Assembly: GCF_001457035.1 (NCBI RefSeq)
Contig: NZ_KQ758617.1
Span: 620,001 to 684,000 of the forward strand
Direction: 5' to 3'
DNA: 64,000 bases
Origin: Fictibacillus enclensis
Lineage (GTDB): Bacteria > Bacillota > Bacilli > Bacillales > Fictibacillaceae
Each line of letters starts with the position of its first letter. The first letter of the stretch is position 1. The position numbers and the translations under genes were made by a program. Positions 1 to 64,000 of this stretch are shown in pieces. The notes beneath the pieces are model-generated. The model did not search any database. It saw only the letters and a list, made by a program, of their open reading frames with translations, and had not been told where the DNA came from.

Positions 1-396
1 TTAGGTGCCGAATCCCCTGAAGGATTTCTTAGTTTAGATGAACTGGGATTCGGCTCATCCACACGGATTCCCGCCGAGAGCAGCCTGGTGCTCGCATTGT
101 CTTCTGCCATGGCAGATGCGGATTTGCCCGTACATACTGCTCCAATTCTCACGATTTCTACGGTAACCGGCACGCAAGATACGGCTGACCGGCTGGCGGA
201 GCTTGAACCCCATGCTGCTGCTGAAGCAATGGAAGGCTATGGTGTTGCATTTGCTGCCAGAGAATACAATTTGCCTGTACTGGAAATCCGGGCGATATCC
301 AATGCTGTGGGTCCCCGTGATCGCGGAGCATGGAAACTGAAAGAAGCCCTCGAGGCATTAACGTCAGCAAGTAAAGTTATGATGGAGGTACTTTAA
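1..396 (+). CDS. mqnB: Futalosine hydrolase, C-terminal part (start lies outside the window)
   Basis: The reading frame is open from the first base, so only the last 131 residues are present. MqnB cleaves futalosine to dehypoxanthine futalosine and hypoxanthine in the futalosine route to menaquinone; it is cytosolic. The visible part has the nucleoside phosphorylase/hydrolase fold signatures: an AEAMEGYGVA segment, which in this family contacts the nucleoside, and the ISNAVGPRDRGAW segment near the C terminus. The next gene, mqnD, starts one base after this stop, so the two are an operon and the assignments support each other. The first part of the protein cannot be judged. Confidence 0.86.
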   Translation, partial: LGAESPEGFLSLDELGFGSSTRIPAESSLVLALSSAMADADLPVHTAPILTISTVTGTQDTADRLAELEPHAAAEAMEGYGVAFAAREYNLPVLEIRAISNAVGPRDRGAWKLKEALEALTSASKVMMEVL

Positions 397-397
397 A

Positions 398-1255
398 TTG
401 AGTAAAATGAATATTGCTTTTTCACCGTGTCCAAATGATACGTTTGTCTTTCATGCCCTGGTGCATGGATTGGTGCCGGGAGCTCCCGAGTTTGATGTTA
501 CCTATGCGGATATTGACATCACGAATGGATTGGCCGCTCGCCATGAGGGCCCGGAAATCTTAAAAATCTCTTATGCTGCCCTGCCATGGGTACTGGATCA
601 TTACGATTTGATTCCATGTGGCGGAGCGCTGGGACGCGGCTGTGGGCCTCTTGTTCTCGTAAAGGAAGAGGGACAGGTAAGCCCGGAAATGCTGACGGGA
701 AAAAAGGTAGCTGTTCCGAGTGAACGGTCAACTGCCTATTTGCTGTTCCGTTTATGGGCGGCTCAAAATGTACCTGGCGGAATTGGTCAGATCGTGATTA
801 TGCCGTTCGATCAAATCATGCCGGCGGTAAAGGCGGGAGAAATCGATGCGGGCCTTGTTATCCATGAAGCACGATTTACGTATCAGAATTACGGACTTAA
901 CCTGCTGGCAGATATGGGGAACTGGTGGGAAGAAGACACCGGATTGCCGATTCCGCTTGGAGCCATTATCGCCAAGAAATCCATGGACATTGAATCCATT
1001 ACAAGCTGGATTCGTTCATCTGTTGCCTATGCATGGGAATTCCCGGAGTCATCAAGAGGGTACGTGATGCAGCATGCAAGTGAACTTTCCCATGATGTTG
1101 CTCAGCAGCACATCAACTTGTATGTAAATGAATTTACGGCTGATCTTGGACAAGCGGGGTACGAAGCGGTTGTTTCACTTCTGACCCGTGCGGCAAAGGA
1201 AGGGCTGGTACCGGATCGGGATTATGCAAGTCTTCTTCATGCATCCGTAAAATAA
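398..1255 (+). CDS. mqnD: 1,4-dihydroxy-6-naphthoate synthase
   Basis: This 285-residue protein turns cyclic dehypoxanthine futalosine into 1,4-dihydroxy-6-naphthoate in the futalosine menaquinone pathway. It has the MqnD N terminus (IAFSPCPNDTFVFHAL) and the following segments typical of this periplasmic-binding-protein fold (KISYAALPWVLDHYDL, GRGCGPLVLV, GLVIHEARFTYQ). Length is normal for the family. The start is TTG with GGAGGT at 384-389 in the end of mqnB, so translation of the pair is probably coupled. Sure of family and pathway. Confidence 0.93.
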   Translation: MSKMNIAFSPCPNDTFVFHALVHGLVPGAPEFDVTYADIDITNGLAARHEGPEILKISYAALPWVLDHYDLIPCGGALGRGCGPLVLVKEEGQVSPEMLTGKKVAVPSERSTAYLLFRLWAAQNVPGGIGQIVIMPFDQIMPAVKAGEIDAGLVIHEARFTYQNYGLNLLADMGNWWEEDTGLPIPLGAIIAKKSMDIESITSWIRSSVAYAWEFPESSRGYVMQHASELSHDVAQQHINLYVNEFTADLGQAGYEAVVSLLTRAAKEGLVPDRDYASLLHASVK

Positions 1256-1278
1256 GAAGCCATTAAGGAGGAAATGGG

Positions 1279-1839
1279 ATGAGTGCATTACAACTTGATT
1301 TTAATAAAACAGCATTGGTGATTATTGATCTGCAGAAAGGCATTGTGCAGATGCCCGGGGGAAAAGAGGTTGTTGAAAAAACGATTCCACTCGTGAAATT
1401 GTTCCGTGAGAATGACGGATTCATTTCTTTTGTCAATGTGGCATTTCATGATGGAAAAGACGCGTTGCAGCCTGTAACCGATGCCCCTGCTCCTTCTGGT
1501 GAACGGACAGCAGATTGGGCGGAATTTGTTCCTGAACTTGGTGTTCAGCCGGAAGACTACACAGTTACTAAACGGCAGTGGGGTGCTTTCTTTGGCACTG
1601 ATCTTGATCTTCAGTTGCGCCGCAGGGGCATTGAGACGATTGTATTATGCGGTATTGCCACGAATATCGGCGTAGAGAGCACGGCAAGGGAAGCCTTCCA
1701 ATTGGGCTATAACCAGATTTTTGTCACGGATGCCATGACTACATTCAGCCAGGAAGCACATGACGCCTCATGTTCCTTTATCTTTCCAAGAATCGGGAAG
1801 GTCCGTACGCTCGAACAATTTCTTTCAGACGTCCGTTAA
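1279..1839 (+). CDS. Isochorismatase-family hydrolase, YecD type without the catalytic cysteine
   Basis: A 186-residue isochorismatase-fold protein behind TAAGGAGG. The fold's Asp (VIIDLQKG) and Lys (VTKRQWGAF) are present, but the position of the nucleophilic Cys is Gly (ATNIGVESTAREA). The same Gly occurs in E. coli YecD, which this protein resembles along its length (GTDLDLQLRRRGI, IVLCGIATNIGVESTA), and in the isochorismatase EntB. So it is probably not a nicotinamidase-type amidase; the substrate is unknown. It lies 23 bases after mqnD and may be cotranscribed, but a role in menaquinone synthesis is only a guess from position. Confidence 0.85.
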   Translation: MSALQLDFNKTALVIIDLQKGIVQMPGGKEVVEKTIPLVKLFRENDGFISFVNVAFHDGKDALQPVTDAPAPSGERTADWAEFVPELGVQPEDYTVTKRQWGAFFGTDLDLQLRRRGIETIVLCGIATNIGVESTAREAFQLGYNQIFVTDAMTTFSQEAHDASCSFIFPRIGKVRTLEQFLSDVR

Positions 1840-1855
1840 TAAATAATCTATATAA

Positions 1856-1915
1856 TTAACAAAGTGTATGGTAATATTTACAAAACGGTCATTTTACATT
1901 CATACTACCTTTACA
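1856..1915 (+). promoter_or_regulatory. Phased PhoP-box-like hexamers upstream of alkaline phosphatase
   Basis: TTTACA at 1877-1882, GTCATT at 1888, TTCATA at 1899 and TTTACA at 1910-1915 start exactly 11 bases apart; TTAACA at 1856 lies two turns further up (21 bases), and one extra TTTACA overlaps at 1893. Bacillus PhoP binds TT(A/C/T)ACA-like direct repeats with an 11-base period upstream of Pho-regulon genes. A possible -10, TAATCT, is at 1925-1930 with no good -35, as at PhoP-activated promoters. The inference is phosphate-starvation control. Confidence 0.72.
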
Positions 1916-1963
1916 TTGATTGTCTAATCTAGTAGATATCAATCGAATGAGGGAGTGTACCAA

Positions 1964-3211
1964 TTGAAAAACAAGAAAATGCTCGCTGGCGTCACTTTAT
2001 CTTTAGCACTTATTGGGTCCATTGGTTTTAATCAGATAGCTGATGCAAAAAGCAGCAACCATTATACCAATCCAAAAAAGGCGAAAAATGTCATTGTTTT
2101 TGTAGGAGATGGAATGGGAGCTTCTCATCGGGAAGCGATCCGATTGGCAACAAAGGGATTGACCGGCGACCTCAGTATGAACAAGATGCCTTACGTTGGT
2201 AATGTACATACGAGTTCGACTTCAGTGGTAACCGATTCAGCCGCTGCAGCTACCGCAATGGCTTCCGGTGTAAAAACTTATAATGGAGCAATAGGGGTTA
2301 ATCCTGATAAGAAACCGGTTAAAACGGTGCTTGAGATGGCGGATAAAGCAGGGAAATCAACAGGGCTTGTGACCACCAGCCAAATTACGGATGCTACACC
2401 AGCTGCTTTTGGTGCTCATGTGGAGGATCGTTCCAAACAAAGTGATATCGCCAAACAATACCTTGAAAACAGCAGAGTGGATGTCCTGCTCGGTGGCGGA
2501 GAAGACTTTTGGTATCCTGCAGGCAACCCAGGAAAGTTCCAGGATAACCCTGCCAAGGATGTTAAAGAGCAGAGCAAAGGAACACAAGGGAACCTGGTGG
2601 CCGAAGCAAAGCATATGGGATATAAATATGTAACAGATAAAGACGGACTAATGAAAACAAAGAATGACAAAATTCTTGGTCTCTTTGCCAACGAAGAAAT
2701 GTTTGAACAACGTCCGGAGGGTGAAGGAGACCTTTACAATCCTGTAGTATCACTCCCAGATATGACAAAAAAAGCGATTGATACGCTATCTCAAAACAAA
2801 CGCGGGTTTTTCCTGATGGTTGAAGAAGAAGGCACCGATGAAATGTCTCATGAAAATAACGGCAAGCTGATGATTAAAGCCGGACAGCAACTGGATAAAT
2901 CGGTTGAGGCGGCTAAAAAGTTTGCGCAAAAACATCCGGATACCCTTGTACTCGTAGTGGCGGATCATGAGTGTGGCGGATTGTCCATCGAGGAAGTTAA
3001 CGGCAGTGACGAGAGCGGAGATGGCATTTCCAAAGAAGATGGACCATTTACAGTCGCTCATTCCAACGATCAGTTTACATTGGATTGGACGACTTCAGGC
3101 CATGGCGGGGTCAGTGTTCCTTTAACCGCGATGGGACCTGGAGCTGATCAGCTGGCAGGAACTTATGAAAATACGAACATTTTCAAAGTGATTAAAAAGG
3201 CAATGAAATAA
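1964..3211 (+). CDS. Secreted alkaline phosphatase (PhoA/PhoB family)
   Basis: A 415-residue phosphomonoesterase that releases phosphate outside the cell. An N-terminal signal peptide (MKNKKMLAG..., hydrophobic core, cleavage likely after IADA) is followed by the family motifs: metal-binding Asp in FVGDGMGASHREA, the nucleophilic Ser in VVTDSAAAATAMASG, VADHECGG and the late metal-binding HGGVSVPL. The start taken is TTG 1964, eight bases after GAGGGAG; a GTG at 1955 overlaps that site and is less likely. Upstream hexamers with an 11-base period suggest control by PhoP. It stands alone and ends at a strong terminator. Confidence 0.94.
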   Translation: MKNKKMLAGVTLSLALIGSIGFNQIADAKSSNHYTNPKKAKNVIVFVGDGMGASHREAIRLATKGLTGDLSMNKMPYVGNVHTSSTSVVTDSAAAATAMASGVKTYNGAIGVNPDKKPVKTVLEMADKAGKSTGLVTTSQITDATPAAFGAHVEDRSKQSDIAKQYLENSRVDVLLGGGEDFWYPAGNPGKFQDNPAKDVKEQSKGTQGNLVAEAKHMGYKYVTDKDGLMKTKNDKILGLFANEEMFEQRPEGEGDLYNPVVSLPDMTKKAIDTLSQNKRGFFLMVEEEGTDEMSHENNGKLMIKAGQQLDKSVEAAKKFAQKHPDTLVLVVADHECGGLSIEEVNGSDESGDGISKEDGPFTVAHSNDQFTLDWTTSGHGGVSVPLTAMGPGADQLAGTYENTNIFKVIKKAMK

Positions 3212-3225
3212 GTAAAAAGATTAGT

Positions 3226-3257
3226 AAAAAGGAGTTCCGTTTTCGGAACTCCTTTTT
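3226..3257 (+). terminator. Intrinsic terminator of alkaline phosphatase
   Basis: GGAGTTCCG, a TTTT loop, CGGAACTCC and then TTTTT; flanking A and T runs extend the stem. Confidence 0.92.
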
Positions 3258-3317
3258 GATATGTGACCTGCATGGCCCCGAACACCCCTAAACATCGGGT
3301 AGTGATTTGCAAATTTT

Positions 3318-3881
3318 TTAAAGTATAATGTTCCATCGTTTTTTCAAAATAAGCAAAGTGAACTCAGTCCATGCAAAGCTATAAGCCAAAGAAAACAAAC
3401 AGAGGCCAGGTAATAGAATACTGTCTTTAGGATAAGGAAAGTCAGCGCCGAATAGAGGAAATGAAAATCCGTAAAGCATTGTACACATGCCTGAAAAAAG
3501 AAAGATACAGCCTGAGAGGGCAATGAAAAAGCGCCGTTTCAGTTTATTAAACCCCAAGCCCAGGCCAATGCCCAGCAAACCAGTAGTAAACGTGAATATT
3601 AATATTTCTGCAGGCTGAATGAATACGAGAAGAATAATAGTTAATGTGTAAGTATAGAGCCCGTATAAGCGAGATATTAACGTCATTACAATGATAGGCA
3701 GCGTGGAAAGAGGGCTGATGAACATTCCTGCGACAGGAATGGCTCCTCCTGCCGTTTGCAGGAGGGCAGTAATGGCAGAAACCAGGGATACAAAAACAAT
3801 CCAGGAGGTGGCAGGAAACAACGTTCGGATGTCAGCTGCTTTTTTCTGTAAAGGAACAGATGGTTTATTAAATAAATCCAA
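3318..3881 (-). CDS. Uncharacterised integral membrane protein
   Basis: A 187-residue protein not recognised by family. It is mostly hydrophobic, with about five membrane segments (for example TSWIVFVSLVSAITALL, LPIIVMTLISRLYGLYTYTL, IFTFTTGLLGIGLGLGF) separated by short basic loops. The small GxG-rich helical layout is reminiscent of ECF transporter substrate-binding subunits, but no diagnostic motif was found. The start is TTG at 3881 behind GGGAGG; an ATG three bases upstream is in another frame. It is a single-gene unit. Confidence 0.68.
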   Translation of the reverse strand: MDLFNKPSVPLQKKAADIRTLFPATSWIVFVSLVSAITALLQTAGGAIPVAGMFISPLSTLPIIVMTLISRLYGLYTYTLTIILLVFIQPAEILIFTFTTGLLGIGLGLGFNKLKRRFFIALSGCIFLFSGMCTMLYGFSFPLFGADFPYPKDSILLPGLCLFSLAYSFAWTEFTLLILKKRWNIIL

Positions 3882-3982
3882 AGCATCCTCCCAATACTTT
3901 TATTTGTCACTATACCAATATAGTCGTAATCTTCGGGAGAATACCTAAAAAAGACACCTCGATTAACGAAGTGTCTTTCACC

Positions 3983-5164
3983 TTACATATGATGTTTAAT
4001 TGGGGATAAACGCCTTTTTCGTTCCGCCATGGAAATAAGAGCGGCAGCGAGGGCAATAATAATGAAACAACCGCCGACGGTCGCATTGGATTCAACAGAA
4101 GACTGTTCGATGACAAAGCCGCCAATGGCAGAACCAAATGCAATTCCAAAGTGCAGGGCGGTGTTGTTCAGGCTTTGCTGGATATCCGATGTTTCTGGCG
4201 TCGAGGATTCAATAAGATAACTTTGCATGGCGGGAGTGATCGCCCAGCTCAGCATGCTCCAGAGCACCATAACGCTTAAAAAGAGGGGCAGTGAAAACGT
4301 CGTATAAGGGATGACGAACATGGTGAGGCCAAAAATAACAATAAAACCAATGATGGACTTCCGTGTTCCGATCCGGTCAGCCAGTGTTCCCCCAACACCT
4401 CCTCCGGCTACTGCGGCACAGCCGAAAATGAGATAAACAATGCTCACCTAGTTTCCGTTCAGACCCAGAGCTGTTTTTAAAAACGGCGTTAAATATCCAT
4501 ACAGCGTCAAATGTCCGGCCAAAAAGAGAAATGAAGTTAATTGGGCGAACAGCAGCCGGCGGTTTTTTAGCGTTCTGAGCTGTTTCATAAGGGAAACAGC
4601 TGGCTTTGAAAACATGGTATCCATAAAAAAATAAACACCTGCCATGGAAAGGAGCGTTAATCCTGTAATCAGAACGAAGGGAGCTCTCCATCCAAAGGCG
4701 TTCCCAAGCATTAGTCCGATCGGAACACCGAGCACAAGGGAAGCGCTGATTCCCATGAATACCACACCGATAGCTCTGGCACGATATTGTTCAGAGACAA
4801 TCGATGAAGCGATGGTAATACATAAAACGACCAGCAGCGATCCGCTTGCTGCCGAAACAATACGAGCGATCAACAACATACTGTAGGACGGGCTGAAGAC
4901 CACAATGGCATTTCCGATAAAAAAGATCAGGAGAGAGATCAGCGTCAGTTTCTTCCGCTCAATCTTTGACGTCATCATCAACAACACAGGTGAAGCGACT
5001 GCAAACACAAGAGAAAAGACCGTAATCAGAAAGCCTGCTTTCCCGATACTGACCTGTAAATCCTTTGCGACCAAGTCTAAAATTCCACCTATGATCAGTT
5101 CGACCATCCCTACAACAAAGGAAACAATGGTCAATAAGTAAACACGTTTATTCAAAGTACTCAT
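3983..5164 (-). pseudogene. MFS transporter broken by one in-frame TAG
   Basis: One reading frame encodes a 12-helix major facilitator of 394 codons interrupted only by TAG at 4448-4450 (codon 239). The residues flanking the stop (TALGLNGN, then VSIVYLIFGCAAVAGG) read on without loss, and in related DHA-type MFS proteins a Trp is expected here, so TGG to TAG is the simplest explanation. The first half has helices 1-7 with the loop motif LLIARIVSAASG; the second has GGTLADRIGTRKS. Without suppression the product would be a truncated half-transporter. A restart at GTG 4447 is possible but has no ribosome site. It is divergent from the TrmB regulator, its probable controller. A sequencing error is the other explanation. 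Confidence 0.85.
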
Positions 5165-5177
5165 CCTTTATTAAAAA

Positions 5178-5197
5178 GTTACCACTGTAATAGTAAC
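5178..5197. promoter_or_regulatory. Inverted repeat between the MFS gene and the TrmB regulator
   Basis: GTTACCA, six bases, TAGTAAC: arms matching at six of seven positions, 14 bases upstream of the MFS start and about 100 upstream of the regulator start. Its place in the divergent promoter region makes it a candidate operator for the regulator; no binding data exist. Confidence 0.4.
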
Positions 5198-5296
5198 ATT
5201 ATTTATGAGAAAAACAAGACAAAAATGCTGATGTGTAGAAAATGGAAGGCACTATGGTATGATTAGCTTACGAAATTGAGGCAAGGAGTTAGAAAA

Positions 5297-6055
5297 ATGC
5301 TGCAGCAATTTGGATTTACGCAATATGAAAGCCAGGTGTATCAATCGCTGGTCACCTCTGACCAACCCCTTGATGCCACGGGTGTTGTCAAGGGTTCTGG
5401 TGTTCCCCGCGCGAAGGTGTATGAGGTGCTTCACCGTCTGGCCGAAAAGGGAATGATTTTGGAGTCAACTGTTGAAAAAAAACGCCTCTATTCAGCATTG
5501 CCGGTTGAGTCTGCCATTGAAAAACTTAAAGCAGATTTTGAGACGAATGTGCAGCAGCTGAGAGAGGCCAAAAGCAAACAAACCATAACAGACGACAGGG
5601 TCTGGACGTTGAAGGATAATCAATCGATTCAGTCGTTGATGAAAGGCATGCTGGATGGCGCTGAACAGTCTGTTATTCTTTCCGGCTGGTCCGATGACCT
5701 GAGTTCCCATTTACCGCTGCTGGAGAAAAAATATAACGATGGTATCGATGTCAAAATCCACGTAATCGGCGAGCTTTCCACAGTGATTCCCGACGTTTCC
5801 ACATTATTACCTGATACCCAGCATGGAACGCTTGAACGAAGCCGAATCCTTATTATTGATCAGCAGGAAATGCTCTTTGCGGGCATCGAAGATACCGTTT
5901 GGCAGGCGATTCGCACGCGATCCAAGCCGCTTGTAAAGTTTTTTACTGAGTTCTTCTACCATGATGTGGCTTTAACAGAAATTACGAGAAAATATAAAGA
6001 TATGGTGATGGAAGATAAAGCTGTACGGGATGTGCTCTTGAATTTGAGGTATTAA
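5297..6055 (+). CDS. TrmB-family transcriptional regulator
   Basis: 252 residues. The N-terminal winged helix (MLQQFGFTQYESQVYQSL... GSGVPRAKVYEVLHRLAEKGMI, residues 1-70) is the TrmB DNA-binding domain; a short coiled coil (about 80-105) and an effector domain of the phospholipase-D-like TrmB type follow (VILSGWSDDLSSHLPLL, LIIDQQEMLFAGI). TrmB proteins usually sense sugars or other small molecules. The start is ATG 5297 behind AAGGAG; an upstream TTG has no site. It is transcribed divergently from the broken MFS gene, so its natural target may now be non-functional. Confidence 0.88.
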   Translation: MLQQFGFTQYESQVYQSLVTSDQPLDATGVVKGSGVPRAKVYEVLHRLAEKGMILESTVEKKRLYSALPVESAIEKLKADFETNVQQLREAKSKQTITDDRVWTLKDNQSIQSLMKGMLDGAEQSVILSGWSDDLSSHLPLLEKKYNDGIDVKIHVIGELSTVIPDVSTLLPDTQHGTLERSRILIIDQQEMLFAGIEDTVWQAIRTRSKPLVKFFTEFFYHDVALTEITRKYKDMVMEDKAVRDVLLNLRY

Positions 6056-6057
6056 GG

Positions 6058-6082
6058 AAAACCCCTATGAAAGCGGGTTTTT
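6058..6082 (+). terminator. Weak terminator after the TrmB regulator
   Basis: AAAACCC, ten-base loop, GGGTTTT, with T residues continuing. The stem is short, so termination may be leaky. Confidence 0.5.
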
Positions 6083-6164
6083 AAATGGATAAAATTTACG
6101 TGTTCACAAAGCAGAGATTTAGGGTAAAGTTCTGTATGACAAATACAGAACGGGAGTTGCTAGA

Positions 6165-6920
6165 ATGGAAAATAAACGACCGGTGATTGGTATCACCTGT
6201 TCCACGAAGGATATTGGGGGTCTTGAAACGGCCTATCTTCATTACAGTTATACGACATCAGTAATGAATGCCGGCGGAGTGCCTGTTATCTTGCCAATGG
6301 CAGATAAAGAGATAGCCAGGGAATGGGCAGCGCTGTGCGATGGTATTCTGCTCAGCGGTGGCGAGGATATGGATCCCCAGCAAATCGGTGCCGAACCTCA
6401 TCCAAATCTCGGCAAGGTCATTCCGGAAAGAGACAAGACAGAAATGGATCTCATTGAGTTTGCCAAGGAGCAGAAGATTCCGATTTTCGCCATTTGCCGG
6501 GGAATCCAGGTGCTTAATGGTGCACTTGGCGGTACTCTGTACCAGGACGTGTATGACGAAATGGAAAAGGTCATTAAACATTATCAGGATGGTGCAAGGG
6601 ACGCTGCGACCCACTCCATCTCGATCGAGGAAGGCTCATTGCTGGCTGAAATTATCGGAAGCAACGAAACTTCGGTCAACAGCTTTCATCATGGAGCTGT
6701 CCAAGAAGTGGCACCTGGCATGAAAGTTACCGCCAAGGCACCGGATGGTATCATTGAAGCGATTGAAAGTGAAGACTTTAATAAAAATTGGATCCTTGCT
6801 GTTCAGTGGCATCCCGAGGATATGACCGAGGTGAGCGAAGAAATGCACCGATTGTTTACCTATTTTGTTAAAGCGGCAGAGGAACGTGCAGGGAAGAAAG
6901 AAACCGTATCCTCTTCATAG
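6165..6920 (+). CDS. Gamma-glutamyl-gamma-aminobutyrate hydrolase-type class I amidotransferase
   Basis: A 251-residue peptidase C26 protein. The nucleophile Cys lies in FAICRGIQVLN (about residue 110), the nucleophile-elbow glycine loop LLSGGEDMDPQQIG is ahead of it, and the catalytic His-Glu are in VQWHPEDM near residue 210. Family members such as PuuD cleave gamma-glutamyl amides in polyamine breakdown, but no other polyamine gene is nearby, so the substrate is open. ATG follows GGGAG. It is a single-gene unit ending in a strong two-way terminator. Confidence 0.88.
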   Translation: MENKRPVIGITCSTKDIGGLETAYLHYSYTTSVMNAGGVPVILPMADKEIAREWAALCDGILLSGGEDMDPQQIGAEPHPNLGKVIPERDKTEMDLIEFAKEQKIPIFAICRGIQVLNGALGGTLYQDVYDEMEKVIKHYQDGARDAATHSISIEEGSLLAEIIGSNETSVNSFHHGAVQEVAPGMKVTAKAPDGIIEAIESEDFNKNWILAVQWHPEDMTEVSEEMHRLFTYFVKAAEERAGKKETVSSS

Positions 6921-6928
6921 AAATCATC

Positions 6929-6966
6929 AAAAAAGCGGTGGATTACTGAAAATCCACCGCTTTTTT
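6929..6966. terminator. Bidirectional terminator between convergent genes
   Basis: AAAAAAGCGGTGGATT and AATCCACCGCTTTTTT form a perfect 16-bp stem around a six-base loop. It serves the amidotransferase and the convergent DUF2188 gene. Confidence 0.94.
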
Positions 6967-7239
6967 CTAATTTTCATAGTTATGCTGTTCTTCAATTCGT
7001 CCATGTTCGTTATGGATGATGGCCATGGTGCCGGCTTCTTCCGCCATGCGGTTGGCTTCTTTTACCGCTTCGGATTTGGAGCCGGTTGTGTGTGCTGGCT
7101 CGTCTTCTCCTTCTTTCTTTACAGCCCAGCCTTCTTGTTCATGAGGAACCACATGGAAGTGGGCTTTATCTGTGCCTGCGCGGTCCTCGAAATATTGGTC
7201 GCGCTCTTCATTTCCTAATCGATTGTTATTTTGTGCCAT
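6967..7239 (-). CDS. DUF2188 domain protein
   Basis: A 90-residue soluble protein with the DUF2188 pattern in residues 27-85: HFHVVPHEQEGWAVKKEGE, then a segment with SKSEAVKEANRMAEEAGT and a final IHNEHGRIEEQHNYEN. The family is common in bacteria as small proteins of unknown function. ATG follows GGAGGGT. It is monocistronic. Nothing in the sequence tells its role. Confidence 0.88.
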   Translation of the reverse strand: MAQNNNRLGNEERDQYFEDRAGTDKAHFHVVPHEQEGWAVKKEGEDEPAHTTGSKSEAVKEANRMAEEAGTMAIIHNEHGRIEEQHNYEN

Positions 7240-7314
7240 GATAAACCCTCCCGTTAGATGAATTAATCAATGTACTATACTCTACCCGCATTTTTAGATT
7301 TAAACACAGGTTGT

Positions 7315-7788
7315 TTAACTTAGTTCTTCAACGTCCCAGGTGTTTTCAATGGCTACAGCTCCCTTAAGGGTTTGGGCCACGGGGCAGTTCCGTTCAAAAA
7401 CGGAGAGAGCCCGAATCGCTGCTTCTTTTTTGCCCTGGGGAACTTTCAGGTTAAAGTGGCATGAAATTCTTGTGATTTTCAAAACACCCTCCGGCGCCTC
7501 AATCATGCCTTGGACGTTAGCGGATAATGTGTCAGGAGATGCTGGTATGTGACGCGCATCCAGCGCGCCTGCTAATGTACCGGTCAGTCAGCCACCGGCA
7601 GCGGCAACAATATGGTCGAGGGTGGACGGGTATTCCACCTCAGGATCCACACCGTAAAATTGTTTAACTCCGCCATGTACGCCATAAAAAACAGGATCAG
7701 GAAATTCTCCGATATACGCTCTGCGGACCTTGTTTTTTGTGTCATCCTGAAAGATGGTAATGCTGGTTAACGCAATAGGATCACTCAT
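7315..7788 (-). CDS. OsmC-family protein, candidate selenoprotein (in-frame TGA at codon 67)
   Basis: One frame of 157 residues plus stop is interrupted only by TGA at 7588-7590. The upstream part (ITIFQDDTKNKVRRAYIGEF... TLDHIVAAAGG) and downstream part (LTGTLAGALDARHIPASP... RALSVFERNCPVAQTLKG) join seamlessly into an OsmC/Ohr-type protein. In OsmC proteins the residue after AAxGG or AALGA is the peroxidatic Cys, exactly where TGA stands; the second conserved Cys is present at about residue 135. OsmC-like selenoproteins are known, and a hairpin of bacterial SECIS type starts 18 bases after the TGA. So I read it as selenocysteine, giving a selenoperoxidase acting on organic hydroperoxides. 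The alternative is a Cys-to-stop nonsense mutation. It is cotranscribed with the upstream lipid kinase (46-base gap). Confidence 0.72.
7551..7569 (-). promoter_or_regulatory. SECIS-like hairpin downstream of the OsmC TGA codon
   Basis: On the coding strand GGCGCGC, loop TGGAT, GCGCGTC: seven base pairs including one G-U, with G at loop positions 2 and 3. The loop begins 25 bases after the TGA, inside the 16-37 window I recall for bacterial SECIS elements. It encodes the conserved GALDAR residues, so part of the pairing could come from protein constraint. Confidence 0.62.
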
Positions 7789-7834
7789 TATTTACCGCCT
7801 CCTTATCTTCCTTAATATCCGTGCGGTTCGTGTT

Positions 7835-8737
7835 TCAAACCTTTTCCTCTTCGTTGGGCGGAACAAAAACAGAAATGTGGCGGGAGAGGACAGAGGCGGT
7901 AAAAGGCAAGGGCTCTCCTTCATCTCCGTCAATATTGACAGCCATCGTTTCGGAAGAGGATACATCAAGGGATGAAGACTGTATGTATGTCACATCGGAA
8001 TGCTCTTGCAGTTCCCCTTTGAATAATTTTGGAAAAAGCTTCAGGGTACCGGGTAGTGAAATATTTTTTATGATATATACGTGAAGTCTGCCATCATCCA
8101 CCTCAGCCTGGGGAGCAAGCTTTTCAAAGCCACCGACAGAGTTGGTCATCGCGGCGACCAAAAGGTAGGCATTTCCTTCCCAAGTTCCCTCGTCGTGGGA
8201 AATCTTTAATGAAAACGGCGTTTTATTCGCCAGTGCTTTCATGCCTTCCACAAAATAAGCAAGCGGACCAAGTTTTGTTTTTTGGTCAGTGCTCACATTA
8301 TACGAGGCTTCAGCAATCGCTCCCACAGCGAGGACATTCATAAAGTATTGATGGTTAATTTTGCCGATGTCGGCTTTTCTGAATTTTTCATAAGGAAGAA
8401 TTCTTATGGCCTCCTCGGAATCAAGCGGAATTTGAAGAGCTCTCGCAAAGTCATTGACCGTTCCAAGGGGAATGATGCCAAAATGTGGCCGATGTTCCTG
8501 CTCGGCCAGGCCATTTACCGCTTCATTTACCGTTCCATCTCCGCCCATTGATAGTACAGTATCATAATGTTGCTCACAGGCATTCTTGGCGAATGCAGCA
8601 GCGTCGCCTTCCTTTTTAGTTTCACAGACCAGAACTTCATCATGAAACGTCTGAAGAACCCTTTCAGCTTCTGGAAGGAGCTCCATGGCTTGTTCTTTTC
8701 CTGAAGAAGGATTTACGATGATCATGGCTTTTTTCAA
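7835..8737 (-). CDS. Diacylglycerol/lipid kinase (YegS/BmrU type)
   Basis: 300 residues. The N-terminal kinase catalytic domain starts MIIVNPSSGKEQA and carries the nucleotide-binding GGDGTVNEAVNGL loop (about residue 65) and IIPLGTVNDFARAL (about 90-103). The C-terminal beta-sandwich carries the FFMN-like YFMNVLAVGA segment. Such enzymes phosphorylate diacylglycerol or related lipids at the membrane in phospholipid turnover. The start is TTG 8737 behind AAAGGGGG. It is the first gene of an operon with the OsmC gene. Confidence 0.92.
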   Translation of the reverse strand: MKKAMIIVNPSSGKEQAMELLPEAERVLQTFHDEVLVCETKKEGDAAAFAKNACEQHYDTVLSMGGDGTVNEAVNGLAEQEHRPHFGIIPLGTVNDFARALQIPLDSEEAIRILPYEKFRKADIGKINHQYFMNVLAVGAIAEASYNVSTDQKTKLGPLAYFVEGMKALANKTPFSLKISHDEGTWEGNAYLLVAAMTNSVGGFEKLAPQAEVDDGRLHVYIIKNISLPGTLKLFPKLFKGELQEHSDVTYIQSSSLDVSSSETMAVNIDGDEGEPLPFTASVLSRHISVFVPPNEEEKV

Positions 8738-9055
8738 TGGATTTAATACCCCCTTTTAGTGATCCGTCTTCTGAAAAATACCCGTTTTAGGACGGTTTCT
8801 AACCGTTTGGCTAAAATAGTCGCGGGGGTCAACTGGTTACCCGCCTTAAATAGGGAAATACTCGCTATAATCTAACATTTACCAGCCATTTCACGATTAT
8901 GGTAAACTGCAGCAAAAAAAGCGGATGCAAAATATACAATGGCGTTCTTAATCCTGCCATTCATTACCATTTCATAATGAATGATTTTATATTGTAATCT
9001 TCATCCGGCCAACATAAAATAGGAACATACGTTTGTTTTGATGGAGGGAAGCCAA
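8738..9055. other. Intergenic region between lipid kinase and a small protein gene
   Basis: No gene seen in this 318-base gap. It must hold the leftward promoter of the kinase operon and the rightward promoter of the small gene. An inverted repeat, ATTCATTA and TAATGAAT around eight bases, lies at 8959-8982, ahead of the small gene. Confidence 0.5.
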
Positions 9056-9265
9056 ATGGAAGAGGAATTAAGGTATTTTTTCATGTATAAAGAACGCATG
9101 GCAATGACCAATGATGTTATCATCCAATTCATGGATTTTAAGGGGAAGCGCCTTGTACGGGCGATGGTACAGGATCTGAATACAACCACCAACAAAAAGT
9201 TAAAAGAAGATGCCCGGACTCAATGGGAGCAGATCAAAAAGGCAGATACACTTCAGCAAAAATAA
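9056..9265 (+). CDS. Small hypothetical protein (69 residues)
   Basis: Not recognised. The start is ATG 9056 behind GGAGGG at 9043-9048; an in-frame ATG further up would overlap that site. The product is charged and soluble with no signal peptide: MEEELRYFFMYKERM, then DVIIQFMDFKGKRLVRAMVQDL, and a lysine-rich helical end. Codon use looks like that of its neighbours. A plausible real gene by its ribosome site, with no clue to function. Confidence 0.62.
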   Translation: MEEELRYFFMYKERMAMTNDVIIQFMDFKGKRLVRAMVQDLNTTTNKKLKEDARTQWEQIKKADTLQQK

Positions 9266-9420
9266 AAAGAAGGACTATAGAAACACGTCTTTTGTCACAG
9301 AAATTTGTAAAATAATGTAGAAGTATTCCGAATTTTTGTTATACTAAAGAAAGTGGATGAACATATCCGCAGAGAAGGAGGGATGCGATTGTCTTAACCT
9401 GGATTCAAGAGGAGTAACCA

Positions 9421-9573
9421 ATGGGGGCTGGATTACTTCCAAATGTGAGAGGGGAACGGGTTTATGGACAAAAAGGCAGAAAATCAGGGGAATCAGTACG
9501 AAATCCATGGAGACACCATGGCATTGCTTCCTATTTATCAAGAGTATGGAGAATTACTTACGAAGGTTCTTGA
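9421..9573 (+). other. Possible upstream ORF overlapping the comK start
   Basis: ATG 9421 six bases after GGAG opens a 50-codon frame that runs past the comK start in another phase. A still smaller TTG-TCT-TAA frame follows a perfect AAGGAGGG at 9375-9382. Both sit in the comK leader. They may be chance, or may tune translation of comK. Confidence 0.25.
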
Positions 9574-9985
9574 AAAACATCAAACACTGGTAACAAGTGA
9601 AAAACCTAAAGGTGTCATACAGTATAATTGCCGTTATTATGGTTCAAGCTACCGGGGCAGAAAGGATGGGGCTACTGCCATTATGGGTTACCGGAAACGG
9701 GCACCGATTGTGATCAGTGAGCATCTGGGCATTTTCTTCATACCTCTGGAATCACCAGATAATGAATCATGCATATGGATTGCCCAGGCTCATGTAAAAC
9801 AGGTCAAACCCACCTCGCCAGACACCTCAGACATCATTTTTTCGAATGACACCTTCATTTCAGTCAACCAGGGGAAAAGCGCCCTTGAAACAAAAATTCA
9901 TCGTGCCACACATTATCGTTTTGTATTGGAATTGCGGATCAAAGAGAAAAAAACACCCTATTCCCGCAGTTTTATTTTGCCATAA
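9464..9985 (+). CDS. comK: Competence transcription factor ComK
   Basis: A 173-residue protein with the ComK core: a YEIHGDTMALLP-type N terminus, CRYYGSSYRGRKDG, the KRAPIVIS segment, SCIWIAQAHVKQVKPT and the FSNDTFISVN region. ComK activates the DNA-uptake genes and, in B. subtilis, its own promoter, binding AAAA-N5-TTTT boxes in the minor groove. The C terminus stops at RSFILP, some 20 residues before the end of the 192-residue B. subtilis protein; there the last residues are needed for activation. ATG follows AGAGGGGA. Downstream competence nuclease genes in this window (nucA, nin) are broken. Confidence 0.85.
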   Translation: MDKKAENQGNQYEIHGDTMALLPIYQEYGELLTKVLEKHQTLVTSEKPKGVIQYNCRYYGSSYRGRKDGATAIMGYRKRAPIVISEHLGIFFIPLESPDNESCIWIAQAHVKQVKPTSPDTSDIIFSNDTFISVNQGKSALETKIHRATHYRFVLELRIKEKKTPYSRSFILP

Positions 9986-10127
9986 ACATATAACCGTAAT
10001 GCCCTGGGAGCTGAGATGCAACCAGGGTTTATTTAGTATTTTTCTTTCAGTTGGTTGAGTGTTTTCACCAGAATGATATTGCTGCTTTGGCTTCATACTA
10101 ATAGCGAGCAGGATGGAGGAAGCGGCG

Positions 10128-10925
10128 ATGAAAAAACGGACACTAAACTGCCTGTTCATGCTGGTTGTTTCGGCAAGCATTCTTATGATTCAGCTTCCGG
10201 ATCCAGCACAGGCTTACAAAATTGAACGAAAATATTATGAAAAAAAGGGGCTGGTAATCTGGGATGTCCCCTCTCCACAAAAGGAAGTGGCCATAACGTT
10301 TGATGATGGACCAAACCCTCTGTATACACCGGCGATTCTGGATGTTCTAAAAAAATATCATGCAAAAGCAACCTTTTTCGTTGTTGGCAAGCACATCAAA
10401 CGGAATCCGGAAATCGTGAAACGCGAAATAAGAGAAGGCCATGAGCTGGGGGATCATACGTACACACATCCCCATAATTTTTCCTATGCTTCCAAACGGC
10501 TGTTTGCAAAAGAAGTAACAAAAACCGAAAAGCTGATTGAAAAAGTACAGAAAAACGAAGTGAAGCTGTTTCGTCCTCCAGGTGGAAACCTGAATAAACA
10601 AATCATCAAGTACTCAAATAAAAAAGGATACAAAATCATATTGTGGTCCTGGCATCAGGATCCAAAAGACTGGCGAAATCCGGGAGCGGGCTACATTTCC
10701 CGCCATATCCTGTCCAATGTGAAAAACGGGGATATCATTTTGCTGCATGACTCCGGAGGGAACCGCAGGCAAACGATCGAAGCATTGAAGATTGTATTGC
10801 CCGAACTGCAGAAACGGGGTTTTAAATGCGTAACGGTATCCGAATTATTGCAAAATGATCCGAAGTTCACCCCGCTTTTTCCCGCGCAATTGGCACCCTT
10901 TAAACTATTTGATGCACCTTCCTGA
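10128..10925 (+). CDS. Secreted polysaccharide deacetylase (NodB domain)
   Basis: 265 residues. An N-terminal signal peptide (MKKRTLNCLFMLVVSASILM, ending near PAQAY) precedes a carbohydrate esterase 4 domain: TFDDGPN with the catalytic base and metal Asp, GDHTYTHPHN with the two metal His, RPPGGNLN, WSWHQDPKDW and LLHDSGGNR. It probably removes N-acetyl groups from peptidoglycan or another wall glycan outside the membrane. The start is ATG 10128 behind GGAGGAAG. It is a single gene; only a weak GGGC/GCCC hairpin follows it. Confidence 0.93.
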   Translation: MKKRTLNCLFMLVVSASILMIQLPDPAQAYKIERKYYEKKGLVIWDVPSPQKEVAITFDDGPNPLYTPAILDVLKKYHAKATFFVVGKHIKRNPEIVKREIREGHELGDHTYTHPHNFSYASKRLFAKEVTKTEKLIEKVQKNEVKLFRPPGGNLNKQIIKYSNKKGYKIILWSWHQDPKDWRNPGAGYISRHILSNVKNGDIILLHDSGGNRRQTIEALKIVLPELQKRGFKCVTVSELLQNDPKFTPLFPAQLAPFKLFDAPS

Positions 10926-11028
10926 TGGGCTTTCTTAATTGAGGGCCCGTTTTCTTATATTTCCGTACCTGACCTTTGCTTAAGGAATAGTATAGGGTAT
11001 CACGGGAAAAGAGAAGGGTTGTGAACTA

Positions 11029-11388
11029 ATGATTAAAGTAGGGCGTTCACAGTTTGGCAGAGGTATATTTGCAACCCGCGATATAAAAAAAGGAGAGCTG
11101 ATTCATGAAGCTCCCGTCATAGCGAGTCCGAAAGAAGAATGCAAATATATGCTGAAAACGGTATTGGCAGACTACGTATTTAATTGGGATGACGGATACG
11201 CAATCGCTTTGGGATATGGATCCTTGTTTAACCATTCGTACGAACCAAATGCCAGGTATAAATTAAAAAAGAAGGACTTGGTTATTCGGTTTTATGCCTA
11301 TAAAGACATTGCAGCCGGAGAGGAAATCCTCGTCAACTACAATGGCGATCCAACAGACAAACAGAAGTTATGGTTTGAACCGAAATAA
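11029..11388 (+). CDS. SET domain protein
   Basis: A 119-residue protein consisting of little more than a SET domain: GRGIFATRDIKKGELI at the N terminus, SLFNHSYEPNARY (the cofactor-binding NHS motif) and IAAGEEILVNYNGDP at the end. SET domains are S-adenosylmethionine-dependent lysine methyltransferases, best known in eukaryotes; short bacterial forms are widespread but their targets are mostly unknown. A monocistronic gene closed by a terminator. Confidence 0.9.
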   Translation: MIKVGRSQFGRGIFATRDIKKGELIHEAPVIASPKEECKYMLKTVLADYVFNWDDGYAIALGYGSLFNHSYEPNARYKLKKKDLVIRFYAYKDIAAGEEILVNYNGDPTDKQKLWFEPK

Positions 11389-11403
11389 ATTTCTCCAGAC
11401 GAA

Positions 11404-11431
11404 AGCCCCTTAATCAAACGATCAAGGGGCT
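11404..11431. terminator. Terminator between convergent SET and MFS genes
   Basis: AGCCCCTT, twelve-base loop, AAGGGGCT followed by a T-rich tail; usable for the SET gene. Confidence 0.82.
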
Positions 11432-11442
11432 GTTTCTTGTTT

Positions 11443-12681
11443 CTATTTCGTGTGGCTTTGCGAAAAAGTGGGACTGCTTGAGTGCTGTTGCTTTTGATGG
11501 TTCGAATTTTGCCAATCCGACCGCCATGCCACAGCCATTGCGATCAAGAGAAATACTCCGGTCACAAGGAAAACGCTGTGAACGGTAAAAATGCCTCCGA
11601 TGAATCCGCCGAGCATTGGACCAATCATTCCTCCGATTTGGTTGGCCGTCTGGTTCAATCCGAAGGCTCTTCCTCTGAAATCATCAGGTGTTACTTTTAC
11701 GACAAGGCCATTAATGGCGGGGAATACCGCACAGAAGAAAATGCCGTAGACAAAGCGGATGATGGAAAATCCCCAGATGTCGTGAAACAGCAGCTGAGCG
11801 AGAGTACCAATCCCTCCGCCAAACAGCCCGATGATCAATACGGTGCGAAATCCGATTCTGTCTCCAAGCTTGCCCCAAAAGGCTCCGAACAAGACACTGG
11901 CAATCCCGGGCAACGAAAAGATAACCCCCGCCAAAAAGGAGACATTATGCTCAGCGCTTCCCAGTTTTTTTATATACAGCGGAAGGACAGGCTCTATGGT
12001 CATAAGAGAACATACGGTGACCATCGTAAGCAGCAATACGATCATAAACGGGCGATTAGAAGCTGCGGTTTTAATATCCTTCGTGACCGATCCTTTCACC
12101 TTATTGGGAGTAAAGTTGTCTTCAGTCACTAAGAAGATGACGAGCAGGGTAGAAATGAGCACCATGAAACCACCGCTCGCAAAGGACCACCGGTTTCCGA
12201 CGAGCGCTGAAATACCCCCACCAAGCAACGGGCCAACAATCCCGCCCGAAGCCGTTGCCGTAGAAATCATTGCCAGAGCGTAGCCAACATGTTTTTTGGG
12301 GGTATTGGTTCCGATCAATGCGATGGAACCAGGTATAAATCCGGTCAACAGCCCCTGCATAATTCTTAGGGCCAGAAGCTCATAGGCATTGGTAACAAAG
12401 GCGGTAAGCGTATAAATCACAAAAAGTGCAATTCCTGCGCGGATGATCATTGGCTTTCGGCCATACCGATCCGCAAGCAAACCCCAATAAGGGGAAGAGA
12501 TGGCGCCGGCTAAAAAAGCGGCACTGAACAACACTCCTGACCAGATTTCGATATTTTCACGCACACCGATCTCCAGAAGAAAGAGAGGCAAAAACGGAAT
12601 GACCATTGAATAACTGGCCGAGGTGAAAAATACACCGATCCATAACACCCACATATTTCTTTTCCAACGTTCCACTAACAT
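11443..12681 (-). CDS. MFS multidrug efflux transporter
   Basis: A 412-residue, 12-helix major facilitator of the drug:H+ antiporter-1 type. Motif A is at LLADRYGRKPM (about residue 70), the antiporter motif C at GGIVGPLLGGG (about 145), and a second motif A-like LGDRIGFRT is in the second half. It resembles the tetracycline/multidrug-type exporters of Bacillus. It lies 71 bases downstream of the Lrp-type regulator on the same strand and could be transcribed with it. The substrate is unknown. Confidence 0.9.
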   Translation of the reverse strand: MLVERWKRNMWVLWIGVFFTSASYSMVIPFLPLFLLEIGVRENIEIWSGVLFSAAFLAGAISSPYWGLLADRYGRKPMIIRAGIALFVIYTLTAFVTNAYELLALRIMQGLLTGFIPGSIALIGTNTPKKHVGYALAMISTATASGGIVGPLLGGGISALVGNRWSFASGGFMVLISTLLVIFLVTEDNFTPNKVKGSVTKDIKTAASNRPFMIVLLLTMVTVCSLMTIEPVLPLYIKKLGSAEHNVSFLAGVIFSLPGIASVLFGAFWGKLGDRIGFRTVLIIGLFGGGIGTLAQLLFHDIWGFSIIRFVYGIFFCAVFPAINGLVVKVTPDDFRGRAFGLNQTANQIGGMIGPMLGGFIGGIFTVHSVFLVTGVFLLIAMAVAWRSDWQNSNHQKQQHSSSPTFSQSHTK

Positions 12682-12752
12682 CCACTTCTTTCGCTCTTAA
12701 CTAACATTTAGCTATTATAGCATTAAAGTTTATGAAATAACCTGCGAAAGTC

Positions 12753-13229
12753 TTACTCTTTTTTTCCAAGAGGAAGCGTGGTGGAATGCTTGATTTCTTT
12801 TAAAGCCAGGCTGGTCTGGATTCGAGAAATGCCAAGCTTGTTTAATTTTTTTATAAAGCTTTCCAAATCCTTGCGCCCTTTATTGGCAACTTTTAAAAGG
12901 TAATCATATTCTCCTGTCAGGCAATAGCATTCCAGCACTTCCGGCATGTCATGCAAGGCCGCTTCCAGCACCTCTAGCTTGTCGGTTTGATGAAGGTTGG
13001 TGCTGATAAAAATAAAGCAGAGCAAGTCGAACCCGAGTTTCTCCTGATTGAGAATAGCGACTTGGCGTTCAATATAGCCTTCCTGGGTCAGCCGTTTAAT
13101 CCTCATATGGACAGCCGGAGGGGATAAATTAATCCGCTTTGCAAGCTCGGCATTACTGATCCCGTCCACTGTTTGCAGGATATTTAAAATCTGCAGGTCC
13201 ACGCTGTCCAACGCTCTGATTTCATCCAT
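12753..13229 (-). CDS. Lrp/AsnC-family transcriptional regulator
   Basis: 158 residues. The N-terminal helix-turn-helix (LDSVDLQILNILQTVDGISNAELAKRINLSPPAVHMRIKRL, residues 7-48) is followed by the RAM ligand-binding domain with the family's VLECYCLTGEYDYLLKV strand. Such proteins sense amino acids and often control adjacent exporters. It is divergent from the EamA transporter across a 186-base AT-rich gap and upstream of the MFS exporter; either may be its target. Confidence 0.92.
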   Translation of the reverse strand: MDEIRALDSVDLQILNILQTVDGISNAELAKRINLSPPAVHMRIKRLTQEGYIERQVAILNQEKLGFDLLCFIFISTNLHQTDKLEVLEAALHDMPEVLECYCLTGEYDYLLKVANKGRKDLESFIKKLNKLGISRIQTSLALKEIKHSTTLPLGKKE

Positions 13230-13415
13230 TTTTTCACTTCCTAATTTTATTTAGCAGAAATAGGTAAGCTCGGCATTTGGGATTAATATAATTTAAAAAT
13301 TTAGATATAATTATGAACTTTATTTTAATTATACCATATTACTAAAAATATTATTATCCAAATTGTTATTTCGTGTTAACATTTTAAATAAATGATTTGC
13401 AGGGAGTGTTTCATT

Positions 13416-14324
13416 GTGTCAATGATCTATGTATGGCTACTTCTGTTAACAAGTTTGTTCTGGGGTGGCAACTTTGTAATCAGTAAATCGCTGATCGGTC
13501 ATGCTTCGCCGATGACATTGACCAGTTTACGGTGGATGATTGCGATCGTATGTCTTTTTCCGATTGTATGGCGGAAAGAAAAGAGACTGCTGCCTCCAAA
13601 AGCAGCGATCATTCCTATTTTCTTGATGGGCATGACGGGCGTTGTTCTTTTTAATGTGTTTCAGTTTGTGGCACTTCATGAAACAACGGCTACCAATGCA
13701 GGGTTAATCTCTACGTTAAATGCGATTTCCATTGCCGTATTTTCTTCTGTGTTCTTAAAAGAACGATTGAATAAGCTGCAGTTTCTGGCCATGCTTCTAT
13801 CACTTCTAGGTGTTCTTCTCGTTTTGACGAAAGGAGAGATTCATTCTCTTCTATCCCTGACATTTAACAGAGGTGATCTATGGATGGTGGGAGCCGTATG
13901 TATCTGGGGAATCTATTCGATATTCAGCAAGTGGGCTACGATGAAAGCTTCTCCTCTGATCTGTACGCTGTATTCCGGTGTGTTCGGCCTGATCATTTTA
14001 CTCCCGTTTAATGCGGGGGACTTTACGGTAACAGAATGGAATGCTTCCTTTACCGTATCTCTGCTTTATACAGGTGTGGTCTCAACGGTTTTATGCATGC
14101 TTTTTTGGAATATTGGAGTGCAAAAGCTCGGGGCTGGTGCATCGGGAATCTTTTTGAATTTCAATCCTGTTTTTACGTCTGTACTTGCGTATTTCCTGCT
14201 AGGTGAGCAACTGACATGGATACAGGGAGCCGGCAGCTTGCTGGTTATCGGGGGCTGTCTTCTCTTTTCATTAGTTAAGAACGTTTCTATAGAAGAAATA
14301 AAGCAACAAGAGTCTTTGGCATAA
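13416..14324 (+). CDS. EamA/DMT-family transporter
   Basis: 302 residues with ten predicted membrane helices in two EamA repeats. The first begins LLLLTSLFWGGNFVISKSL, the second DLWMVGAVCIWGIYSIFSKWA; each repeat ends in the family's helix before a positive loop. Members export amino acids or metabolites. GTG 13416, nine bases after AGGGAG, is taken as start, with ATG two codons later as alternative. Divergent from the Lrp regulator, which fits amino-acid-responsive control. Confidence 0.9.
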   Translation: MSMIYVWLLLLTSLFWGGNFVISKSLIGHASPMTLTSLRWMIAIVCLFPIVWRKEKRLLPPKAAIIPIFLMGMTGVVLFNVFQFVALHETTATNAGLISTLNAISIAVFSSVFLKERLNKLQFLAMLLSLLGVLLVLTKGEIHSLLSLTFNRGDLWMVGAVCIWGIYSIFSKWATMKASPLICTLYSGVFGLIILLPFNAGDFTVTEWNASFTVSLLYTGVVSTVLCMLFWNIGVQKLGAGASGIFLNFNPVFTSVLAYFLLGEQLTWIQGAGSLLVIGGCLLFSLVKNVSIEEIKQQESLA

Positions 14325-14397
14325 GAAGGTTCCGTAAGCGGCCGAGTTTGCCTATAATAGTGACAAGCTATTTATTGAGTGAAGGAGGTGCCCGCTT

Positions 14398-16155
14398 TTG
14401 GAATCGGAAAAACAATTAATGAGTTTAATCAATGCGGCCCGTGTCCTGACGTCCACGCTGGATCTGGACAAGGTGCTGCATCAACTCATGCGGGAAGTCG
14501 TACGGGTGATTGAAGGAGCGAATTCCGGCATTCTGTTCATTTATGATGAAAACAGGAATAAGCTTGTCGTAAAAAGCGGGATCGGCTTTGACCTGGAGTA
14601 CCTGCAAAAAATAGCGCTCCATGTGCATGAAGGGATGACGGGTAAAACCTTTAGTACAAAAAAGGGGCAAATCTTCCGGCATATGAGGGATACAACGCGG
14701 GCGATGGAGAATATCCAAAGCGAGAATCAGAATCTGTTCAATAAAGCGGTCGGTGCCCATCAATATCCGGTGAGCACTATTTGTGCACCGCTTTTGTCCA
14801 AGGAAGGCTGTATTGGTGTGCTGACCATCGACAGTTTTTCTGAAGAGGTTTATTTCAATTCACGTGATCTTCTGCTTTTGGAAACCTTCGCGGCGCAGGC
14901 GACCATCGCGATTGAAAATGCCAGTCTGTTTGCTCATCAGGAGCGATCAGAACGCATTCACTCGGAAATGGCTGCAGCCTCCCTGTCCCATACAGGGATG
15001 AATGGAATCAACACGACTCTTTCGCGGCTCGTCCAAAAAGAAACCTGTGTGTATAATGAGCACCTTGAGATCGCGGCAAGTTCTTCAGATGAAGCAGAAA
15101 ACAGCGGCAATGAACTCAGAGTCCATCTCGGAGAAGAGCTAAAAGATGTTATGTATAATCTTAACGGGATCTCCACCCGGTATGAAGCAGACGGGACTGC
15201 TTTTTATATGTTTCCTATACAAACGGATACCATCACCATCGGAATTCTCGTTGTATTTGCCATAGATCTGGACACACTTGATCAGCTTGCGATTGATTTG
15301 GGCTGCAGTTTATTTGCCCGTGAGATGATGGGGCAGGAGCGCATAAGAACCGATCTCTATAACTATGAAGGGTATCTTCTTGAACAGCTGTTCGATCAAA
15401 GAATAGATATGTTTTCTCTCCCCCAGCGAAGTCTTGTGGGCATTTCGGAAAAAAGCCGGTTTTTGTGCATTAATCTGCTGATTTCCAATGATTTTCTGCC
15501 TTTCCATGAACTTAACCGGAAAAGGCAGGTGTTCAATCGGCTGCTATACCGGGAAGTCAAAAATTTACACGATAAAGTTTTGATATTGGACCGAAACATG
15601 GAGTATGACTTGCTCGTTATCATCAATGACTCAAGAAATGAAGGTCAAATTCTGGAGGAGTTTATACGATTTTTCAAGAACTTTAACGAAAAAATTCAGG
15701 GGCTTATGACGTTTGTTTTTCATGTGGGGCTTGGAAGGGTCTTCGGGCAGATCTCGGAAATTCAAAGCTCTCACCGCGATGCCAAGCGTTGTGCCCAGTA
15801 CATCCGCTCAACGAATAATGACGAAATCATTTTTTCCTATAAAGATCTAGGAATCTACCGTCTTTTTTTAAAACACGAAAGAGATGAATTGCAGGAATTC
15901 GTCACCGATATTATTGGGCCGCTCCTGTCTTATGATGAAAAACATGACTCCGAGCTGTTCAAAACCTTAAAAACGTATATTGAATGCAATCAGAATATGA
16001 CGTCAACCGCGAAAGCTTCGTATGTTCATCTGAATACGATCAAATACAGGCTGCAGAATATCAGGGAACTGTTGGGAAAAGACAGCATGGAGGGCAAACG
16101 GATCTTTGAACTGCAGATGGCCATTTATATGAGAGAGTACTTGGCTTCTTCATAA
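14398..16155 (+). CDS. GAF-PucR/CdaR-type transcriptional regulator
   Basis: 585 residues. An N-terminal GAF domain (about 1-175; LINAARVLTSTLDLDKVLHQL... LLLLETFAAQATIAIENASLF) binds a small molecule; a middle region of about 300 residues follows; the C-terminal PucR helix-turn-helix ends in YIECNQNMTSTAKASYVHLNTIKYRLQNI... written here only in part. In B. subtilis PucR controls purine and ureide catabolism. Its place directly ahead of an amidohydrolase/symporter operon, after its own terminator, makes it the likely activator of that operon. The start is TTG behind AAGGAGGTG. Confidence 0.9.
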   Translation: MESEKQLMSLINAARVLTSTLDLDKVLHQLMREVVRVIEGANSGILFIYDENRNKLVVKSGIGFDLEYLQKIALHVHEGMTGKTFSTKKGQIFRHMRDTTRAMENIQSENQNLFNKAVGAHQYPVSTICAPLLSKEGCIGVLTIDSFSEEVYFNSRDLLLLETFAAQATIAIENASLFAHQERSERIHSEMAAASLSHTGMNGINTTLSRLVQKETCVYNEHLEIAASSSDEAENSGNELRVHLGEELKDVMYNLNGISTRYEADGTAFYMFPIQTDTITIGILVVFAIDLDTLDQLAIDLGCSLFAREMMGQERIRTDLYNYEGYLLEQLFDQRIDMFSLPQRSLVGISEKSRFLCINLLISNDFLPFHELNRKRQVFNRLLYREVKNLHDKVLILDRNMEYDLLVIINDSRNEGQILEEFIRFFKNFNEKIQGLMTFVFHVGLGRVFGQISEIQSSHRDAKRCAQYIRSTNNDEIIFSYKDLGIYRLFLKHERDELQEFVTDIIGPLLSYDEKHDSELFKTLKTYIECNQNMTSTAKASYVHLNTIKYRLQNIRELLGKDSMEGKRIFELQMAIYMREYLASS

Positions 16156-16167
16156 ATTGTCAACATT

Positions 16168-16200
16168 GGACAAAAAGGGACAATCCTTTTTGTCCTTTTT
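16168..16200 (+). terminator. Terminator of the PucR-type regulator gene
   Basis: GGACAAAAAGG, six-base loop, CCTTTTTGTCC, then five T. Confidence 0.88.
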
Positions 16201-16214
16201 CTATATATTAATAA

Positions 16215-16243
16215 TTGACTGACTATTCTATACTTTCTAATAA
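16215..16243 (+). promoter_or_regulatory. Possible promoter of the amidohydrolase operon
   Basis: TTGACT, 17 bases, TAATAA, ending 20 bases before the start codon. The -35 is good and the -10 poor, as expected for a promoter needing an activator such as the neighbouring PucR-type protein. Confidence 0.35.
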
Positions 16244-16263
16244 CAAATCGAAGGAGTTTTCAT

Positions 16264-17568
16264 ATGGCTGTATTACAAAAAGATAAACTCAAAGAACGAC
16301 TGTTGCAAAACTATTCGGATGAGCTGGATCATTCCGGGGTTTCAGGGGAAAGGATGGCAAGCCGTCTCTCTCTGTTATCAGAAATCGGAGTCACCGCGGA
16401 CGGCGGATCCTGCAGAATTGGGTTTTCAACAGAAGAACGACAGGCGAAGGAGCTCGTAAAAAGCTGGATGCAGGAAGCTGGCCTGGTGGTCAGAGAGGAC
16501 GAGGCAGGAAACATCATTGCCGTTTTTGCCGGCATCCATCCAAATGAGCCAGTGGTGCTGTCTGGTTCCCATCTGGACAGTGTTCCAAACGGCGGACATT
16601 TTGACGGGCCGTTGGGCGTCCTTTGTGCCTTGGAGGTAGCAGAGGCCTGGAAAGAAAGCGGGTACCAGCCGCATCGAACCTATGAAATGATCATCTTTTC
16701 GGATGAAGAGGGAGCAAGGTTCAACGGTGGCCTGACAGGCAGCCAAGCCTTTACGGGTGAGCTGGAAATGGAACAGCAGCTCAAGTTGAGAGACGGAGAA
16801 GGAAAGCCGTTTGAACAGGTGGTCAGGGAATACGGACTGGCGGCCAACCGTTTTTTAGATGCAAAAAGAGATATTACAGAGATCGCTGCTTTCATAGAGG
16901 TACATATTGAGCAAGGAAAGGTCCTGGAGAATAAAGATGTTCCAGTCGGTGTGGTAACAGGCATCGCTGGTCCAAAGTGGATCAAGTTTTCGTTTAAGGG
17001 GTCGGCAGACCATGCAGGCAACACACCCATGTACGACAGAAAGGATGCGCTTGTCGCTTCCAGTTGGTTTGTGTATGAGCTTTCAGGCATCCCGAAAGAG
17101 GTAAGTCCTACAGCGGTGGCAACAGCGGGGAAAGTGGAAGTTTTCCCGAACGGCATTAATGTGATTCCGGGCCAGGCAGACGTATATGTCGATATGCGGG
17201 ATATCAGTGAAGAGTCGGTAGCGACTTTAAGTGAAAGGATTATTCAAAAGGCACATGAGGCAGCACAATTGCATGGCATTGCGGTTGAATACAATGAAAC
17301 GCTTGATGTGGCTCCGGTCCCTATTCAAATGGAGATGCAGCATTTGCTCCTGCGGGCTGTGGAAGAGATGAAGCTGACGCCAGTGCTTCTCCCCAGTGGA
17401 GCGGCACATGACACCATGGTACTCGCAAGGTATGTTCCTGCGGCCATGCTGTTTGTCAGAAGCCAAGGAGGCATCAGTCACCATCCGGATGAGTGGACCA
17501 CACTGGATGATTGTGTACAAGCGGTACATGTATTAAAAAAGGCAATTGAATCGTTAGTATCCAGATAG
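16264..17568 (+). CDS. M20 Zn-dependent amidohydrolase, hydantoinase/carbamoylase type
   Basis: 434 residues. Metal-binding and catalytic segments of the N-carbamoyl-amino-acid hydrolase/allantoate amidohydrolase group are present: GSHLDSVPNGGHFDGPLGV (about 100-118), FSDEEGARFNG (about 145), EVHIEQGKVLE (about 218), DHAGNTPMYDRKDAL (dimerisation lid) and SGAAHDTMVLA near the end, with late His-Pro in SHHPDEW. It hydrolyses an N-carbamoyl or ureido amide; the exact substrate is not decided. First gene of a four-gene operon with a symporter; ATG follows AAGGAG. Confidence 0.93.
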   Translation: MAVLQKDKLKERLLQNYSDELDHSGVSGERMASRLSLLSEIGVTADGGSCRIGFSTEERQAKELVKSWMQEAGLVVREDEAGNIIAVFAGIHPNEPVVLSGSHLDSVPNGGHFDGPLGVLCALEVAEAWKESGYQPHRTYEMIIFSDEEGARFNGGLTGSQAFTGELEMEQQLKLRDGEGKPFEQVVREYGLAANRFLDAKRDITEIAAFIEVHIEQGKVLENKDVPVGVVTGIAGPKWIKFSFKGSADHAGNTPMYDRKDALVASSWFVYELSGIPKEVSPTAVATAGKVEVFPNGINVIPGQADVYVDMRDISEESVATLSERIIQKAHEAAQLHGIAVEYNETLDVAPVPIQMEMQHLLLRAVEEMKLTPVLLPSGAAHDTMVLARYVPAAMLFVRSQGGISHHPDEWTTLDDCVQAVHVLKKAIESLVSR

Positions 17569-17595
17569 AAAATCAAGAAAAGTGGAGTGATCAGC

Positions 17596-18780
17596 ATGGA
17601 AGTACAGACAAAATCAATGGATCTTTTGGTGGATGAAGTAAGAGAAAGCGTAGTGAATTGGAGAAGGCACTTGCACGAGCATCCCGAGCTTTCGTTTGAA
17701 GAAGTGAATACCTCGAATTTTGTGTACGATGTACTGAAGTCATTTGGCACTATTGAACTGTCGCGTCCGACAAAAACGAGCGTGGTTGGCAGAATTATCG
17801 GTTCGAGGCCAGGAAAAGTGCTGGCCATACGGGCGGACATGGACGCCCTTCCTATTCACGAAGAAGTAGAATCCGAGTTTTCTTCCGTTAATCCGGGAGT
17901 GATGCATGCCTGCGGACACGATGGACACACAGCCATGCTGCTTGGAGCAGCCTCTGTATTTTCTCAATTAAAAAATGAGATTCAAGGAGAGATTCGCTTT
18001 CTCTTTCAGCATGGGGAAGAATTATTCCCTGGAGGGGCAGAGGAAATGGTAGCAGCGGGAGTGATGGATGGTGTTGATACCGTGATTGGAGCGCATCTTT
18101 GGGCACCGCTGGAAATCGGCAAAATCGGAATTGTGTACGGAGCGATGATGGCTGCCCCGGATACCTTCACGATTACGGTTAAAGGAAAAGGTGGCCACGC
18201 TGCGCTGCCTCATCAGACCGTGGACAGCATTGCGGTTGCTTCTCAAGTCGTGACGAACCTCCAGCACATTGTTTCAAGAAATACGGATCCGCTTGATCAG
18301 CTCGTGCTTTCTGTCACAAAATTTATCGGAGGTACAACCCATAACGTGATCCCGGGCAGCGTTGATATCATGGGAACGGTCCGAAGCTTTGATGCCTCAC
18401 TTCGGGAATCCGTGCCAGCTACCATGGAACGGGTGATCAAAGGCATAACAGAAGCTCACGGAGCAGGATACGAGTTTGGTTATGAGTTTGGATATCGTCC
18501 TGTCATCAACGATCAACAAGTGACAGCTGTTATGGAAGAAACGGTAAAAGAGCTTTATGGAGAGGAAGCCGTTGACCGTATGAAGCCGAATATGGGCGGA
18601 GAGGATTTCTCTGCGTTTCAACAAAAAGCAGCAGGCGCTTTTATTTATATCGGAGCAGGCAATGAGGAAAAAGAAGCGGTATATCCTCATCATCATGCGA
18701 AATTTTCCATTGACGAAGATGCACTGGAAAAAGGGGTGCGGATCTTTGCCCACGCAGCAGTTAAGCTGCTGAATTCATAA
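17596..18780 (+). CDS. M20 N-acyl amino acid amidohydrolase
   Basis: 394 residues of the hippurate hydrolase/aminoacylase group: LHEHPELSFEE, IRADMDALPI, VMHACGHDGHTAMLLGAA with metal ligands, the catalytic Glu pair in FQHGEELFPGGAEEM, GKGGHAALPHQTVDS in the lid domain, and NMGGEDFSAF. It removes an acyl or aryl group from an amino compound. ATG 17596 stands eight bases after GGAG; a GTG at 17587 overlaps that site. It follows the carbamoylase-type gene by 27 bases, so the two may act in sequence on one imported compound. Confidence 0.92.
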   Translation: MEVQTKSMDLLVDEVRESVVNWRRHLHEHPELSFEEVNTSNFVYDVLKSFGTIELSRPTKTSVVGRIIGSRPGKVLAIRADMDALPIHEEVESEFSSVNPGVMHACGHDGHTAMLLGAASVFSQLKNEIQGEIRFLFQHGEELFPGGAEEMVAAGVMDGVDTVIGAHLWAPLEIGKIGIVYGAMMAAPDTFTITVKGKGGHAALPHQTVDSIAVASQVVTNLQHIVSRNTDPLDQLVLSVTKFIGGTTHNVIPGSVDIMGTVRSFDASLRESVPATMERVIKGITEAHGAGYEFGYEFGYRPVINDQQVTAVMEETVKELYGEEAVDRMKPNMGGEDFSAFQQKAAGAFIYIGAGNEEKEAVYPHHHAKFSIDEDALEKGVRIFAHAAVKLLNS

Positions 18781-18800
18781 GAGAAGAAGGAGAGATTGTC

Positions 18801-19001
18801 ATGAGTTTAATCAAATGGCTGGCGCTCATTCCGTTTATCGGGTTGCTCGGCGGTACATATTTTGCCAATAAAGTTACACCGTATATTTTTGGAATGCCTT
18901 TTTTACTTGGTTATTGCGTGATATGGGTAGTGATTACAACCGTTATCATGGTAATCATCTATAAGTTGGATCCAAGGAATAAGGAGGGGGATGTACAATG
19001 A
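18801..19001 (+). CDS. DUF3311 small membrane protein, symporter partner
   Basis: 66 residues with two membrane helices (LIKWLALIPFIGLLGGTYFA and FLLGYCVIWVVITTVIMVII) separated by a short VTPYIFGMPF loop, the DUF3311 pattern. Such proteins are encoded next to sodium:solute symporters and are presumed accessory subunits. Its stop overlaps the symporter start as ATGA, so synthesis of the two is coupled. Confidence 0.88.
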   Translation: MSLIKWLALIPFIGLLGGTYFANKVTPYIFGMPFLLGYCVIWVVITTVIMVIIYKLDPRNKEGDVQ

Positions 19002-20473
19002 ATGCAGCATTGATTATAATCTTTGCCGTGATGATCATGTCGATTTTTCTCGGAATCCGGGCAAAGAAAGGAAAGGATATGGACCTGGAGCAATGGTCTG
19101 TCGGCGGCAGGGGATTTGGAACCATCTTTGTGTTCCTTTTGATGGCAGGTGAAATTTATACGACCTTCACGTTTTTGGGCGGAAGCGGATGGGCTTATGG
19201 AAAAGGCGGTCCAACCTATTATATTATCGGGTACGGGTGTCTGGCCTATATTATGTCCTATTTCCTTCTGCCGAAAATCTGGAAGTACGCCAAAGAGAAT
19301 CGATTATTATCGCAATCTGACTTTTTTGTGAGCAAGTACAAGAGCCCTTATTTGGGTATACTCGTTTCACTTGTTGGTGTTGTAGCCATGATTCCTTATT
19401 TTGTTCTTCAATTGAAAGGGCTTGGCATCATCGTTTCAGAATCTTCCTACGGGACGATTTCACCTACAGTCGCGATCTGGATCGGCCTGGCGGTAGTGAC
19501 CATTTATGTTATGGTTTCAGGAATTCACGGATCGGCCTGGACAGCCGTTGCCAAGGATATTCTCATTCTGGTCGTTGTGCTATTCTTGGGAATTTATCTG
19601 CCAATACACTATTATGGCGGCATTCAGCCAATGTTTGAGGCGGTAGAAGCGGCCAAGCCGGGATTCCTGGCACTTCCGGACAGCGGTATGAGTCCATCCT
19701 GGTTTGTGACAACTGTCCTTCTGACCGCGCTCGGATTTTACATGTGGCCGCATACCTTTGGCTCCATTTATTCAGCACAAAACGAAAAAGTGTTCAGAAA
19801 AAACGCGATTTTTATGCCGATTTACCAACTTGTACTGCTGTTTGTCTTCTTTGTTGGATTTGCAGCCATATTGCAGGTGAAAGGATTGACAGGGGCGGAT
19901 GCAGACCTTGCTCTGCTCAGACTGTCCATTCAAACGTTCGATCCCTGGGTAATTGGTGTGATCGGAGCGGCGGGAATTTTAACCGCGCTTGTTCCTGGGT
20001 CCATGATCCTAATGGCCGCTTCTACCATTCTGGCCAAGAATGTGTACAAAGTGATAAAACCGGATCTTTCCGATGCGCAAGTTACACGTACAGCACGCTA
20101 TCTTGTTCCGGTTGTTGCCCTTATCGCCGTTTTCTTTACCTTTAAAGGTGGCAACACGCTTGTTGCTCTTCTGTTGATGGGATACAGTCTTGTTACTCAG
20201 CTTTTCCCAACCCTTGTGTTCAGCTTGATGAAAAATAATTTTGTGACCAAAGCCGGTGCCTTTGCGGGTATTGGTACGGGTGTGGCAACAGTGACATATA
20301 TCACCATCACGGGTAAAACAGTGGGTTCCATTTTTCCTTTTCTGCCACAGGCCATTCAGGACTTTAATGTAGGAATCATTGCCATGATCGTGAACTTGAT
20401 TGTCTTGTTTGTCGTATCGGCAGTTACAAAATCCACTGCAGTGGTGAATACAAAAACAGAAAAAGCATTATAG
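18998..20473 (+). CDS. Sodium:solute symporter (SSS family)
   Basis: 491 residues with about 13 membrane helices. SSS features are the N-terminal WSVGGRGFGTIFVFLLMAGEIYTTFTF region, the GGSGWAYGKGGP loop and the central sodium-site helix region LGFYMWPHTFGSIYSA. It resembles the YodF/PanF group of Bacillus. It is the last gene of the amidohydrolase operon and most likely imports the compound those enzymes degrade. Its stop overlaps the convergent DUF4440-type gene by six bases. Confidence 0.93.
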   Translation: MNAALIIIFAVMIMSIFLGIRAKKGKDMDLEQWSVGGRGFGTIFVFLLMAGEIYTTFTFLGGSGWAYGKGGPTYYIIGYGCLAYIMSYFLLPKIWKYAKENRLLSQSDFFVSKYKSPYLGILVSLVGVVAMIPYFVLQLKGLGIIVSESSYGTISPTVAIWIGLAVVTIYVMVSGIHGSAWTAVAKDILILVVVLFLGIYLPIHYYGGIQPMFEAVEAAKPGFLALPDSGMSPSWFVTTVLLTALGFYMWPHTFGSIYSAQNEKVFRKNAIFMPIYQLVLLFVFFVGFAAILQVKGLTGADADLALLRLSIQTFDPWVIGVIGAAGILTALVPGSMILMAASTILAKNVYKVIKPDLSDAQVTRTARYLVPVVALIAVFFTFKGGNTLVALLLMGYSLVTQLFPTLVFSLMKNNFVTKAGAFAGIGTGVATVTYITITGKTVGSIFPFLPQAIQDFNVGIIAMIVNLIVLFVVSAVTKSTAVVNTKTEKAL

Positions 20474-20923
20474 GATGGAAGGAGAATGACGTAATTCCTC
20501 GGTCATTTGTTCGACAAGATCTGGACGGCCATGGAATTGGGCAGGCGTATTTTGAAAAAGCTGGATCTTCCAGGTGTTATCCTTTTTTACAGCAATAAGG
20601 GTTTGATGGGCGTTGAGCGCAGGATTCAACGCCTTCTCCCCGTGAGGGACCATACCTGCTATGGCACGTAAAAGGGCGCTGTTTTCGCTTAACAGTTTGA
20701 TCGCCTTTACCTTGCAGGTAAACGGAGGAGTGGGGTGATCGTTGAATATCGGTGACAGGTGAGTGCGGATGTCTTCCCGGCCAATGATCTGGCTGCCGTC
20801 AAATCCAATCATTTCCCCGTCTTTTAAAAATTGTGCGGCCATTTCAACAGCATCTCGATTGTTCCAGGAACTAATCAGTGTTCGATAAAGCTTTATGATA
20901 TCTTGCAGGTTTGAAGAATTCAT
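20468..20923 (-). CDS. SnoaL/NTF2-like protein (SgcJ/EcaC, DUF4440 type)
   Basis: 151 residues with an NTF2-like fold pattern: a helical start (IIKLYRTLISSWNNRDAVEMAAQFLKDGEMIGFDGSQIIGREDIRTHL), then beta strands ending in LIAVKKDNTWKIQLFQNTPAQF. This is the SgcJ/EcaC/DUF4440 group, small cavity proteins whose catalytic roles are mostly unknown. ATG 20923 is behind GGAGGT and fits the family length; an upstream extension in the same frame has no ribosome site. It is convergent with, and overlaps, the symporter. Confidence 0.85.
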   Translation of the reverse strand: MNSSNLQDIIKLYRTLISSWNNRDAVEMAAQFLKDGEMIGFDGSQIIGREDIRTHLSPIFNDHPTPPFTCKVKAIKLLSENSALLRAIAGMVPHGEKALNPALNAHQTLIAVKKDNTWKIQLFQNTPAQFHGRPDLVEQMTEELRHSPSIL

Positions 20924-21075
20924 GAATCTACCTCCTTCTTTTCTACCTCTAGCTTGCCCTTCCCTAAGGGGTATCGTCAAGAGCCTGCGTAAAAAAATGG
21001 ACAGCCCATTTCTATTAAAAAGGGTGTCTGTACAAGATGATCCTGATAGAATCGCATAAGATGTGGTATAAGGGT

Positions 21076-21103
21076 CCTCCCTTATTATCCTTGTAAGAGG
21101 AGG
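21076..21103 (+). promoter_or_regulatory. Hairpin masking the ribosome site of the 43-residue peptide
   Basis: CCTCC-CTTA at 21076-21084 pairs with TAAG-(A)-GGAGG at 21094-21103, nine base pairs with one bulged A and a nine-base loop. The right arm is the Shine-Dalgarno sequence seven bases before the start codon, so the mRNA can hide it. Confidence 0.6.
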
Positions 21104-21110
21104 TGAGGGA

Positions 21111-21242
21111 ATGTCTATTAATCTTGTATCCATCGTTCTTGCATTACTCCTTTTGCTTGCGTTGTTAGTGGCTGTGCTCTTGGGAACTCCTGAACAGCAA
21201 GCAATTATCCGGGATGCATTAACAGCAATTCTTGGTGCTTAA
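21111..21242 (+). CDS. 43-residue single-span membrane peptide
   Basis: A short frame with a strong ribosome site (AGAGGAGG, seven bases before ATG) and its own terminator. The product starts MSINLV, has a membrane span of about 20 Leu/Val/Ala residues, and ends in a short amphipathic tail (TPEQQAIIRDALTAILGA). No known family. Small size, single span and a masked ribosome site recall type I toxins, but the tail is not strongly basic as in those peptides and no antisense RNA can be inferred. Confidence 0.6.
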   Translation: MSINLVSIVLALLLLLALLVAVLLGTPEQQAIIRDALTAILGA

Positions 21243-21278
21243 ATGTAACCATAGAATGATGGTTGTACCCCTTATATG

Positions 21279-21312
21279 AATCTTCGGAGACCTGTTCTCA
21301 GAAGATTTTTTG
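21279..21312 (+). terminator. Terminator of the 43-residue peptide gene
   Basis: AATCTTC and GAAGATT enclose an inner GAGA/TCTC pair, followed by a T run. Confidence 0.82.
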
Positions 21313-21547
21313 TTTTGATTTCTTTAATGCTTGTGATTGGAAAATCAACGGATAAAACGATAAAATAGGTTTCTACACGAAATGATGGTTATCGTTTTGT
21401 TTCCCCAATAACTCCTGATTCTGATGCGGTTTTTGATCGGAATCGTACGAAATAATACGAAAAGAATTTAAAGGAGTAAGGGAGCAAAACGTCAAACCTA
21501 TCATGTGTAGTTGCCAATTAAAAAAATTTGGTGCAGGAGGGATCAGC

Positions 21548-21883
21548 ATGAAACGCATTGTAACATACGAGCCCAATAAGCCCGACGCAACAGATATTGC
21601 AGATATTATTAGAGATGCAGCGGAATACACGAACGAGGATTCATACAGAACGGACTTGCTTTCAGTAAATCATATTAAAATCCTGCTGCATGTGATTGAA
21701 CTGCTGCAAGAGGAGATGCAGGAGCAGGTTCATTACGCAGATCGGCATTTAAGAAAATGGAATGAACAATGGGAAGAAGGGGACCTTCGCTTCGTCCCTG
21801 AGGTGCTTACTATGCTCAATAGCCTGGTAGAAAATCCATCTCCGCTTTTGGAGCGGGTGGGCAGCTTGGCCTCCCATGAATAA
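21548..21883 (+). CDS. Hypothetical protein (111 residues)
   Basis: Not recognised. ATG 21548 behind GGAGGGATCAGC. The acidic, soluble, mostly helical protein starts MKRIVTYEPNKPDATDIADII and has a central leucine-rich stretch (HIKILLHVIELLQEEMQEQV) and a Trp-containing segment (LRKWNEQWEEGDLRF). No signal peptide. It is a one-gene unit closed by a hairpin. Function unknown. Confidence 0.65.
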   Translation: MKRIVTYEPNKPDATDIADIIRDAAEYTNEDSYRTDLLSVNHIKILLHVIELLQEEMQEQVHYADRHLRKWNEQWEEGDLRFVPEVLTMLNSLVENPSPLLERVGSLASHE

Positions 21884-21891
21884 AACGGTTA

Positions 21892-21925
21892 AAAGCAGCA
21901 TTCTGTAATTCCGGAATGCTGCTTT
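21892..21925 (+). terminator. Terminator-like hairpin
   Basis: AAAGCAGCATTC and GAATGCTGCTTT form a 12-bp stem with a ten-base loop; the T tract after it is short. Confidence 0.72.
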
Positions 21926-22011
21926 ATTATGCCGTAACATCCTCCGCCTGTTTTGCATAGGCTGTAAAGCAATAGCCCAATTCATATGGGGAACAGAAGG
22001 AGCGGATCGGC

Positions 22012-22422
22012 ATGGCAGAGGAAAAGAACCAACCCACTCATCAGGAAGATGAGGCAATGGATGAAAGGAATGAAGCGCTCGACATAAACGGGATCATGAA
22101 TCTTGCCGGAAGCGTATTGAATAATAAAAAAGACGACGAGGTGCTCGATCTCGGGGGCATGATGATGATGGCGGCAAACCTTCTCAAAGATGAGAATCTT
22201 CTCGGAAATCTTGGTTTTGCTCAACAAACCGAATTGTTGGGGGAAGATCAGCCGGACAGCGAAATGGAATGGCTTTCCCGGCAGCTGCATGATTTAAACC
22301 TTCAGAATGCGGAATTAAAGGGAGAGCTGGTGGCGATTAAAGAGCAAATTTCTGAAACAAAAGAAGCGATTTCCCGGTTGGTTGAAGCATCTCAAAAGAA
22401 ACGCTGGTGGCAATTGGGATGA
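22012..22422 (+). CDS. Hypothetical acidic coiled-coil protein (136 residues)
   Basis: Not recognised. A charged N terminus (MAEEKNQPTHQEDEAMDERN) is followed by two similar short segments (ALDINGIMNLAGSVLNN and VLDLGGMMMMAANLLKD), an apparent internal repeat. The C-terminal half is a predicted coiled coil (LSRQLHDLNLQNAELKGELVAIKEQ) ending in a Trp-Trp motif. It lacks a signal peptide. ATG is preceded by AGAAGGAGCGGATC. The repeat may be a binding helix; the role is unknown. Confidence 0.65.
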   Translation: MAEEKNQPTHQEDEAMDERNEALDINGIMNLAGSVLNNKKDDEVLDLGGMMMMAANLLKDENLLGNLGFAQQTELLGEDQPDSEMEWLSRQLHDLNLQNAELKGELVAIKEQISETKEAISRLVEASQKKRWWQLG

Positions 22423-22434
22423 ATCGTATGATTG

Positions 22435-22470
22435 AAAGAAGGAAGGCAAAATCTCAGGTCTTCCTTCTTT
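22435..22470. terminator. Terminator between convergent genes
   Basis: AAAGAAGGAAG and CTTCCTTCTTT, fourteen-base loop, T-rich tail. Confidence 0.78.
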
Positions 22471-22897
22471 ATTGTTTTTTAATCTCTTCATATTTTTGAA
22501 ACCACTCAGGAAAAGCTTTGTTAAACGGCACAGGCCGGAAGTTTGTTCCATTTACTACAATATGAGTCGTTGTTCCGGTTGCACAAAGGTGTTCCCAGTC
22601 ATCGTTTCTTTTTACAATTTCAAAACCATAGACTGTTTTTGATCGTTTGTTTTCTTCCACCCATGTTTTCACAAACACCTGATCACCAAAGCGAATTGGT
22701 TTTTTATAGGTAATTTCAAGGTTGTATACCGGAGCATAGTAGCCTTGTTTCTCCATCTCAAGATAATCAAAGCCGGCATCAGCGATTAGTGCGGATCGGC
22801 CTAGCTCCAAAAATTTAACATAGTTCCCATGGTAAATGACACCCATCATGTCGGTATCTGCATAAGTCAGTTGAATCGGTACAGTTGATATGTACAT
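22469..22897 (-). CDS. Acyl-CoA thioesterase (YbgC/4HBT hotdog fold)
   Basis: 142 residues forming one hotdog domain: the active-site strand-loop QLTYADTDMMGVIYHGNYVKFLELGRSALI (residues 9-38) has the catalytic Asp and the GxxYHxNY signature of 4-hydroxybenzoyl-CoA-thioesterase-type enzymes. The conserved FGDQVFVKTWVEE strand follows. It hydrolyses acyl-CoA thioesters in the cytosol; chain preference is unknown. A single gene. Confidence 0.92.
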   Translation of the reverse strand: MYISTVPIQLTYADTDMMGVIYHGNYVKFLELGRSALIADAGFDYLEMEKQGYYAPVYNLEITYKKPIRFGDQVFVKTWVEENKRSKTVYGFEIVKRNDDWEHLCATGTTTHIVVNGTNFRPVPFNKAFPEWFQKYEEIKKQ

Positions 22898-23022
22898 ACT
22901 ACAGTCTTTCCTTTCTCTGTGAGTAGACGTCTTCTTTATTGTACTTTCTTGACCAAAAAAGAGGGAGCAAATATACTTGTATAGGATTTTCTAACAGGTC
23001 TTTTGGCAGAGGAAGTCCATGT

Positions 23023-23039
23023 TGTGGCATTTAGCCACA
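23023..23039. promoter_or_regulatory. Operator copy 1 for the XRE-PAS pair
   Basis: TGTGGCATTTAGCCACA, a perfect six-base inverted repeat with a five-base centre; 61 bases before the first regulator's ATG. Read on the other strand it differs from copy 2 at one base. Confidence 0.72.
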
Positions 23040-23100
23040 GATAATCGTTGTGTTGTCAGTTATTATTAATATAATTCTAAAAAAATAGACGGTGAAATAT

Positions 23101-23643
23101 ATGCGGCATTGGTTAGGAAAACTAAGAAAAGATAAAGGACTCACACAGGCATATGTAGCGAGGGAGGCGTTTATTGACAGAAGCTACTATGCCCAAATAG
23201 AAAGCGGGAAACGAGATCCAAGTTATGAAGTATCGGCGAAAATCTCAAATGTGCTTGGATTCCATCCTGCCGTTTTTTATTCTGATAGTATAAGCGAGCC
23301 ATTTAACAGTGCATTGGATAATTCTCCGGTAATTGTGTCTCAATGTGACCTGAATTTACGCTATACGTGGCTGTTTAACTCACATAGTGATTTCAGCAAT
23401 GAAGAAGCGATCGGCAAACGTGATGATGAACTTGCAGTCAACAAGGGAACGGCAGATTTAATGGAATTAAAGCAACAGGTCATCTCAACAAAGCGATCAG
23501 CCAGAAAGATTATAACCTTTCCCTTATCAAATGGCCAAATCTCCTACGATGTTTATTGTAAGCCATTACTAGGGGAAGATGGAAGTGTAATCGGCGCTGC
23601 TACCATTTCAACAGAACTGAGCGGGTATTATACAGAGAAATAA
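23101..23643 (+). CDS. XRE-family regulator with C-terminal PAS-like domain (first of a pair)
   Basis: 180 residues. Helix-turn-helix at residues 1-60 (LRKDKGLTQAYVAREAFIDRSYYAQIESGKRDPS), then a PAS-like sensor domain at about 80-178: QCDLNLRYTWLFN, AIGKRDDEL, LSNGQISYDVYCKPLLGEDGSVIGAATISTEL. This joins DNA binding and ligand or redox sensing in one protein. ATG 23101 is taken because it aligns with the start of its paralogue and has GGTGA at the same spacing. A palindrome 61 bases upstream suggests autoregulation or cross-regulation. Confidence 0.88.
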   Translation: MRHWLGKLRKDKGLTQAYVAREAFIDRSYYAQIESGKRDPSYEVSAKISNVLGFHPAVFYSDSISEPFNSALDNSPVIVSQCDLNLRYTWLFNSHSDFSNEEAIGKRDDELAVNKGTADLMELKQQVISTKRSARKIITFPLSNGQISYDVYCKPLLGEDGSVIGAATISTELSGYYTEK

Positions 23644-23728
23644 TCCTTTGAAGAACCTCTACAGGTTCTTTTTTTAAAATTTTTAACAAATCTGTTGTAA
23701 AACCGTTGTTTAAGGAAAAAATACCTAC

Positions 23729-23745
23729 TGTGGCTAAACGCCACA
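23729..23745. promoter_or_regulatory. Operator copy 2 for the XRE-PAS pair
   Basis: TGTGGCTAAACGCCACA in the 320-base gap between the two regulator genes, about 220 bases before the second. It lies inside a longer sequence similar to that around copy 3 (AAAAAATA before, TCAA after). Confidence 0.7.
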
Positions 23746-23889
23746 TCAATTTTTAAGGGTTTTATACATACGTTGAAGAAATATAAAGATAAGAAAAACA
23801 AGCAGACACCTATACTATTAAACCTTTATTAAGGCTAGATTTAAATATTACATGTTATTAACTAATTTTCTAGTAAAAAATATCTAATA

Positions 23890-23904
23890 GTGGCTAAAAG
23901 CCAC
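23890..23904. promoter_or_regulatory. Operator copy 3 for the XRE-PAS pair
   Basis: GTGGCTAAAAGCCAC, 59 bases before the second regulator's ATG, the same distance as copy 1 from the first. The gap 23644-23963 holds this and copy 2 and no gene that I can see. Confidence 0.7.
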
Positions 23905-23963
23905 GTCAAGTGTGTAGAGGTTTTGCGTAAGATAGAATTAATACAAGATTAGATGGTGAGCAA

Positions 23964-24545
23964 ATGAGAAAATGGTTAGTGAATTTGCGGAAAGAAAAGA
24001 ACATGACACAGGCACAGGTGGCCGCAGCGGCTTTTATTGACAGAGGGTATTATGCTCAGATCGAAACGATGAAACGACACCCGAGCCCCGAGGTTGCGCT
24101 TAAAATTTCCAAGGTACTGGGCTTCAATCCTGCAAATTTTTATTCCGAACACTTTAGTGAGCCCTTTAATATCACATTGGAAGATTCACCGGTAACAGTG
24201 GCTCAGTGCGATCTGGATTTACGGTATACGTGGATTTTTAATCCGCCGCCTGATTTTGCGCCATTTTCTGCAATTGGAAAACGTGACGATGAATTGGGTT
24301 ACCATCCCGGCTCCATGGAATTTATGGAATTAAAACGACAGGTGATCCAAACAAAGGCTCCTTTGAGAAAGACCATTCCCTATTCGTTATCAGACGGGCT
24401 TCATACGTATGATATATTCGGTAAGCCTTTGTTTGATTCAAAAGGGAACATTGTAGGGGCAGCCATGATTTGTACCGATCTGACCCAAATCTTAAAAGAT
24501 AATGACAGAGATAGGGGAGAGGCAAATGAGAAGGTTGAAAATTGA
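23964..24545 (+). CDS. XRE-family regulator with C-terminal PAS-like domain (second of a pair)
   Basis: 193 residues, collinear with the previous gene along its whole length. The helix-turn-helix (NLRKEKNMTQAQVAAAAFID... GYYAQIETMKRHPS) keeps most of the recognition region, so the two probably bind the same palindrome. The PAS-like part reads QCDLDLRYTWIFN, AIGKRDDELG and LFDSKGNIVGAAMICTDL. The end overlaps the MerR gene by 20 bases, so the two are coupled. Likely arose by tandem duplication with its promoter. Confidence 0.88.
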   Translation: MRKWLVNLRKEKNMTQAQVAAAAFIDRGYYAQIETMKRHPSPEVALKISKVLGFNPANFYSEHFSEPFNITLEDSPVTVAQCDLDLRYTWIFNPPPDFAPFSAIGKRDDELGYHPGSMEFMELKRQVIQTKAPLRKTIPYSLSDGLHTYDIFGKPLFDSKGNIVGAAMICTDLTQILKDNDRDRGEANEKVEN

Positions 24546-24954
24546 TGAAGTGGCTCAGTTGACAGGTCTTACAAAACGAACCATCCGTTATTATGAAGAG
24601 ATTGGCCTGTTTCGGACACCTGAGCGAAGCCATGGGAAAATACGGCTGTATACCGAAGATGATGTGAAACATATCAAACGGGTAATGGATGCAAAAGAAA
24701 TCCTCGGTTTTTCCCTTCAGGAACTTCAGCAGTTTTTATCTTTAAAGGAGCGGGTCACTTCTCATAAATTTCATTATCAGAAGGCTTCAGAACAGGAGGA
24801 TAAAGAACAGGATCTGGCTGAAATGGCTGCAGGCCTGACAGAGCAAGCATCCATGCTGGAAGAGAAAATGAAAAAAATGCTTGCTTTTCATCAAGAACTG
24901 ACGGAGCTTATTCAGAAAGTTGACAGATTGTCAACCATGTCAAACACGATGTGA
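24526..24954 (+). CDS. MerR-family transcriptional regulator
   Basis: 142 residues. The N-terminal winged helix (MRRLKIDEVAQLTGLTKRTIRYYEEIGLF, then RLYTEDDVKHIKRV) is followed by a helical region and a C-terminal coiled coil (EQASMLEEKMKKMLAFHQEL) for dimerisation. No cysteines for metal or thiol sensing are seen in it. ATG 24526 follows GGGGAGAGG and lies inside the end of the second XRE-PAS gene. Its target is unknown; the next gene downstream is a truncated permease on the other strand. Confidence 0.9.
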   Translation: MRRLKIDEVAQLTGLTKRTIRYYEEIGLFRTPERSHGKIRLYTEDDVKHIKRVMDAKEILGFSLQELQQFLSLKERVTSHKFHYQKASEQEDKEQDLAEMAAGLTEQASMLEEKMKKMLAFHQELTELIQKVDRLSTMSNTM

Positions 24955-25042
24955 TCCGTAAATATTTTCATAGCGACCCGATCGCCAGGAAACCAGTTGA
25001 TCAGCTCCAAAGAGAAGTCTTTTCCATAAAGTAATAACGATT

Positions 25043-25073
25043 AAAGCGCAAACCTCGTATGGTTTGTGCTTTT
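25043..25073. terminator. Bidirectional terminator
   Basis: AAAGCGCAAACC, loop TCGTAT, GGTTTGTGCTTT with one G-T pair, then T residues. It closes the MerR unit and the permease remnant. Confidence 0.86.
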
Positions 25074-25079
25074 TTAATA

Positions 25080-25454
25080 TTATTTCATTCCCGAGATGGT
25101 GTAGCCCCCGATAATGTGCTTTTGGAACAGCATGAAAATGATAACGATAGGAACGACCATAAACGTTGAACCTGCCATCTGAAGGGCGAAGTTTCCGCCA
25201 TACTGTCCTTTGAGCAAGGAGAGCCCGACAGACAGGGTATACAGGTTTTCGTCGTTGGCAATGATCAATGGCCATAAAAAGCTGTTCCAGCCAGCAATGA
25301 AGGTAAGAATGCCCTGAACCGCCAAAATCGGTTTGGAAATCGGAATAATGATTTGAAGAAACCGCCTGAATCCACTTGCTCCATCAAGCCTCGCTGCTTC
25401 GAGAAGCTCATCAGGGATGGTCGCCATGAACTGGCGGAACAAGAAGATGTTGAT
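25080..25454 (-). pseudogene. Carbohydrate ABC permease, C-terminal remnant (MalG type)
   Basis: Only the last 125 codons of a sugar permease of the MalG type remain. The conserved EAA loop region is intact (TIPDELLEAARLDGASGFRRFLQIIIPISKPI), and the final helix and GGYTISGMK end are normal. Homology can be read up to an ATC-AAC-ATC-TTC stretch at 25454, immediately after which comes an in-frame TAA and unrelated sequence. The first half, with helices 1-3, is gone, and the substrate-binding protein and partner permease are absent. Confidence 0.85.
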
Positions 25455-25619
25455 TTAAGCGGAAGACAAAAGAGCGGTATTAGGATTAACGGAAAGGAAG
25501 CGGGGGCAGAAGTCCTTTCCAACCGTTACCGAACAGGTGGTTTTAGAATCAGTCTTGACGAATTCAATGCGGCTTGCGATTCAGCCAAAGAAATCAATAT
25601 TATTGAGATCAGAAAATAA
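25455..25619 (+). pseudogene. C-terminal tail of an unidentified gene fused to the permease scar
   Basis: From the junction at 25455 a rightward frame codes about 54 residues ending FRISLDEFNAACDSAKEINIIEIRK and stop. The frame runs backward into antisense of the permease, so only the part after the junction is native. The amino-acid pattern looks like the end of a real protein, but I cannot name it; a glycosidase of the lost sugar locus is a guess. Confidence 0.45.
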
Positions 25620-25648
25620 GGGGCATCAGTGCCCTTCAATGACAAAAA

Positions 25649-25693
25649 TGAACATAGGTGTGAGAACATTGTATAATAGAGATAACGTTTTCA
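25649..25693 (+). promoter_or_regulatory. Promoter and LacI-type operator of the LacI regulator
   Basis: TGAACA at 25649-25654, 17 bases, TATAAT at 25672-25677, then AGATAACGTTTTCA at 25680-25693. The last is palindromic about its central CG and matches the LacI-family/cre-type consensus at about 12 of 14 positions. Its place across the transcription start suggests repression of the gene by its own product or by CcpA. Confidence 0.6.
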
Positions 25694-25715
25694 CGACAGA
25701 TTGGAGTGTGCCCGG

Positions 25716-26678
25716 GTGGTCAGTATTAAAGATATTGCGAAACAAGCCGGCGTTTCGATTTCCACGGTTTCGTATGCGTTAAATGGAAGCCGGAAAGTAA
25801 CACAAGAAACTACAGCGAAAATTTTAGCCATTGCAAAAGAATTGAATTATATCCCCAATGCAGCGGCACGGACACTGAAGAAACGGGAAACCAAGATTGC
25901 CGGGGTATATTTAACCAATTACAGCGGTGCCTTTTATGGTGAACTTCAGCAGGGCATGCTCGATCAGCTTGCTCATCATCGATATGAATTGATTGTTTGC
26001 AGCGGAAAGGAATCTCACCGGTTTCTCCCGGAAGGTATGATCGACGGGGCTATTATTCTCGACGCCCATTTTTCCAACGAGGAATTGCTCAGTTACGCAG
26101 ACCGTGGACATAAACTTGTTGTACTTGACCGCGAGCTGCAGCATGAAAATATCACCCAGGTGCTGTTGGATAACAAAACAGGAGCAAAACTTGTAGTTGA
26201 TCATGCGGCGGAGCTTGGCCATAGGAAGCTCTATATCGTGACAGGTCCGACCGGTTCCTTTGATTCCAGTCAGCGTCTCCAGCAGGCTTTGCTGACGGCT
26301 GAAAAGAACGGGATAGAGTGTTCGGTCATTCAGGGGGACTTTAACAAAGCTTCTGGAGAACAAGCGGGTAGAAAAATTATCGAAGAGTATTCCGGACCGG
26401 TCGCGGCATTTTGCCTGAATGACGAGATGGCCATCGGCATGTACAATGCCTTATCAGGCACAGCCTATAAAGTTGGAAAACATGTTCATATTATCGGCTT
26501 TGATAACATTGAAGTTGCGCAATATACTCATCCACGCCTCACCACAATTGATTATTCCAAACGTGAATGGGGAGCAGCAGGGGCTGAACAGCTCATCAAA
26601 CTGATTAAAAAGGAATCATCTTCACATAAAAAAGTGGGGGTCACCTTGTCCGAGGGTGAATCCCTCTGCCGGCTTTAA
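25716..26678 (+). CDS. LacI-family transcriptional repressor
   Basis: 320 residues. The N-terminal LacI helix-turn-helix and hinge (VSIKDIAKQAGVSISTVSYALNGSRKVT... NYIPNAAARTLKKRET) is followed by a periplasmic-binding-protein effector domain (GVYLTNYSGAFYGELQQGML, AELGHRKLYIVTGP, FCLNDEMAIGMYNAL, IIGFDNIEVAQYTHPRLTTI). GTG 25716 fits GGAG at 25703 and gives the usual N terminus. It stands beside the remnants of a sugar ABC transporter that it probably once controlled, and is now an orphan. Confidence 0.92.
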   Translation: MVSIKDIAKQAGVSISTVSYALNGSRKVTQETTAKILAIAKELNYIPNAAARTLKKRETKIAGVYLTNYSGAFYGELQQGMLDQLAHHRYELIVCSGKESHRFLPEGMIDGAIILDAHFSNEELLSYADRGHKLVVLDRELQHENITQVLLDNKTGAKLVVDHAAELGHRKLYIVTGPTGSFDSSQRLQQALLTAEKNGIECSVIQGDFNKASGEQAGRKIIEEYSGPVAAFCLNDEMAIGMYNALSGTAYKVGKHVHIIGFDNIEVAQYTHPRLTTIDYSKREWGAAGAEQLIKLIKKESSSHKKVGVTLSEGESLCRL

Positions 26679-26990
26679 TGGGAAAAGGAAGGTACAGGGA
26701 GTACCTTCCTTTTCTGATTTAAAATTGATTGGGAAACTGTTTGACGATTCCTTCAGTAAAGGTACGAGGTCCTGATCTTTCAGTCCGGCAAGGGCGCTGA
26801 CAATATAGCTTCTTGTCCAGATGGTATGGTCAATCCACAGCTTACGCAAATCCCCATGCAGTTTGACGTGTTTTGGACTAAGACATTCCTGCTGGGCGCG
26901 CTCAGGGGCTTTGGCATGGGCTTGGATAGGTGAGAGGATTAATAGAGCAGCAAGCAAAGGAACTAACGTGTGAATGAAGGGTTTTTTCAT
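26622..26990 (-). pseudogene. Secreted protein truncated at its C terminus
   Basis: ATG 26990 behind GGAGGT starts a good signal peptide (MKKPFIHTLVPLLAALLIL, ending PIQAHA) and a mature start with LHGDLRKLWIDHTIWTRSYIVSALAGLKDQD. That helical pattern belongs to a small secreted family of Bacillus which, from memory, continues with a second helix pair (KLLxNQxDIGNAIKPYYG-like). Here the match stops after KDQD and the frame runs on through the LacI terminator and antisense of lacI to 26622. So the end was probably lost in a deletion. Confidence 0.55.
26683..26713 (+). terminator. Terminator of the LacI gene
   Basis: AAAAGGAAGGTAC, loop AGGGA, GTACCTTCCTTTT: 13 perfect pairs. Confidence 0.9.
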
Positions 26991-27057
26991 GATTATACCT
27001 CCTTTAGTGTGTATTAAATTTAATTTGGGCAATTTTTCCTGTTTTTATGAATGATTA

Positions 27058-27086
27058 TTGAAATTTTGACTATAATTGGATACTAT
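27058..27086 (+). promoter_or_regulatory. Promoter of the exporter leader
   Basis: TTGAAA, 17 bases, TACTAT; it would give a leader of about 215 bases before the exporter start. A frame within this leader (27113-27268, 51 codons) joins the leader peptide but begins at ATA after GGAAGG, so it may be an ORF that has lost its ATG. Confidence 0.5.
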
Positions 27087-27180
27087 GTAAGTAATTCAAT
27101 TCGGAAGGGTGAATAAAGGGTGATGAACAACTAATCTTATTCTTTAAAAAATTCGTATCAGTCATTACGTTAATTTTTTT

Positions 27181-27307
27181 CTGGATAGGATTCAGTTTGG
27201 CCTTTTATTGGTTGCCCAAAAGGAAACATACGATGAACCCGTGTGTACTCTGCCTTTTTGCGACATAAGAGCCTCCTGTCCAGAAAAACGGATCAGGAGG
27301 TTTTTTT
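27181..27307 (+). promoter_or_regulatory. Leader attenuator of the Mef-like exporter
   Basis: A terminator hairpin is formed by CCTCCTGTCC (27272-27281) and GGA-T-CAGGAGG (27290-27300), followed by seven T; its right arm is the exporter's Shine-Dalgarno sequence. An alternative pairing exists: CTGGATAGGA at 27181-27190 is complementary over ten bases (one G-U) to TCCTGTCCAG at 27274-27283 in the left arm and would break the terminator and free the ribosome site. A leader peptide lies between them. Confidence 0.72.
27233..27268 (+). CDS. Leader peptide of the exporter (11 residues)
   Basis: ATG seven bases after AAAGGAAA encodes MNPCVLCLFAT and a stop three bases before the terminator hairpin. 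Its place, size and ribosome site are those of a regulatory leader peptide of an antibiotic-inducible gene, where ribosome stalling chooses between hairpins. Confidence 0.55.
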   Translation: MNPCVLCLFAT

Positions 27308-28558
27308 ATGAACGAAAATACAGTCCAAGAAAAAGCGGGCATGGGTGCCCTGTTTCAAAACAGGGTGGTGCGCACCATTCTTCTCTCAGTGTTCTTTCTT
27401 CAGATTGGAATTTGGGTAAGGAACTATTCCATCCTGTTATATGTTATTGAAAAGACAAATGAAAACCCGGTTGCCGTTTCTCTGATCTCGGTTGCTGAGT
27501 TTGCCCCGATCTTTCTCTTTTCGTTTATCGGGGGAACATTTGCCGACCGGTGGAAGCCAAAACGGACGATGGTATGGTGTGACCTGTTAAGCGCCATTTC
27601 TGTTTTTGTGGTTTTATTGACGCTGCTGTTCGGCAGCTGGAAGGTCATTTTCTTTGCGACACTTGTTTCATCGATCCTTTCGCAGTTTTCCCAGCCATCC
27701 GGCATGAAGCTGTTTAAGATTCACGTGCCTTCTGAGCTGGTCCAAATGGGCATGTCGATGTACCAGACCATTTTTGCGTTGTTTATGATTCTAGGTCCTA
27801 TCGTGGGAACCTTCGTTTACCAGCATTTTGGCATCATGACAGCCATTGGGGTAATGGGCGTGGCCTTCTTATTATCCGCTGCCGTTCTTCTCATGCTTCC
27901 CGCCGATCGGACAGAAAAAGAAAGCGGGGTAAAAACAACATTGGTGCAGGAGATGAAAGACGGGTTTCGGTATGTGTTGAAAAGCCGGCCGCTGACTCTC
28001 CTTGGCGGATGTTTCGCGGCAGCTGGCTTAGCGATCGGCCTTACACAGCCGCTCGGTGTCTTTATTATTACTGAACGCCTTGGTCTTCCAAAGGAAGAAC
28101 TTCAATGGCTGATGGCGGCTTTTGGCATCGGTATGATTCTGGGCGGGGGAATCACCATGGCCCTTTCCAAAAAAATGCTGCCGCAGGTATTGCTGGCTAT
28201 CGGGTTGGCTGCAAGTGCGATTGGGTTTATCGGGATGGGGTGGTCCACATTTTTTTGGCTTACGCTGTTCGCCCAGTTCTTTTCAGGATTGTTCATGCCG
28301 TGCATCCATATTGGAATCAACACCATGATTCTGCAGAATACGGAAGAAGCTTTTATCGGGCGTGTTAACGGCATACTGAATCCGCTGTTTATGGGAGCGA
28401 TGGTCATTACCATGTCAGCCGCCGGCTGGATGAAAACGCATTTGTCCATTGTCCTGATTTATCAGCTGGGTGCGCTTCTTCTGTTTGTGGGAGTGGTTAC
28501 TTTACTTCCGATTATGAAAAAGCGTATCATTCAGCAGGAAATCAAGGGAGAACTATAG
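27308..28558 (+). CDS. MFS exporter of the macrolide-efflux (Mef/EntS) type
   Basis: A 416-residue, 12-helix protein of the MFS_3 group: FSFIGGTFADRWKPKRTMVWCDLLSA is its loop 2-3 motif, ILGPIVGTFVYQHFGI its helix 5, and FIGRVNGILNPLFMGAMV is typical of Mef-like pumps. ATG stands seven bases after AGGAGG inside a terminator-like hairpin, so expression is probably off until a signal acts on the leader. The next unit encodes an aminoglycoside-modifying enzyme. The drug pumped cannot be told from sequence; macrolides are an inference from family and leader layout. Confidence 0.88.
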   Translation: MNENTVQEKAGMGALFQNRVVRTILLSVFFLQIGIWVRNYSILLYVIEKTNENPVAVSLISVAEFAPIFLFSFIGGTFADRWKPKRTMVWCDLLSAISVFVVLLTLLFGSWKVIFFATLVSSILSQFSQPSGMKLFKIHVPSELVQMGMSMYQTIFALFMILGPIVGTFVYQHFGIMTAIGVMGVAFLLSAAVLLMLPADRTEKESGVKTTLVQEMKDGFRYVLKSRPLTLLGGCFAAAGLAIGLTQPLGVFIITERLGLPKEELQWLMAAFGIGMILGGGITMALSKKMLPQVLLAIGLAASAIGFIGMGWSTFFWLTLFAQFFSGLFMPCIHIGINTMILQNTEEAFIGRVNGILNPLFMGAMVITMSAAGWMKTHLSIVLIYQLGALLLFVGVVTLLPIMKKRIIQQEIKGEL

Positions 28559-28566
28559 AAAAATGG

Positions 28567-28595
28567 AACGCCTGGACCTTTGTCCGGGCGTTTTT
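28567..28595 (+). terminator. Terminator of the exporter gene
   Basis: AACGCCTGGAC, loop CTTT, GTCCGGGCGTT, then T residues. Confidence 0.88.
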
Positions 28596-28629
28596 ACAAT
28601 TGCAGACTGTAAGATAAGGGGTGTGCACG

Positions 28630-28878
28630 ATGAAGCACGATCAGTTATATAAAGTTTGGATCTGGTTGTTCGTTTCCACGATTATCATTGGAGTGCTTAC
28701 GGTATGGATCGATACGTCTTGGATTAAAAAAGGATTATGGGGGGTTCTCGTTCTTTTCAGTCTGGCAGCGAGCATCGCGATAATTCCCAAATCGGATAAT
28801 CGTGAAAAAAAGCAGTCTAAGGTGATTGATATAAAAGAAATTCAAAAAAAAAGAAAAGTAAACAAGGAGCTCGAATGA
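28630..28878 (+). CDS. Small two-span membrane protein
   Basis: 82 residues. ATG 28630 follows AAGGGG; two membrane helices (WIWLFVSTIIIGVLTVWI and LWGVLVLFSLAASIAIIP) are joined by a short DTSWIKKG loop, and a basic cytosolic tail follows (KKQSKVIDIKEIQKKRKVNK). Not recognised by family. Its stop overlaps the next start as ATGA, so it is coupled to the adenylyltransferase gene and may share its role. Confidence 0.72.
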   Translation: MKHDQLYKVWIWLFVSTIIIGVLTVWIDTSWIKKGLWGVLVLFSLAASIAIIPKSDNREKKQSKVIDIKEIQKKRKVNKELE

Positions 28879-29741
28879 TGCTGGAGAAACTACAAACCTT
28901 TGCACAAAAAGAAGAAGAGATTAAGGCGTTAATCCTGAACGGCTCCCGGGTGGATGAAAAGATAAAACATGATATTTTCCAGGATTATGATGTGATCTGT
29001 CTAACGACGAACGTAGCTTTATATCGCGAAAACCGGCAATGGATCAAGCAGTTTGGGGAAATTATGATTATGCAGACACCCGATGATATGGGAATAAGCA
29101 GATCAGACGAAAAGACAGGAAAGTTCACGTTTCTGCTTCAGTTTGCGAATGGCCAGCGTCTTGATATTACTTTTTTCCCGATGGACAACATACATAGCAT
29201 GCAGCATGAAAGTTTAAGCAGGGTTATCCTTGATAAAGAGGGTCTGCTGGGTGAATTGCCGCCATCAAGCAATAAGGATTACATTACTCTGCCTCCTTCG
29301 GAAAAAGAATTTAATGATTGCTGCAACGAATTTTGGTGGGTGAGCATCTATATTGCGAAAGGGTTATGGCGAAAAGAGCTGCCGTACGCCAAAGCCATGT
29401 TCGACGGCCCGGTTCGGGATATGCTGATTCTAATGTTTCGCTGGCACATTGGCCAAAAGCATAATTTTACGGTGGATTCAGGAAAGTCCGGCAAGTACTT
29501 TGAAAACTATCTGGAAAAAGAAATATGGAATCAATTTGTGAAAACTTATCCGGATGGCGATTATGAGAATATATGGGATGCCCTCTTTGTAATGGGGAGC
29601 CTGTTTCGAAAGCTTGCCCGGCCCCTGGCTGATGAGCTTGGCTTTTCCTATAATGGGGAAGAAGATACCAGGGTGACAGCTCATTTAGAGCATGTCAGGA
29701 GACTCCCTTCAAATGCCAATTATATGTATCCGGACAAATAA
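28875..29741 (+). CDS. aadK: Aminoglycoside 6-adenylyltransferase (AadK/ANT(6) family)
   Basis: 288 residues. The nucleotidyltransferase motif is at ALILNGSRVDEKIKHDIFQDYDVICL (NGSR...DYD, residues 19-44) and the second metal Asp at RLDITFFP. The C-terminal helical part carries the family's KEFNDCCNEFWWVSIYIAKGLWRKELPYAK segment. Such enzymes adenylate streptomycin; B. subtilis AadK gives low-level resistance and is chromosomal. It follows the small membrane protein with an ATGA overlap. Active residues look intact. Confidence 0.92.
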   Translation: MMLEKLQTFAQKEEEIKALILNGSRVDEKIKHDIFQDYDVICLTTNVALYRENRQWIKQFGEIMIMQTPDDMGISRSDEKTGKFTFLLQFANGQRLDITFFPMDNIHSMQHESLSRVILDKEGLLGELPPSSNKDYITLPPSEKEFNDCCNEFWWVSIYIAKGLWRKELPYAKAMFDGPVRDMLILMFRWHIGQKHNFTVDSGKSGKYFENYLEKEIWNQFVKTYPDGDYENIWDALFVMGSLFRKLARPLADELGFSYNGEEDTRVTAHLEHVRRLPSNANYMYPDK

Positions 29742-29790
29742 TTTAAACATTCTGAACAAATGTGGTAGAACAAGAGTAAGAGGTGATAGC

Positions 29791-30753
29791 ATGCAATATA
29801 AAAAACTCGGTAAAACAGGGCTGGATGTGTCGTCCATTTGTTTGGGAACTATGGCGTTTGGACGCTGGATTGACGAAGAAGCGTCCCGCAGCATCCTTTA
29901 TCAGGCGATGGAAGAAGGGATTAATTTTATTGATACTGCCAACTACTATGGCAAGGGGCAGGACACAGAAGTACCCTATGGGACGGGTGAATCGGAAGAA
30001 ATCATCGGCCGGGCATTAAAGGGAAGAAGAGATGCAGTTATACTGGCTACCAAGGTCGGTATCCGCATGGGTCATGGGAAGAATGAATCAGGCCTTTCCA
30101 GATCCCATATCCTGAAGGAGATTGACCGATCCCTTCAACGCCTTCAGACTGATTATATCGATTTGTATCAGGTTCATTTGTTCGATCAAAACACACCGCT
30201 TGAAGAAACTTTGCGAGCGCTTGATGATGTTGTACGGAGCGGAAAAGTGCGCTACATCGGCTGCTCCAACTATGCCGCCTGGCAGATCATGAAAGCCCAC
30301 GGAATCAGTGAAAAAATGAATCTCGAAAAATATGTTTCCGTTCAGCCGCAGTATAACTTGCTGTCAAGGGAGATCGAACAGGAGCTGCTTCCGTTTTGCG
30401 AGTCTGAAGGAGTAGGGGTTATGGTATACAGCCCCATGGCCAGAGGAATGCTTTCAGGCAAATATAAAAGTAAGGACGATGCCCCTGCTGAAAGCCGTGC
30501 GGCCAAGGGAGAACGCCTCATCCAAAACTATTTCACGGACCGGAATTTTGGCCTGGTCAGCAAATACCTTGAATTGGCCGAGAGGAATGAGGTCAGTCTG
30601 TCACAATTTGCTCTGTCCTGGGTATTAAATCAGCCGGCAGTTACATCCGCCATTGTTGGTGCCAGCAAGCCATACCATGTCACAGATGCAGTGAAAATCA
30701 GTGACTGGAAGTGGTCCGATGAACTAGTAAACGAAGTAGAGAATATTAACTAG
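29791..30753 (+). CDS. Aldo/keto reductase
   Basis: 320 residues, a TIM-barrel NADPH-dependent carbonyl reductase. The catalytic tetrad is seen as Asp and Tyr in INFIDTANYYGKG (about 47-60), Lys in ILATKVGI (about 88) and His in DLYQVHLFD (about 125). The cofactor region SNYAAWQI and the C-terminal VTSAIVGASKP are normal. Substrate is unknown, though the group is close to Tas/YghZ-type reductases. ATG 29791 behind AGAGGTG; a longer frame upstream overlaps the previous gene. Confidence 0.92.
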   Translation: MQYKKLGKTGLDVSSICLGTMAFGRWIDEEASRSILYQAMEEGINFIDTANYYGKGQDTEVPYGTGESEEIIGRALKGRRDAVILATKVGIRMGHGKNESGLSRSHILKEIDRSLQRLQTDYIDLYQVHLFDQNTPLEETLRALDDVVRSGKVRYIGCSNYAAWQIMKAHGISEKMNLEKYVSVQPQYNLLSREIEQELLPFCESEGVGVMVYSPMARGMLSGKYKSKDDAPAESRAAKGERLIQNYFTDRNFGLVSKYLELAERNEVSLSQFALSWVLNQPAVTSAIVGASKPYHVTDAVKISDWKWSDELVNEVENIN

Positions 30754-30772
30754 TTCAAGAGGAACATATAGA

Positions 30773-31334
30773 ATGAAATTTAAAACATTCCCGAAATAGA
30801 AACCAGGCGGCTATACATGTCGAAAGATGACAGTGGAGGATGCGCCTGCCGTTCTAAGTATTTATTCCGATCCGCTGGTGGTAAGAGATATGGGAGAAGG
30901 GCCTCTCAAAACTATCGATGAAGCAGAAGAAATGATTACCTTCATGAATGATTTGTTTGATGAAAATGCCGCCTTCCGCTGGGGAATTGTTCGTAGGGAA
31001 GATGATACTCTCATCGGTTCCTGCGGCTACAATGGCTGGGAAACCGTACGGGGCTTCCAGGGGAGAGATCGCTTATGACCTTGGCCGGAAGTACTGGCGG
31101 CAAGGATACATGAGCGAGACACTTGAAAAAATGATAGAGTTCGGCTTTTGTACAATGGAACTTTACCGAGTGGAAGCTTTTACGAATGTAGATGCACTGC
31201 CATCCATGAATCTTCTTGAAAAGGCAGGGTTCGCTCAGGACGGCATCCTTCGCGGCTATGCATCGTTTCATGGTCAATTTTATGATCAGCGGGTCTATTC
31301 GCTGCTTAAACCTGATTGGGAGAAAAGAAAATAG
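30773..31334 (+). pseudogene. GNAT acetyltransferase (RimJ type) with three frameshifts
   Basis: The homology can be followed in pieces: MKFKTFP from ATG 30773, then EIETRRLYMSK one frame away (first shift near 30792), then MTVEDAPAVLSIYSDPLVV... SCGYNGWETVRG back in the first frame (second shift near 30823), then RGEIAYDLGRKYWRQGYMSE... in a third segment (shift near 31058). The acetyl-CoA loop (RQGYMSE) and the C terminus are otherwise intact. No single shift explains it, so this is a decayed gene and not a sequencing slip. Confidence 0.88.
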
Positions 31335-31342
31335 AAAGGACG

Positions 31343-31375
31343 AACGGCCCACTAGTTAATTCGTAGTGGGTCGTT
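31343..31375 (+). terminator. Terminator after the GNAT pseudogene
   Basis: AACGGCCCACTA, nine-base loop, TAGTGGGTCGTT with one G-T pair, then T residues. Confidence 0.8.
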
Positions 31376-31467
31376 TTATATGCCTGGATTATTATTGTTG
31401 TTATTTTTTGAGGTGTATTCTACCACATCTTTTTAGCTCTTGTTTGGTATAAACTGCAGATCATATT

Positions 31468-31838
31468 TCACTTTAAATAAACGATTCGATTTTGGCGTTT
31501 CAAGTGGAGTGGCGTCCACGTAAAGTTATAAGCTCCTTTAGGGACAGAAAACTCCAGAGGATTTGCGCCTACACTTGAGACGATAATCCCTTCTTCCACT
31601 GTTGAAAAGGGGAGAGAAAATGTACGCGTTGAGCCAGATGGTTTTTCATAGAGGGAAGGGGAGGATTCATTAATTTCACATTTGTAATCGGCGAGGGCTT
31701 CAAATGAGATCACGCCATCTTTTTCAATATAGCCGTGCTGAATATCGGCATCTGTCCAGTCTAAGAAGGGTTTTCAGTTCCTTTGTTGTATACAACTAAT
31801 TGGGAATACGAAACGGTAAGTTCATTCACCATTTGCAT
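31468..31838 (-). pseudogene. comJ: Nuclease inhibitor Nin/ComJ, frameshifted
   Basis: ATG 31838 behind GGAGGC reads MQMVNELTVSYSQLVVYNKGTENP and then meets TAG near 31765; one base earlier or later the sequence continues LDWTDADIQHGYIEKDGVISF and on to SVPKGAYNFTWTPLHLKRQNRIVYLK. A one-base loss near 31768 restores one protein of about 123 residues. It resembles B. subtilis ComJ (Nin), the inhibitor of competence nuclease NucA. It follows the nucA remnant on the same strand as in B. subtilis. Confidence 0.75.
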
Positions 31839-31880
31839 GTGTGCCTCCTTAACGTCATCCAGGATTATTGTTTTATTACC

Positions 31881-32040
31881 TTATTGAACAATAAACAAAA
31901 CCTTTGTGCCGTCAGGATAGTTTTCCACTTGATTGCCTACCCAGGCTCCTGCTCCGCGGTTATCAAAAGGAGAGATGAAGCGGATGTCTGCTCCGTATCT
32001 GCCTTCTTCACACATGGCCATTGGCCATAGTATCTTGTTT
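31881..32040 (-). pseudogene. nucA: Competence nuclease NucA, C-terminal remnant
   Basis: The reverse strand reads [17 protein letters not shown], then [16 protein letters not shown] and [14 protein letters not shown] with a stop at 31881. These are the closing residues of NucA/NucB DNA-entry nucleases, where the upstream DRDEWP active-site region and about two-thirds of the protein should lie. That part is missing: the match fades at about 32035. With the frameshifted comJ this is a dead nucA-nin operon. Confidence 0.8.
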
Positions 32041-32103
32041 GGACAATGGTGCTTCCGACAATGACCCAGTATACGTAAATGTTAATTTTTAAAAGGAGGA
32101 GAA

Positions 32104-32610
32104 ATGATGAAAGTCCGCTTACTTACTGCGTCAGATGCAGAAGAATATTGGAAATTAAGGCTCGAGGCGCTCATGTTTTCACCGGAGGCCTTTGCCTCCA
32201 GCTATGAAGATGCTGTGAAAAGGAAGAATGCGATTGAGCAGGTTAAGGAAAATTTTAAGGCGGAAGGAAGTTATACCTTTGGAGCATTCACAGATGATGT
32301 CATGATTGGCATGGTTACACTGGTTCAGGAGAGTTACAAAAAGATGAGCCACAAAGCGAATATCTTTGCCATGTATGTGACTTCGCGCAGCCGGGGGCAG
32401 GGGACTGGTAAAGCCTTAATGCATGCTGCGATCTCCAAAGCAAATGAAATAGAAGGCGTTGAGAAGCTGAATCTTACCGTTGTATCAAGCAATGACAAGG
32501 CAAAAAAACTGTATGAGCGATTAGGATTTACTGCTTATGGAACGGAAACAAGAGCCTTGCAGGTAGATGGCGTTTTCTATAATGAAGATCATATGGAATT
32601 GTTTGTCTAA
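32104..32610 (+). CDS. GNAT N-acetyltransferase
   Basis: 168 residues (or 167 from the second ATG) behind AAAAGGAGGAG. GNAT motifs: IFAMYVTSRSRGQGTGKALMHAAISKA with the acetyl-CoA pyrophosphate loop RGQGTG (about 100-105), and LTVVSSNDKAKKLYERLGFTAYGTE. Substrate unknown. One-gene unit with a strong terminator. Confidence 0.92.
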   Translation: MMKVRLLTASDAEEYWKLRLEALMFSPEAFASSYEDAVKRKNAIEQVKENFKAEGSYTFGAFTDDVMIGMVTLVQESYKKMSHKANIFAMYVTSRSRGQGTGKALMHAAISKANEIEGVEKLNLTVVSSNDKAKKLYERLGFTAYGTETRALQVDGVFYNEDHMELFV

Positions 32611-32614
32611 AATG

Positions 32615-32652
32615 AAAAGGAGGCATCCGGAGTTAGCGGGATGCCTCTTTTT
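32615..32652. terminator. Bidirectional terminator
   Basis: AGGCATCC (32621-32628) and GGATGCCT (32639-32646), flanked by A and T runs; shared by the GNAT and the convergent transporter. Confidence 0.87.
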
Positions 32653-33544
32653 TCTGTATGGTGGTGAGTGTTTCTTTATTTCTCTTTTTTTTCGAAGACA
32701 GGTATACTCCTGCAAAAATGATAAGCAATCCTACGATCAGGTTTGGTGTGACAGGCTCCTTGAGGAGAACATAGCCCCAGATCATGGCACTTGCCGGAAT
32801 CAAGTACGTGACCGTGGCGGCGAACTCCGGGCTGCCGTTTTTATTCAAATAAAAATAAATGAGCTGTCCGAGTCCGGAACCGAGACAACCGAGACCCAGA
32901 ACCGCGAGCATAGGTTTAAGCTCAAGCAGTTGTCCAATATGCACCGGTTCTGTCAGCAAGACACCGACAAGGCCGGTAGCCGCTCCTGTAAGCAGCGTGA
33001 AAAATGTAATCGTGACCACCCCTACACCAGACAAATACCGCTTTGTGAGCTGCCCGGATAAACCGTAGCAAATGGCAGCAAGCACCATGGTGCCGATTCC
33101 GACAAATTGGGCGCCGAACAGATGGCCGATTTGAAAATCCATAAGAACCAATATGCCAAAAAAGCCAATAAGGATACCTATCCACTGCTGTTTGTTCAAT
33201 CGGTAGGAAAAAAGGAAAAAACCAAGCAATCCGGTCCAAATGGGAGTGGTGGCATTTAAGATGGAGGCGGTATTGGACTGTATAACGGTCTCACTCAGGG
33301 AGATCAGCCCCCATGCCAGTCCGCAGTTGAAAAATCCTGTGATCAATAGCCATTTAATCGGAAGTTTTTTAGTAGAATCGGTTGTTTTTCTTAATACTAA
33401 GGGTAAAAGAATAATGGCACCAGCCAAGGTGCGAATAAAAACGACTCCCCATATGCCAGCTGGTTCCAGCAGCCATTTCATAAAAACAAAGGAGAGTCCC
33501 CAGATCAGGCTTAAACCGACCAGAGCTCCATACAAACGAATCAT
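32633..33544 (-). CDS. EamA/DMT-family transporter
   Basis: 303 residues, ten membrane helices in two EamA repeats: LSLIWGLSFVFMKWLLEPAG opens the first, with the family's VFIRTLAGAIILLP helix, and the second runs from LAAICYGLSGQLTKRYL to a final IVGLLIIFAGVYLSS before a basic tail. Probably a metabolite or amino-acid exporter. Its last residues overlap the shared terminator. A single gene. Confidence 0.9.
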   Translation of the reverse strand: MIRLYGALVGLSLIWGLSFVFMKWLLEPAGIWGVVFIRTLAGAIILLPLVLRKTTDSTKKLPIKWLLITGFFNCGLAWGLISLSETVIQSNTASILNATTPIWTGLLGFFLFSYRLNKQQWIGILIGFFGILVLMDFQIGHLFGAQFVGIGTMVLAAICYGLSGQLTKRYLSGVGVVTITFFTLLTGAATGLVGVLLTEPVHIGQLLELKPMLAVLGLGCLGSGLGQLIYFYLNKNGSPEFAATVTYLIPASAMIWGYVLLKEPVTPNLIVGLLIIFAGVYLSSKKKRNKETLTTIQKKEASR

Positions 33545-33686
33545 GTTCTTCCTTCTCTCTTTTAGGTATTAACTTATATATCCTAATGGAAAAAATTAAA
33601 AAAGGAAAGGCCCCTGGTCTTTTTTACAAGGAACCCTGTGGTGGTGTAAAATGAGAGGATTCTAGTACGTGGAGGAGGGACTTTTA

Positions 33687-34244
33687 GTGGTACGACCTTT
33701 AATCCTCGAAAAGACAACTCATCGCCTCCTTATCCGGCCCTATTTTGTTCATGATTATTCCAATTGGTGTGCTTCGTATGAAAGCTGTGGTAAAGCCCGC
33801 AACCGTTTCGATGAAGGTAATATGGATATGTCTGATTTTACTCATTCATGGTTCGATCAGATGGTGAAAAAACACCAACTTGCAATGGAACATGATAATG
33901 CCTATATTTTGGGTGTGTTCAAAAAAAGCGATGAAAGCCACATTGGTGTGTTGGATATATCCACATTGTTACGGGACGGATTTCAGTGGGGCAGAATAGG
34001 TTATACCATTCTAAATCCATACTGGGGGAATGGTTATGGCCAGGAAGCGGTAAAGGGTGTGCTGAATTTGGCGTTCTCGCAGCTCGGATTCCACCGGATT
34101 GAAGCACATATTCATCCGGACAATGTTCCCTCCATCCAATTGGCAACAGCTGTCGGAATGAATTATGAGTGTGTGAGGAAGGGATTTACACTGGATAACG
34201 GCAAATGGACTGATCACCTTATTTACTACAAAAATGATACCTAA
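33687..34244 (+). CDS. GNAT N-acetyltransferase (RimJ/RimL type)
   Basis: 185 residues. LEKTTHRLLIRPYFVHDYSNW begins like RimJ-type enzymes; the acetyl-CoA binding segment is GRIGYTILNPYWGNGYGQEAVKGVLNLAF, and HRIEAHIHPDNVPSIQLATAVGM follows. GTG 33687 is chosen because GGAGGAGGG at 33671-33679 lies eight bases ahead; a GTG at 33669 overlaps that site. Substrate unknown. Confidence 0.9.
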   Translation: MVRPLILEKTTHRLLIRPYFVHDYSNWCASYESCGKARNRFDEGNMDMSDFTHSWFDQMVKKHQLAMEHDNAYILGVFKKSDESHIGVLDISTLLRDGFQWGRIGYTILNPYWGNGYGQEAVKGVLNLAFSQLGFHRIEAHIHPDNVPSIQLATAVGMNYECVRKGFTLDNGKWTDHLIYYKNDT

Positions 34245-34391
34245 GGGAGGCCGAAGCCCTACCTTTCCTGATCAGGTAAAAAAATCCATAGAGCAAACGG
34301 GTAGGCAAACGTTATCTTTTTTTGGTAAGATGAACAAAGTGAAATTTTAAAGTGCTACTTTTTTCATGGGAATGAGGTAGTGTGAAACCGA

Positions 34392-34407
34392 CCTTTCATA
34401 TGAAAGG
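34392..34407. promoter_or_regulatory. 16-bp perfect palindrome upstream of the GntP-type permease
   Basis: CCTTTCATATGAAAGG, 25 bases before the preferred start. Candidate operator. Its presence argues against the GTG start at 34382, which would put it inside the gene. Confidence 0.5.
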
Positions 34408-34432
34408 GGTTTCTAAGAAAGGTGGAAAGAAG

Positions 34433-35758
34433 TTGGACGCTTATTTGCTTATTATTACTTTAGCAGCCATTGCCCTTGTTATTGTCGGGGTTTCTGTTTT
34501 TAAGTGGCATGCGTTTATCAGTTTAACGGTCGCCAGTTTATTCCTGGCCCTTACAGCCGGTCTGTCACTTGACAAGATTGTAAGCGCGTACGAAACCGGG
34601 GTAGGAGGAGTCCTTGGACACCTTGTTGGAATTCTGGCGCTCGGAACGATTCTTGGGAAGATGATGGCTGAGTCAGGCGCCGGTATGCAGGTCGCCGATT
34701 TTTTTGTCCGTAAATTCGGTGTGAAAAAATTGCCTTGGGCCATGCTATTCTCCGGATTTGTTATCGGAATCCCCGTTTTCTTTGAAGTAGGGATCTTGAT
34801 TGTATTGCCGCTCGTGATTTCGATTCAAAAGACCACAAAACAAAACATTCTTCTGATTGCGCTTCCTGTGATCGCAGGTTTGTCCATTGTTCACGGATTG
34901 GTTCCTCCACATCCGGGTGCACTTACTGCAATCAGCATTTATAAAGCAAACCTTGGTCATGTTTTAATTTACTCTCTGATTATCGCCATTCCGGCAGCCA
35001 TTATCGCAGGCCCGCTTTTTGCGAAATGGGTGCACAAACGTGTGGTTCCTCAAGGGGAGCCGGAATTGATTCGTTTCAATACAAACTATAAGAAACTTCC
35101 GAGCACTGGGATTTCGTTTTTTATCATTTTGCTGCCCGTTATCCTTATGGTTCTTGCTGCAGTGGCTCCTTACATGTCCATGCCAAAGGGATTTGAGAAA
35201 TTTTTAGCATTTATTGGAAGTCCGGTAATTGCCCTCTTGATCTCTGTTTTTGCGGCATTCTACTTCCTGGGCATCCGTCAGGGAATGGATAAAAGTATGC
35301 TGAGAAAGTTTTCGGAAGACAGCTTGCTTCCTGTAGGTTCCATTATTTTGATCATTGGGGCCGGCGGCGGATTTAAACAGGTTCTCATCGACAGCGGTGT
35401 CGGCGATACGATCGGCCAAATGTCGGAGAACTTGTCACTTTCCCCGCTTGTTTTGGCTTTCCTGATTGCGGGTCTTATCCGGATTGCAACCGGATCAGCG
35501 ACCGTTGCGCTGACCACGGCCGCCGGAATTGTATCACCAATTATCGAGCATATGTCCGGGGTTAACCTTGAGCTGCTAGTTATTGCAACCGGAGCAGGTT
35601 CCTTGATGTTCTCCCACGTCAATGATGCCGGTTTTTGGATGGTTAAGGAGTATCTTGGATTGACCGTTAATGAAACGTTCAAAACGTGGACAGTCCTTGA
35701 GACCCTGCTTTCTTTTGTCGCCTTTGCGGGCGCGCTGATTCTCAATGCGTTTATTTAA
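34433..35758 (+). CDS. GntP-family gluconate/hydroxy-acid permease
   Basis: 441 residues with about 12 helices: the conserved GGVLGHLVGILALGTILGKMMAESGA, GIPVFFEVGILIVLPLV, and VHGLVPPHPGALTAI segments place it in GntP. The family imports gluconate, related sugar acids or D-serine by proton symport. TTG 34433 is preferred: AAAGGTGG lies eight bases ahead and the protein then begins at the first helix; GTG 34382 would give 458 residues. No gluconate kinase is near, so the substrate is open. Confidence 0.88.
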   Translation: MDAYLLIITLAAIALVIVGVSVFKWHAFISLTVASLFLALTAGLSLDKIVSAYETGVGGVLGHLVGILALGTILGKMMAESGAGMQVADFFVRKFGVKKLPWAMLFSGFVIGIPVFFEVGILIVLPLVISIQKTTKQNILLIALPVIAGLSIVHGLVPPHPGALTAISIYKANLGHVLIYSLIIAIPAAIIAGPLFAKWVHKRVVPQGEPELIRFNTNYKKLPSTGISFFIILLPVILMVLAAVAPYMSMPKGFEKFLAFIGSPVIALLISVFAAFYFLGIRQGMDKSMLRKFSEDSLLPVGSIILIIGAGGGFKQVLIDSGVGDTIGQMSENLSLSPLVLAFLIAGLIRIATGSATVALTTAAGIVSPIIEHMSGVNLELLVIATGAGSLMFSHVNDAGFWMVKEYLGLTVNETFKTWTVLETLLSFVAFAGALILNAFI

Positions 35759-35767
35759 CTGACAGTA

Positions 35768-35796
35768 ACAAGCCGCCAAAGATTAAGGCGGCTTGT
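35768..35796 (+). terminator. Terminator of the permease gene
   Basis: ACAAGCCGCC, nine-base loop, GGCGGCTTGT, then a T-rich run. Confidence 0.9.
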
Positions 35797-35901
35797 TTTG
35801 TTTTTCGCACGTAAACGGAAAAGGATGAAAAAAACTAATGGCGCAAACCTCAGGATTTGTTATAATGTTCATCATATTATATTGCAAAGTGAGTGATAGA
35901 A

Positions 35902-36396
35902 ATGGATGCGAAGGAACGGGAATTGCTGCAGCTCATTGAAAAAAACGGCCGCCTTGAAAATTCAACCATTGCAAGACTAATGGGGATTTCTGAAGATGAA
36001 ACGAAACAAATGATAGAAAAGCTTGAGAAAGAAAAAGTGATTCTTGGATATTCTGCCATCATTAATTGGACAAAGGGCACCGATGAGGGTGCGGTAACAG
36101 CCATGATCGATGTTAAAGTAACGCCAAAGCGGGGAGTAGGATTCGATAAAGTAGCGGAGAGAATCTATCGTTTTCCAGAAGTGAAAGCGGTCTATCTCAT
36201 GTCCGGCGTTTATGATTTGTCGGTATCCATTGAAGGAAAAACGATGGCAGAGGTTGGACGGTTTGTCTCTGAGAAATTGTCTACTCTGGATTCTGTTCTT
36301 TCGACAACAACTCATTTCATTTTGAAAAAGTACAAGCATGATGGTCTTGTGTTCAGCGAAAATGAAGAAGATAAACGAATTGTGGTGTCGCCATGA
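35902..36396 (+). CDS. alaR: Lrp/AsnC-type regulator AlaR
   Basis: 164 residues from ATG 35902. Helix-turn-helix ELLQLIEKNGRLENSTIARLMGISEDETKQMI at the N terminus, then a RAM domain (AVYLMSGVYDLSVSIEGKTMAEVGRFV). In B. subtilis this gene (formerly yugG) is the regulator of the alanine transaminase gene next to it. The ATGA overlap with the aminotransferase start gives the same operon here. Identification rests on domain, size and this pairing. Confidence 0.85.
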   Translation: MDAKERELLQLIEKNGRLENSTIARLMGISEDETKQMIEKLEKEKVILGYSAIINWTKGTDEGAVTAMIDVKVTPKRGVGFDKVAERIYRFPEVKAVYLMSGVYDLSVSIEGKTMAEVGRFVSEKLSTLDSVLSTTTHFILKKYKHDGLVFSENEEDKRIVVSP

Positions 36397-37568
36397 TTAC
36401 CGAACAGCGATCTAAGTATTTGTCTGATTCTGTTGAATCCATACAGCCTTCGGGGATCCGCCGTTTTTTCGATCTGGCTTCTTCCATGGAAAATGTCATT
36501 TCACTTGGTGTGGGTGAACCGGATTTTGTGACACCATGGAACGTAATTGAAGCGAGTTACCATTCATTGGAGCAGGGGTATACCGCATATACAGCCAATG
36601 CCGGGTTGCTTGAACTGCGAAAAGAAATCACCCGGTACATGAGGCGGCGCTTTGGGGTGACTTACAATGCGGAAAATGAGATGGTCGTCACGGTAGGGGC
36701 TTCACAGGCGATTGATATTGCACTGCGTGCAGTGGTCAATCCTGGCGAAGAAGTGATTGTTGTGGAACCGAGCTTTGTTTCCTATGCTCCGACCGTAACG
36801 CTGGCTGGAGGGGTGCCTGTGCCGGTACACACATACAGCAAAAACGATTTCAAGCTTCAGCCGGAACATATCGAGGAGGCTGTGACTGAAAAGACAAAGG
36901 CCATCCTGTTATGCAGCCCGAACAATCCAACCGGTACCGTGCTGTCCAAGACAGATTTGCAAAAGATTGCGCAAGTGGTGGAAAAGCATGACCTGCTCGT
37001 TATTTCTGATGAAATTTATGCGGAGCTGACATATGACGAACCGTATACGAGTTTTCCTTCTGTAGGAAACATGCGGGAAAGAACTATCTTGATCTCCGGA
37101 TTTTCAAAAGCATTCGCCATGACCGGCTGGCGGTTGGGCTTTGCCTGCGGACCAAAGGACATCCTGCAGGCCATGCTCAAAATTCATCAGTATACGATGA
37201 TGTGCGCACCAACGATGGCCCAGCATGCTGCACTGGAAGCATTAGTCAACGGACAAAAAGATGTCATCAGGATGAAGGAAAGCTACCGCCAGCGAAGAAG
37301 TCTCGTAACCCATGCCCTCGAAGAGATGGGGCTCTCATGCCATATACCGGGCGGTGCCTTTTATGTATTTCCTTCTATTAAGAGTACAGGGCTCTCCTCA
37401 GAAGAATTTGCGGAACAGCTGTTACTGAAAGAACAGGTCGCCGTCGTTCCAGGAAGTGTGTTTGGTGAAAGTGGAGAAGGGCATATCCGATGTTCTTACG
37501 CCACATCCATCGCCAAGCTCGAGGAAGCAATGAAACGGATTAAGCGGTTTATTGAAAACAGGGAATAA
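36393..37568 (+). CDS. alaT: Class I aminotransferase AlaT
   Basis: 391 residues, a PLP-dependent fold-type I aminotransferase. GVGEPDFVTPWNVIEA is the N-terminal substrate loop, SPNNPTGTVLS the Asn-containing cofactor site, VISDEIYAEL the Asp, and ISGFSKAFAMTGWRLGF carries the Schiff-base Lys (about residue 234); the C-terminal Arg is in GHIRCSYATS. B. subtilis AlaT (YugH) makes alanine from pyruvate and is paired with AlaR as here. The next gene is convergent behind a terminator. Confidence 0.88.
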   Translation: MITEQRSKYLSDSVESIQPSGIRRFFDLASSMENVISLGVGEPDFVTPWNVIEASYHSLEQGYTAYTANAGLLELRKEITRYMRRRFGVTYNAENEMVVTVGASQAIDIALRAVVNPGEEVIVVEPSFVSYAPTVTLAGGVPVPVHTYSKNDFKLQPEHIEEAVTEKTKAILLCSPNNPTGTVLSKTDLQKIAQVVEKHDLLVISDEIYAELTYDEPYTSFPSVGNMRERTILISGFSKAFAMTGWRLGFACGPKDILQAMLKIHQYTMMCAPTMAQHAALEALVNGQKDVIRMKESYRQRRSLVTHALEEMGLSCHIPGGAFYVFPSIKSTGLSSEEFAEQLLLKEQVAVVPGSVFGESGEGHIRCSYATSIAKLEEAMKRIKRFIENRE

Positions 37569-37574
37569 GGGTAC

Positions 37575-37610
37575 AGAAAAGCACCGATCCAAGAAGGATT
37601 CGGTGCTTTT
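37575..37610. terminator. Bidirectional terminator
   Basis: GAAAAGCACCGA and TCGGTGCTTTTC with an inner TCC/GGA pair; serves alaT and the convergent dehydrogenase. Confidence 0.9.
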
Positions 37611-37613
37611 CGC

Positions 37614-38480
37614 TTATTTATGCGGCGTACGCAAAAATTCATAGATGGCGGAGAAATCCTCTTTCCCCAGTCCGTATTGATTGGCCAAACTATACATTTC
37701 TTTTGTTACATTTGCAATGGGAAGGGAGCTTCCGCTCTGATAGGCTTCGCCTGCAATGAGATTTAAGTCTTTTTGAATATGCTCCAGAGGAAATTCGGTA
37801 TCATATTGATTGGTTAGGAGCTTGTTCTTTTTACCGCCGATAAAGGCCCCGGTGGTTGGCCCTCCAATCAATGTGTTAAGGATGGTTTCTTTTTCAAGCC
37901 CGAGAGACTCTCCGAAATTGAGAGCTTCTGCAAAAACGGCCATGGACTGCGCGAGTGTCAGATTCACCACGAGTTTCATCGATGTACCGCTGCCATGCTC
38001 TCCCTGGTGATGAATGGCTTTGCCCATTACATTCAGGTACGTACGGACTTCTTCCAGAACCCCGGCGTCTCCACCCACATGGAATACCAATTCCCCATTT
38101 TCTGCAGGCTTTAGCGATCCGGCGACCGGGGCATCCAAAAAGCGGATATCAAATCGGCGGGCTTCATCCGCCATCTGTCTTGAAAAACCAGGATTAACCG
38201 TGCTGCAGTCCACCCAGATGGAATTCTTGGGAAGGTGCTGCAAAAATCCTTCATCTCCCAAAGCGACAGTTTCTACCGCTTTCGGATTGGTAAGCATGGT
38301 AAACAGTACGGTGGATTGCCTTGCTGTTTCAGCAGGGCTTTCCCCCCAAACTGCGCCTTTGTCGAGCAGGTCCAGGGCTTTTTCTTTGGTACGGTTGTAA
38401 ATGACCAGTTTGTTTCCTGACGAAAGCAGGTTGGCTGCCATCCGGCTTCCCATAATGCCTAATCCAATAAATCCAATCAT
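37614..38480 (-). CDS. NAD(P)-dependent 3-hydroxyisobutyrate dehydrogenase-family oxidoreductase
   Basis: 288 residues. A Rossmann N terminus with GFIGLGIMGSRMAANLL (residues 3-19) and NRTKEKA choosing NADPH; VDCSTVNPGFSRQMA and FLDAPVAGS are the substrate-binding segments, and the catalytic Lys is in SGTSMKLVVN (about residue 170). Related to B. subtilis YkwC. It oxidises a beta-hydroxy acid or reduces the semialdehyde; which one is unknown. A single gene. Confidence 0.92.
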   Translation of the reverse strand: MIGFIGLGIMGSRMAANLLSSGNKLVIYNRTKEKALDLLDKGAVWGESPAETARQSTVLFTMLTNPKAVETVALGDEGFLQHLPKNSIWVDCSTVNPGFSRQMADEARRFDIRFLDAPVAGSLKPAENGELVFHVGGDAGVLEEVRTYLNVMGKAIHHQGEHGSGTSMKLVVNLTLAQSMAVFAEALNFGESLGLEKETILNTLIGGPTTGAFIGGKKNKLLTNQYDTEFPLEHIQKDLNLIAGEAYQSGSSLPIANVTKEMYSLANQYGLGKEDFSAIYEFLRTPHK

Positions 38481-38544
38481 GAAATCCCTCCTTGTATGCC
38501 CCTATTTTAACGTTAGCGTGCATGGACTGCTAATAATCAGGCTC

Positions 38545-38571
38545 AAAAAAAACACCGATTCAAGGGAATCG
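38545..38571 (-). terminator. Terminator after the Sm-like repeat protein gene
   Basis: On the reverse strand CGATTC, loop CCTT, GAATCG, then GTG and a T run. Confidence 0.75.
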
Positions 38572-38581
38572 ATGAACAAAA

Positions 38582-39265
38582 TCATAAAGCATATATGATT
38601 TTAATGTGGTGAAGGTTCCAATAAACAGTATCTCCTTCAGCATTCACAAGGGCGAGTTTGTTTTCGAAAACATTTTTCAGCAATCCTGTTTTTTGCAGAT
38701 GATCTCCCAAATCAAGAACCACCATTTGATCTTCAAGTTTTTTGCATTGTTCTTCAAAGCTTCGCGACAAAGGTAAGGAGTGATGGCTGACTGGCAGTTT
38801 TTCGGAGCTTAAGGTGTAAGGGGTAACGGAGTTATTGTAGGGAATCAGCCATTTCAGATGGCTGAGGGTGATAAACATGGTTTTATAAACAGGCGAGTAA
38901 AAAACAAAGTAATCATTCATCATGCTGGTAATATAGCCATGAAGTGTTTTATCCCCCGTTACATAAATTTTGACAAAGCGCCCTTTTGCATTCATGAGAA
39001 TTTTCCGGAAGGACACTCTGTCTGTGTGGTGGTCGATGGGTGCCTGGATACCTGCAGTGTTGGCTTCTTCTATAAAAGTACTTGATTTTCGAAGGTTGTG
39101 CACGTGAATGGAAGGGATATAAAGATAGTCCTGTCCATTAAATAGGACATAGATATCCGTGCCAATATCCACTAAAACACCAAGATGAACGTTGCCTCCG
39201 GAAACCTCCATTTCGACGAAGGTGTTTAAAAGATTCATATATTCAGTTGATAATTCATTTTTCAT
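38582..39265 (-). CDS. Hypothetical protein with three similar beta-rich repeats
   Basis: 227 residues, not recognised with certainty. Three related segments can be seen: HLGVLVDIGTDIYVLFNGQDYLYIPSIHVHNL (part, about 28-58), FVKIYVTGDKTLHGYITSMMNDYFVFYSP with MFITLSHLKWLIPY (about 96-145), and VVLDLGDHLQKTGLLKNVFENKLALVN with VYWNLHHIKIIYAL at the end. Each looks like an Sm/DUF2642-like barrel, a type found in spore-coat-associated Bacillus proteins. No signal peptide. It is followed closely upstream by the ArsB-type transporter on the same strand (16-base gap), so the two form an operon. Confidence 0.72.
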   Translation of the reverse strand: MKNELSTEYMNLLNTFVEMEVSGGNVHLGVLVDIGTDIYVLFNGQDYLYIPSIHVHNLRKSSTFIEEANTAGIQAPIDHHTDRVSFRKILMNAKGRFVKIYVTGDKTLHGYITSMMNDYFVFYSPVYKTMFITLSHLKWLIPYNNSVTPYTLSSEKLPVSHHSLPLSRSFEEQCKKLEDQMVVLDLGDHLQKTGLLKNVFENKLALVNAEGDTVYWNLHHIKIIYAL

Positions 39266-39281
39266 TCATTTTCCTCCATAA

Positions 39282-40622
39282 CTAAAATAACCAATGAACC
39301 CAATAGTACAGGCAAATCAAGGTAAATACGAGGGTTGGCGGTATGACGACAATCGTGACTTTAAAGTAGTGCTTCCAGCTTAGCTTCACGTTTCCTTTTT
39401 TGAGCAAATGCATCCACATCAATGTGGCAAGTGTACCGATTGGAAGGAGCAGGGAGCCGATGTCGCTGCCAATCACGTTTGCCAGGTATGCAACTTTCAA
39501 GGTAAGCGGATCCAGGTTCATGTTGGTAAGGGTTAGTGTGCCTACCATCAGGGCGGGGTGATTGTTGAATAGATTGGATAGAACACTCAGGGTACCGCCC
39601 ATCAAAAGGCTCGCATACAGGTGATGTTCGGAAACAAATGGCATCAGAACGCCAACAAGTGCCTCCGTTAACCCGATATTATGGAGTCCATAAATGATCA
39701 CATACATGCTAAAGGCAAAGATGAGAATGTGCCAGGGTGTTTTCTTGAGCATGTCCAGCGGATTAATCTTTAAATAGACCCACCGCCATACGAGGAGAAC
39801 CAGAGAACCAAGCACAGCCATGACTTCAACCGGAAGGCCTACATATGAAGCAGCAAACAGACTGAGCCTGACACATAGCACAAACAGCAGTATTTTGTAC
39901 ATGAACCCATTCTTGTTTTTTATCGGTGAGTCCTGGATAGGCTTTAGCGGGTGTGAGACCGGTTGCGAAAGATCGAACGTAACCTGCGGGAGGCGGCGGG
40001 GCAATGTTTTTCTGAAGTATAGAAACAACAGCAGCACCAAAAAAGTCAATCCGAGAGTTGCCGGAACAAACATCATTGCCGTATGCATATAAAGGTCCAT
40101 GTGTACAATCTTTAACGCAATCAGATTTACAATATTGCTTACGCCGATGGGGGCACTTGAGGCTGTGGCAATCAAAGCACCTGAAAGTAGATAAGGGATC
40201 TTCTCGTGATTTTTTAAGCGGAAATGTTTAAGCAGAAGAATTAAGATCGGGGTGGTAATGAGTATACTTCCATCGTTATTAAAGAAAAGGGTCATAAAAA
40301 AACAAAGCAGATTGACATTCCAGAAAAGCCGGATTCCAGAACCTTTTGACTTTTCTGCAAGCAGCTGTGCCATCCAGGTAAAAAAACCAAAGCTTTCGAG
40401 TACGATTGCCATTACAATGGTAGCTATTATGGTGATGGCAGCCCCACTGATCGTTTCTGCGATTTTTCCGAGATCCTGAAGGGATATGGAACCACATGCC
40501 AACACGAGGACAGCCCCTATGGTCGCGGGGACAGCCTCGTTCATATCAAAAGGCCGCCAAAAGATAAATAGTAAGGTTAGGAGAAAGGAAAGAACAGTGA
40601 CAGACACCATTATTTCAGTCAA
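39282..40622 (-). CDS. ArsB/NhaD-type ion transporter
   Basis: 446 residues with about 12 helices of the ion-transporter superfamily (CitMHS/ArsB/NhaD). Diagnostic segments are AAITIIATIVMAIVLESFGFF, FFMTLFFNNDGSILITTPILI, and SVLSNLFNNHPALMVGTL in the second half, each with the NN-D/HP pattern of the re-entrant loops. It may export arsenite or exchange sodium for protons; no ars genes are near. TTG 40622 follows AAGGAAG. First gene of an operon with the repeat protein. Confidence 0.88.
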   Translation of the reverse strand: MTEIMVSVTVLSFLLTLLFIFWRPFDMNEAVPATIGAVLVLACGSISLQDLGKIAETISGAAITIIATIVMAIVLESFGFFTWMAQLLAEKSKGSGIRLFWNVNLLCFFMTLFFNNDGSILITTPILILLLKHFRLKNHEKIPYLLSGALIATASSAPIGVSNIVNLIALKIVHMDLYMHTAMMFVPATLGLTFLVLLLFLYFRKTLPRRLPQVTFDLSQPVSHPLKPIQDSPIKNKNGFMYKILLFVLCVRLSLFAASYVGLPVEVMAVLGSLVLLVWRWVYLKINPLDMLKKTPWHILIFAFSMYVIIYGLHNIGLTEALVGVLMPFVSEHHLYASLLMGGTLSVLSNLFNNHPALMVGTLTLTNMNLDPLTLKVAYLANVIGSDIGSLLLPIGTLATLMWMHLLKKGNVKLSWKHYFKVTIVVIPPTLVFTLICLYYWVHWLF

Positions 40623-40783
40623 AACTTCACTTCCTTTAAAGCAATCTTAGATGGGAAAACTAGTGAAGTTAAATGCGGCAGCATGCATCACTAAGGTACA
40701 TCTATACTTAAAGTATATGTGTCTAGCAAAAAACTTGTCCTAAGCCATTCACACATTTTGCTAGAAATGCGCAAATGACCCTC

Positions 40784-40809
40784 AAAAAAAGAAGCTTTCA
40801 TGAAGCTTC
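40784..40809 (-). terminator. Terminator of the nitronate monooxygenase gene
   Basis: GAAGCTT, five-base loop, AAGCTTC, followed on the reverse strand by seven T. Confidence 0.82.
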
Positions 40810-40812
40810 TTC

Positions 40813-41799
40813 TTACAGGGTTCTGGTTTTTCCATTCTTTTTCAATAGACGTTGTAGGCTTTTGTCATAATCTCTTTTTAGCTCTGAGACGATCTCTTTA
40901 ACAGGAGCCACTTCTTTGATGGAATTTACGCCTTGCCCGGCAGACCATATATCTTTCCACGCTTTGGCATCCGAGGCATCAAGGTGTGAAACGTCCACTT
41001 GTTCCTTTCGTTTCAAGTGGTCAGGATCAAGACCTGCATTTCGTATACTTGGTGTTAGGTAATTGGCATTCACTCCGCTAAATGCATCCGTGTAGACCAG
41101 GTCTTCAAAAGAAGAATCGATGAGCATGGTCTTGTAATTCGTACTGGCAAAGCTTTCTTCCGACGCGATAAAACGGGTGCCCATATAAACCATGTCTGCT
41201 CCCAATGCTTCTGCAGCCAAAATATCTTGCCCATTGTTGATGCAGCCTGCCAAAATGGTGATGCCATGCCAGAATTCTTTGACCGCACCCATGAATGCGA
41301 TGGGGTTTATGGTGCCGGCATGGCCGCCGGCACCATTGCAGACCAGAATCAATCCATCCACTCCTGTCTGTGCGGCTTTCCTGGCATGAACAAGATGAAT
41401 CACATCAGAAAATACAAGGCCACCGTATTTGTGAACGGTTTCAACCACTTCTCCCGGATGGCCGAGCGAAGTAATAACAACGGGAGGCTGATATTTGCCA
41501 ATCAGCTCCAAGTCCTGTTTATAGCGTTTGTTGCTTTTATGTACAATAATGTTTACAGCCCATGGAGCAACGTTACCAGGTTGGTTATCATTCTTCGCCA
41601 ATTCGAGTTCTCCGGTGATCCGGAGCATCCATTCCTCGAGTATCTCACTGGTACGTGCATTTAGGAGCGGGAAGGAACCAATAATTCCTGATTTACAAGC
41701 TTCAATGACAAGCTCAGGACTTGATACAAGGAACATGGGTGCAGCGATAACAGGCAAACTCAATTTGTTTACAAAATCTTCAGTCAATTTTTCCGGCAT
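40813..41799 (-). CDS. Nitronate monooxygenase (2-nitropropane dioxygenase family)
   Basis: 328 residues from ATG 41799 behind GGGAGGAATAG. A FMN-dependent TIM barrel: LPVIAAPMFLVSSPELVIEACKSG at the N terminus, LVCNGAGGHAG (the catalytic-His segment), ILAGCINNGQDILAAEALGADMVYMGTRF (phosphate-binding GADMVYMGTRF). It detoxifies nitronates or, in some members, reduces enoyl compounds. The start region carries an operator like that of B. subtilis FadR, so a link to fatty-acid turnover is possible. Single gene. Confidence 0.9.
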   Translation of the reverse strand: MPEKLTEDFVNKLSLPVIAAPMFLVSSPELVIEACKSGIIGSFPLLNARTSEILEEWMLRITGELELAKNDNQPGNVAPWAVNIIVHKSNKRYKQDLELIGKYQPPVVITSLGHPGEVVETVHKYGGLVFSDVIHLVHARKAAQTGVDGLILVCNGAGGHAGTINPIAFMGAVKEFWHGITILAGCINNGQDILAAEALGADMVYMGTRFIASEESFASTNYKTMLIDSSFEDLVYTDAFSGVNANYLTPSIRNAGLDPDHLKRKEQVDVSHLDASDAKAWKDIWSAGQGVNSIKEVAPVKEIVSELKRDYDKSLQRLLKKNGKTRTL

Positions 41800-41820
41800 A
41801 ACTATTCCTCCCTTGGCGAT

Positions 41821-41848
41821 TAAAATGAATGAATTATCATTCATTTTA
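41821..41848. promoter_or_regulatory. FadR (YsiA)-like operator before the nitronate monooxygenase
   Basis: The core TGAATGA-ATTA-TCATTCA sits in 12-base perfect arms. It matches the B. subtilis FadR consensus as I remember it (TGAATGA-nTAn-TCATTCA) at 17 of 18 positions and lies 22 bases before the start. Confidence 0.66.
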
Positions 41849-41970
41849 TGGATGTGAAATTGTACTTCTCCCTTTAAAGGTACTTTACGGATTTTCGGCG
41901 GTCAAGTGAAAACGCTATATTTCTATGATAGAATGGGAATATCTACTAATTTAATAGATAGGAGAATAAA

Positions 41971-42088
41971 ATGGCCAAAAAAATCGTGCTCGCTGGAGGA
42001 GTGCAGAATTGTGGAACAGGGATTTGAGTTTTCGTATACAAGTCTTGAAGATGCATTCCGTGATTTACTCCAGCCCGTTTCGGAATAA
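41971..42088 (+). pseudogene. TIGR01777-type epimerase, internal-deletion scar
   Basis: ATG 41971 behind AGGAG reads MAKKIVLAGG, the Rossmann start of a sugar-epimerase-like protein, and stops after 18 codons. In another frame from about 42014 the sequence gives VEQGFEFSYTSLEDAFRDLL and a stop at 42088, the DUF1731 C terminus of the same family. About 260 residues between the two ends are missing. Confidence 0.7.
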
Positions 42089-42180
42089 CATGCCATTTGT
42101 CACACCATTTTAATGACACATTCGACTGAACAGCGACCTTTTTCTTCGTACAATAAACTATCAATTGGAAGTGGACGAAG

Positions 42181-42240
42181 ATGAATAAGGTCGTTTCATT
42201 AAAACATGTCTCAAAGTCTTATTTCTTGCCAAGCTGCAGG
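42181..42240 (+). pseudogene. ABC transporter ATPase, N-terminal scrap
   Basis: ATG 42181 reads MNKVVSLKHVSKSYFLPS and then a stop. This is the start of an ABC ATP-binding protein, cut off before the Walker A motif. Confidence 0.5.
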
Positions 42241-42293
42241 TGAAAAGCAGAATTGAAGCCATTACATTGGCTGAGGAAAAAGGATGGATGTAA
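42231..42293 (+). pseudogene. LuxR-type response regulator, C-terminal scrap
   Basis: A frame that only starts inside the sequence gives KLQVKSRIEAITLAEEKGWM and a stop. This is the closing helix of a NarL/LuxR-type response regulator; everything before it is missing. It joins directly to the ABC scrap, so one deletion removed the material between two neighbouring genes. Confidence 0.6.
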
Positions 42294-42321
42294 AAAGCAA
42301 TCCAATTTTGGATTGCTTTTT
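42292..42321. terminator. Terminator after the response regulator scrap, shared with the PH-domain gene
   Basis: AAAAAGCAATCC, loop AATTTT, GGATTGCTTTTT: 12 perfect pairs. Confidence 0.9.
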
Positions 42322-42324
42322 TCG

Positions 42325-42681
42325 TTACACCCGGGTTAGCAGGCTCTCAATTTTATTTTTGGCCTCTTCTGGTGAGTCGAGCTCCAGAATGATTTTCTTG
42401 TATTCAAAATTATCAAGGTCGAGAATCAGCACGTTTTTGTGATTGGAGAAGGAAAGGAAGACCCATTCATTTTGATATAGGAAACGCCCGTGTTTTATGT
42501 TACGCGTGATGCCTGAAGTACCAATACGGAAGGCGACCGGGTTAATTTTAAAGTCCCCGACACGGACGGAGGAAATAGCGGTGAGGGGAACGGTGATTTC
42601 TTTTTTCAGTGCCGCAGCCGCTGTTAGCCCTTTGAAGTTTATGATTAAGCGGTCGCTTGCGAATTCAATATGTCTGCTCAT
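42325..42681 (-). CDS. Bacterial PH-domain-like protein
   Basis: 118 residues of one beta-rich domain: IEFASDRLIINFKGLTAAAALKKEITVPLTAISSVRV with the alternating pattern of bacterial PH domains, then RFLYQNEWVFLSFSNHKNVLILDL and a C-terminal helix (SPEEAKNKIESLL) capping the sheet. Function unknown. Single gene. Confidence 0.75.
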   Translation of the reverse strand: MSRHIEFASDRLIINFKGLTAAAALKKEITVPLTAISSVRVGDFKINPVAFRIGTSGITRNIKHGRFLYQNEWVFLSFSNHKNVLILDLDNFEYKKIILELDSPEEAKNKIESLLTRV

Positions 42682-42741
42682 ATGAAAAACTCCTTTTTGT
42701 AACTAAGACGTATGAGGCAGCAAAAAGGTTCAGTGAATCAT

Positions 42742-42766
42742 AAAAAAAGAGTGCCCAAAAGGCACC
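42742..42766 (-). terminator. Terminator of the secreted nuclease gene
   Basis: GTGCC, five-base loop, GGCAC; on the reverse strand a T run follows. Confidence 0.68.
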
Positions 42767-42772
42767 CTTTTA

Positions 42773-45223
42773 TTAATTGGCTTTTTTCAATTTCACCTGA
42801 ACCACAACAGGATCATGGTCACTCGCTCGTCCGTGCTGCTCCATGAACTGGGAGTTAATGTGCACGATATCTACCTTAGTGCTGTTCTTAAGGTTATTGG
42901 AAACAAGAATGTGATCCAGTACTTGAGCATTTCCCTGGTAAGAGTAGGAATAGCGCTCAAAGGAAGGCACTTCTTCAATCATGTTGGATAATTCTTTTCC
43001 TTTTACCTTTTCAAGAGTGGAGCTGAATTCGAAGTCATTAAAGTCACCAGTCAAAACGACATTCGCGTTTGGATCGTCGGCTTTAATGCTTTTTACAAAA
43101 TGGTTCACGATATCTGCAATCTTATGGCGCTGAATTTCACTGCTTAATACAGGCGGCTGGTGCTTGCCAAACAATGGCTCATCTCCGCCTTTTGAGTTGA
43201 AGTGGTTGGCAATGACTACAATCCTTTCTCCATTGAACTCAAATTGTGCCGCAAGAGGTTTTCGGCTGTTGTCAAATGCCGGATTTGTCGGATCGATGCG
43301 TCCTGGGTTTAGAGACAATTGGCCGTCTTTATATACAACTGACTGGGTAGCTGTTCCTTTTTCTCCTGAAACAAGGGAAACACGTTCCGGATTATAAATG
43401 AAAGCCACGCGGATGTTCCCCCCTGGAATTCCGCCGTCTTTTCCGTTGACAGGGGCAATATCAGTGAACTTGTATGCTGGACCGCCATTGGCCTGAATGG
43501 CTTTAATAAGGCGCTCGGCACTTTCCTTTGAATCGGTTTCTCCGTTATTAACGGGACCATTGCTGTCCTGAATCTCGGTAAGTCCAATAATGTCAGGAGA
43601 CTTTAGGTTATGGACGATGGAATCTGCAATTCGCTCCGCCTTTTCGTCACTTGTTCCGTCTGCGCCTTCTTTATTAGCTGAGAAGTTTTCAACGTTAAAG
43701 CTGGCAATGGTAAGCTTTTTCTTTTTGCCTTTAAGCTTTGTGACTTCACGTTCTGTTTTTCCTTCAAAGAATGCTGGAAGTTCATCCTTGTTGGCAAGGA
43801 CTTTATAGTTGCTGAAGCTGTAGCTTACAACACCGGTAATGCTGCCTTTAAAGTAATCCCCGGATTTTGCTACAAAATTATTGTCATTGATGTCTACAAA
43901 GATACGTTCAGGATTAAAATCCTTTTTTGTAATATTGATGGCTCCTGATGAATTGAGCGGAGAGTTACCTTGATTCTTGACCACTACAGACAATTCACCA
44001 TAGCTTTGGGGAGCGATTACTCGTGGGTCTTTTAACTGGATTCTCATACCTTCAAGGCTTTCGTAAAAATCGATTCCGTCTTCTTCTGGATCAAACTTGC
44101 CAAAGTTATCATTATCAATTACCAGTGTCGGGATGTGTCTTCCGCCGAAACCAAGGAGAACAGGAGCAGGAAGTGCATGCCCGGTTTCTGTCAAGGTTAC
44201 CGAACCGCCGGTATCCGCATTGATTTCTGTAACGGGAAGGTCGGTTTTCAACTTTTCAGAATAACCGTCCAGTACCCATTCTTTTACTTGCCCTGTGGTT
44301 TTGATCACATCACCAGCTGATAATCCATGTCCCTTTTTATATACAAGAATTCCTTCTGATGTTTTTTCGTTTTTGTCTGGCTTTAGATCCTGCATGTAGA
44401 AATTATTGCTGTCCACGACATGTGTGACGATTCCTTCTACGTTTGCTACGGATTTATTAGCAAATGGTGACTGCTGGGAAGCTCCCTGAATATCATGGAT
44501 TCGCAATCCGGTGAGAGCGACTGTGTATGTAAAAGTAGATGTCTCACTGTTTTTTAAGCCGTCCTTTACGGCTATTGCTTTGATGGTCGTGTCTTCATTG
44601 ATGGTGATCGGTTCACTGTACTTTGTGCTCTCGGCAGATGGATCGCTTCCATCGACTGTATAATAGATGTCTGCATCTGGTGTGGCTGTTGAGAGTGTAA
44701 CCGTCGAGCCGCCTGTCACAATCCCTTTATCTGGAGTTGCCGTAACAGGTTCTGCCTGAGGATCCTGTGGAGTGTCACCCACAAATGTATAGCTTTTGGC
44801 ATTCTTATGTCCTGGTACCGCAAAATAGGCGGCCAAGTCACCCGTAATTTGAATTTTTTTGCCAAGGTTTTCAGGGTGATCTTTTAAATTCAGATCCTCT
44901 CTTACAGCATTAGCTGGAAGTTGTACCGGCAAAATTTTGGTTTTTTCGGTTTCTGTTGGCGAATCAGCGATGGCCAGATTGGTATTTGCGGAAAAAGGTG
45001 CGGAGAATTGGTAAGAGATTGATGTTCCGCTTCCTCCCCTGACCGTTCCTACAATATAGCCTTCCACAGTCTTATTACTGCCGCTGTTGTTGGCGATGGC
45101 ATCCTTAACCGAAATAACATCGGCAGCAGTTGCTGTCTTTACAGCGACAGGGGATAACAAGCTGACAATAAAAAGGAGAACCATTGCCAGGCTTAAGCCC
45201 TTTTTGTACCCTTTTGTACGCAT
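42773..45223 (-). CDS. Large secreted multi-domain endonuclease/exonuclease/phosphatase
   Basis: 816 residues. A signal peptide (MRTKGYKKGLSLAMVLLFIV, ending TATAA) is followed by an OB-like DUF6359-type domain (about 35-130: VISVKDAIANNSGSNKTVEGYIVGTVRG in part), a chitobiase C-terminal-like beta domain (PDADIYYTVDGSDPS), a second nucleic-acid-binding OB domain (ANVEGIVTHVVDSNNFYMQDL) and the catalytic EEP domain from about 500: IASFNVENFS, IGLTEIQDSNG, NIRVAFIYNP, VVIANHFNSKG, VVLTGDFNDF and SDHDPVVVQVKL, all catalytic residues present. It resembles extracellular nucleases such as YhcR/ExeM and likely degrades external DNA for phosphate or biofilm turnover. No wall anchor. Confidence 0.9.
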   Translation of the reverse strand: MRTKGYKKGLSLAMVLLFIVSLLSPVAVKTATAADVISVKDAIANNSGSNKTVEGYIVGTVRGGSGTSISYQFSAPFSANTNLAIADSPTETEKTKILPVQLPANAVREDLNLKDHPENLGKKIQITGDLAAYFAVPGHKNAKSYTFVGDTPQDPQAEPVTATPDKGIVTGGSTVTLSTATPDADIYYTVDGSDPSAESTKYSEPITINEDTTIKAIAVKDGLKNSETSTFTYTVALTGLRIHDIQGASQQSPFANKSVANVEGIVTHVVDSNNFYMQDLKPDKNEKTSEGILVYKKGHGLSAGDVIKTTGQVKEWVLDGYSEKLKTDLPVTEINADTGGSVTLTETGHALPAPVLLGFGGRHIPTLVIDNDNFGKFDPEEDGIDFYESLEGMRIQLKDPRVIAPQSYGELSVVVKNQGNSPLNSSGAINITKKDFNPERIFVDINDNNFVAKSGDYFKGSITGVVSYSFSNYKVLANKDELPAFFEGKTEREVTKLKGKKKKLTIASFNVENFSANKEGADGTSDEKAERIADSIVHNLKSPDIIGLTEIQDSNGPVNNGETDSKESAERLIKAIQANGGPAYKFTDIAPVNGKDGGIPGGNIRVAFIYNPERVSLVSGEKGTATQSVVYKDGQLSLNPGRIDPTNPAFDNSRKPLAAQFEFNGERIVVIANHFNSKGGDEPLFGKHQPPVLSSEIQRHKIADIVNHFVKSIKADDPNANVVLTGDFNDFEFSSTLEKVKGKELSNMIEEVPSFERYSYSYQGNAQVLDHILVSNNLKNSTKVDIVHINSQFMEQHGRASDHDPVVVQVKLKKAN

Positions 45224-45541
45224 GTCCTTTCACCCTTTACTTTAAAATTTTAAAACAGACCCATTACCTCGTATCACCCAATTATTAAGAAATGAGACGA
45301 ATAATGTAAATATATCATGTAAAAACGGCTACAAAAGACTTATGTGGAAAAATGAGGAATTGTGCCCTGAAATTCGTTTTTACTTAGTAAAAACGTCCTT
45401 AAAATATTAAGCCCGCTAAATGATTTCTAGATATACCCATTTTTGCGGAAAATTCAGAATACTGTCATAAATTTCACTTGTAACTCACTCTATAGTCTTA
45501 TAAGCTTAGAGGAACTTGCAGTAAAGAAAGGGGACCTTTAT
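45224..45541. other. Divergent control region between nuclease and desaturase genes
   Basis: A 318-base AT-rich gap. The reading frame of the desaturase stays open back to 45443, but this stretch has no ribosome site and carries promoter-like TATAGT (45491) and TTATAA (45498) elements. The sequence GTCATAAATTTCACTTGTAA just upstream may be a binding site for a DesR-type regulator of membrane fluidity; this is from resemblance only. Confidence 0.4.
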
Positions 45542-46597
45542 ATTAAAGACCTTCATTCGTTTGGGTGGTACGCTGCCCGCATTACACCGCATCTATCAAA
45601 AACTATGTTTAAACCTGTTCCATCCCGGCTGTGGGGAGGATTCGCCTATCTTCTCGTTATCGTTGCCGGCTTTTTAGGGATTGGTTTCTTTGATCTTCAT
45701 ATTGTGTTCAATATAATGATTGCCGGGGTTTTGGGTGCTTGTTTTGCCGCCATGGGATTTTTAGGACATGAAATCCTTCATGGAACAGTTGTTAAAACAG
45801 CCTGGCTGCGCAACTTTCTTGGTGCTGTTGCTTTTTGGCCGTTAAGTACTGGCCCGAGACTATGGAGAAAATGGCATAACATGAATCATCACGTTCATAC
45901 CCAGCACGACGAAAAAGATCCGGATGCCTGGCCCGCTCTAGAGCGGCTTGTCCAAAATTCGTTTCTTCGGGTTATTTACCGACTGCCTTTTGGGCTGCGT
46001 GCATTCTTCAGCTTTATATCCCTAAGCATTCAATTTACCATGCATGGACTGAAAATGTTTTTTGAATATATAAAGGATTTCAATCCACGAAATCGCCCGG
46101 CTGTTCTACTGCAAACGGTTCTTCCATGGGCGACCTGGATTGGTTTGTTATTCTGGATCGGACCGGTTAAATGGCTTTTCGCGTTTTTCATACCTTTGCT
46201 GATCGCTAATTTCATTGTCATGAGCTATATTTCAACCAATCATAGACTGAATCCATTGACACCTGTTAATGACCCGTTGGCTAACAGTCTGACAGTAACC
46301 GTTCCCAAATGGGTGGATGTACTTCACTTCAATTTTTCTTATCATACCGAGCATCATTTGTTTCCAAGCATGAGCCCGAAGTATTATCCTGTGGTCAAGC
46401 AGCATATTAAAAAAATGTGGCCCGAACGATATCATGAGATGAAAATGAGCAAAGCAATGAAAGCCTTATGGAATACACCGAGAGTCTATTTTAAAGGAAA
46501 TGAGCTGATTGATCCGAATAAGGAAACACTGTTTGGAACACTGGGGAATGGTTTGTACAAAGATTCGAAAACGAAGAGTTATAAAAAATCAGTATAA
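45542..46597 (+). CDS. Membrane fatty acid desaturase (possible ATT start)
   Basis: A di-iron acyl-lipid or acyl-CoA desaturase with three His boxes: HEILH, HNMNHH and HTEHH. Four membrane helices are paired around them. No ATG, GTG or TTG has a ribosome site near the expected N terminus; AAAGGGG at 45526-45533 is eight bases before an in-frame ATT at 45542, which gives 351 residues starting at the family's KDLHSFGWYAARITPHL. Use of TTG 45443 (384 residues) would put the probable promoter inside the gene. The product inserts double bonds into acyl chains, typically on cooling. Confidence 0.82.
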   Translation: MKDLHSFGWYAARITPHLSKTMFKPVPSRLWGGFAYLLVIVAGFLGIGFFDLHIVFNIMIAGVLGACFAAMGFLGHEILHGTVVKTAWLRNFLGAVAFWPLSTGPRLWRKWHNMNHHVHTQHDEKDPDAWPALERLVQNSFLRVIYRLPFGLRAFFSFISLSIQFTMHGLKMFFEYIKDFNPRNRPAVLLQTVLPWATWIGLLFWIGPVKWLFAFFIPLLIANFIVMSYISTNHRLNPLTPVNDPLANSLTVTVPKWVDVLHFNFSYHTEHHLFPSMSPKYYPVVKQHIKKMWPERYHEMKMSKAMKALWNTPRVYFKGNELIDPNKETLFGTLGNGLYKDSKTKSYKKSV

Positions 46598-46612
46598 GCT
46601 GGAGCAACTTGC

Positions 46613-46650
46613 AAAAAATCCGCCTTCTTTTTTAAAAGGTGGATTTTTTT
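46613..46650. terminator. Terminator of the desaturase gene
   Basis: AAAAAATCCGCCTT and AAGGTGGATTTTTT with one G-T pair; A and T runs on both sides make it two-way. Confidence 0.88.
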
Positions 46651-46693
46651 GATTTACTCTTTTTTCATGATTGGAAGGACTTGTGTCTAACGA

Positions 46694-47230
46694 TTATAGG
46701 ACCTCAGGATGCATGGGAGATTCTTCTTTTTTTAGCCCATTACCCTTTTTTAGAATGTAAGCATTAAAGCCGATGTAATAGGTTCCTAAAATAAAAAAGA
46801 CAAAAGCGGTTAACGGGTCGGTAGTAAAATGCTGTCCATACTGCATGTTCTGCATCGATTGCCAGTCGGAGCTGCCCGCCAAAATGAGGAATCGGTATAA
46901 AAAGCGTCCCAAAAAGAGGATAAGGACGGTGGCTTCAATCCATTTATGCGTTCGATAATACAGTTCGTTATTTTTCCACTGAAATTTACTGTGCAGCGCC
47001 GCATAACGGACAAGCACAACTCCGATCAGAATTCCGGGCACTGCATAAAAAAGAGTACGTGGATGAAGTGCTGCATTTGCTAAAAAGCCGATAATAATTA
47101 AAGTAAAAAGAATCATTCGAAAGATAAGCCTTCTTGGTTTGAAAAATTGAAAACCGATCGTACGCTGGGTTCTTCGGTAAATGACAAACGCCATTACAAG
47201 CAGGGGTATGGCCATTTGCTGAATGTGCAT
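46694..47230 (-). CDS. Membrane protein of DUF1453/CcdC-like type
   Basis: 178 residues from ATG 47230 (behind GAGGTG), with five or so helices: MAIPLLVMAFVIYRRTQRTIG, LIFRMILFTLIIIGFLANAAL, FYAVPGILIGVVLVRYAALHS, ATVLILFLGRFLYRFLIL, and a last one ending in YYIGFNAYILKK. The RRTxRTIGxQ start and RYAxxHSKF loop recall CcdC-like DUF1453 proteins, whose function is unclear. An alternative GTG at 47242 overlaps the ribosome site. Single gene. Confidence 0.7.
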   Translation of the reverse strand: MHIQQMAIPLLVMAFVIYRRTQRTIGFQFFKPRRLIFRMILFTLIIIGFLANAALHPRTLFYAVPGILIGVVLVRYAALHSKFQWKNNELYYRTHKWIEATVLILFLGRFLYRFLILAGSSDWQSMQNMQYGQHFTTDPLTAFVFFILGTYYIGFNAYILKKGNGLKKEESPMHPEVL

Positions 47231-47461
47231 ACCTTGTTTCACCTCTTCTCTATATATCCTTTCCGTTAGTATAACACCTGCTTTGAAAAGGGGAACGGCT
47301 GGTGTCTATCCATTGATTTAGTTAGGTTTTTAAAATAATAAAAAAGGGTAAAATTATAGTTTGGCCTAGATTGTTATCTCATTGTAATGTTCTTAACATC
47401 CTCATGTCATATTGCCTTGTTAGAATGAGCAGGGAATTCAGATATACAGGAGGATGTTATT

Positions 47462-48109
47462 TTGAAAAAATTAGTTTCAGGAATGATCGCGGCTGGCGTT
47501 CTTGCACTAAATCCCGTAGCAGGCCATGCAGCTCTCGGAGATGAGACACTTAAACCAAAAACCACAGATTCAGATGTTCAGGACCTCCAGGCTTTATTGA
47601 AAGATAAAGGATATTTTACATATCATAAAACCACAAATTATTATGGTTCATACACCACTTCAGCAGTAAAAAAACTTCAGGAAGATAAAGGGCTTGCGGT
47701 TGATGGCGTCGCTGGAAACTCGGTGTATAAAGCGTTGGGTGTGTTCAGCAAACAGGCAATTGTGGATGAGGCAAAAAAATATACCGGCACACCTTATGAA
47801 TGGGGTGGTGAAACACCGGACGGATTCGATTGCAGCGGCTATTTAAACTACATTTTTGACCGTGCAGAGAACATTGACCTTCCTCGCACCGTAAAAGACA
47901 TCCATAAAGAAGGAAAATCTGTGGATTCTCCTCAGGTCGGGGACATCGTGTTCTTTGATATTAACGGAAACGGAGAACTTTCCCACGCGGGAGTATATGT
48001 TGGCGACGGTAAATTCATGCACGCATCTTCCTCAAAGGGAGTCACCACATCCGAGCTGGACAGCTCGTATTGGTCTCCGCGCTATGAAGGTGCAAAACGA
48101 TATCGTTAG
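47462..48109 (+). CDS. Secreted NlpC/P60 endopeptidase with peptidoglycan-binding domain
   Basis: 215 residues. Signal peptide (KKLVSGMIAAGVLALNPVAGHA), then a PG_binding_1 repeat (DVQDLQALLKDKGYFTY... TSAVKKLQEDKGLAVDGVAG, about 40-90), then NlpC/P60 with the catalytic Cys in DGFDCSGYLNYIF (about 122) and His in ELSHAGVYVGDG and FMHASSSKGV. It cuts D-gamma-glutamyl-meso-diaminopimelate bonds in wall peptides. TTG start after AGGAGG. A single gene with strong terminator. Confidence 0.94.
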   Translation: MKKLVSGMIAAGVLALNPVAGHAALGDETLKPKTTDSDVQDLQALLKDKGYFTYHKTTNYYGSYTTSAVKKLQEDKGLAVDGVAGNSVYKALGVFSKQAIVDEAKKYTGTPYEWGGETPDGFDCSGYLNYIFDRAENIDLPRTVKDIHKEGKSVDSPQVGDIVFFDINGNGELSHAGVYVGDGKFMHASSSKGVTTSELDSSYWSPRYEGAKRYR

Positions 48110-48116
48110 TCCTACA

Positions 48117-48161
48117 AAAAACGTCAGCTTATCTCATCAGGGGATAAGCTGGCGTTTTTTT
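48117..48161 (+). terminator. Terminator of the NlpC/P60 gene
   Basis: AAAAACGTCAGCTTATC and GATAAGCTGGCGTTTTT with one G-T pair, followed by T residues. Confidence 0.9.
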
Positions 48162-48227
48162 GTTTACTCTTTTATATAAGTTTTATTAAAAGCTTATTGC
48201 TTTAGGCGGAAGAAACTTCATTGACAA

Positions 48228-48317
48228 GTTGATTGGAGTGCAAGGTGTAAGACTCCGACGGGACATGCGTGACAGGTGAGCCCCGTGGAAAGCGAGCATT
48301 CTGAAACGCAAATCAAC
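48228..48317. repeat. Short interspersed repeat of Bacillaceae type
   Basis: About 90 bases bounded by GTTGATT and AATCAAC. Internal blocks (GACTCCGACGGGA, GACAGGTGAGCCCCGTGG, GGAAAGCGAGCATTCTG, CGCAAATCAAC) follow the order of a GC-richer non-coding repeat scattered through many Bacillus-related genomes (CTCCTGCGGGA...GTGAGACCCCG...GGAAAGCG...GGAAATCAAC, from memory). It is the only copy in this window and abuts a decayed kinase gene. Confidence 0.62.
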
Positions 48318-48353
48318 CACTTACAAGAGCAACAAGAGATTCGTATTAAGAAA

Positions 48354-48515
48354 CTTGAACGTTTCTACCAAAGTGACCAGTCAAGAAGTGATGAGGAAGG
48401 ACTTGGTCTTGGTTTATCCATAGCGAAATGGTTTATAGAGAAGCATGAAGGCAAGATAAAAGTGGAAAGTGAACGCGGCAAAGGAACCGCCTTTATCATG
48501 AATTTTCCAAAATAA
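48354..48515 (+). pseudogene. Sensor histidine kinase, C-terminal remnant
   Basis: The last 50-odd codons of a HATPase_c domain: [36 protein letters not shown] with the G2 box GLGLGLSIA, then [11 protein letters not shown] and stop. The region before RFYQSD (N box, G1 box, H box, sensor) is absent, replaced by the interspersed repeat. A frame reading through the repeat to GTG 48276 has no biological meaning. Confidence 0.82.
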
Positions 48516-48544
48516 AGACGAAGGGCTTCAGCCCTTCGTCTTTT
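48515..48544. terminator. Bidirectional terminator
   Basis: AAAGACGAAGGGC, loop TTCA, GCCCTTCGTCTTT. Closes the kinase remnant and the convergent aminopeptidase gene. Confidence 0.92.
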
Positions 48545-49779
48545 TATATTGCCCAGTTTCCGTTGGTGAACAATGGAATTCGTTTGCCGTCATGATACTC
48601 GGCTTCAATTTCAAGATCGGCAGAGCCAATCATAAAGTCGGTGTGCCCATGGCTTTGGTTGACGCCTTTTGATTCCAGTTCTTCCTTGCTTAACTTGTCC
48701 GCACCAGGAATGTTCATGCTGATCGTCATGCCCAGTGCCAGGTGACAGGATGCATTTTCATCAAACAGTGTGTTGTTGAACACAATCCCTGCGTTCGAAA
48801 TAGGGGAATCATACGGAACAAGTGCAACTTCTCCGAGGTATTTCATTCCTTCGTCGATGTTAAGAAGCTGTTTCAGCGTATCTTCGCCTGTTTCCGCTTT
48901 AAGATCCACGACTTTTCCATCTTTAAAGGTAAGTGTGAAGTTGTCGATGATATTCCCCATGGCGGATAACGGTTTTTTACTGGTTACGGTGCCATTTACA
49001 CCTTCTTTAAGGGGAGCGGTAAATACTTCTTCTGTCGGCATATTGGGTATGTAAAAGGTGTTAAAGGTGGAGTGATGGCCGCCGCCAATCCAAACATGCT
49101 CTGGATGAAGGTCAATGCTTAAATCAGTGCCTTCGGATTTGTAATGAAGGGTTTTAAACTTCTGTTCGTTCAGATAGTTTACTTTTTCCACCAATGTTTG
49201 GCCGTGTTCTTTCCATGCCGCTACAGGATCAAGCTGATCGACGCGAACGGTTTTAAAGATGGCTTCCCAAAGCGCCTCAATGGCATCGGTTTCATTTTTT
49301 TCCGGAAAGACACTTTTGGCCCAGCCTGCTGTAGGTGCACCTGCAATCAACCAGGGAACTTCTCCTGCCAGCCTTGCTTTGGATACTTTCTCAAGGCGCT
49401 CGCCGGCGTTTTTTTGCACAAACATTAGTCGTTCAGCTGGCACACCCTTAAATCCATTCGGATCACTGCCTGTGACCATGAGCATGCAGTCATTGTTTTC
49501 AACTAAACTTTCATGCATGTCAATTTGCCACTGTGGAAGGTTATCTTTCAATACTTCTTCTGAAGCGTTGTTTAAATGGATTCGGTTCGTTTCTGTATCT
49601 GTCCACTCCACAAAAACACGCTTGCAGCCATTTTTATAGGCATGCTCGGTTACCTTGCGGGTGAACGGTGCCGCTTCAATTGGAGAATTGATCAATAATC
49701 GCTGGCCTTCCTGAAGGTTAAGTCCTACTTTGACCACGATTTCTGCATATTGGTCGAGCTTTTCTTCAAACGTTTTCAT
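48544..49779 (-). CDS. ampS: Aminopeptidase, M29 (AmpS) family
   Basis: 411 residues of the M29 thermophilic aminopeptidase family (AmpS in B. subtilis, AmpT/PepS elsewhere). Typical segments: EKLDQYAEIVVKVGLNLQEGQRLLI at the N terminus, the metal site residues in LGEVALVPYDSPIS, NTLFDENASCHLALGMT (metal Glu and His) and SHGHTDFMIGSADLEI. It is a cytosolic, cobalt- or zinc-dependent dimer that removes N-terminal residues in protein turnover. Start ATG behind AGGAGGGA. Single gene. Confidence 0.93.
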   Translation of the reverse strand: MKTFEEKLDQYAEIVVKVGLNLQEGQRLLINSPIEAAPFTRKVTEHAYKNGCKRVFVEWTDTETNRIHLNNASEEVLKDNLPQWQIDMHESLVENNDCMLMVTGSDPNGFKGVPAERLMFVQKNAGERLEKVSKARLAGEVPWLIAGAPTAGWAKSVFPEKNETDAIEALWEAIFKTVRVDQLDPVAAWKEHGQTLVEKVNYLNEQKFKTLHYKSEGTDLSIDLHPEHVWIGGGHHSTFNTFYIPNMPTEEVFTAPLKEGVNGTVTSKKPLSAMGNIIDNFTLTFKDGKVVDLKAETGEDTLKQLLNIDEGMKYLGEVALVPYDSPISNAGIVFNNTLFDENASCHLALGMTISMNIPGADKLSKEELESKGVNQSHGHTDFMIGSADLEIEAEYHDGKRIPLFTNGNWAI

Positions 49780-49882
49780 GAAATATCCCTCCTATATTGT
49801 TCATTCTACTACAGTCATGCCAGAAGGTGGTATTTTAAAGAATTGGGCTGGAACGGTATACTATGCATAGAAAGGAGGGGAC

Positions 49883-50293
49883 ATGATGAAAATCGATCAT
49901 ACAGGCATTGCGGTCCGCCGTATTGATGAAGCCATCGAGTTTTACACAGTGATGCTTGGAGGAAAACTGCTTCACCGGTACACAAGCGAAAAGCCTGGTG
50001 TGGAGACTCATATCGCCGTCATTGAAATGGAAAATCAAATCATTGAACTGCTGGAGCCAACGAGCAAAACATCTCCCATTGAACGCTTCATCCGGCAAAA
50101 AGGAAAAGGTGTCCACCATATTGCCTATCAAGTGGACAACCTTGAAGAAGCGATCAAAGATTACGAGAGTAAGGGAATCACCTTTTTAAAAGAAACGTAC
50201 CGGATCAATCCTTATGGCAGAAGGCTCATTTATATCAACCCGGTGCACACTCAGGGAACCATCATTGAGCTGTGTGATTATAACGGCCAATAA
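49883..50293 (+). CDS. VOC-family protein (methylmalonyl-CoA epimerase/glyoxalase type)
   Basis: 136 residues (135 from the second ATG) with two beta-alpha-beta-beta-beta modules. MKIDHTGIAVRRIDEAIEFY holds the first metal His, a Glu is in NQIIELLEP, the second His in KGVHHIAYQVDNLEEAIKDY, and the last Glu in GTIIELCDYNG. All four metal ligands of methylmalonyl-CoA epimerase/glyoxalase-type proteins are there. No mutase is nearby, so the reaction is not fixed. Its end overlaps the convergent oxidoreductase by 16 bases. Confidence 0.88.
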   Translation: MMKIDHTGIAVRRIDEAIEFYTVMLGGKLLHRYTSEKPGVETHIAVIEMENQIIELLEPTSKTSPIERFIRQKGKGVHHIAYQVDNLEEAIKDYESKGITFLKETYRINPYGRRLIYINPVHTQGTIIELCDYNGQ

Positions 50294-51636
50294 TGCCCGT
50301 TTGGGGGATAAGGGCGAATACTTTGGGAGAAGCAGAAAACATTATACGGATCATATTCGGTTTTTACTTTACGAAGCCTCTTGTAGTTTGAACCATAGTA
50401 GGCGCACGGCCAATTTTTTATGGCGTTGTCCGGCCAGTTCACATAGTCACCCTTGGTGTATGGCTTCAGTGCGTTCCTTATCCCTTCTACCCAACAGATA
50501 TTTTCGTGCTTCTGGTCCTTGCACGTCCAGGAAGTGTTATACTCTTGGGCAATCATAGCCTTTCGGTGAAAAAAAGCGGTCTCTTTAGGGGCATATTCCT
50601 TTACAGCTCCGCCCAGAGCCTGCTGCCAGATGGTCGTTTGCTGATTAGGTGCATTTTCAAGAAATTGTTTCATGGTTTCAATGGCTTTATCAGGTAGTGG
50701 CTCATAAACAAATGAGCCCGAACGCTTGAAGGGAGCAGGGAGATTTCCAGCCGGGGAATTAAAGAAGCTTACAGCTTCTATATAAGGGATGGACTGAATC
50801 ATCACATTTAAAGGTGTACCGGTCTCCAACAGAGGTTTAATCAGCTCTTCCAGTTCCTTTGGGGAACCGAGGAATTCACCTGAGGCAGTAGTGGTTCCTG
50901 AAGCAAAGAGTTCGATTTGGGATGTCAGACGGCTGTCGGTAAACGGAGCCCAGTTTTGCCAGGAGTTATAGGAGGCATGGAAGTCTTCCCAATTCCAGGT
51001 GATTGAGAAAATGGATACGTTGGCCACAGGATATACTTTGAATTTAAAGGCTGTAACAATGCCGAAGTTTCCGCCACCGCCACCGCAGCATGCCCAAAAT
51101 AAATCACAGTTTTTCGTTTGACTGGCACAAATGATTTTTGCGCCATGTTTTTCGCATGGAACGACGATCTCTATTTCTTCAATGCTGTCACATGTTAACC
51201 CATAGGCGCGGGTAAGCATACCAATTCCCCCGCCGAGTGCCAGTCCACTGAGACCTACGTTATAGGATGTGCCTGCAGGGATCGTTACTCGGTTGTCCCA
51301 CAGTTGCTGATAAACCATCCCCAGTTCAGCGCCTGCTTGAATATAAGCCATTTGCTGCTCTGGATGATACACAATATCTTTCATTTCACTGACATCAATA
51401 ATGAGCCCCCGGTTTACTAGAGAAAAATTTTCATAGCTGTGCCGCCCGCTTCGGACGCGGAAAGGGGTTCGCTGTTTTCGTGCCCACTTTAGAGCGTTTT
51501 TTACATCGCACCGGTTTTGGCAAAAAACTATGATGCAAGGATATTTTTGAATGCTAAGATTCAAGTTTTGCCTGTCTTTACGATAGGAGGGACTTCCTGG
51601 TACAACGATTTTACCTGTTAGTCTTGTCCGGCTCAA
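50278..51636 (-). CDS. FAD-dependent oxidoreductase, berberine-bridge type (CotQ/YgaK-like)
   Basis: 452 residues. FAD-binding domain with the two covalent attachment sites of BBE-like enzymes: the His in VRSGRHSYENFS (about residue 70) and the Cys in AYGLTCDSIEE (about 130). GLSGLALGGGIGMLTRAYG is the PP-loop region; the C-terminal BBE motif YYGSNYKRLRKVKTEYDPYNVF is present. B. subtilis CotQ, a spore-coat protein, and YgaK belong here. TTG 51636 behind AAGGAG is preferred over GTG 51657, which precedes that site. Substrate unknown. Confidence 0.88.
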   Translation of the reverse strand: MSRTRLTGKIVVPGSPSYRKDRQNLNLSIQKYPCIIVFCQNRCDVKNALKWARKQRTPFRVRSGRHSYENFSLVNRGLIIDVSEMKDIVYHPEQQMAYIQAGAELGMVYQQLWDNRVTIPAGTSYNVGLSGLALGGGIGMLTRAYGLTCDSIEEIEIVVPCEKHGAKIICASQTKNCDLFWACCGGGGGNFGIVTAFKFKVYPVANVSIFSITWNWEDFHASYNSWQNWAPFTDSRLTSQIELFASGTTTASGEFLGSPKELEELIKPLLETGTPLNVMIQSIPYIEAVSFFNSPAGNLPAPFKRSGSFVYEPLPDKAIETMKQFLENAPNQQTTIWQQALGGAVKEYAPKETAFFHRKAMIAQEYNTSWTCKDQKHENICWVEGIRNALKPYTKGDYVNWPDNAIKNWPCAYYGSNYKRLRKVKTEYDPYNVFCFSQSIRPYPPNGHYWPL

Positions 51637-51738
51637 TTTTTCATTCTCCTTGTTCACATGTATTGAATAAACCTAGACCTATGGTATGTGAGCAAGAGAA
51701 AATTGGTTTGGACAGCTTGCATGGTTGACGCACGCAAA

Positions 51739-51762
51739 AGCCCGCCGTTCATTTGGCGGGCT
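51739..51762 (-). terminator. Terminator of the AI-2E transporter gene
   Basis: AGCCCGCC, eight-base loop, GGCGGGCT; on the reverse strand TTTTG follows. Confidence 0.8.
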
Positions 51763-51773
51763 GTTCGGTTTTA

Positions 51774-52883
51774 TTAGTCTACAATTTTTATGCCATTGTG
51801 TTCTTTTTCTCTGTTTAGTTGATACAGCCGGTACGTATGACTCACAACAACTTTTAACAGCGCATAGAACGGAACGCCGAGAATCATTCCGAGGAATCCT
51901 GCCATATTTCCTGCAACCAGAAGGATAAGGATTACTGTTAGCGGATGGACATCGAGTTTTCTTCCCATAATTAGCGGGGAAGTAACATTTCCATCGATCT
52001 GCTGTACCACAATGACCACGATGGCTACCTTCAAGGCCATGAATGGAGACATAATCAATCCAATAATTAAGGCTGGAATGAAAGCGATAAAGGCGCCAAG
52101 AAACGGTATAATATTCGTAATCATGGCCGTAATGGCAAGGATGAGTGAATAATCCAGGCCGATGATGCTGTAGCCGATATACATCATCACTCCAACAAGA
52201 AATGCAGCAATCGCCTGGCCCTGTATATAGGAACTGAGTGCTTCGTCCATGTCTTTTAAAATTCGTTTCGCTTCAGAAGCCTGCAAATAAGGCAGTACGT
52301 TTTCCACTCGGCTTCCGATCCCTTCACTGTCTTTCAGCATATAAAAAACGATGAATGGTACGGTTACAATCACTGTCGCAATGCTGGTAATGATTCCGAT
52401 TAAACTGGTAATCTTGTCACCGAGGTTACTTGAGAAATCCTTAGCGTAATCACTTGCTTTCTTAGTGATGCTGTCAATGGTAAGATACTCGTTTTGCTGA
52501 AAGCGCGAAAACCATTCATTCTGCTTCAGTCCGTTGATTTTATCATTGAGTGTGTCCACAATTTGCGGCGTATTTTTAATAAGTCCCTGAAACTGGTTTT
52601 GCAGCTGCGGCCCCAAAAGAAATACAAGAAGAGTGCCAAGCCCGATAAATAAAAGATAGATTAACAGGATGGATAAGGCTTTGGGCACACGATGTTTTCC
52701 AAGGTAATAGACGATGGGTCGAAGCAAATAAAAAATAACTCCGCCAATTAAAAACGGAAAAAACAAGGTTGTGAATATGATTTCAAGCGGCCGGAAGATA
52801 AAGCTTACTTTGGTCGAGAGAAAAATAATGATTAGAATTATAATAATACCGTATCCAATTCGAAAATATTTTGAGTTTGGCAT
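51774..52883 (-). CDS. AI-2E family transporter
   Basis: 369 residues with about seven helices and the PF01594 features: the N-terminal helix pair with FLIGGVIFYLLRPIVYYL, a middle cytosolic/extracellular helical region, IQGQAIAAFLVGVMMYIGYSIIG, TNIIPFLGAFIAFIPALIIG and QQIDGNVTSPLIMGRKLDVHPL. Members include autoinducer exporters and Na+(Li+)/H+ antiporters; which applies is open. Single gene, with the DUF4385 gene 41 bases upstream on the same strand. Confidence 0.92.
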   Translation of the reverse strand: MPNSKYFRIGYGIIIILIIIFLSTKVSFIFRPLEIIFTTLFFPFLIGGVIFYLLRPIVYYLGKHRVPKALSILLIYLLFIGLGTLLVFLLGPQLQNQFQGLIKNTPQIVDTLNDKINGLKQNEWFSRFQQNEYLTIDSITKKASDYAKDFSSNLGDKITSLIGIITSIATVIVTVPFIVFYMLKDSEGIGSRVENVLPYLQASEAKRILKDMDEALSSYIQGQAIAAFLVGVMMYIGYSIIGLDYSLILAITAMITNIIPFLGAFIAFIPALIIGLIMSPFMALKVAIVVIVVQQIDGNVTSPLIMGRKLDVHPLTVILILLVAGNMAGFLGMILGVPFYALLKVVVSHTYRLYQLNREKEHNGIKIVD

Positions 52884-52924
52884 TTGATCACCTCTGATTG
52901 AAATGTTATGTCGTTGAATGGGCT

Positions 52925-53371
52925 TTAACCATAGCGGCGTTGGTGTTCTTTTTTAAATTTAAGATATTCTTCGTCTTCCCTGGCCATTTTCCATTTTTCC
53001 ATGAAGATGGCTGCCGATTCTGCTTTGGTTTCATCGATTTGTCTTTCGTTTGCCTTTCCTTCTTTATCGTATTTCCTCCCACCCTTATAATTCGTGTATC
53101 GTCTGGCCCGGGTATAGCCCATCTGCAAAAATTTTCTCGCCATATCCATTCCAACAAGATCATTCTCCTCTTTGTATTCCAAAAAAAGCTGATAGATTTT
53201 CTCGGAGGACTCTTTTGCAATTTCGGGAGTTTTGAAACGCCAGTGTGAGAGAATTTCACTCTTGTATGGTTCGACGAGCAGGACTCCTTGCTCTCCTCTG
53301 CCTACTTTGTATTTTTCCGGGTGCTTGCGGAAATCAATGTGCTTAAAATCAAGATCATAATCGAACCCCAT
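52925..53371 (-). CDS. DUF4385 protein
   Basis: 148 residues matching DUF4385: LDFKHIDFRKHPEKYKVGRGEQGVLLVEPYKSEILSHWRFKTPE (seen in part), then YKEENDLVGMDMARKFLQMGYTRARRYTNYKGGRKY, and an acidic-basic tail ending RRYG. The RGEQGVLLVEPYKSEI and DMARKFLQMGYTRARRY blocks are the family hallmarks. It is a soluble protein of unknown function, found across bacteria. Behind GGAGGAGG; it may be transcribed together with the AI-2E gene. Confidence 0.88.
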   Translation of the reverse strand: MGFDYDLDFKHIDFRKHPEKYKVGRGEQGVLLVEPYKSEILSHWRFKTPEIAKESSEKIYQLFLEYKEENDLVGMDMARKFLQMGYTRARRYTNYKGGRKYDKEGKANERQIDETKAESAAIFMEKWKMAREDEEYLKFKKEHQRRYG

Positions 53372-53584
53372 CTGCAGCGCCTCCTCCTAATATCACCATA
53401 CTTCCCGTTTCTCTCCATTCTTAAAACGCTTAAGGAAAGAGCGGTATAGCCGACATGGTGAAATTTCATGAACCGAAACTGTCGGTATATTGAAAGTTTA
53501 TCGAATATTATTCCTCCACTATTGGCTTTTTGGGTTCCCTGATTTACCATAAGGGATAGGTAAGTAAGGAAAGAGGGGATAAGG

Positions 53585-53773
53585 ATGGGATATATCATAA
53601 CAGCTCTCATCGCAGGTGTGGTGATAGCCGCTCTAACGATATTTATTGGTCTGCAAAAGGACGCAAAGTATGGTTCTTCAACAAAAAGCAATTTAACCCG
53701 ACTCACTGCCATATATATTGCGTTGATTGTTTTCTGTCTTATCGGACTTGGGCTGTACATAGGAAATCTTTGA
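53585..53773 (+). CDS. Small two-span membrane protein (62 residues)
   Basis: Behind AGAGGGG. Two helices, MGYIITALIAGVVIAALTIFIGL and TAIYIALIVFCLIGLGLYIG, are joined by a basic loop (QKDAKYGSSTKSNLTR). Not recognised by family. It sits 27 bases before the nucleoside hydrolase gene and could be cotranscribed with it. Confidence 0.72.
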   Translation: MGYIITALIAGVVIAALTIFIGLQKDAKYGSSTKSNLTRLTAIYIALIVFCLIGLGLYIGNL

Positions 53774-53800
53774 TCAATTTTTAGGAAAGGAAGAGCATAA

Positions 53801-54736
53801 ATGAAATTAACCATACTTGATGTCGATACGGGAATTGATGATGCATTGGCCATTGCCTATGCTGTAAATTCTCCTGAGTTGAATATCCTTGGCATTACAA
53901 CCGGATTTGGGAATGTTTCCGCTGACGAAGCAACAAGAAATACGCTCCAGGTTCTTCAGCTTCTGGGCAGAAGAGATATCCCGGTAATAAAGGGTGCGGA
54001 TCAACCGTTCCGAAGAGAAACGACACGGCACAGAGCGTATGAGGTGCATGGAAAGGACGGACTCGGAAATATAGGACTTCCAGATCCCGCGGCAATTGTC
54101 CCGGATACCCATGCCAGCGATTACATCATATCCATGGTGAAAAAGTACCCAAATGAAGTTACCCTGGTGACTGTCGGGACTCAAACGAATATGGCATTGG
54201 CGATAGAAAAGGATCCTTCGATCATTACTATGGTAAAAGAGGTCATTATCATGGGCGGCGCGGTCACTGTCCCGGGAAATGTTACGTCTTATGCTGAGGC
54301 TAATTTCTACGCTGATGCGGAAGCTGCTGATTATGTTCTGCGTTCAGGACTGCCTATTACACTGGTGGGACTCGACATTACGATGCAAACTCTTTTGAAA
54401 AGAGAGTCTCTTGAAGATTGGAGATGCCGGGGGATTGAGATTGGAACGGCTTTTGCAAACATGTGCAGTTTTTATATGGATTTTTATGAAAAAAACAATC
54501 CGCATCTTGGCGGATGTGCTCTGCATGACCCGCTCGCCGTTGCGGTGGCCATTGAGCCATCCTTTATTAAAACAAAAACCATGCAGGTGCATGTTTCAAC
54601 GGATGAACACACCCTGGGACAAAGCATTGGAAAAGCTACAGGACATGGTATTGAGGTAGGGCTGGAAGTGGACAAAGATGTTTTTACGTCCCACTTTCTT
54701 AATCGTGTTTTGTCCTTTGAAAAGGAGCAGCTATAA
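53801..54736 (+). CDS. Ribonucleoside hydrolase
   Basis: 311 residues of the inosine/uridine-preferring nucleoside hydrolase family. The calcium-binding DxDxGxDDA motif is at the start (LDVDTGIDDALAIAYA), followed by GITTGFGNVSADEATRNT, VTVGTQTNMALAI, IIMGGAV, the EANFYADAEAADYVL segment and GGCALHDPLAVAVAI with the last Asp ligand. It cleaves nucleosides to base and ribose for salvage. Three bases separate it from the next gene, so they are one operon. Confidence 0.94.
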   Translation: MKLTILDVDTGIDDALAIAYAVNSPELNILGITTGFGNVSADEATRNTLQVLQLLGRRDIPVIKGADQPFRRETTRHRAYEVHGKDGLGNIGLPDPAAIVPDTHASDYIISMVKKYPNEVTLVTVGTQTNMALAIEKDPSIITMVKEVIIMGGAVTVPGNVTSYAEANFYADAEAADYVLRSGLPITLVGLDITMQTLLKRESLEDWRCRGIEIGTAFANMCSFYMDFYEKNNPHLGGCALHDPLAVAVAIEPSFIKTKTMQVHVSTDEHTLGQSIGKATGHGIEVGLEVDKDVFTSHFLNRVLSFEKEQL

Positions 54737-54738
54737 CA

Positions 54739-55176
54739 ATGAACATAAAAACAATTCCACCAGAACAAACTTATCCGGTAAGGCACAACATCCTTCGGCC
54801 GAACCAGACCATTGAGGATTGCCACTTTCCGGGAGATCATGAACCGGACACCTTTCATTTAGGCGCATTTATCGGAGAAGAACTGATTTCCATTGCTTCT
54901 TTCTATAAAGAAAAACATCCTGATCTCGACGGTCTTGTGCACAACCGCTTACGAGGCATGGCAACATTGGAAAACTTCCGTAAAGAAAAAGCAGGGAGCA
55001 GTCTGCTCGCTAGGGGCGAAGAAATCCTTAAGCAAAGGAAATGTGACCTCTGGTGGTGCAATGCCAGAACAGGGGTGGCAGGATATTATAAAAAAATCGG
55101 TTTGCAGGAGAACGGAGAAGTTTTTGAACTGCCTGGAATCGGTCCGCATATCGTGATGTACAAGAAACTTTTATAA
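54739..55176 (+). CDS. GNAT N-acetyltransferase
   Basis: 145 residues. RGMATLENFRKEKAGSSLLARGEEIL is the acetyl-CoA-binding helix-loop, with a GSSL in place of the usual GxG, and WWCNARTGVAGYYKKIGLQENGEVFELPGIGPHIVMYKKL is the family's C-terminal part, here in pieces. Substrate is unknown. It starts three bases after the nucleoside hydrolase stop, so the two genes are cotranscribed. Confidence 0.9.
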   Translation: MNIKTIPPEQTYPVRHNILRPNQTIEDCHFPGDHEPDTFHLGAFIGEELISIASFYKEKHPDLDGLVHNRLRGMATLENFRKEKAGSSLLARGEEILKQRKCDLWWCNARTGVAGYYKKIGLQENGEVFELPGIGPHIVMYKKLL

Positions 55177-55361
55177 CCCGGTGCACATAGAGGAAAGCAT
55201 CCTAGCATATGATGTAACAAATCCATACCGCACAAGAATTTGCTGATCAGACATGCTGAAGGCTCGCTTTTTTAATGAAGTGGGTCTTTTTTTGTATAGA
55301 TGGGAGGGAGGGTAAAGTTCTGCGGTAAGGATACTGGCATATAACAAGGAGGAAAAGTACA

Positions 55362-56741
55362 ATGACAGTTTTCTTAATTGTTGTTAATATTGCCGTTTTG
55401 TTGCTGATCGCAGGCAGTCTTTATTACTTGCAGAAAAAAAAGGTTTCTTTTTCCAAAAGAGTGTTTACAGCCTTGGCCGCCGGTATCATTTGGGGACTTA
55501 TTCTACAGTTTATTTATGGGCCTTCTTCTTCAGTGCTTACCCATTCAACCGACTGGTATTCGATTATCGGGGGAGGCTATGTTAAATTTCTGCAAATGGC
55601 CGTGATGCCGCTTGTTTTTGTGTCTATTCTGTCAGCATTCACCAAGCTGAAACTGACGAATAATGTTGGGAAAATCAGCGGCTCGGTGATTGGACTCCTC
55701 ATCGGAACTACTGCTATTGCCGCTGCCATCGGGATTGCGGCAGCTCTTTCCTTCAACTTGGAGGCAGTTCAAATTTCAAACGGCAGTGCAGAAGCGGCCC
55801 GGGCGGCAGAACTGCAGACCACATTTGAAACGGTGAAGGATAAAACCTTGCCACAGCAGGTTCTTGACCTCCTGCCCACAAATCCTTTTCTTGATTTTAC
55901 AGGTGCAAGGCCAACTTCCACCATAGCAGTCGTTATTTTCGCAGCCATACTGGGAGTGGCTTATCTTGGTGTGAAAAGGAAGCAGGAGGACCATGCGGCT
56001 CTTTTTGCAAGCTTTGTTGATGCTATTCACTCCATCGTTATGAGAGTGGTAACGCTCATTCTCCGGCTGACGCCCTATGGTGTGCTTGCTTTGATGACAA
56101 AGACCGTGGCTTTAAGCGATCTGGACGCGATTGCCAAACTGGGTAAGTTTGTGGTTGCCTCGTACGTTGCTCTGGCATTGATGTTCGTGATTCATTTGCT
56201 GTTTATTGCTTTTTCCGGGTTGAACCCGCTCACCTATATTCGAAAGGCTATACCGGTGCTTTCGTTTGCCTTTACATCTAGAACGAGTGCCGGGGCGCTT
56301 CCACTGAACATCAGTACCCAAAAAAGTCTCGGAGTACCTGAAGGCATCGCCAACTTTGCGGGTTCCTTTGGACTTACCATCGGGCAAAACGGATGTGCAG
56401 GTATTTATCCGGCGATGCTGGCGGTGATGATTGCTCCGTCTGTGGGAGTCAATCCGCTGACCCCATCCTTTATTCTTAGTCTGATCGTGATTGTTGCCAT
56501 CAGCTCTTTTGGTATTGCCGGAGTGGGAGGAGGAGCAACATTTGCTGCACTTCTCGTTCTTTCCTCCATGAATCTTCCGGTCGCTTTGGCAGGGCTGCTC
56601 ATTTCGGTTGAACCGCTGATTGATATGGGCAGGACCGCATTAAACGTAAGCGGAGCCATGACGGCGGGAATATTAACCAGCAAAGCCCGAAAAGAACTTG
56701 ATACCTCCGTTTATCATTCTCCGGTTCATGAGTTGGAGTGA
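55362..56741 (+). CDS. tcyP: L-cystine symporter TcyP
   Basis: 459 residues of the dicarboxylate/amino acid:cation symporter family with eight helices and two re-entrant loops. TcyP-like segments: YVKFLQMAVMPLVFVSILSAF, SRTSAGALPLNISTQKSLGVPEGIANFAGSFG and NGCAGIYPAMLAVMIAP, then GVGGGATFAALLVLSSMNLPVALAGL. TcyP imports L-cystine with sodium. The 185-base leader has no riboswitch that I recognise. AAGGAGG precedes the ATG. Confidence 0.92.
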   Translation: MTVFLIVVNIAVLLLIAGSLYYLQKKKVSFSKRVFTALAAGIIWGLILQFIYGPSSSVLTHSTDWYSIIGGGYVKFLQMAVMPLVFVSILSAFTKLKLTNNVGKISGSVIGLLIGTTAIAAAIGIAAALSFNLEAVQISNGSAEAARAAELQTTFETVKDKTLPQQVLDLLPTNPFLDFTGARPTSTIAVVIFAAILGVAYLGVKRKQEDHAALFASFVDAIHSIVMRVVTLILRLTPYGVLALMTKTVALSDLDAIAKLGKFVVASYVALALMFVIHLLFIAFSGLNPLTYIRKAIPVLSFAFTSRTSAGALPLNISTQKSLGVPEGIANFAGSFGLTIGQNGCAGIYPAMLAVMIAPSVGVNPLTPSFILSLIVIVAISSFGIAGVGGGATFAALLVLSSMNLPVALAGLLISVEPLIDMGRTALNVSGAMTAGILTSKARKELDTSVYHSPVHELE

Positions 56742-56747
56742 TGGGAA

Positions 56748-56784
56748 GCAAAAAACCTGGAGATACAGTTCTCCAGGTTTTTGC
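56748..56784 (+). terminator. Terminator of tcyP
   Basis: GCAAAAAACCTGGAGA and TCTCCAGGTTTTTGC, then T-rich sequence. Confidence 0.88.
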
Positions 56785-56810
56785 TATTTTTACTCTTCCG
56801 CCGCTTCAGC

Positions 56811-56959
56811 TCTTTGAAGAGCTCGAAAATCAGGAATATGTTCTCGCTCCGTATGAATCGTTTTGGAAAGCCCATTTTACCAGGGTAGTGGAAAGTGTTC
56901 TTGATGTTGTACATTTAAGTTTTGTTCACAAAGATTCATCTGTTCATCTTGATGATTAA
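56811..56959 (+). pseudogene. Rieske-type oxygenase alpha subunit, internal fragment
   Basis: About 45 codons read FEELENQEYVLAPYESFWKAHFTRVVESVLDVVHLSFVH, a stretch of Rieske non-haem iron oxygenases where Glu, Asp and two His bind the mononuclear iron (here D-V-V-H-L-x-F-V-H). The Rieske domain before it and the catalytic domain after it are absent, and the frame stops at 56959. It lies straight after the tcyP terminator. A relic only. Confidence 0.72.
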
Positions 56960-57000
56960 AAAGAGGAGCCAGGATCCTTTACAGGAGATGCCGGCTCTTT
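56958..57000. terminator. Terminator-like hairpin after the Rieske relic
   Basis: AAAAAGAGGAGCC and GGCTCTTTT around a long loop; the stem has a bulge. Confidence 0.6.
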
Positions 57001-57009
57001 TCATATATG

Positions 57010-57384
57010 TTAGTTAAAAATGATTTGTGGCGTATAAATCATCTCCGAGACTTCTTCCACAGAAAAAACTTCTTGATGTCTCTCTTCTCCTGAAGGAGTC
57101 CACGTTTCAGTGAGCTGCAGCCTCCCGTCGGGCAGAGTGTGCGGAACAGCGGTGCATTTCCCTCCTCTGATTTCATGGTCCTGGTTGATGTGGCTGTAAG
57201 TCATTTGAATGCTCCCGTTTTCATCAACCATCCCTACCATATTTCCCTTCAGGATATCACCGCCAGAGTAGGTTGCAGTAAGGATTGATCCCTCTTGTTT
57301 ATAAGAAAAATAGGTTTTGGACGAAACCTCACCTTTTTTTGCTTGTCGAATAGTTACAAACTGTCGGTTATTGTAATCAATCAT
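57010..57384 (-). CDS. Conserved hypothetical protein of lipocalin-like pattern
   Basis: 124 residues of alternating beta strands: MIDYNNRQFVTIRQAKKGEVSSKTYFSYKQEGSILTATYSGGDI in part, GNMVGMVDENGSIQMTYSHIN, and DGRLQLTETWTPSGEERHQEVFSVEEV. Proteins like this are common in Bacillus and often carry the name N-acetylglutamate synthase, but nothing in the sequence resembles an acetyltransferase, so I would not use that label. Probably a small barrel that binds an unknown ligand. Confidence 0.72.
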   Translation of the reverse strand: MIDYNNRQFVTIRQAKKGEVSSKTYFSYKQEGSILTATYSGGDILKGNMVGMVDENGSIQMTYSHINQDHEIRGGKCTAVPHTLPDGRLQLTETWTPSGEERHQEVFSVEEVSEMIYTPQIIFN

Positions 57385-57578
57385 TTAACGCGTCCTCCCT
57401 TTAAAGTTTTAAAGATAATGATATCAGAAGAGAAAGGAAATTAAAACAGAAAATTCTGTTTTTTATTATTTTTGGGAGGATTTTGTGTTCGTCTGATGAA
57501 TAAGTTCTTGCTGTCTTTATTGGTAATACTTGTTTATAATAGATTAGTGAATATGACTTTAAAAAGGCGGATGATAGA

Positions 57579-60338
57579 ATGATAGGGAGAAAGAGATTCG
57601 GTATCCGGGGTAAGATATTTACCGGATATCTCGTCATTATTCTGTGTCTGGTCGTTTCAATAATCGCAGTAAACAATCAAATTTCCTCCATGCAGACGGA
57701 GCGGAATTATATTATTAACCACGACATTGAAGTGCACGGGCTTACGAATGAAATTGAAAAGCAAGTTTTGGATATGGAAAACGGTCAGCGTGGTTTCATC
57801 ATTACAGGAGATGAAAGTTATCTGGAGCCCTATAGCCTTGGTGCAAGTGATTGGAAGGATAATTACAACAAATTGTATGATTTAATTTCCGATAATCCAT
57901 CACAGCAAAAAAGGCTGCAGGATATCCGCGATGATATCAATCAATGGATTCAATATACGGCTGAGCCATCTATACAGATGAAGAGAGATGGACAGGATGG
58001 GAATGTCCTTTCTCTTTTCAAGAAAGATACCGCCCGGAGCAAGGGAGTAGAAGACATCCGCACCCAGTTCGATACGTTCCGCACAACAGAAAAAGGGTTG
58101 ACCAAAGAGAGGGCGGACAAGCTTGATAACCAAAATGCTGTATTGAAGACAAGCTTATATGTACTGTTGTTCTTTGTTGTCCTTATATCTGCAGCAATCG
58201 CTGTGTTTGTATCCGGTTCCATTGTTAAGACCGTAAATGCGGTTGTACGATCCATCTCCGCCATGTCATCGAACGGTGATGTCACCCAGAGGATCCATGT
58301 CAAAAGCAGGGATGAAATCAGAGATTTAGCCGAAGCGACAAACAACCTGCTTTCCGTTGTTGAAAGCAGAGAATGGCTTCAGTCAAGCACGAATGAGGTA
58401 GTAGAGCGATATCAGGGAACGTCTACGATTAAAGTACTTGGTGAAAAGTTTATTACAGGAATTGCCCAATTTGCGAATGCATCCACGGGAGCCATTTATA
58501 TTCGTGAAGGGGAAGGCGGTAAGGCTTCTTTTATCAAGAAAGGTACCTACGCTGCGCCGATGAATTCGGCTGGACGGGAATCCTTTAAACTTGGAGAGGG
58601 GCTTATCGGCCAATGCGCCGCTGAAAAGCGCCTGATGGTTATTGATCACCTTCCGGACGATTATCAGCTGATTGGGACTGGCCTTGGAGAGGTGCGCCCA
58701 AGAAGTTTGCTGATTGCACCGGTGATGTTTGAGAATGAAGTCATTGCGGTCTTGGAGCTTGCTTCTCTTGAAGCATTTACACAAGAACATATCGATCTTG
58801 TGGAAAACACTACCAAAACATTCGGTCTAACCATTGACAGTGTTATTCGCCGAATGGAAGTTGTGCGCCTGTTGAAGGAATCCCAGGCCATGACCGAAGA
58901 GCTCCAGGCTCAATCGGAAGAAATGCAGACGCAATCCGAAGAGCTGCAAATGCAGTCTGAAGAATTGCGCATGATCAATGAGCAACTCGAACAGCGCTCC
59001 ATTGAAGCAGAAGGGAAATCAGCAGAACTTCAGCAGGCAAAAGTTGAACTCGAAGAAAAGGCGAAACAGCTTACATTAAGTTCCCGTTATAAATCTGAAT
59101 TTTTGGCCAACATGTCCCATGAGCTGCGTACGCCGCTGAACAGCATCCTGATTCTGTCCGAAATGCTTGCCGAGAATTCTGCAAACGGACTTTCCTCGGA
59201 GGATGAGGAGTTTGCACGGGTCATTCATTCATCCGGACAAGACTTGTTGAACTTGATTAATGATATACTGGATTTATCCAAGGTGGAGGCAGGCAAGCTG
59301 GAAATGCATTTCAGCGAAGTCAACATGAGCGAATTTCCTTCACAGATTGAACGCAATTTTGGCCATATGGCCGACAAGAAAGGGTTAACCTTTGAGGTAA
59401 AAAAAGATGCGGATGTTCCGGATATTTTTTATACCGATGAAAAGAGGTTTCAGCAGATAATCAAAAATCTGCTTTCCAATGCGTTCAAGTTTACAGAGGA
59501 AGGCAGTGTGTCGCTGCATATAGCGAAAGACAAGGCATTCCATCCGCAGGTGGGCGCCGACCACTGGCTGAAGGTCTCAGTGAAAGATACAGGGATCGGA
59601 ATTCCGAAGGATAAGCATGATCTTATTTTCGAAGCCTTCCAACAAGGGGATGGGGCGACCGTTCGAAAATATGGAGGAACCGGTCTGGGTCTCTCGATTT
59701 GCCTGGAATTCGTTAAGCTGCTTGGCGGGCAGCTGGAGCTTGAAAGTGAAGAGGGAGAAGGAAGCACCTTTACGCTTTACATCCCGAGTCTGCCGAACGG
59801 GCTCACTCAACACGCTCCGATGCTCGTGATGGAGGAGTCAGAAAGCGAGGTTGCTGCTGCCATTTCGGACGACGCGGCACTCGCTGAAGAACTGAAGGAA
59901 ATTGATGAGCACACCAGCCATCAACAGGAAGATACCCCTGTTAAAGAGGAAGACAGCTCATTTAAAGGGAAAAAGGTATTGATTGTCGACGATGACCACC
60001 GAAACATTTTTGCGTTAAAAACGGCTCTGGAAAATGAAAAAATGAACGTCATTACGGCGGAAAATGGTACACAATGCCTGGAAATGCTAGAAAATGAAAA
60101 TGATGTGGACTTAATTTTGATGGACATTATGATGCCGGTGATGGATGGGTTTGAAACGATGAGAAGAATCAGGGCTAATGAGCGAGTGGCTGGTGTCCCA
60201 ATCATTGCACTGACCGCCAAAGCCATGAAGAGTGACCGGGAAAAATGCTTGGAAGCTGGGGCTTCGGACTATATCAGCAAACCGCTGAAAATTGAACAGC
60301 TGTTTTCTGTCATGAGAGTCTGGATATTAAACAAGTAA
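57579..60338 (+). CDS. rsbK: Hybrid sensor histidine kinase RsbK
   Basis: 919 residues. Order: TM helix (about 12-30), CHASE3 domain (about 35-180; MENGQRGFIITGDESYL), second TM (about 186-207), HAMP (to about 260), GAF (about 290-415), long coiled coil (about 428-505; repeated AQSEEMQTQSEELQMQSEEL), HisKA with phospho-His in NMSHELRTPLN (about 514), HATPase_c (GTGLGLSICLEF) and a C-terminal receiver (VLIVDDDHRNIFAL, phospho-Asp in LILMDIMMPVMDGF at about 848). The same architecture, with the CheR and REC-PP2C genes beside it, is RsbK of the Bacillus cereus sigma-B pathway. Confidence 0.88.
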   Translation: MIGRKRFGIRGKIFTGYLVIILCLVVSIIAVNNQISSMQTERNYIINHDIEVHGLTNEIEKQVLDMENGQRGFIITGDESYLEPYSLGASDWKDNYNKLYDLISDNPSQQKRLQDIRDDINQWIQYTAEPSIQMKRDGQDGNVLSLFKKDTARSKGVEDIRTQFDTFRTTEKGLTKERADKLDNQNAVLKTSLYVLLFFVVLISAAIAVFVSGSIVKTVNAVVRSISAMSSNGDVTQRIHVKSRDEIRDLAEATNNLLSVVESREWLQSSTNEVVERYQGTSTIKVLGEKFITGIAQFANASTGAIYIREGEGGKASFIKKGTYAAPMNSAGRESFKLGEGLIGQCAAEKRLMVIDHLPDDYQLIGTGLGEVRPRSLLIAPVMFENEVIAVLELASLEAFTQEHIDLVENTTKTFGLTIDSVIRRMEVVRLLKESQAMTEELQAQSEEMQTQSEELQMQSEELRMINEQLEQRSIEAEGKSAELQQAKVELEEKAKQLTLSSRYKSEFLANMSHELRTPLNSILILSEMLAENSANGLSSEDEEFARVIHSSGQDLLNLINDILDLSKVEAGKLEMHFSEVNMSEFPSQIERNFGHMADKKGLTFEVKKDADVPDIFYTDEKRFQQIIKNLLSNAFKFTEEGSVSLHIAKDKAFHPQVGADHWLKVSVKDTGIGIPKDKHDLIFEAFQQGDGATVRKYGGTGLGLSICLEFVKLLGGQLELESEEGEGSTFTLYIPSLPNGLTQHAPMLVMEESESEVAAAISDDAALAEELKEIDEHTSHQQEDTPVKEEDSSFKGKKVLIVDDDHRNIFALKTALENEKMNVITAENGTQCLEMLENENDVDLILMDIMMPVMDGFETMRRIRANERVAGVPIIALTAKAMKSDREKCLEAGASDYISKPLKIEQLFSVMRVWILNK

Positions 60339-60350
60339 GGAAGAACACGG

Positions 60351-61205
60351 ATGAACAATCAAGTAATGTTAAGTGAGGAAGAGCTGGACATCGGGTTGGT
60401 GGAACGCATTGAAGTCGATTTGCTGCTTGAAGCGATTTACCGACTGTCTGGTTTTGATTTCAGAAAGTACATGAAGTCCTCCATCATCCGGCGGATTCAA
60501 AACCGGATGAGACTGGAACGTATTGGCACTATTACGGCCCTTCAGGAAAAAATGATTCATGAAAAAGGATTTTTGGAAAAGATCCTCAATGATTTTTCTA
60601 TTAATGTAACCGAAATGTTTCGTGACCCTACATTCTTTCGTTCATTTCGCCAAAAGGTGGTTCCTGAGCTGAGGAAGCTGGAGAGCATACGCATTTGGCA
60701 TGCAGGATGTGCAACCGGTGAGGAAGTCTATTCCATGGCGATCCTGCTCGAAGAAGAAGGGCTTGCGGATAAAACAACAATTTATGCCACTGATATGAAT
60801 GAAAATGTACTGCAAAAAGCAAAACAGGGAACCTTTTCTTTGGTGAAAATGCAGACCTACACGAAAAATTACATGCAAGCTGGCGGAACAGAGGCGTTTT
60901 CGGAATACTACACAGCTGATGACCACTTTGCTTATTTCCGTCCTTCTCTTTTGAAGAACATCAGTTTTGCGCAGCACAACCTGGTAACGGACTCCTCATT
61001 CAATGAATTTCATGTGATCATTTGCCGGAACGTGTTGATTTATTTTACAAGCGAACTTCAAAACCAGGTTCAAAATTTATTTTATGAAAGCTTATGCCCT
61101 GGCGGTTTCCTTGGTCTGGGTGACAAGGAATCACTTCGTTTTTCAGAAAAGACGCCACATTACATGGAGTTCGACTGCACAGAAAAAATATATCTAAAAC
61201 GATAA
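60351..61205 (+). CDS. rsbM: CheR-type methyltransferase RsbM
   Basis: 284 residues. The N-terminal CheR helical domain (LLEAIYRLSGFDFRKYMKSSIIRRIQNRM) is followed by the SAM-binding domain (IRIWHAGCATGEEVYSMAILL, TTIYATDMNENVL, HVIICRNVLIYF, GFLGLGDKESLRF). No chemotaxis receptor is near; it starts 12 bases after the hybrid kinase. In B. cereus RsbM methylates RsbK and dampens it; the same role is inferred here. Confidence 0.88.
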   Translation: MNNQVMLSEEELDIGLVERIEVDLLLEAIYRLSGFDFRKYMKSSIIRRIQNRMRLERIGTITALQEKMIHEKGFLEKILNDFSINVTEMFRDPTFFRSFRQKVVPELRKLESIRIWHAGCATGEEVYSMAILLEEEGLADKTTIYATDMNENVLQKAKQGTFSLVKMQTYTKNYMQAGGTEAFSEYYTADDHFAYFRPSLLKNISFAQHNLVTDSSFNEFHVIICRNVLIYFTSELQNQVQNLFYESLCPGGFLGLGDKESLRFSEKTPHYMEFDCTEKIYLKR

Positions 61206-61230
61206 AAGACGGGCCGATGGCCCGTCTTTT
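61204..61230. terminator. Bidirectional terminator of the rsbKM and rsbY units
   Basis: AAAAGACGGGCC, loop GAT, GGCCCGTCTTTT: 12 perfect pairs. Confidence 0.94.
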
Positions 61231-61244
61231 TCTGTTTCTATTTT

Positions 61245-62405
61245 TTATAAAATGGAAGTCACTTTGCTTGCCTGCGCCTGAATCATCAGAATGCACATAT
61301 CGTCTTGCTGATTACCAAGTTCTTCTTCCGGGATCACCATGTGGATCGGAGACGTAATCGTTTGATTCCACTTTTGTGAAGCGATGTACTGCAGCTTTTC
61401 GAGCAGCAGGTTTTCATCTTTATTCGCTTCTACCACTCCGTCTGTAAAAAGAAGGAGCTGGATGTCGTTCTCAAATTGAATGGTAGATTTTGTCACCTGC
61501 ATCTGGTCAAAAAAACCAACAGCACAGCTGCCTCTTTCTAGCATGCAAAGTTCGGAATCATCGACTAACACATAGCCTGGAGGGTGGCCGGCATTGACAT
61601 ATTCCACTGTCTTGCTTTCTGTGTCGATCACCAGATAAATGGAAGTAAAATAATAATTGTAAAAGTTTTTTTGATTATAAAGAAGCGCCATATACCGGTT
61701 CAGCTCTTTGATCACGAGTTCAGGATCTTCAAGCATCTTGATCGCATCCCTCATGACAGAAGAGATGTACATGCAGACGAGAGAAGAGGACAAGCCATGG
61801 CCCATCATATCCAACAGAATCACGCCGTATCGATGGTCATTGAAACGGTGCCAGTAGTACATATCACCAGCCAGCTTAAAAGAAGGCAGATGGGATACAT
61901 TGATTTGAATATTTTCCTGAAGAAGAGGGGGATTCAAGAGGCTCCGCTGCACTTGCATCGCCAAGTCCAGTTCATCCCTGATTTTTTTCTCCTGCTCCAT
62001 GTGCCAGTCTTTTTCATACTTTAAGCGGAGGGCGACACGAATACGGGCGAGAAGCTCAACCTTATTAATCGGTTTTGTTATGTAATCCATACCCCCAACA
62101 TCCAACGCCTCAGCCAGTTTATTGGCGTCCTCCAAAGCAGTAATAAAGATGATGGGGATATCTTTTAACCGCTCAGCTTCCTGGATGCGCCGGCAAGCCT
62201 CGATCCCGTCAGTTTCCGGCATCATGATATCGAGAAGAATCAAATCAACGTCGGGCTTTGGAGCCTGGGGTTTGTCAATTTGAAGATAATCAAACAGCTG
62301 GCCGGCCGATGAGAGAGACACCGTATTTTCATAGCCGGCACCTTTCAATATTTTATCAATCACAAATAGATTCACAGAATTATCATCTACCATAAGAATG
62401 GTCAT
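61245..62405 (-). CDS. rsbY: Response-regulator PP2C phosphatase RsbY
   Basis: 386 residues. Receiver domain at 1-120 (MTILMVDDNSVNLFVI, phospho-Asp in LILLDIMMPETDG at about 58, Lys in MDYITKPIN) joined to a SpoIIE/PP2C phosphatase (residues about 165-380: FKLAGDMYYWHRF, VILLDMMGHGLSSSLVCMYISS, VNAGHPPGYVLV, LLFTDGVVEA). In B. cereus phosphorylated RsbY removes phosphate from RsbV, releasing sigma-B from RsbW. It faces rsbK-rsbM across a shared terminator. No rsbV, rsbW or sigB is in the window. Confidence 0.9.
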   Translation of the reverse strand: MTILMVDDNSVNLFVIDKILKGAGYENTVSLSSAGQLFDYLQIDKPQAPKPDVDLILLDIMMPETDGIEACRRIQEAERLKDIPIIFITALEDANKLAEALDVGGMDYITKPINKVELLARIRVALRLKYEKDWHMEQEKKIRDELDLAMQVQRSLLNPPLLQENIQINVSHLPSFKLAGDMYYWHRFNDHRYGVILLDMMGHGLSSSLVCMYISSVMRDAIKMLEDPELVIKELNRYMALLYNQKNFYNYYFTSIYLVIDTESKTVEYVNAGHPPGYVLVDDSELCMLERGSCAVGFFDQMQVTKSTIQFENDIQLLLFTDGVVEANKDENLLLEKLQYIASQKWNQTITSPIHMVIPEEELGNQQDDMCILMIQAQASKVTSIL

Positions 62406-62508
62406 GGACGGTTTTCTCCTTCAAATTAATCTTATCTATTCAACAAAATGCAATAAACATCCCGTCATATTCTATTATTATACTAAAAATGTGAAAGAAG
62501 GGTATCAT

Positions 62509-62532
62509 TTACCCTTTTAGCATGCAAAAACC
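62509..62532 (-). promoter_or_regulatory. Sigma-B-like promoter upstream of rsbY
   Basis: On the reverse strand GGTTTT, 12 bases, GGGTAA, about 105 bases before the rsbY start. Sigma-B promoters resemble GTTTAA-N12-15-GGGTAT. An overlapping inverted repeat GGGTA/TACCC at 62500-62514 is a second possibility for the site's role. Confidence 0.42.
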
Positions 62533-62598
62533 ATGAGATATCGATGATCACCTGATAAAATGATATTATCGGTATGCATGTAAGGAGGAGGAACTATA

Positions 62599-63054
62599 GT
62601 GGCACAGCATTCGTTTCACTTAAAAGCAAACTGGCCCGGTCTCCGCGATGATGTAGGCGAGATCGAGGCCGGAAATTTAAAAACAAAGATATCCATCCCG
62701 CCGGAAATGGAGGGTCCCGGTGTAGGAACCAATCCGGATGAAATGCTCCTTGGAGCTGCGGCAACCTGTTATATTATTACGCTCGCTGCCATGATGGAGC
62801 GCAGCCAGCTTGAAAAAGAAAGTTTGACCATGGAATCAGAAGGAATTGTTGAGGTGACCAAAGGAGTTATTACCTATAAAAAAATTATTCACCGCCCTCT
62901 TATTGTGTTAAAGGAAGATGCCTCACAAAAGGACAAGGGGCTGGCGCAACGTCTTGCCGAAAAAGCAGAAACATCCTGCATGATCACGAGGGCCATCCAG
63001 GGTAACGTGGAAGTCAGCCTGGAAGCAAAGGTAATCACAGGGCAAAATCAATAA
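62599..63054 (+). CDS. OsmC-family peroxiredoxin (cysteine form, SACOL1771 type)
   Basis: 151 residues. Start GTG behind TAAGGAGGAGG. The peroxidatic Cys is in MLLGAAATCYIITLAAMM (about residue 53) and the second Cys in AETSCMITRAIQGN (about 125). The N terminus (FHLKANWPGLRDDVGEI) is that of the SACOL1771-like subfamily. It reduces organic hydroperoxides in the cytosol using thiols. It is a useful contrast to the TGA-containing OsmC gene at 7315-7788. Single gene with terminator. Confidence 0.9.
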   Translation: MAQHSFHLKANWPGLRDDVGEIEAGNLKTKISIPPEMEGPGVGTNPDEMLLGAAATCYIITLAAMMERSQLEKESLTMESEGIVEVTKGVITYKKIIHRPLIVLKEDASQKDKGLAQRLAEKAETSCMITRAIQGNVEVSLEAKVITGQNQ

Positions 63055-63076
63055 ACCAGCACAATTGTGCTGGTTT
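63053..63076. terminator. Terminator between convergent genes
   Basis: AAACCAGCAC, loop AATT, GTGCTGGTTT, followed by a T-rich tail. Confidence 0.86.
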
Positions 63077-63084
63077 TAATTTGT

Positions 63085-63621
63085 TTACATACCAGCCCAT
63101 TCGTGTTTCAGGATACTGTAAAGAAGTGAATCCCGCCAGCCGTTCTTCATTTTTAAATCTTCTCGCATCGTCCCCTCTTTTGTCATTCCGAGCTTTTCCA
63201 AAACGCGGATGGAGCCGGAGTTTTCGGGGTGGCATGTTGCGTAGATCCGGTGAAGGTCAAGAACGGTATATCCTAAATGAAGAAGAAGGGCACCTGCTTC
63301 TGTGGCGTACCCGCTGCTCCAAAAATCAGGGTGGATGATATAGCCGATTTCCCCGATCTTATTTCCGAAATCTCGTATGTTCAGCTCTGCTACACCGATT
63401 AATTTTTCCTTTTCCTCTTCAATGACCGCGAATGCGAACCGTGACCTTGGGCTCTTTTTGGTATCCCTGATCGCCTGGCTTACAAACTTTAATGTATCTT
63501 CTTCTGAATTAGGCCCCCAAGGCTGATAGCGGCAGGAGATGTCGAGGCCTGCATAGGAATGGATAGATCTCCAGTCTGTCTGCCTTAATTCACGCAAGCG
63601 AATTCTTTGTTGAATGGCCAT
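63085..63621 (-). CDS. GNAT N-acetyltransferase (RimJ/RimL type)
   Basis: 178 residues. IRLRELRQTDWRSIHSYAGLD start, GEIGYIIHPDFWSSGYATEAGALLLHLGY with the acetyl-CoA loop SSGYATE, and HRIYATCHPENSGSIRVLEKLGMTKEGTMRED. It resembles enzymes that acetylate protein N-termini or small amines. Substrate unknown. One-gene unit. Confidence 0.92.
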   Translation of the reverse strand: MAIQQRIRLRELRQTDWRSIHSYAGLDISCRYQPWGPNSEEDTLKFVSQAIRDTKKSPRSRFAFAVIEEEKEKLIGVAELNIRDFGNKIGEIGYIIHPDFWSSGYATEAGALLLHLGYTVLDLHRIYATCHPENSGSIRVLEKLGMTKEGTMREDLKMKNGWRDSLLYSILKHEWAGM

Positions 63622-63681
63622 GATTGGTGGTCCTCCAATATAAGAAATGGTTTACTTAATAGAATAGTTCTTCACAGAAAG

Positions 63682-63780
63682 ATGGTTTCCTGTTTCATTG
63701 AAGTATATGACCCAGTAGAGCAGGAAGATCTTTACTCTTATCGAATCCATTATGGGTATCTATTAAACGAAAAAGGGTGA
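63682..63780 (+). CDS. Possible 32-residue ORF or gene remnant
   Basis: ATG 63682 to TGA 63780 reads MVSCFIEVYDPVEQEDLYS and on to YGYLLNEKG. Amino-acid composition looks protein-like, but the ribosome site is poor and nothing upstream continues the frame. It ends eight bases before the DinB start and could be the tail of a lost gene. Confidence 0.25.
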   Translation: MVSCFIEVYDPVEQEDLYSYRIHYGYLLNEKG

Positions 63781-63787
63781 TGGAAAA

Positions 63788-64000
63788 ATGGAAAATTATT
63801 CTTTGAAAATCATGGATTATCATCACTGGGCCAACCAGAAATGGTTTGAACACTTAAAAAAGCTTCCTGAAGGCATACTGACTCAAAAAATCACCAGTGT
63901 ATTTCCAAGTCTGATGGATACACTTGTTCATATGCTAAAAACGGATTTTATCTGGCTATTGACCATTTCAGGCAAGGAATATGAAGAAACCATAGGAATG
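63788..64000 (+). CDS. DinB-family protein, N-terminal part (runs off the window)
   Basis: 71 codons without a stop: MENYSLKIMDYHHWANQKWFEHL, then LPEGILTQKI, SLMDTLVHMLKTDFIWLLTI. The helical start with the W-N-K pattern and the His in LVHMLKTD matches the four-helix DinB/DUF664 fold, where three His bind a metal. Members include thiol transferases (bacillithiol S-transferase type). The rest lies beyond the window. Confidence 0.8.
   Translation, partial: MENYSLKIMDYHHWANQKWFEHLKKLPEGILTQKITSVFPSLMDTLVHMLKTDFIWLLTISGKEYEETIGM

Follow-up and report, generated by a model that had tools for sequence, protein, structure and literature searches.

The gene at positions 7315-7788 of the window most probably (about 96%, judged from sequence comparison and prediction) encodes a selenoprotein of the OsmC superfamily, with selenocysteine (Sec) predicted to be inserted at an in-frame UGA at codon 67. 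The window is the 64,000-nucleotide stretch that we analysed, C1:620001-684000 of a 10-contig, 4.5-Mb genome of the genus Fictibacillus. An initial annotation had proposed a selenoprotein here, a reading that finds support in the conserved UGA, the SECIS-type hairpin that follows it and the Sec machinery of the genome. To these, the computations add selection at the RNA level on the hairpin, protein selection on both sides of the UGA, and the OsmC fold.

The gene lies on the minus strand, from an ATG at 7788-7786 to a TAA at 7317-7315, and its frame is open over 157 residues with the exception of the TGA (Table 1). The coordinates first proposed are exact, though they had come without a strand, and both halves of the protein are undamaged as then described. 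Read on the plus strand, the same interval contains several stops. A promoter scan of 6900-9100 was uninformative, with 4 sites against 3.6 expected, and no Rfam model matched the window at the gathering cut-off.

Table 1. Features of the OsmC-type gene and its surroundings in window coordinates, with selD given in the coordinates of its own locus.
Feature	Position	Strand	Basis
OsmC-type selenoprotein CDS (predicted), 157 residues with TGA as Sec	7315..7788	minus	ORF, Pfam OsmC, predicted fold
In-frame TGA, codon 67 (predicted Sec), at first conserved Cys of OsmC proteins	7590-7588	minus	alignment; TGA in 68/68 loci
Spacer, 18 nt, TGA to hairpin	7570..7587	minus	
SECIS-type hairpin GGCGCGC-TGGAT-GCGCGTC	7551..7569	minus	folding, synonymous-site freezing, bSECIS limits
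Cys135 codon, second conserved Cys, C-P motif	7384..7386	minus	invariant 63/63; aligned with second Cys of 1ukk
AAGGAGG, Shine-Dalgarno-like, 9 nt before ATG	7798..7804	minus	read directly from sequence
Neighbour, YegS-type lipid kinase	7835-8737	minus, same strand as OsmC-type gene	
Neighbour, DUF2188 protein	6967-7239	minus, same strand as OsmC-type gene	
selD of the window's genome	L021:7822-8913	minus	in-frame TGA, codon 29 from listed start; hairpin GGUCC-AGA-GGACC

The window protein matches the Pfam OsmC model (PF02566) with 47.8 bits (gathering 27.5), and its predicted structure (pLDDT 94.3) has the OsmC fold; score and fold place it in the OsmC superfamily. In alignments with the solved structures of OsmC (1ukk) and YhfA (1ml8), codon 67 falls on the first conserved Cys of both, and C135, which is likely the resolving residue, on the second conserved Cys of 1ukk. 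Among the 63 aligned members Arg22 is nearly invariant. In OsmC the Glu ten residues before the Cys is catalytic. At the aligned site, position -10 from Sec, 1ukk has this Glu, whereas the window protein has Leu57, invariant in 63/63 members. Thus the initial statement that TGA replaces the conserved peroxidatic Cys is right as to the alignment position, but the word peroxidatic applies to residue 67 by homology only, because the Glu at -10 of OsmC is Leu here.

OsmC and Ohr proteins use two Cys to reduce peroxides, and lipoyl systems restore their reduced state (PMC8945050). For the window protein, we put at even odds that its substrate is an organic peroxide. That Sec insertion is real but the product is a YhfA-like redox protein with a non-peroxide substrate has a chance somewhat short of even. 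YhfA itself lacks the Arg/Glu found in OsmC/Ohr, and its function is not yet settled (PMC8945050). In a sequence match that is weak (E 0.024), the window protein shares with 1ml8 an AAGG that precedes the Cys/Sec and an acidic side chain at -9; OsmC 1ukk has, in addition, Glu at -10. Furthermore, no conserved neighbour suggests peroxide stress, the commonest family being found in only 8/64 loci (ORFs of at least 80 residues, flanks of about 1.5-3 kb). Against a YhfA-like function, both conserved Cys positions are retained, and the fold is about equally close to OsmC, Ohr and YhfA and does not separate the groups.

For the selenoprotein we propose that SelB, carrying Sec-tRNA-Sec and GTP, would bind the hairpin that closely follows UGA codon 67, and that Sec would be inserted at this codon. 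The product would be a 157-residue protein of OsmC fold in which Sec67 and Cys135 are the selenium counterpart of the OsmC redox pair. The Sec67 selenolate would most likely attack a hydroperoxide or another electrophile and would then form a selenenyl-sulphide with Cys135, which could be re-reduced by a dithiol, e.g. dihydrolipoamide. When selenium is absent, translation would end after 66 residues. We infer Sec insertion, substrate and reductant, all three, from computational support.

The hairpin has a 7-bp stem with one G-U pair and a UGGAU loop, the same seven pairs and loop that had been noticed at the outset, and it starts 18 nt past the UGA, as then stated. The 48 nt from the UGA onward have a folding energy of -14.5 kcal/mol. 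The limits given for bacterial SECIS elements (bSECIS) allow a loop of 3-9 nt with a G within its first two positions, a stem of 4-16 bp, a distance of 16-37 nt between UGA and loop, and an MFE of -7.5 kcal/mol or lower (PMC13188914). The window hairpin falls within every one of these published limits, and its 25 nt from UGA to loop agree with the initial view that the distance suits reading by SelB. Together with its TGA, the hairpin pattern occurs once in the genome.

The synonymous sites of the hairpin are conserved, which indicates that selection is acting on its RNA. Codons 75, 76 and 78 are GCG, CTG and GCG in 63/63 members each, whereas elsewhere in the gene (outside codons 67-81) GCG makes up 108/750 Ala codons and CTG 76/424 Leu codons (14-18%). 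Among 152 codon windows, third-base entropy is lowest at codons 74-79 (0.50, against a median of 1.56). At the synonymous third positions of codons 74 and 79, the bases are C/T in 54, T/C in 13, C/C in 11 and T/T in none of 78 rows; since T/T is never seen, there is at most one wobble at these two neighbouring pairs. The combination gives a Fisher value of 2e-8 in the 63 members, inflated by relatedness, and on the tree the covariation comes down to 2-4 independent changes, too few for the sign test to reach significance. In the divergent row L131 the stem contains a mismatch, and the 42 nt that follow its UGA adopt another fold. In Cytobacillus oceanisediminis CGMCC 1.10115 (L109:3193-3225), 11 nt of the hairpin are missing between short GGCGCG repeats, causing a frameshift that is either a real loss or an assembly error. 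Another copy (L123:1498-1961, genome G155) keeps the TGA and hairpin, but its reading frame is broken around residue 93.

A search of 60 relatives, combined with a search of genome contigs by peptide patterns, gave 68 homologous loci, which represent 64 distinct gene sequences, 63 of them intact. TGA stands at codon 67 in 68/68, which a one-base sequencing error cannot explain; moreover, the peptide patterns omit residue 67 and the genome search is not interrupted by stop codons, and neither feature should have hidden a close homologue with Cys. Among named organisms, Fictibacillus fluitans (94% identity) and F. solisalsi (92%) carry the closest homologues, and the same gene sequences recur in two genomes of the window's genus. 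The remaining OsmC proteins of the relatives show 21-30% identity. Viral contigs gave 29 pattern matches with no relative among them, and plasmids gave no match.

Wider sampling gave the same picture. The family was present in 14/398 genomes of a class-wide sample (E cut-off 1e-15), with TGA in 15/15 loci, some of which repeat earlier ones, and 6/398 genomes of a phylum-wide sample matched (E 1e-8), with TGA in 5/5 new loci, of which the most distant has 44% identity. The class to which the genome of this outlying locus belongs has matches in 8/154 genomes: three with one TGA at 116-143 bits, and five that are Cys-type, without a stop, at 36-40 bits, the level of generic OsmC. L131 and L132, from this class, have the TGA, as do all 78 intact distinct rows gathered in the end. 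A quick tree combined these 78 Sec rows with 25 Cys OsmC rows, and in it the former make up a single clade on a long stem, with support 97 (starred). The Sec rows are not independent species, some genomes matching others, and the Cys rows are the weak-similarity finds of these searches only.

Several copies deserve separate mention. Those in records titled Chryseobacterium sp. ISL-80 (L066) and Pseudomonas sp. ISL-84 (L079) group with Cytobacillus on the tree, and these assemblies are probably mislabelled or mixed, as far as this one gene, the only one compared, can tell. On a 3.2-kb contig of a Nitrospinota MAG (L108:2705-3166) there is a copy of 56% identity that has both the TGA and the hairpin; the gene may have been transferred, the family may be wider, or the contig may be misbinned. 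The Sec OsmC gene is present twice in G052 (L025/L048), Marinithermofilum abyssi (L099/L103) and G486 (L127/L130).

The genome of the window holds the complete machinery for Sec insertion. A covariance model finds tRNA-Sec (56.7 bits, gathering 47; anticodon loop CUUCAAA), and selB (359.6 bits), selD (407.5) and selA (549.7) each score above cut-off, all of them together within about 5 kb at C1:1301230-1306351. ARAGORN reported no tRNA in L001, where the covariance model does find tRNA-Sec. The initial annotation would have taken absence of selA, selB, selC and selD as refuting the selenoprotein; all four are present above cut-off. The selD gene has an in-frame TGA of its own and probably encodes a selenoprotein too, which makes two recognised Sec genes in the genome, selD and the OsmC-type gene. 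A Sec-type formate dehydrogenase was sought, and none of the 8 formate-dehydrogenase-like matches has an internal stop.

Across genomes, the family goes together with selA. In the class-wide sample the 14/14 family-bearing genomes are all among the 86/398 with selA (Fisher 2e-10), a link that is strong and yet not a true probability, because relatives are counted separately and the matches cluster by genus. Among the 60 nearest genomes, the family is present in 9 and selA in 9/9 of these, but selA is found in 46/60 overall and the link is not significant (Fisher 0.10), which leaves the class-wide sample as the only informative test. The same count, taken above the curated cut-off and including the window's own genome, shows Sec use to be common in this group and, as far as these relatives go, speaks against the initial remark that selenoproteins are rare in Bacillaceae. 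In 37/60 relatives selA is above cut-off with no close copy of the Sec OsmC gene, and these genomes presumably use Sec in other proteins.

It is very improbable that the UGA is decoded other than as Sec, be it under an altered genetic code or by leaky readthrough that inserts Cys or Trp. It is true that the inserted residue cannot be named from sequence alone. However, TGA is also the terminal stop of the same gene in 18/63 members, so UGA is still a stop there, has not been reassigned, and the hairpin-marked UGA is the exception; a changed code was rejected on this count. The presence of selA in every family-bearing genome of the class-wide sample and the conserved SECIS-type hairpin likewise argue against it. 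Most improbable of all is a pseudogene or sequencing error, in which TGA would be a mutated or misread TGC/TGT: an in-frame stop taken alone usually means so, and broken copies exist in two relatives (L109, L123), but the TGA is common to all homologous loci, the hairpin codons are frozen at synonymous sites, and seven pairs give dN/dS values of 0.01-0.10 upstream of the TGA and 0.02-0.23 downstream of it (counted from codon 82), low values that point to purifying selection and indicate that the downstream part is translated and kept.

OsmC-like selenoproteins have reportedly been predicted since 2005. Three sequences with a UxxT motif were predicted in the Sargasso Sea (PMC1088965), and the GOS table lists an OsmC-like selenoprotein with a count of 5, also UxxT (PMC2398784). 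A 2026 review counts 119 families/subfamilies and regards proteins that share a domain but differ in Sec motif as separate subfamilies; its table and a term search show one PF02566 entry, UxxT, and the UxxG group is absent (PMC13188914). Both the marine OsmC-like selenoprotein (PF02566, UxxT) and the NCBIfam family NF041052 (OsmC_like_Se) resemble the window protein in having an OsmC domain, a predicted Sec in place of the redox Cys and a downstream hairpin. The marine protein, however, is known from metagenomes and has UxxT, whereas the present group comes from Bacillota genomes and has U67-x-x-G70, with G70 invariant in 63/63. The window protein reaches 19.9 bits against NF041052, below the cut-off of 95, and the best E among the 63 members is 9.1e-07. 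No report of the UxxG group was found in the accessible literature on OsmC selenoproteins, Bacillaceae/Bacillales selenocysteine and Fictibacillus, a body that leaves subscription papers mostly outside. Taking together the UxxT-only PF02566 entry, the UxxG motif found here, the missed NF041052 cut-off and the lack of a report, the group, whose members in many spore-forming bacteria retain both the UGA and the hairpin, appears to be a so far uncatalogued branch within the known OsmC-like selenoproteins.

A further-reaching interpretation, for and against which the chances seem balanced, is that the UxxG group is an uncatalogued obligate-Sec OsmC subfamily, spread over several Bacillota groups and having no Cys orthologue. 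Such a subfamily may be a main reason why Sec machinery is kept in genomes like that of the window, in which the formate-dehydrogenase-like proteins found are free of in-frame stops. Annotation without a model for the group would split or discard the gene, and a redox protein of many Bacillota would be missed. If the interpretation is true, a Sec-only OsmC subfamily would be added to the prokaryotic selenoproteome, culturable spore-formers would become available for studying Sec use, and a short, sharply defined SECIS could serve for testing recognition by SelB.

Among known systems, the OsmC/Ohr organic hydroperoxide reductases (TIGR03562, TIGR03561) and the SACOL1771 family (TIGR03563) have the fold and the two redox positions in common with the window protein, but carry Cys at the first position, where Sec is predicted here. 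The window protein stays well below the cut-offs of two of these models (26.6 bits against 85.8 for TIGR03562, 22.1 against 166.15 for TIGR03563), whereas the Cys-type OsmC that the initial annotation had placed at 62599 is present at 62599-63054 on the plus strand and reaches 223.5 bits with TIGR03563. YhfA of E. coli (1ml8), to which the sequence match is weak, likewise has Cys in place of the predicted Sec. The selD gene of the same genome resembles the OsmC-type gene in its in-frame UGA and downstream hairpin and would be served by the same machinery, yet it belongs to a different protein family and has a different hairpin. Finally, many selenoprotein families have Cys orthologues, and it is from these that an obligate use of Sec would set the UxxG group apart.
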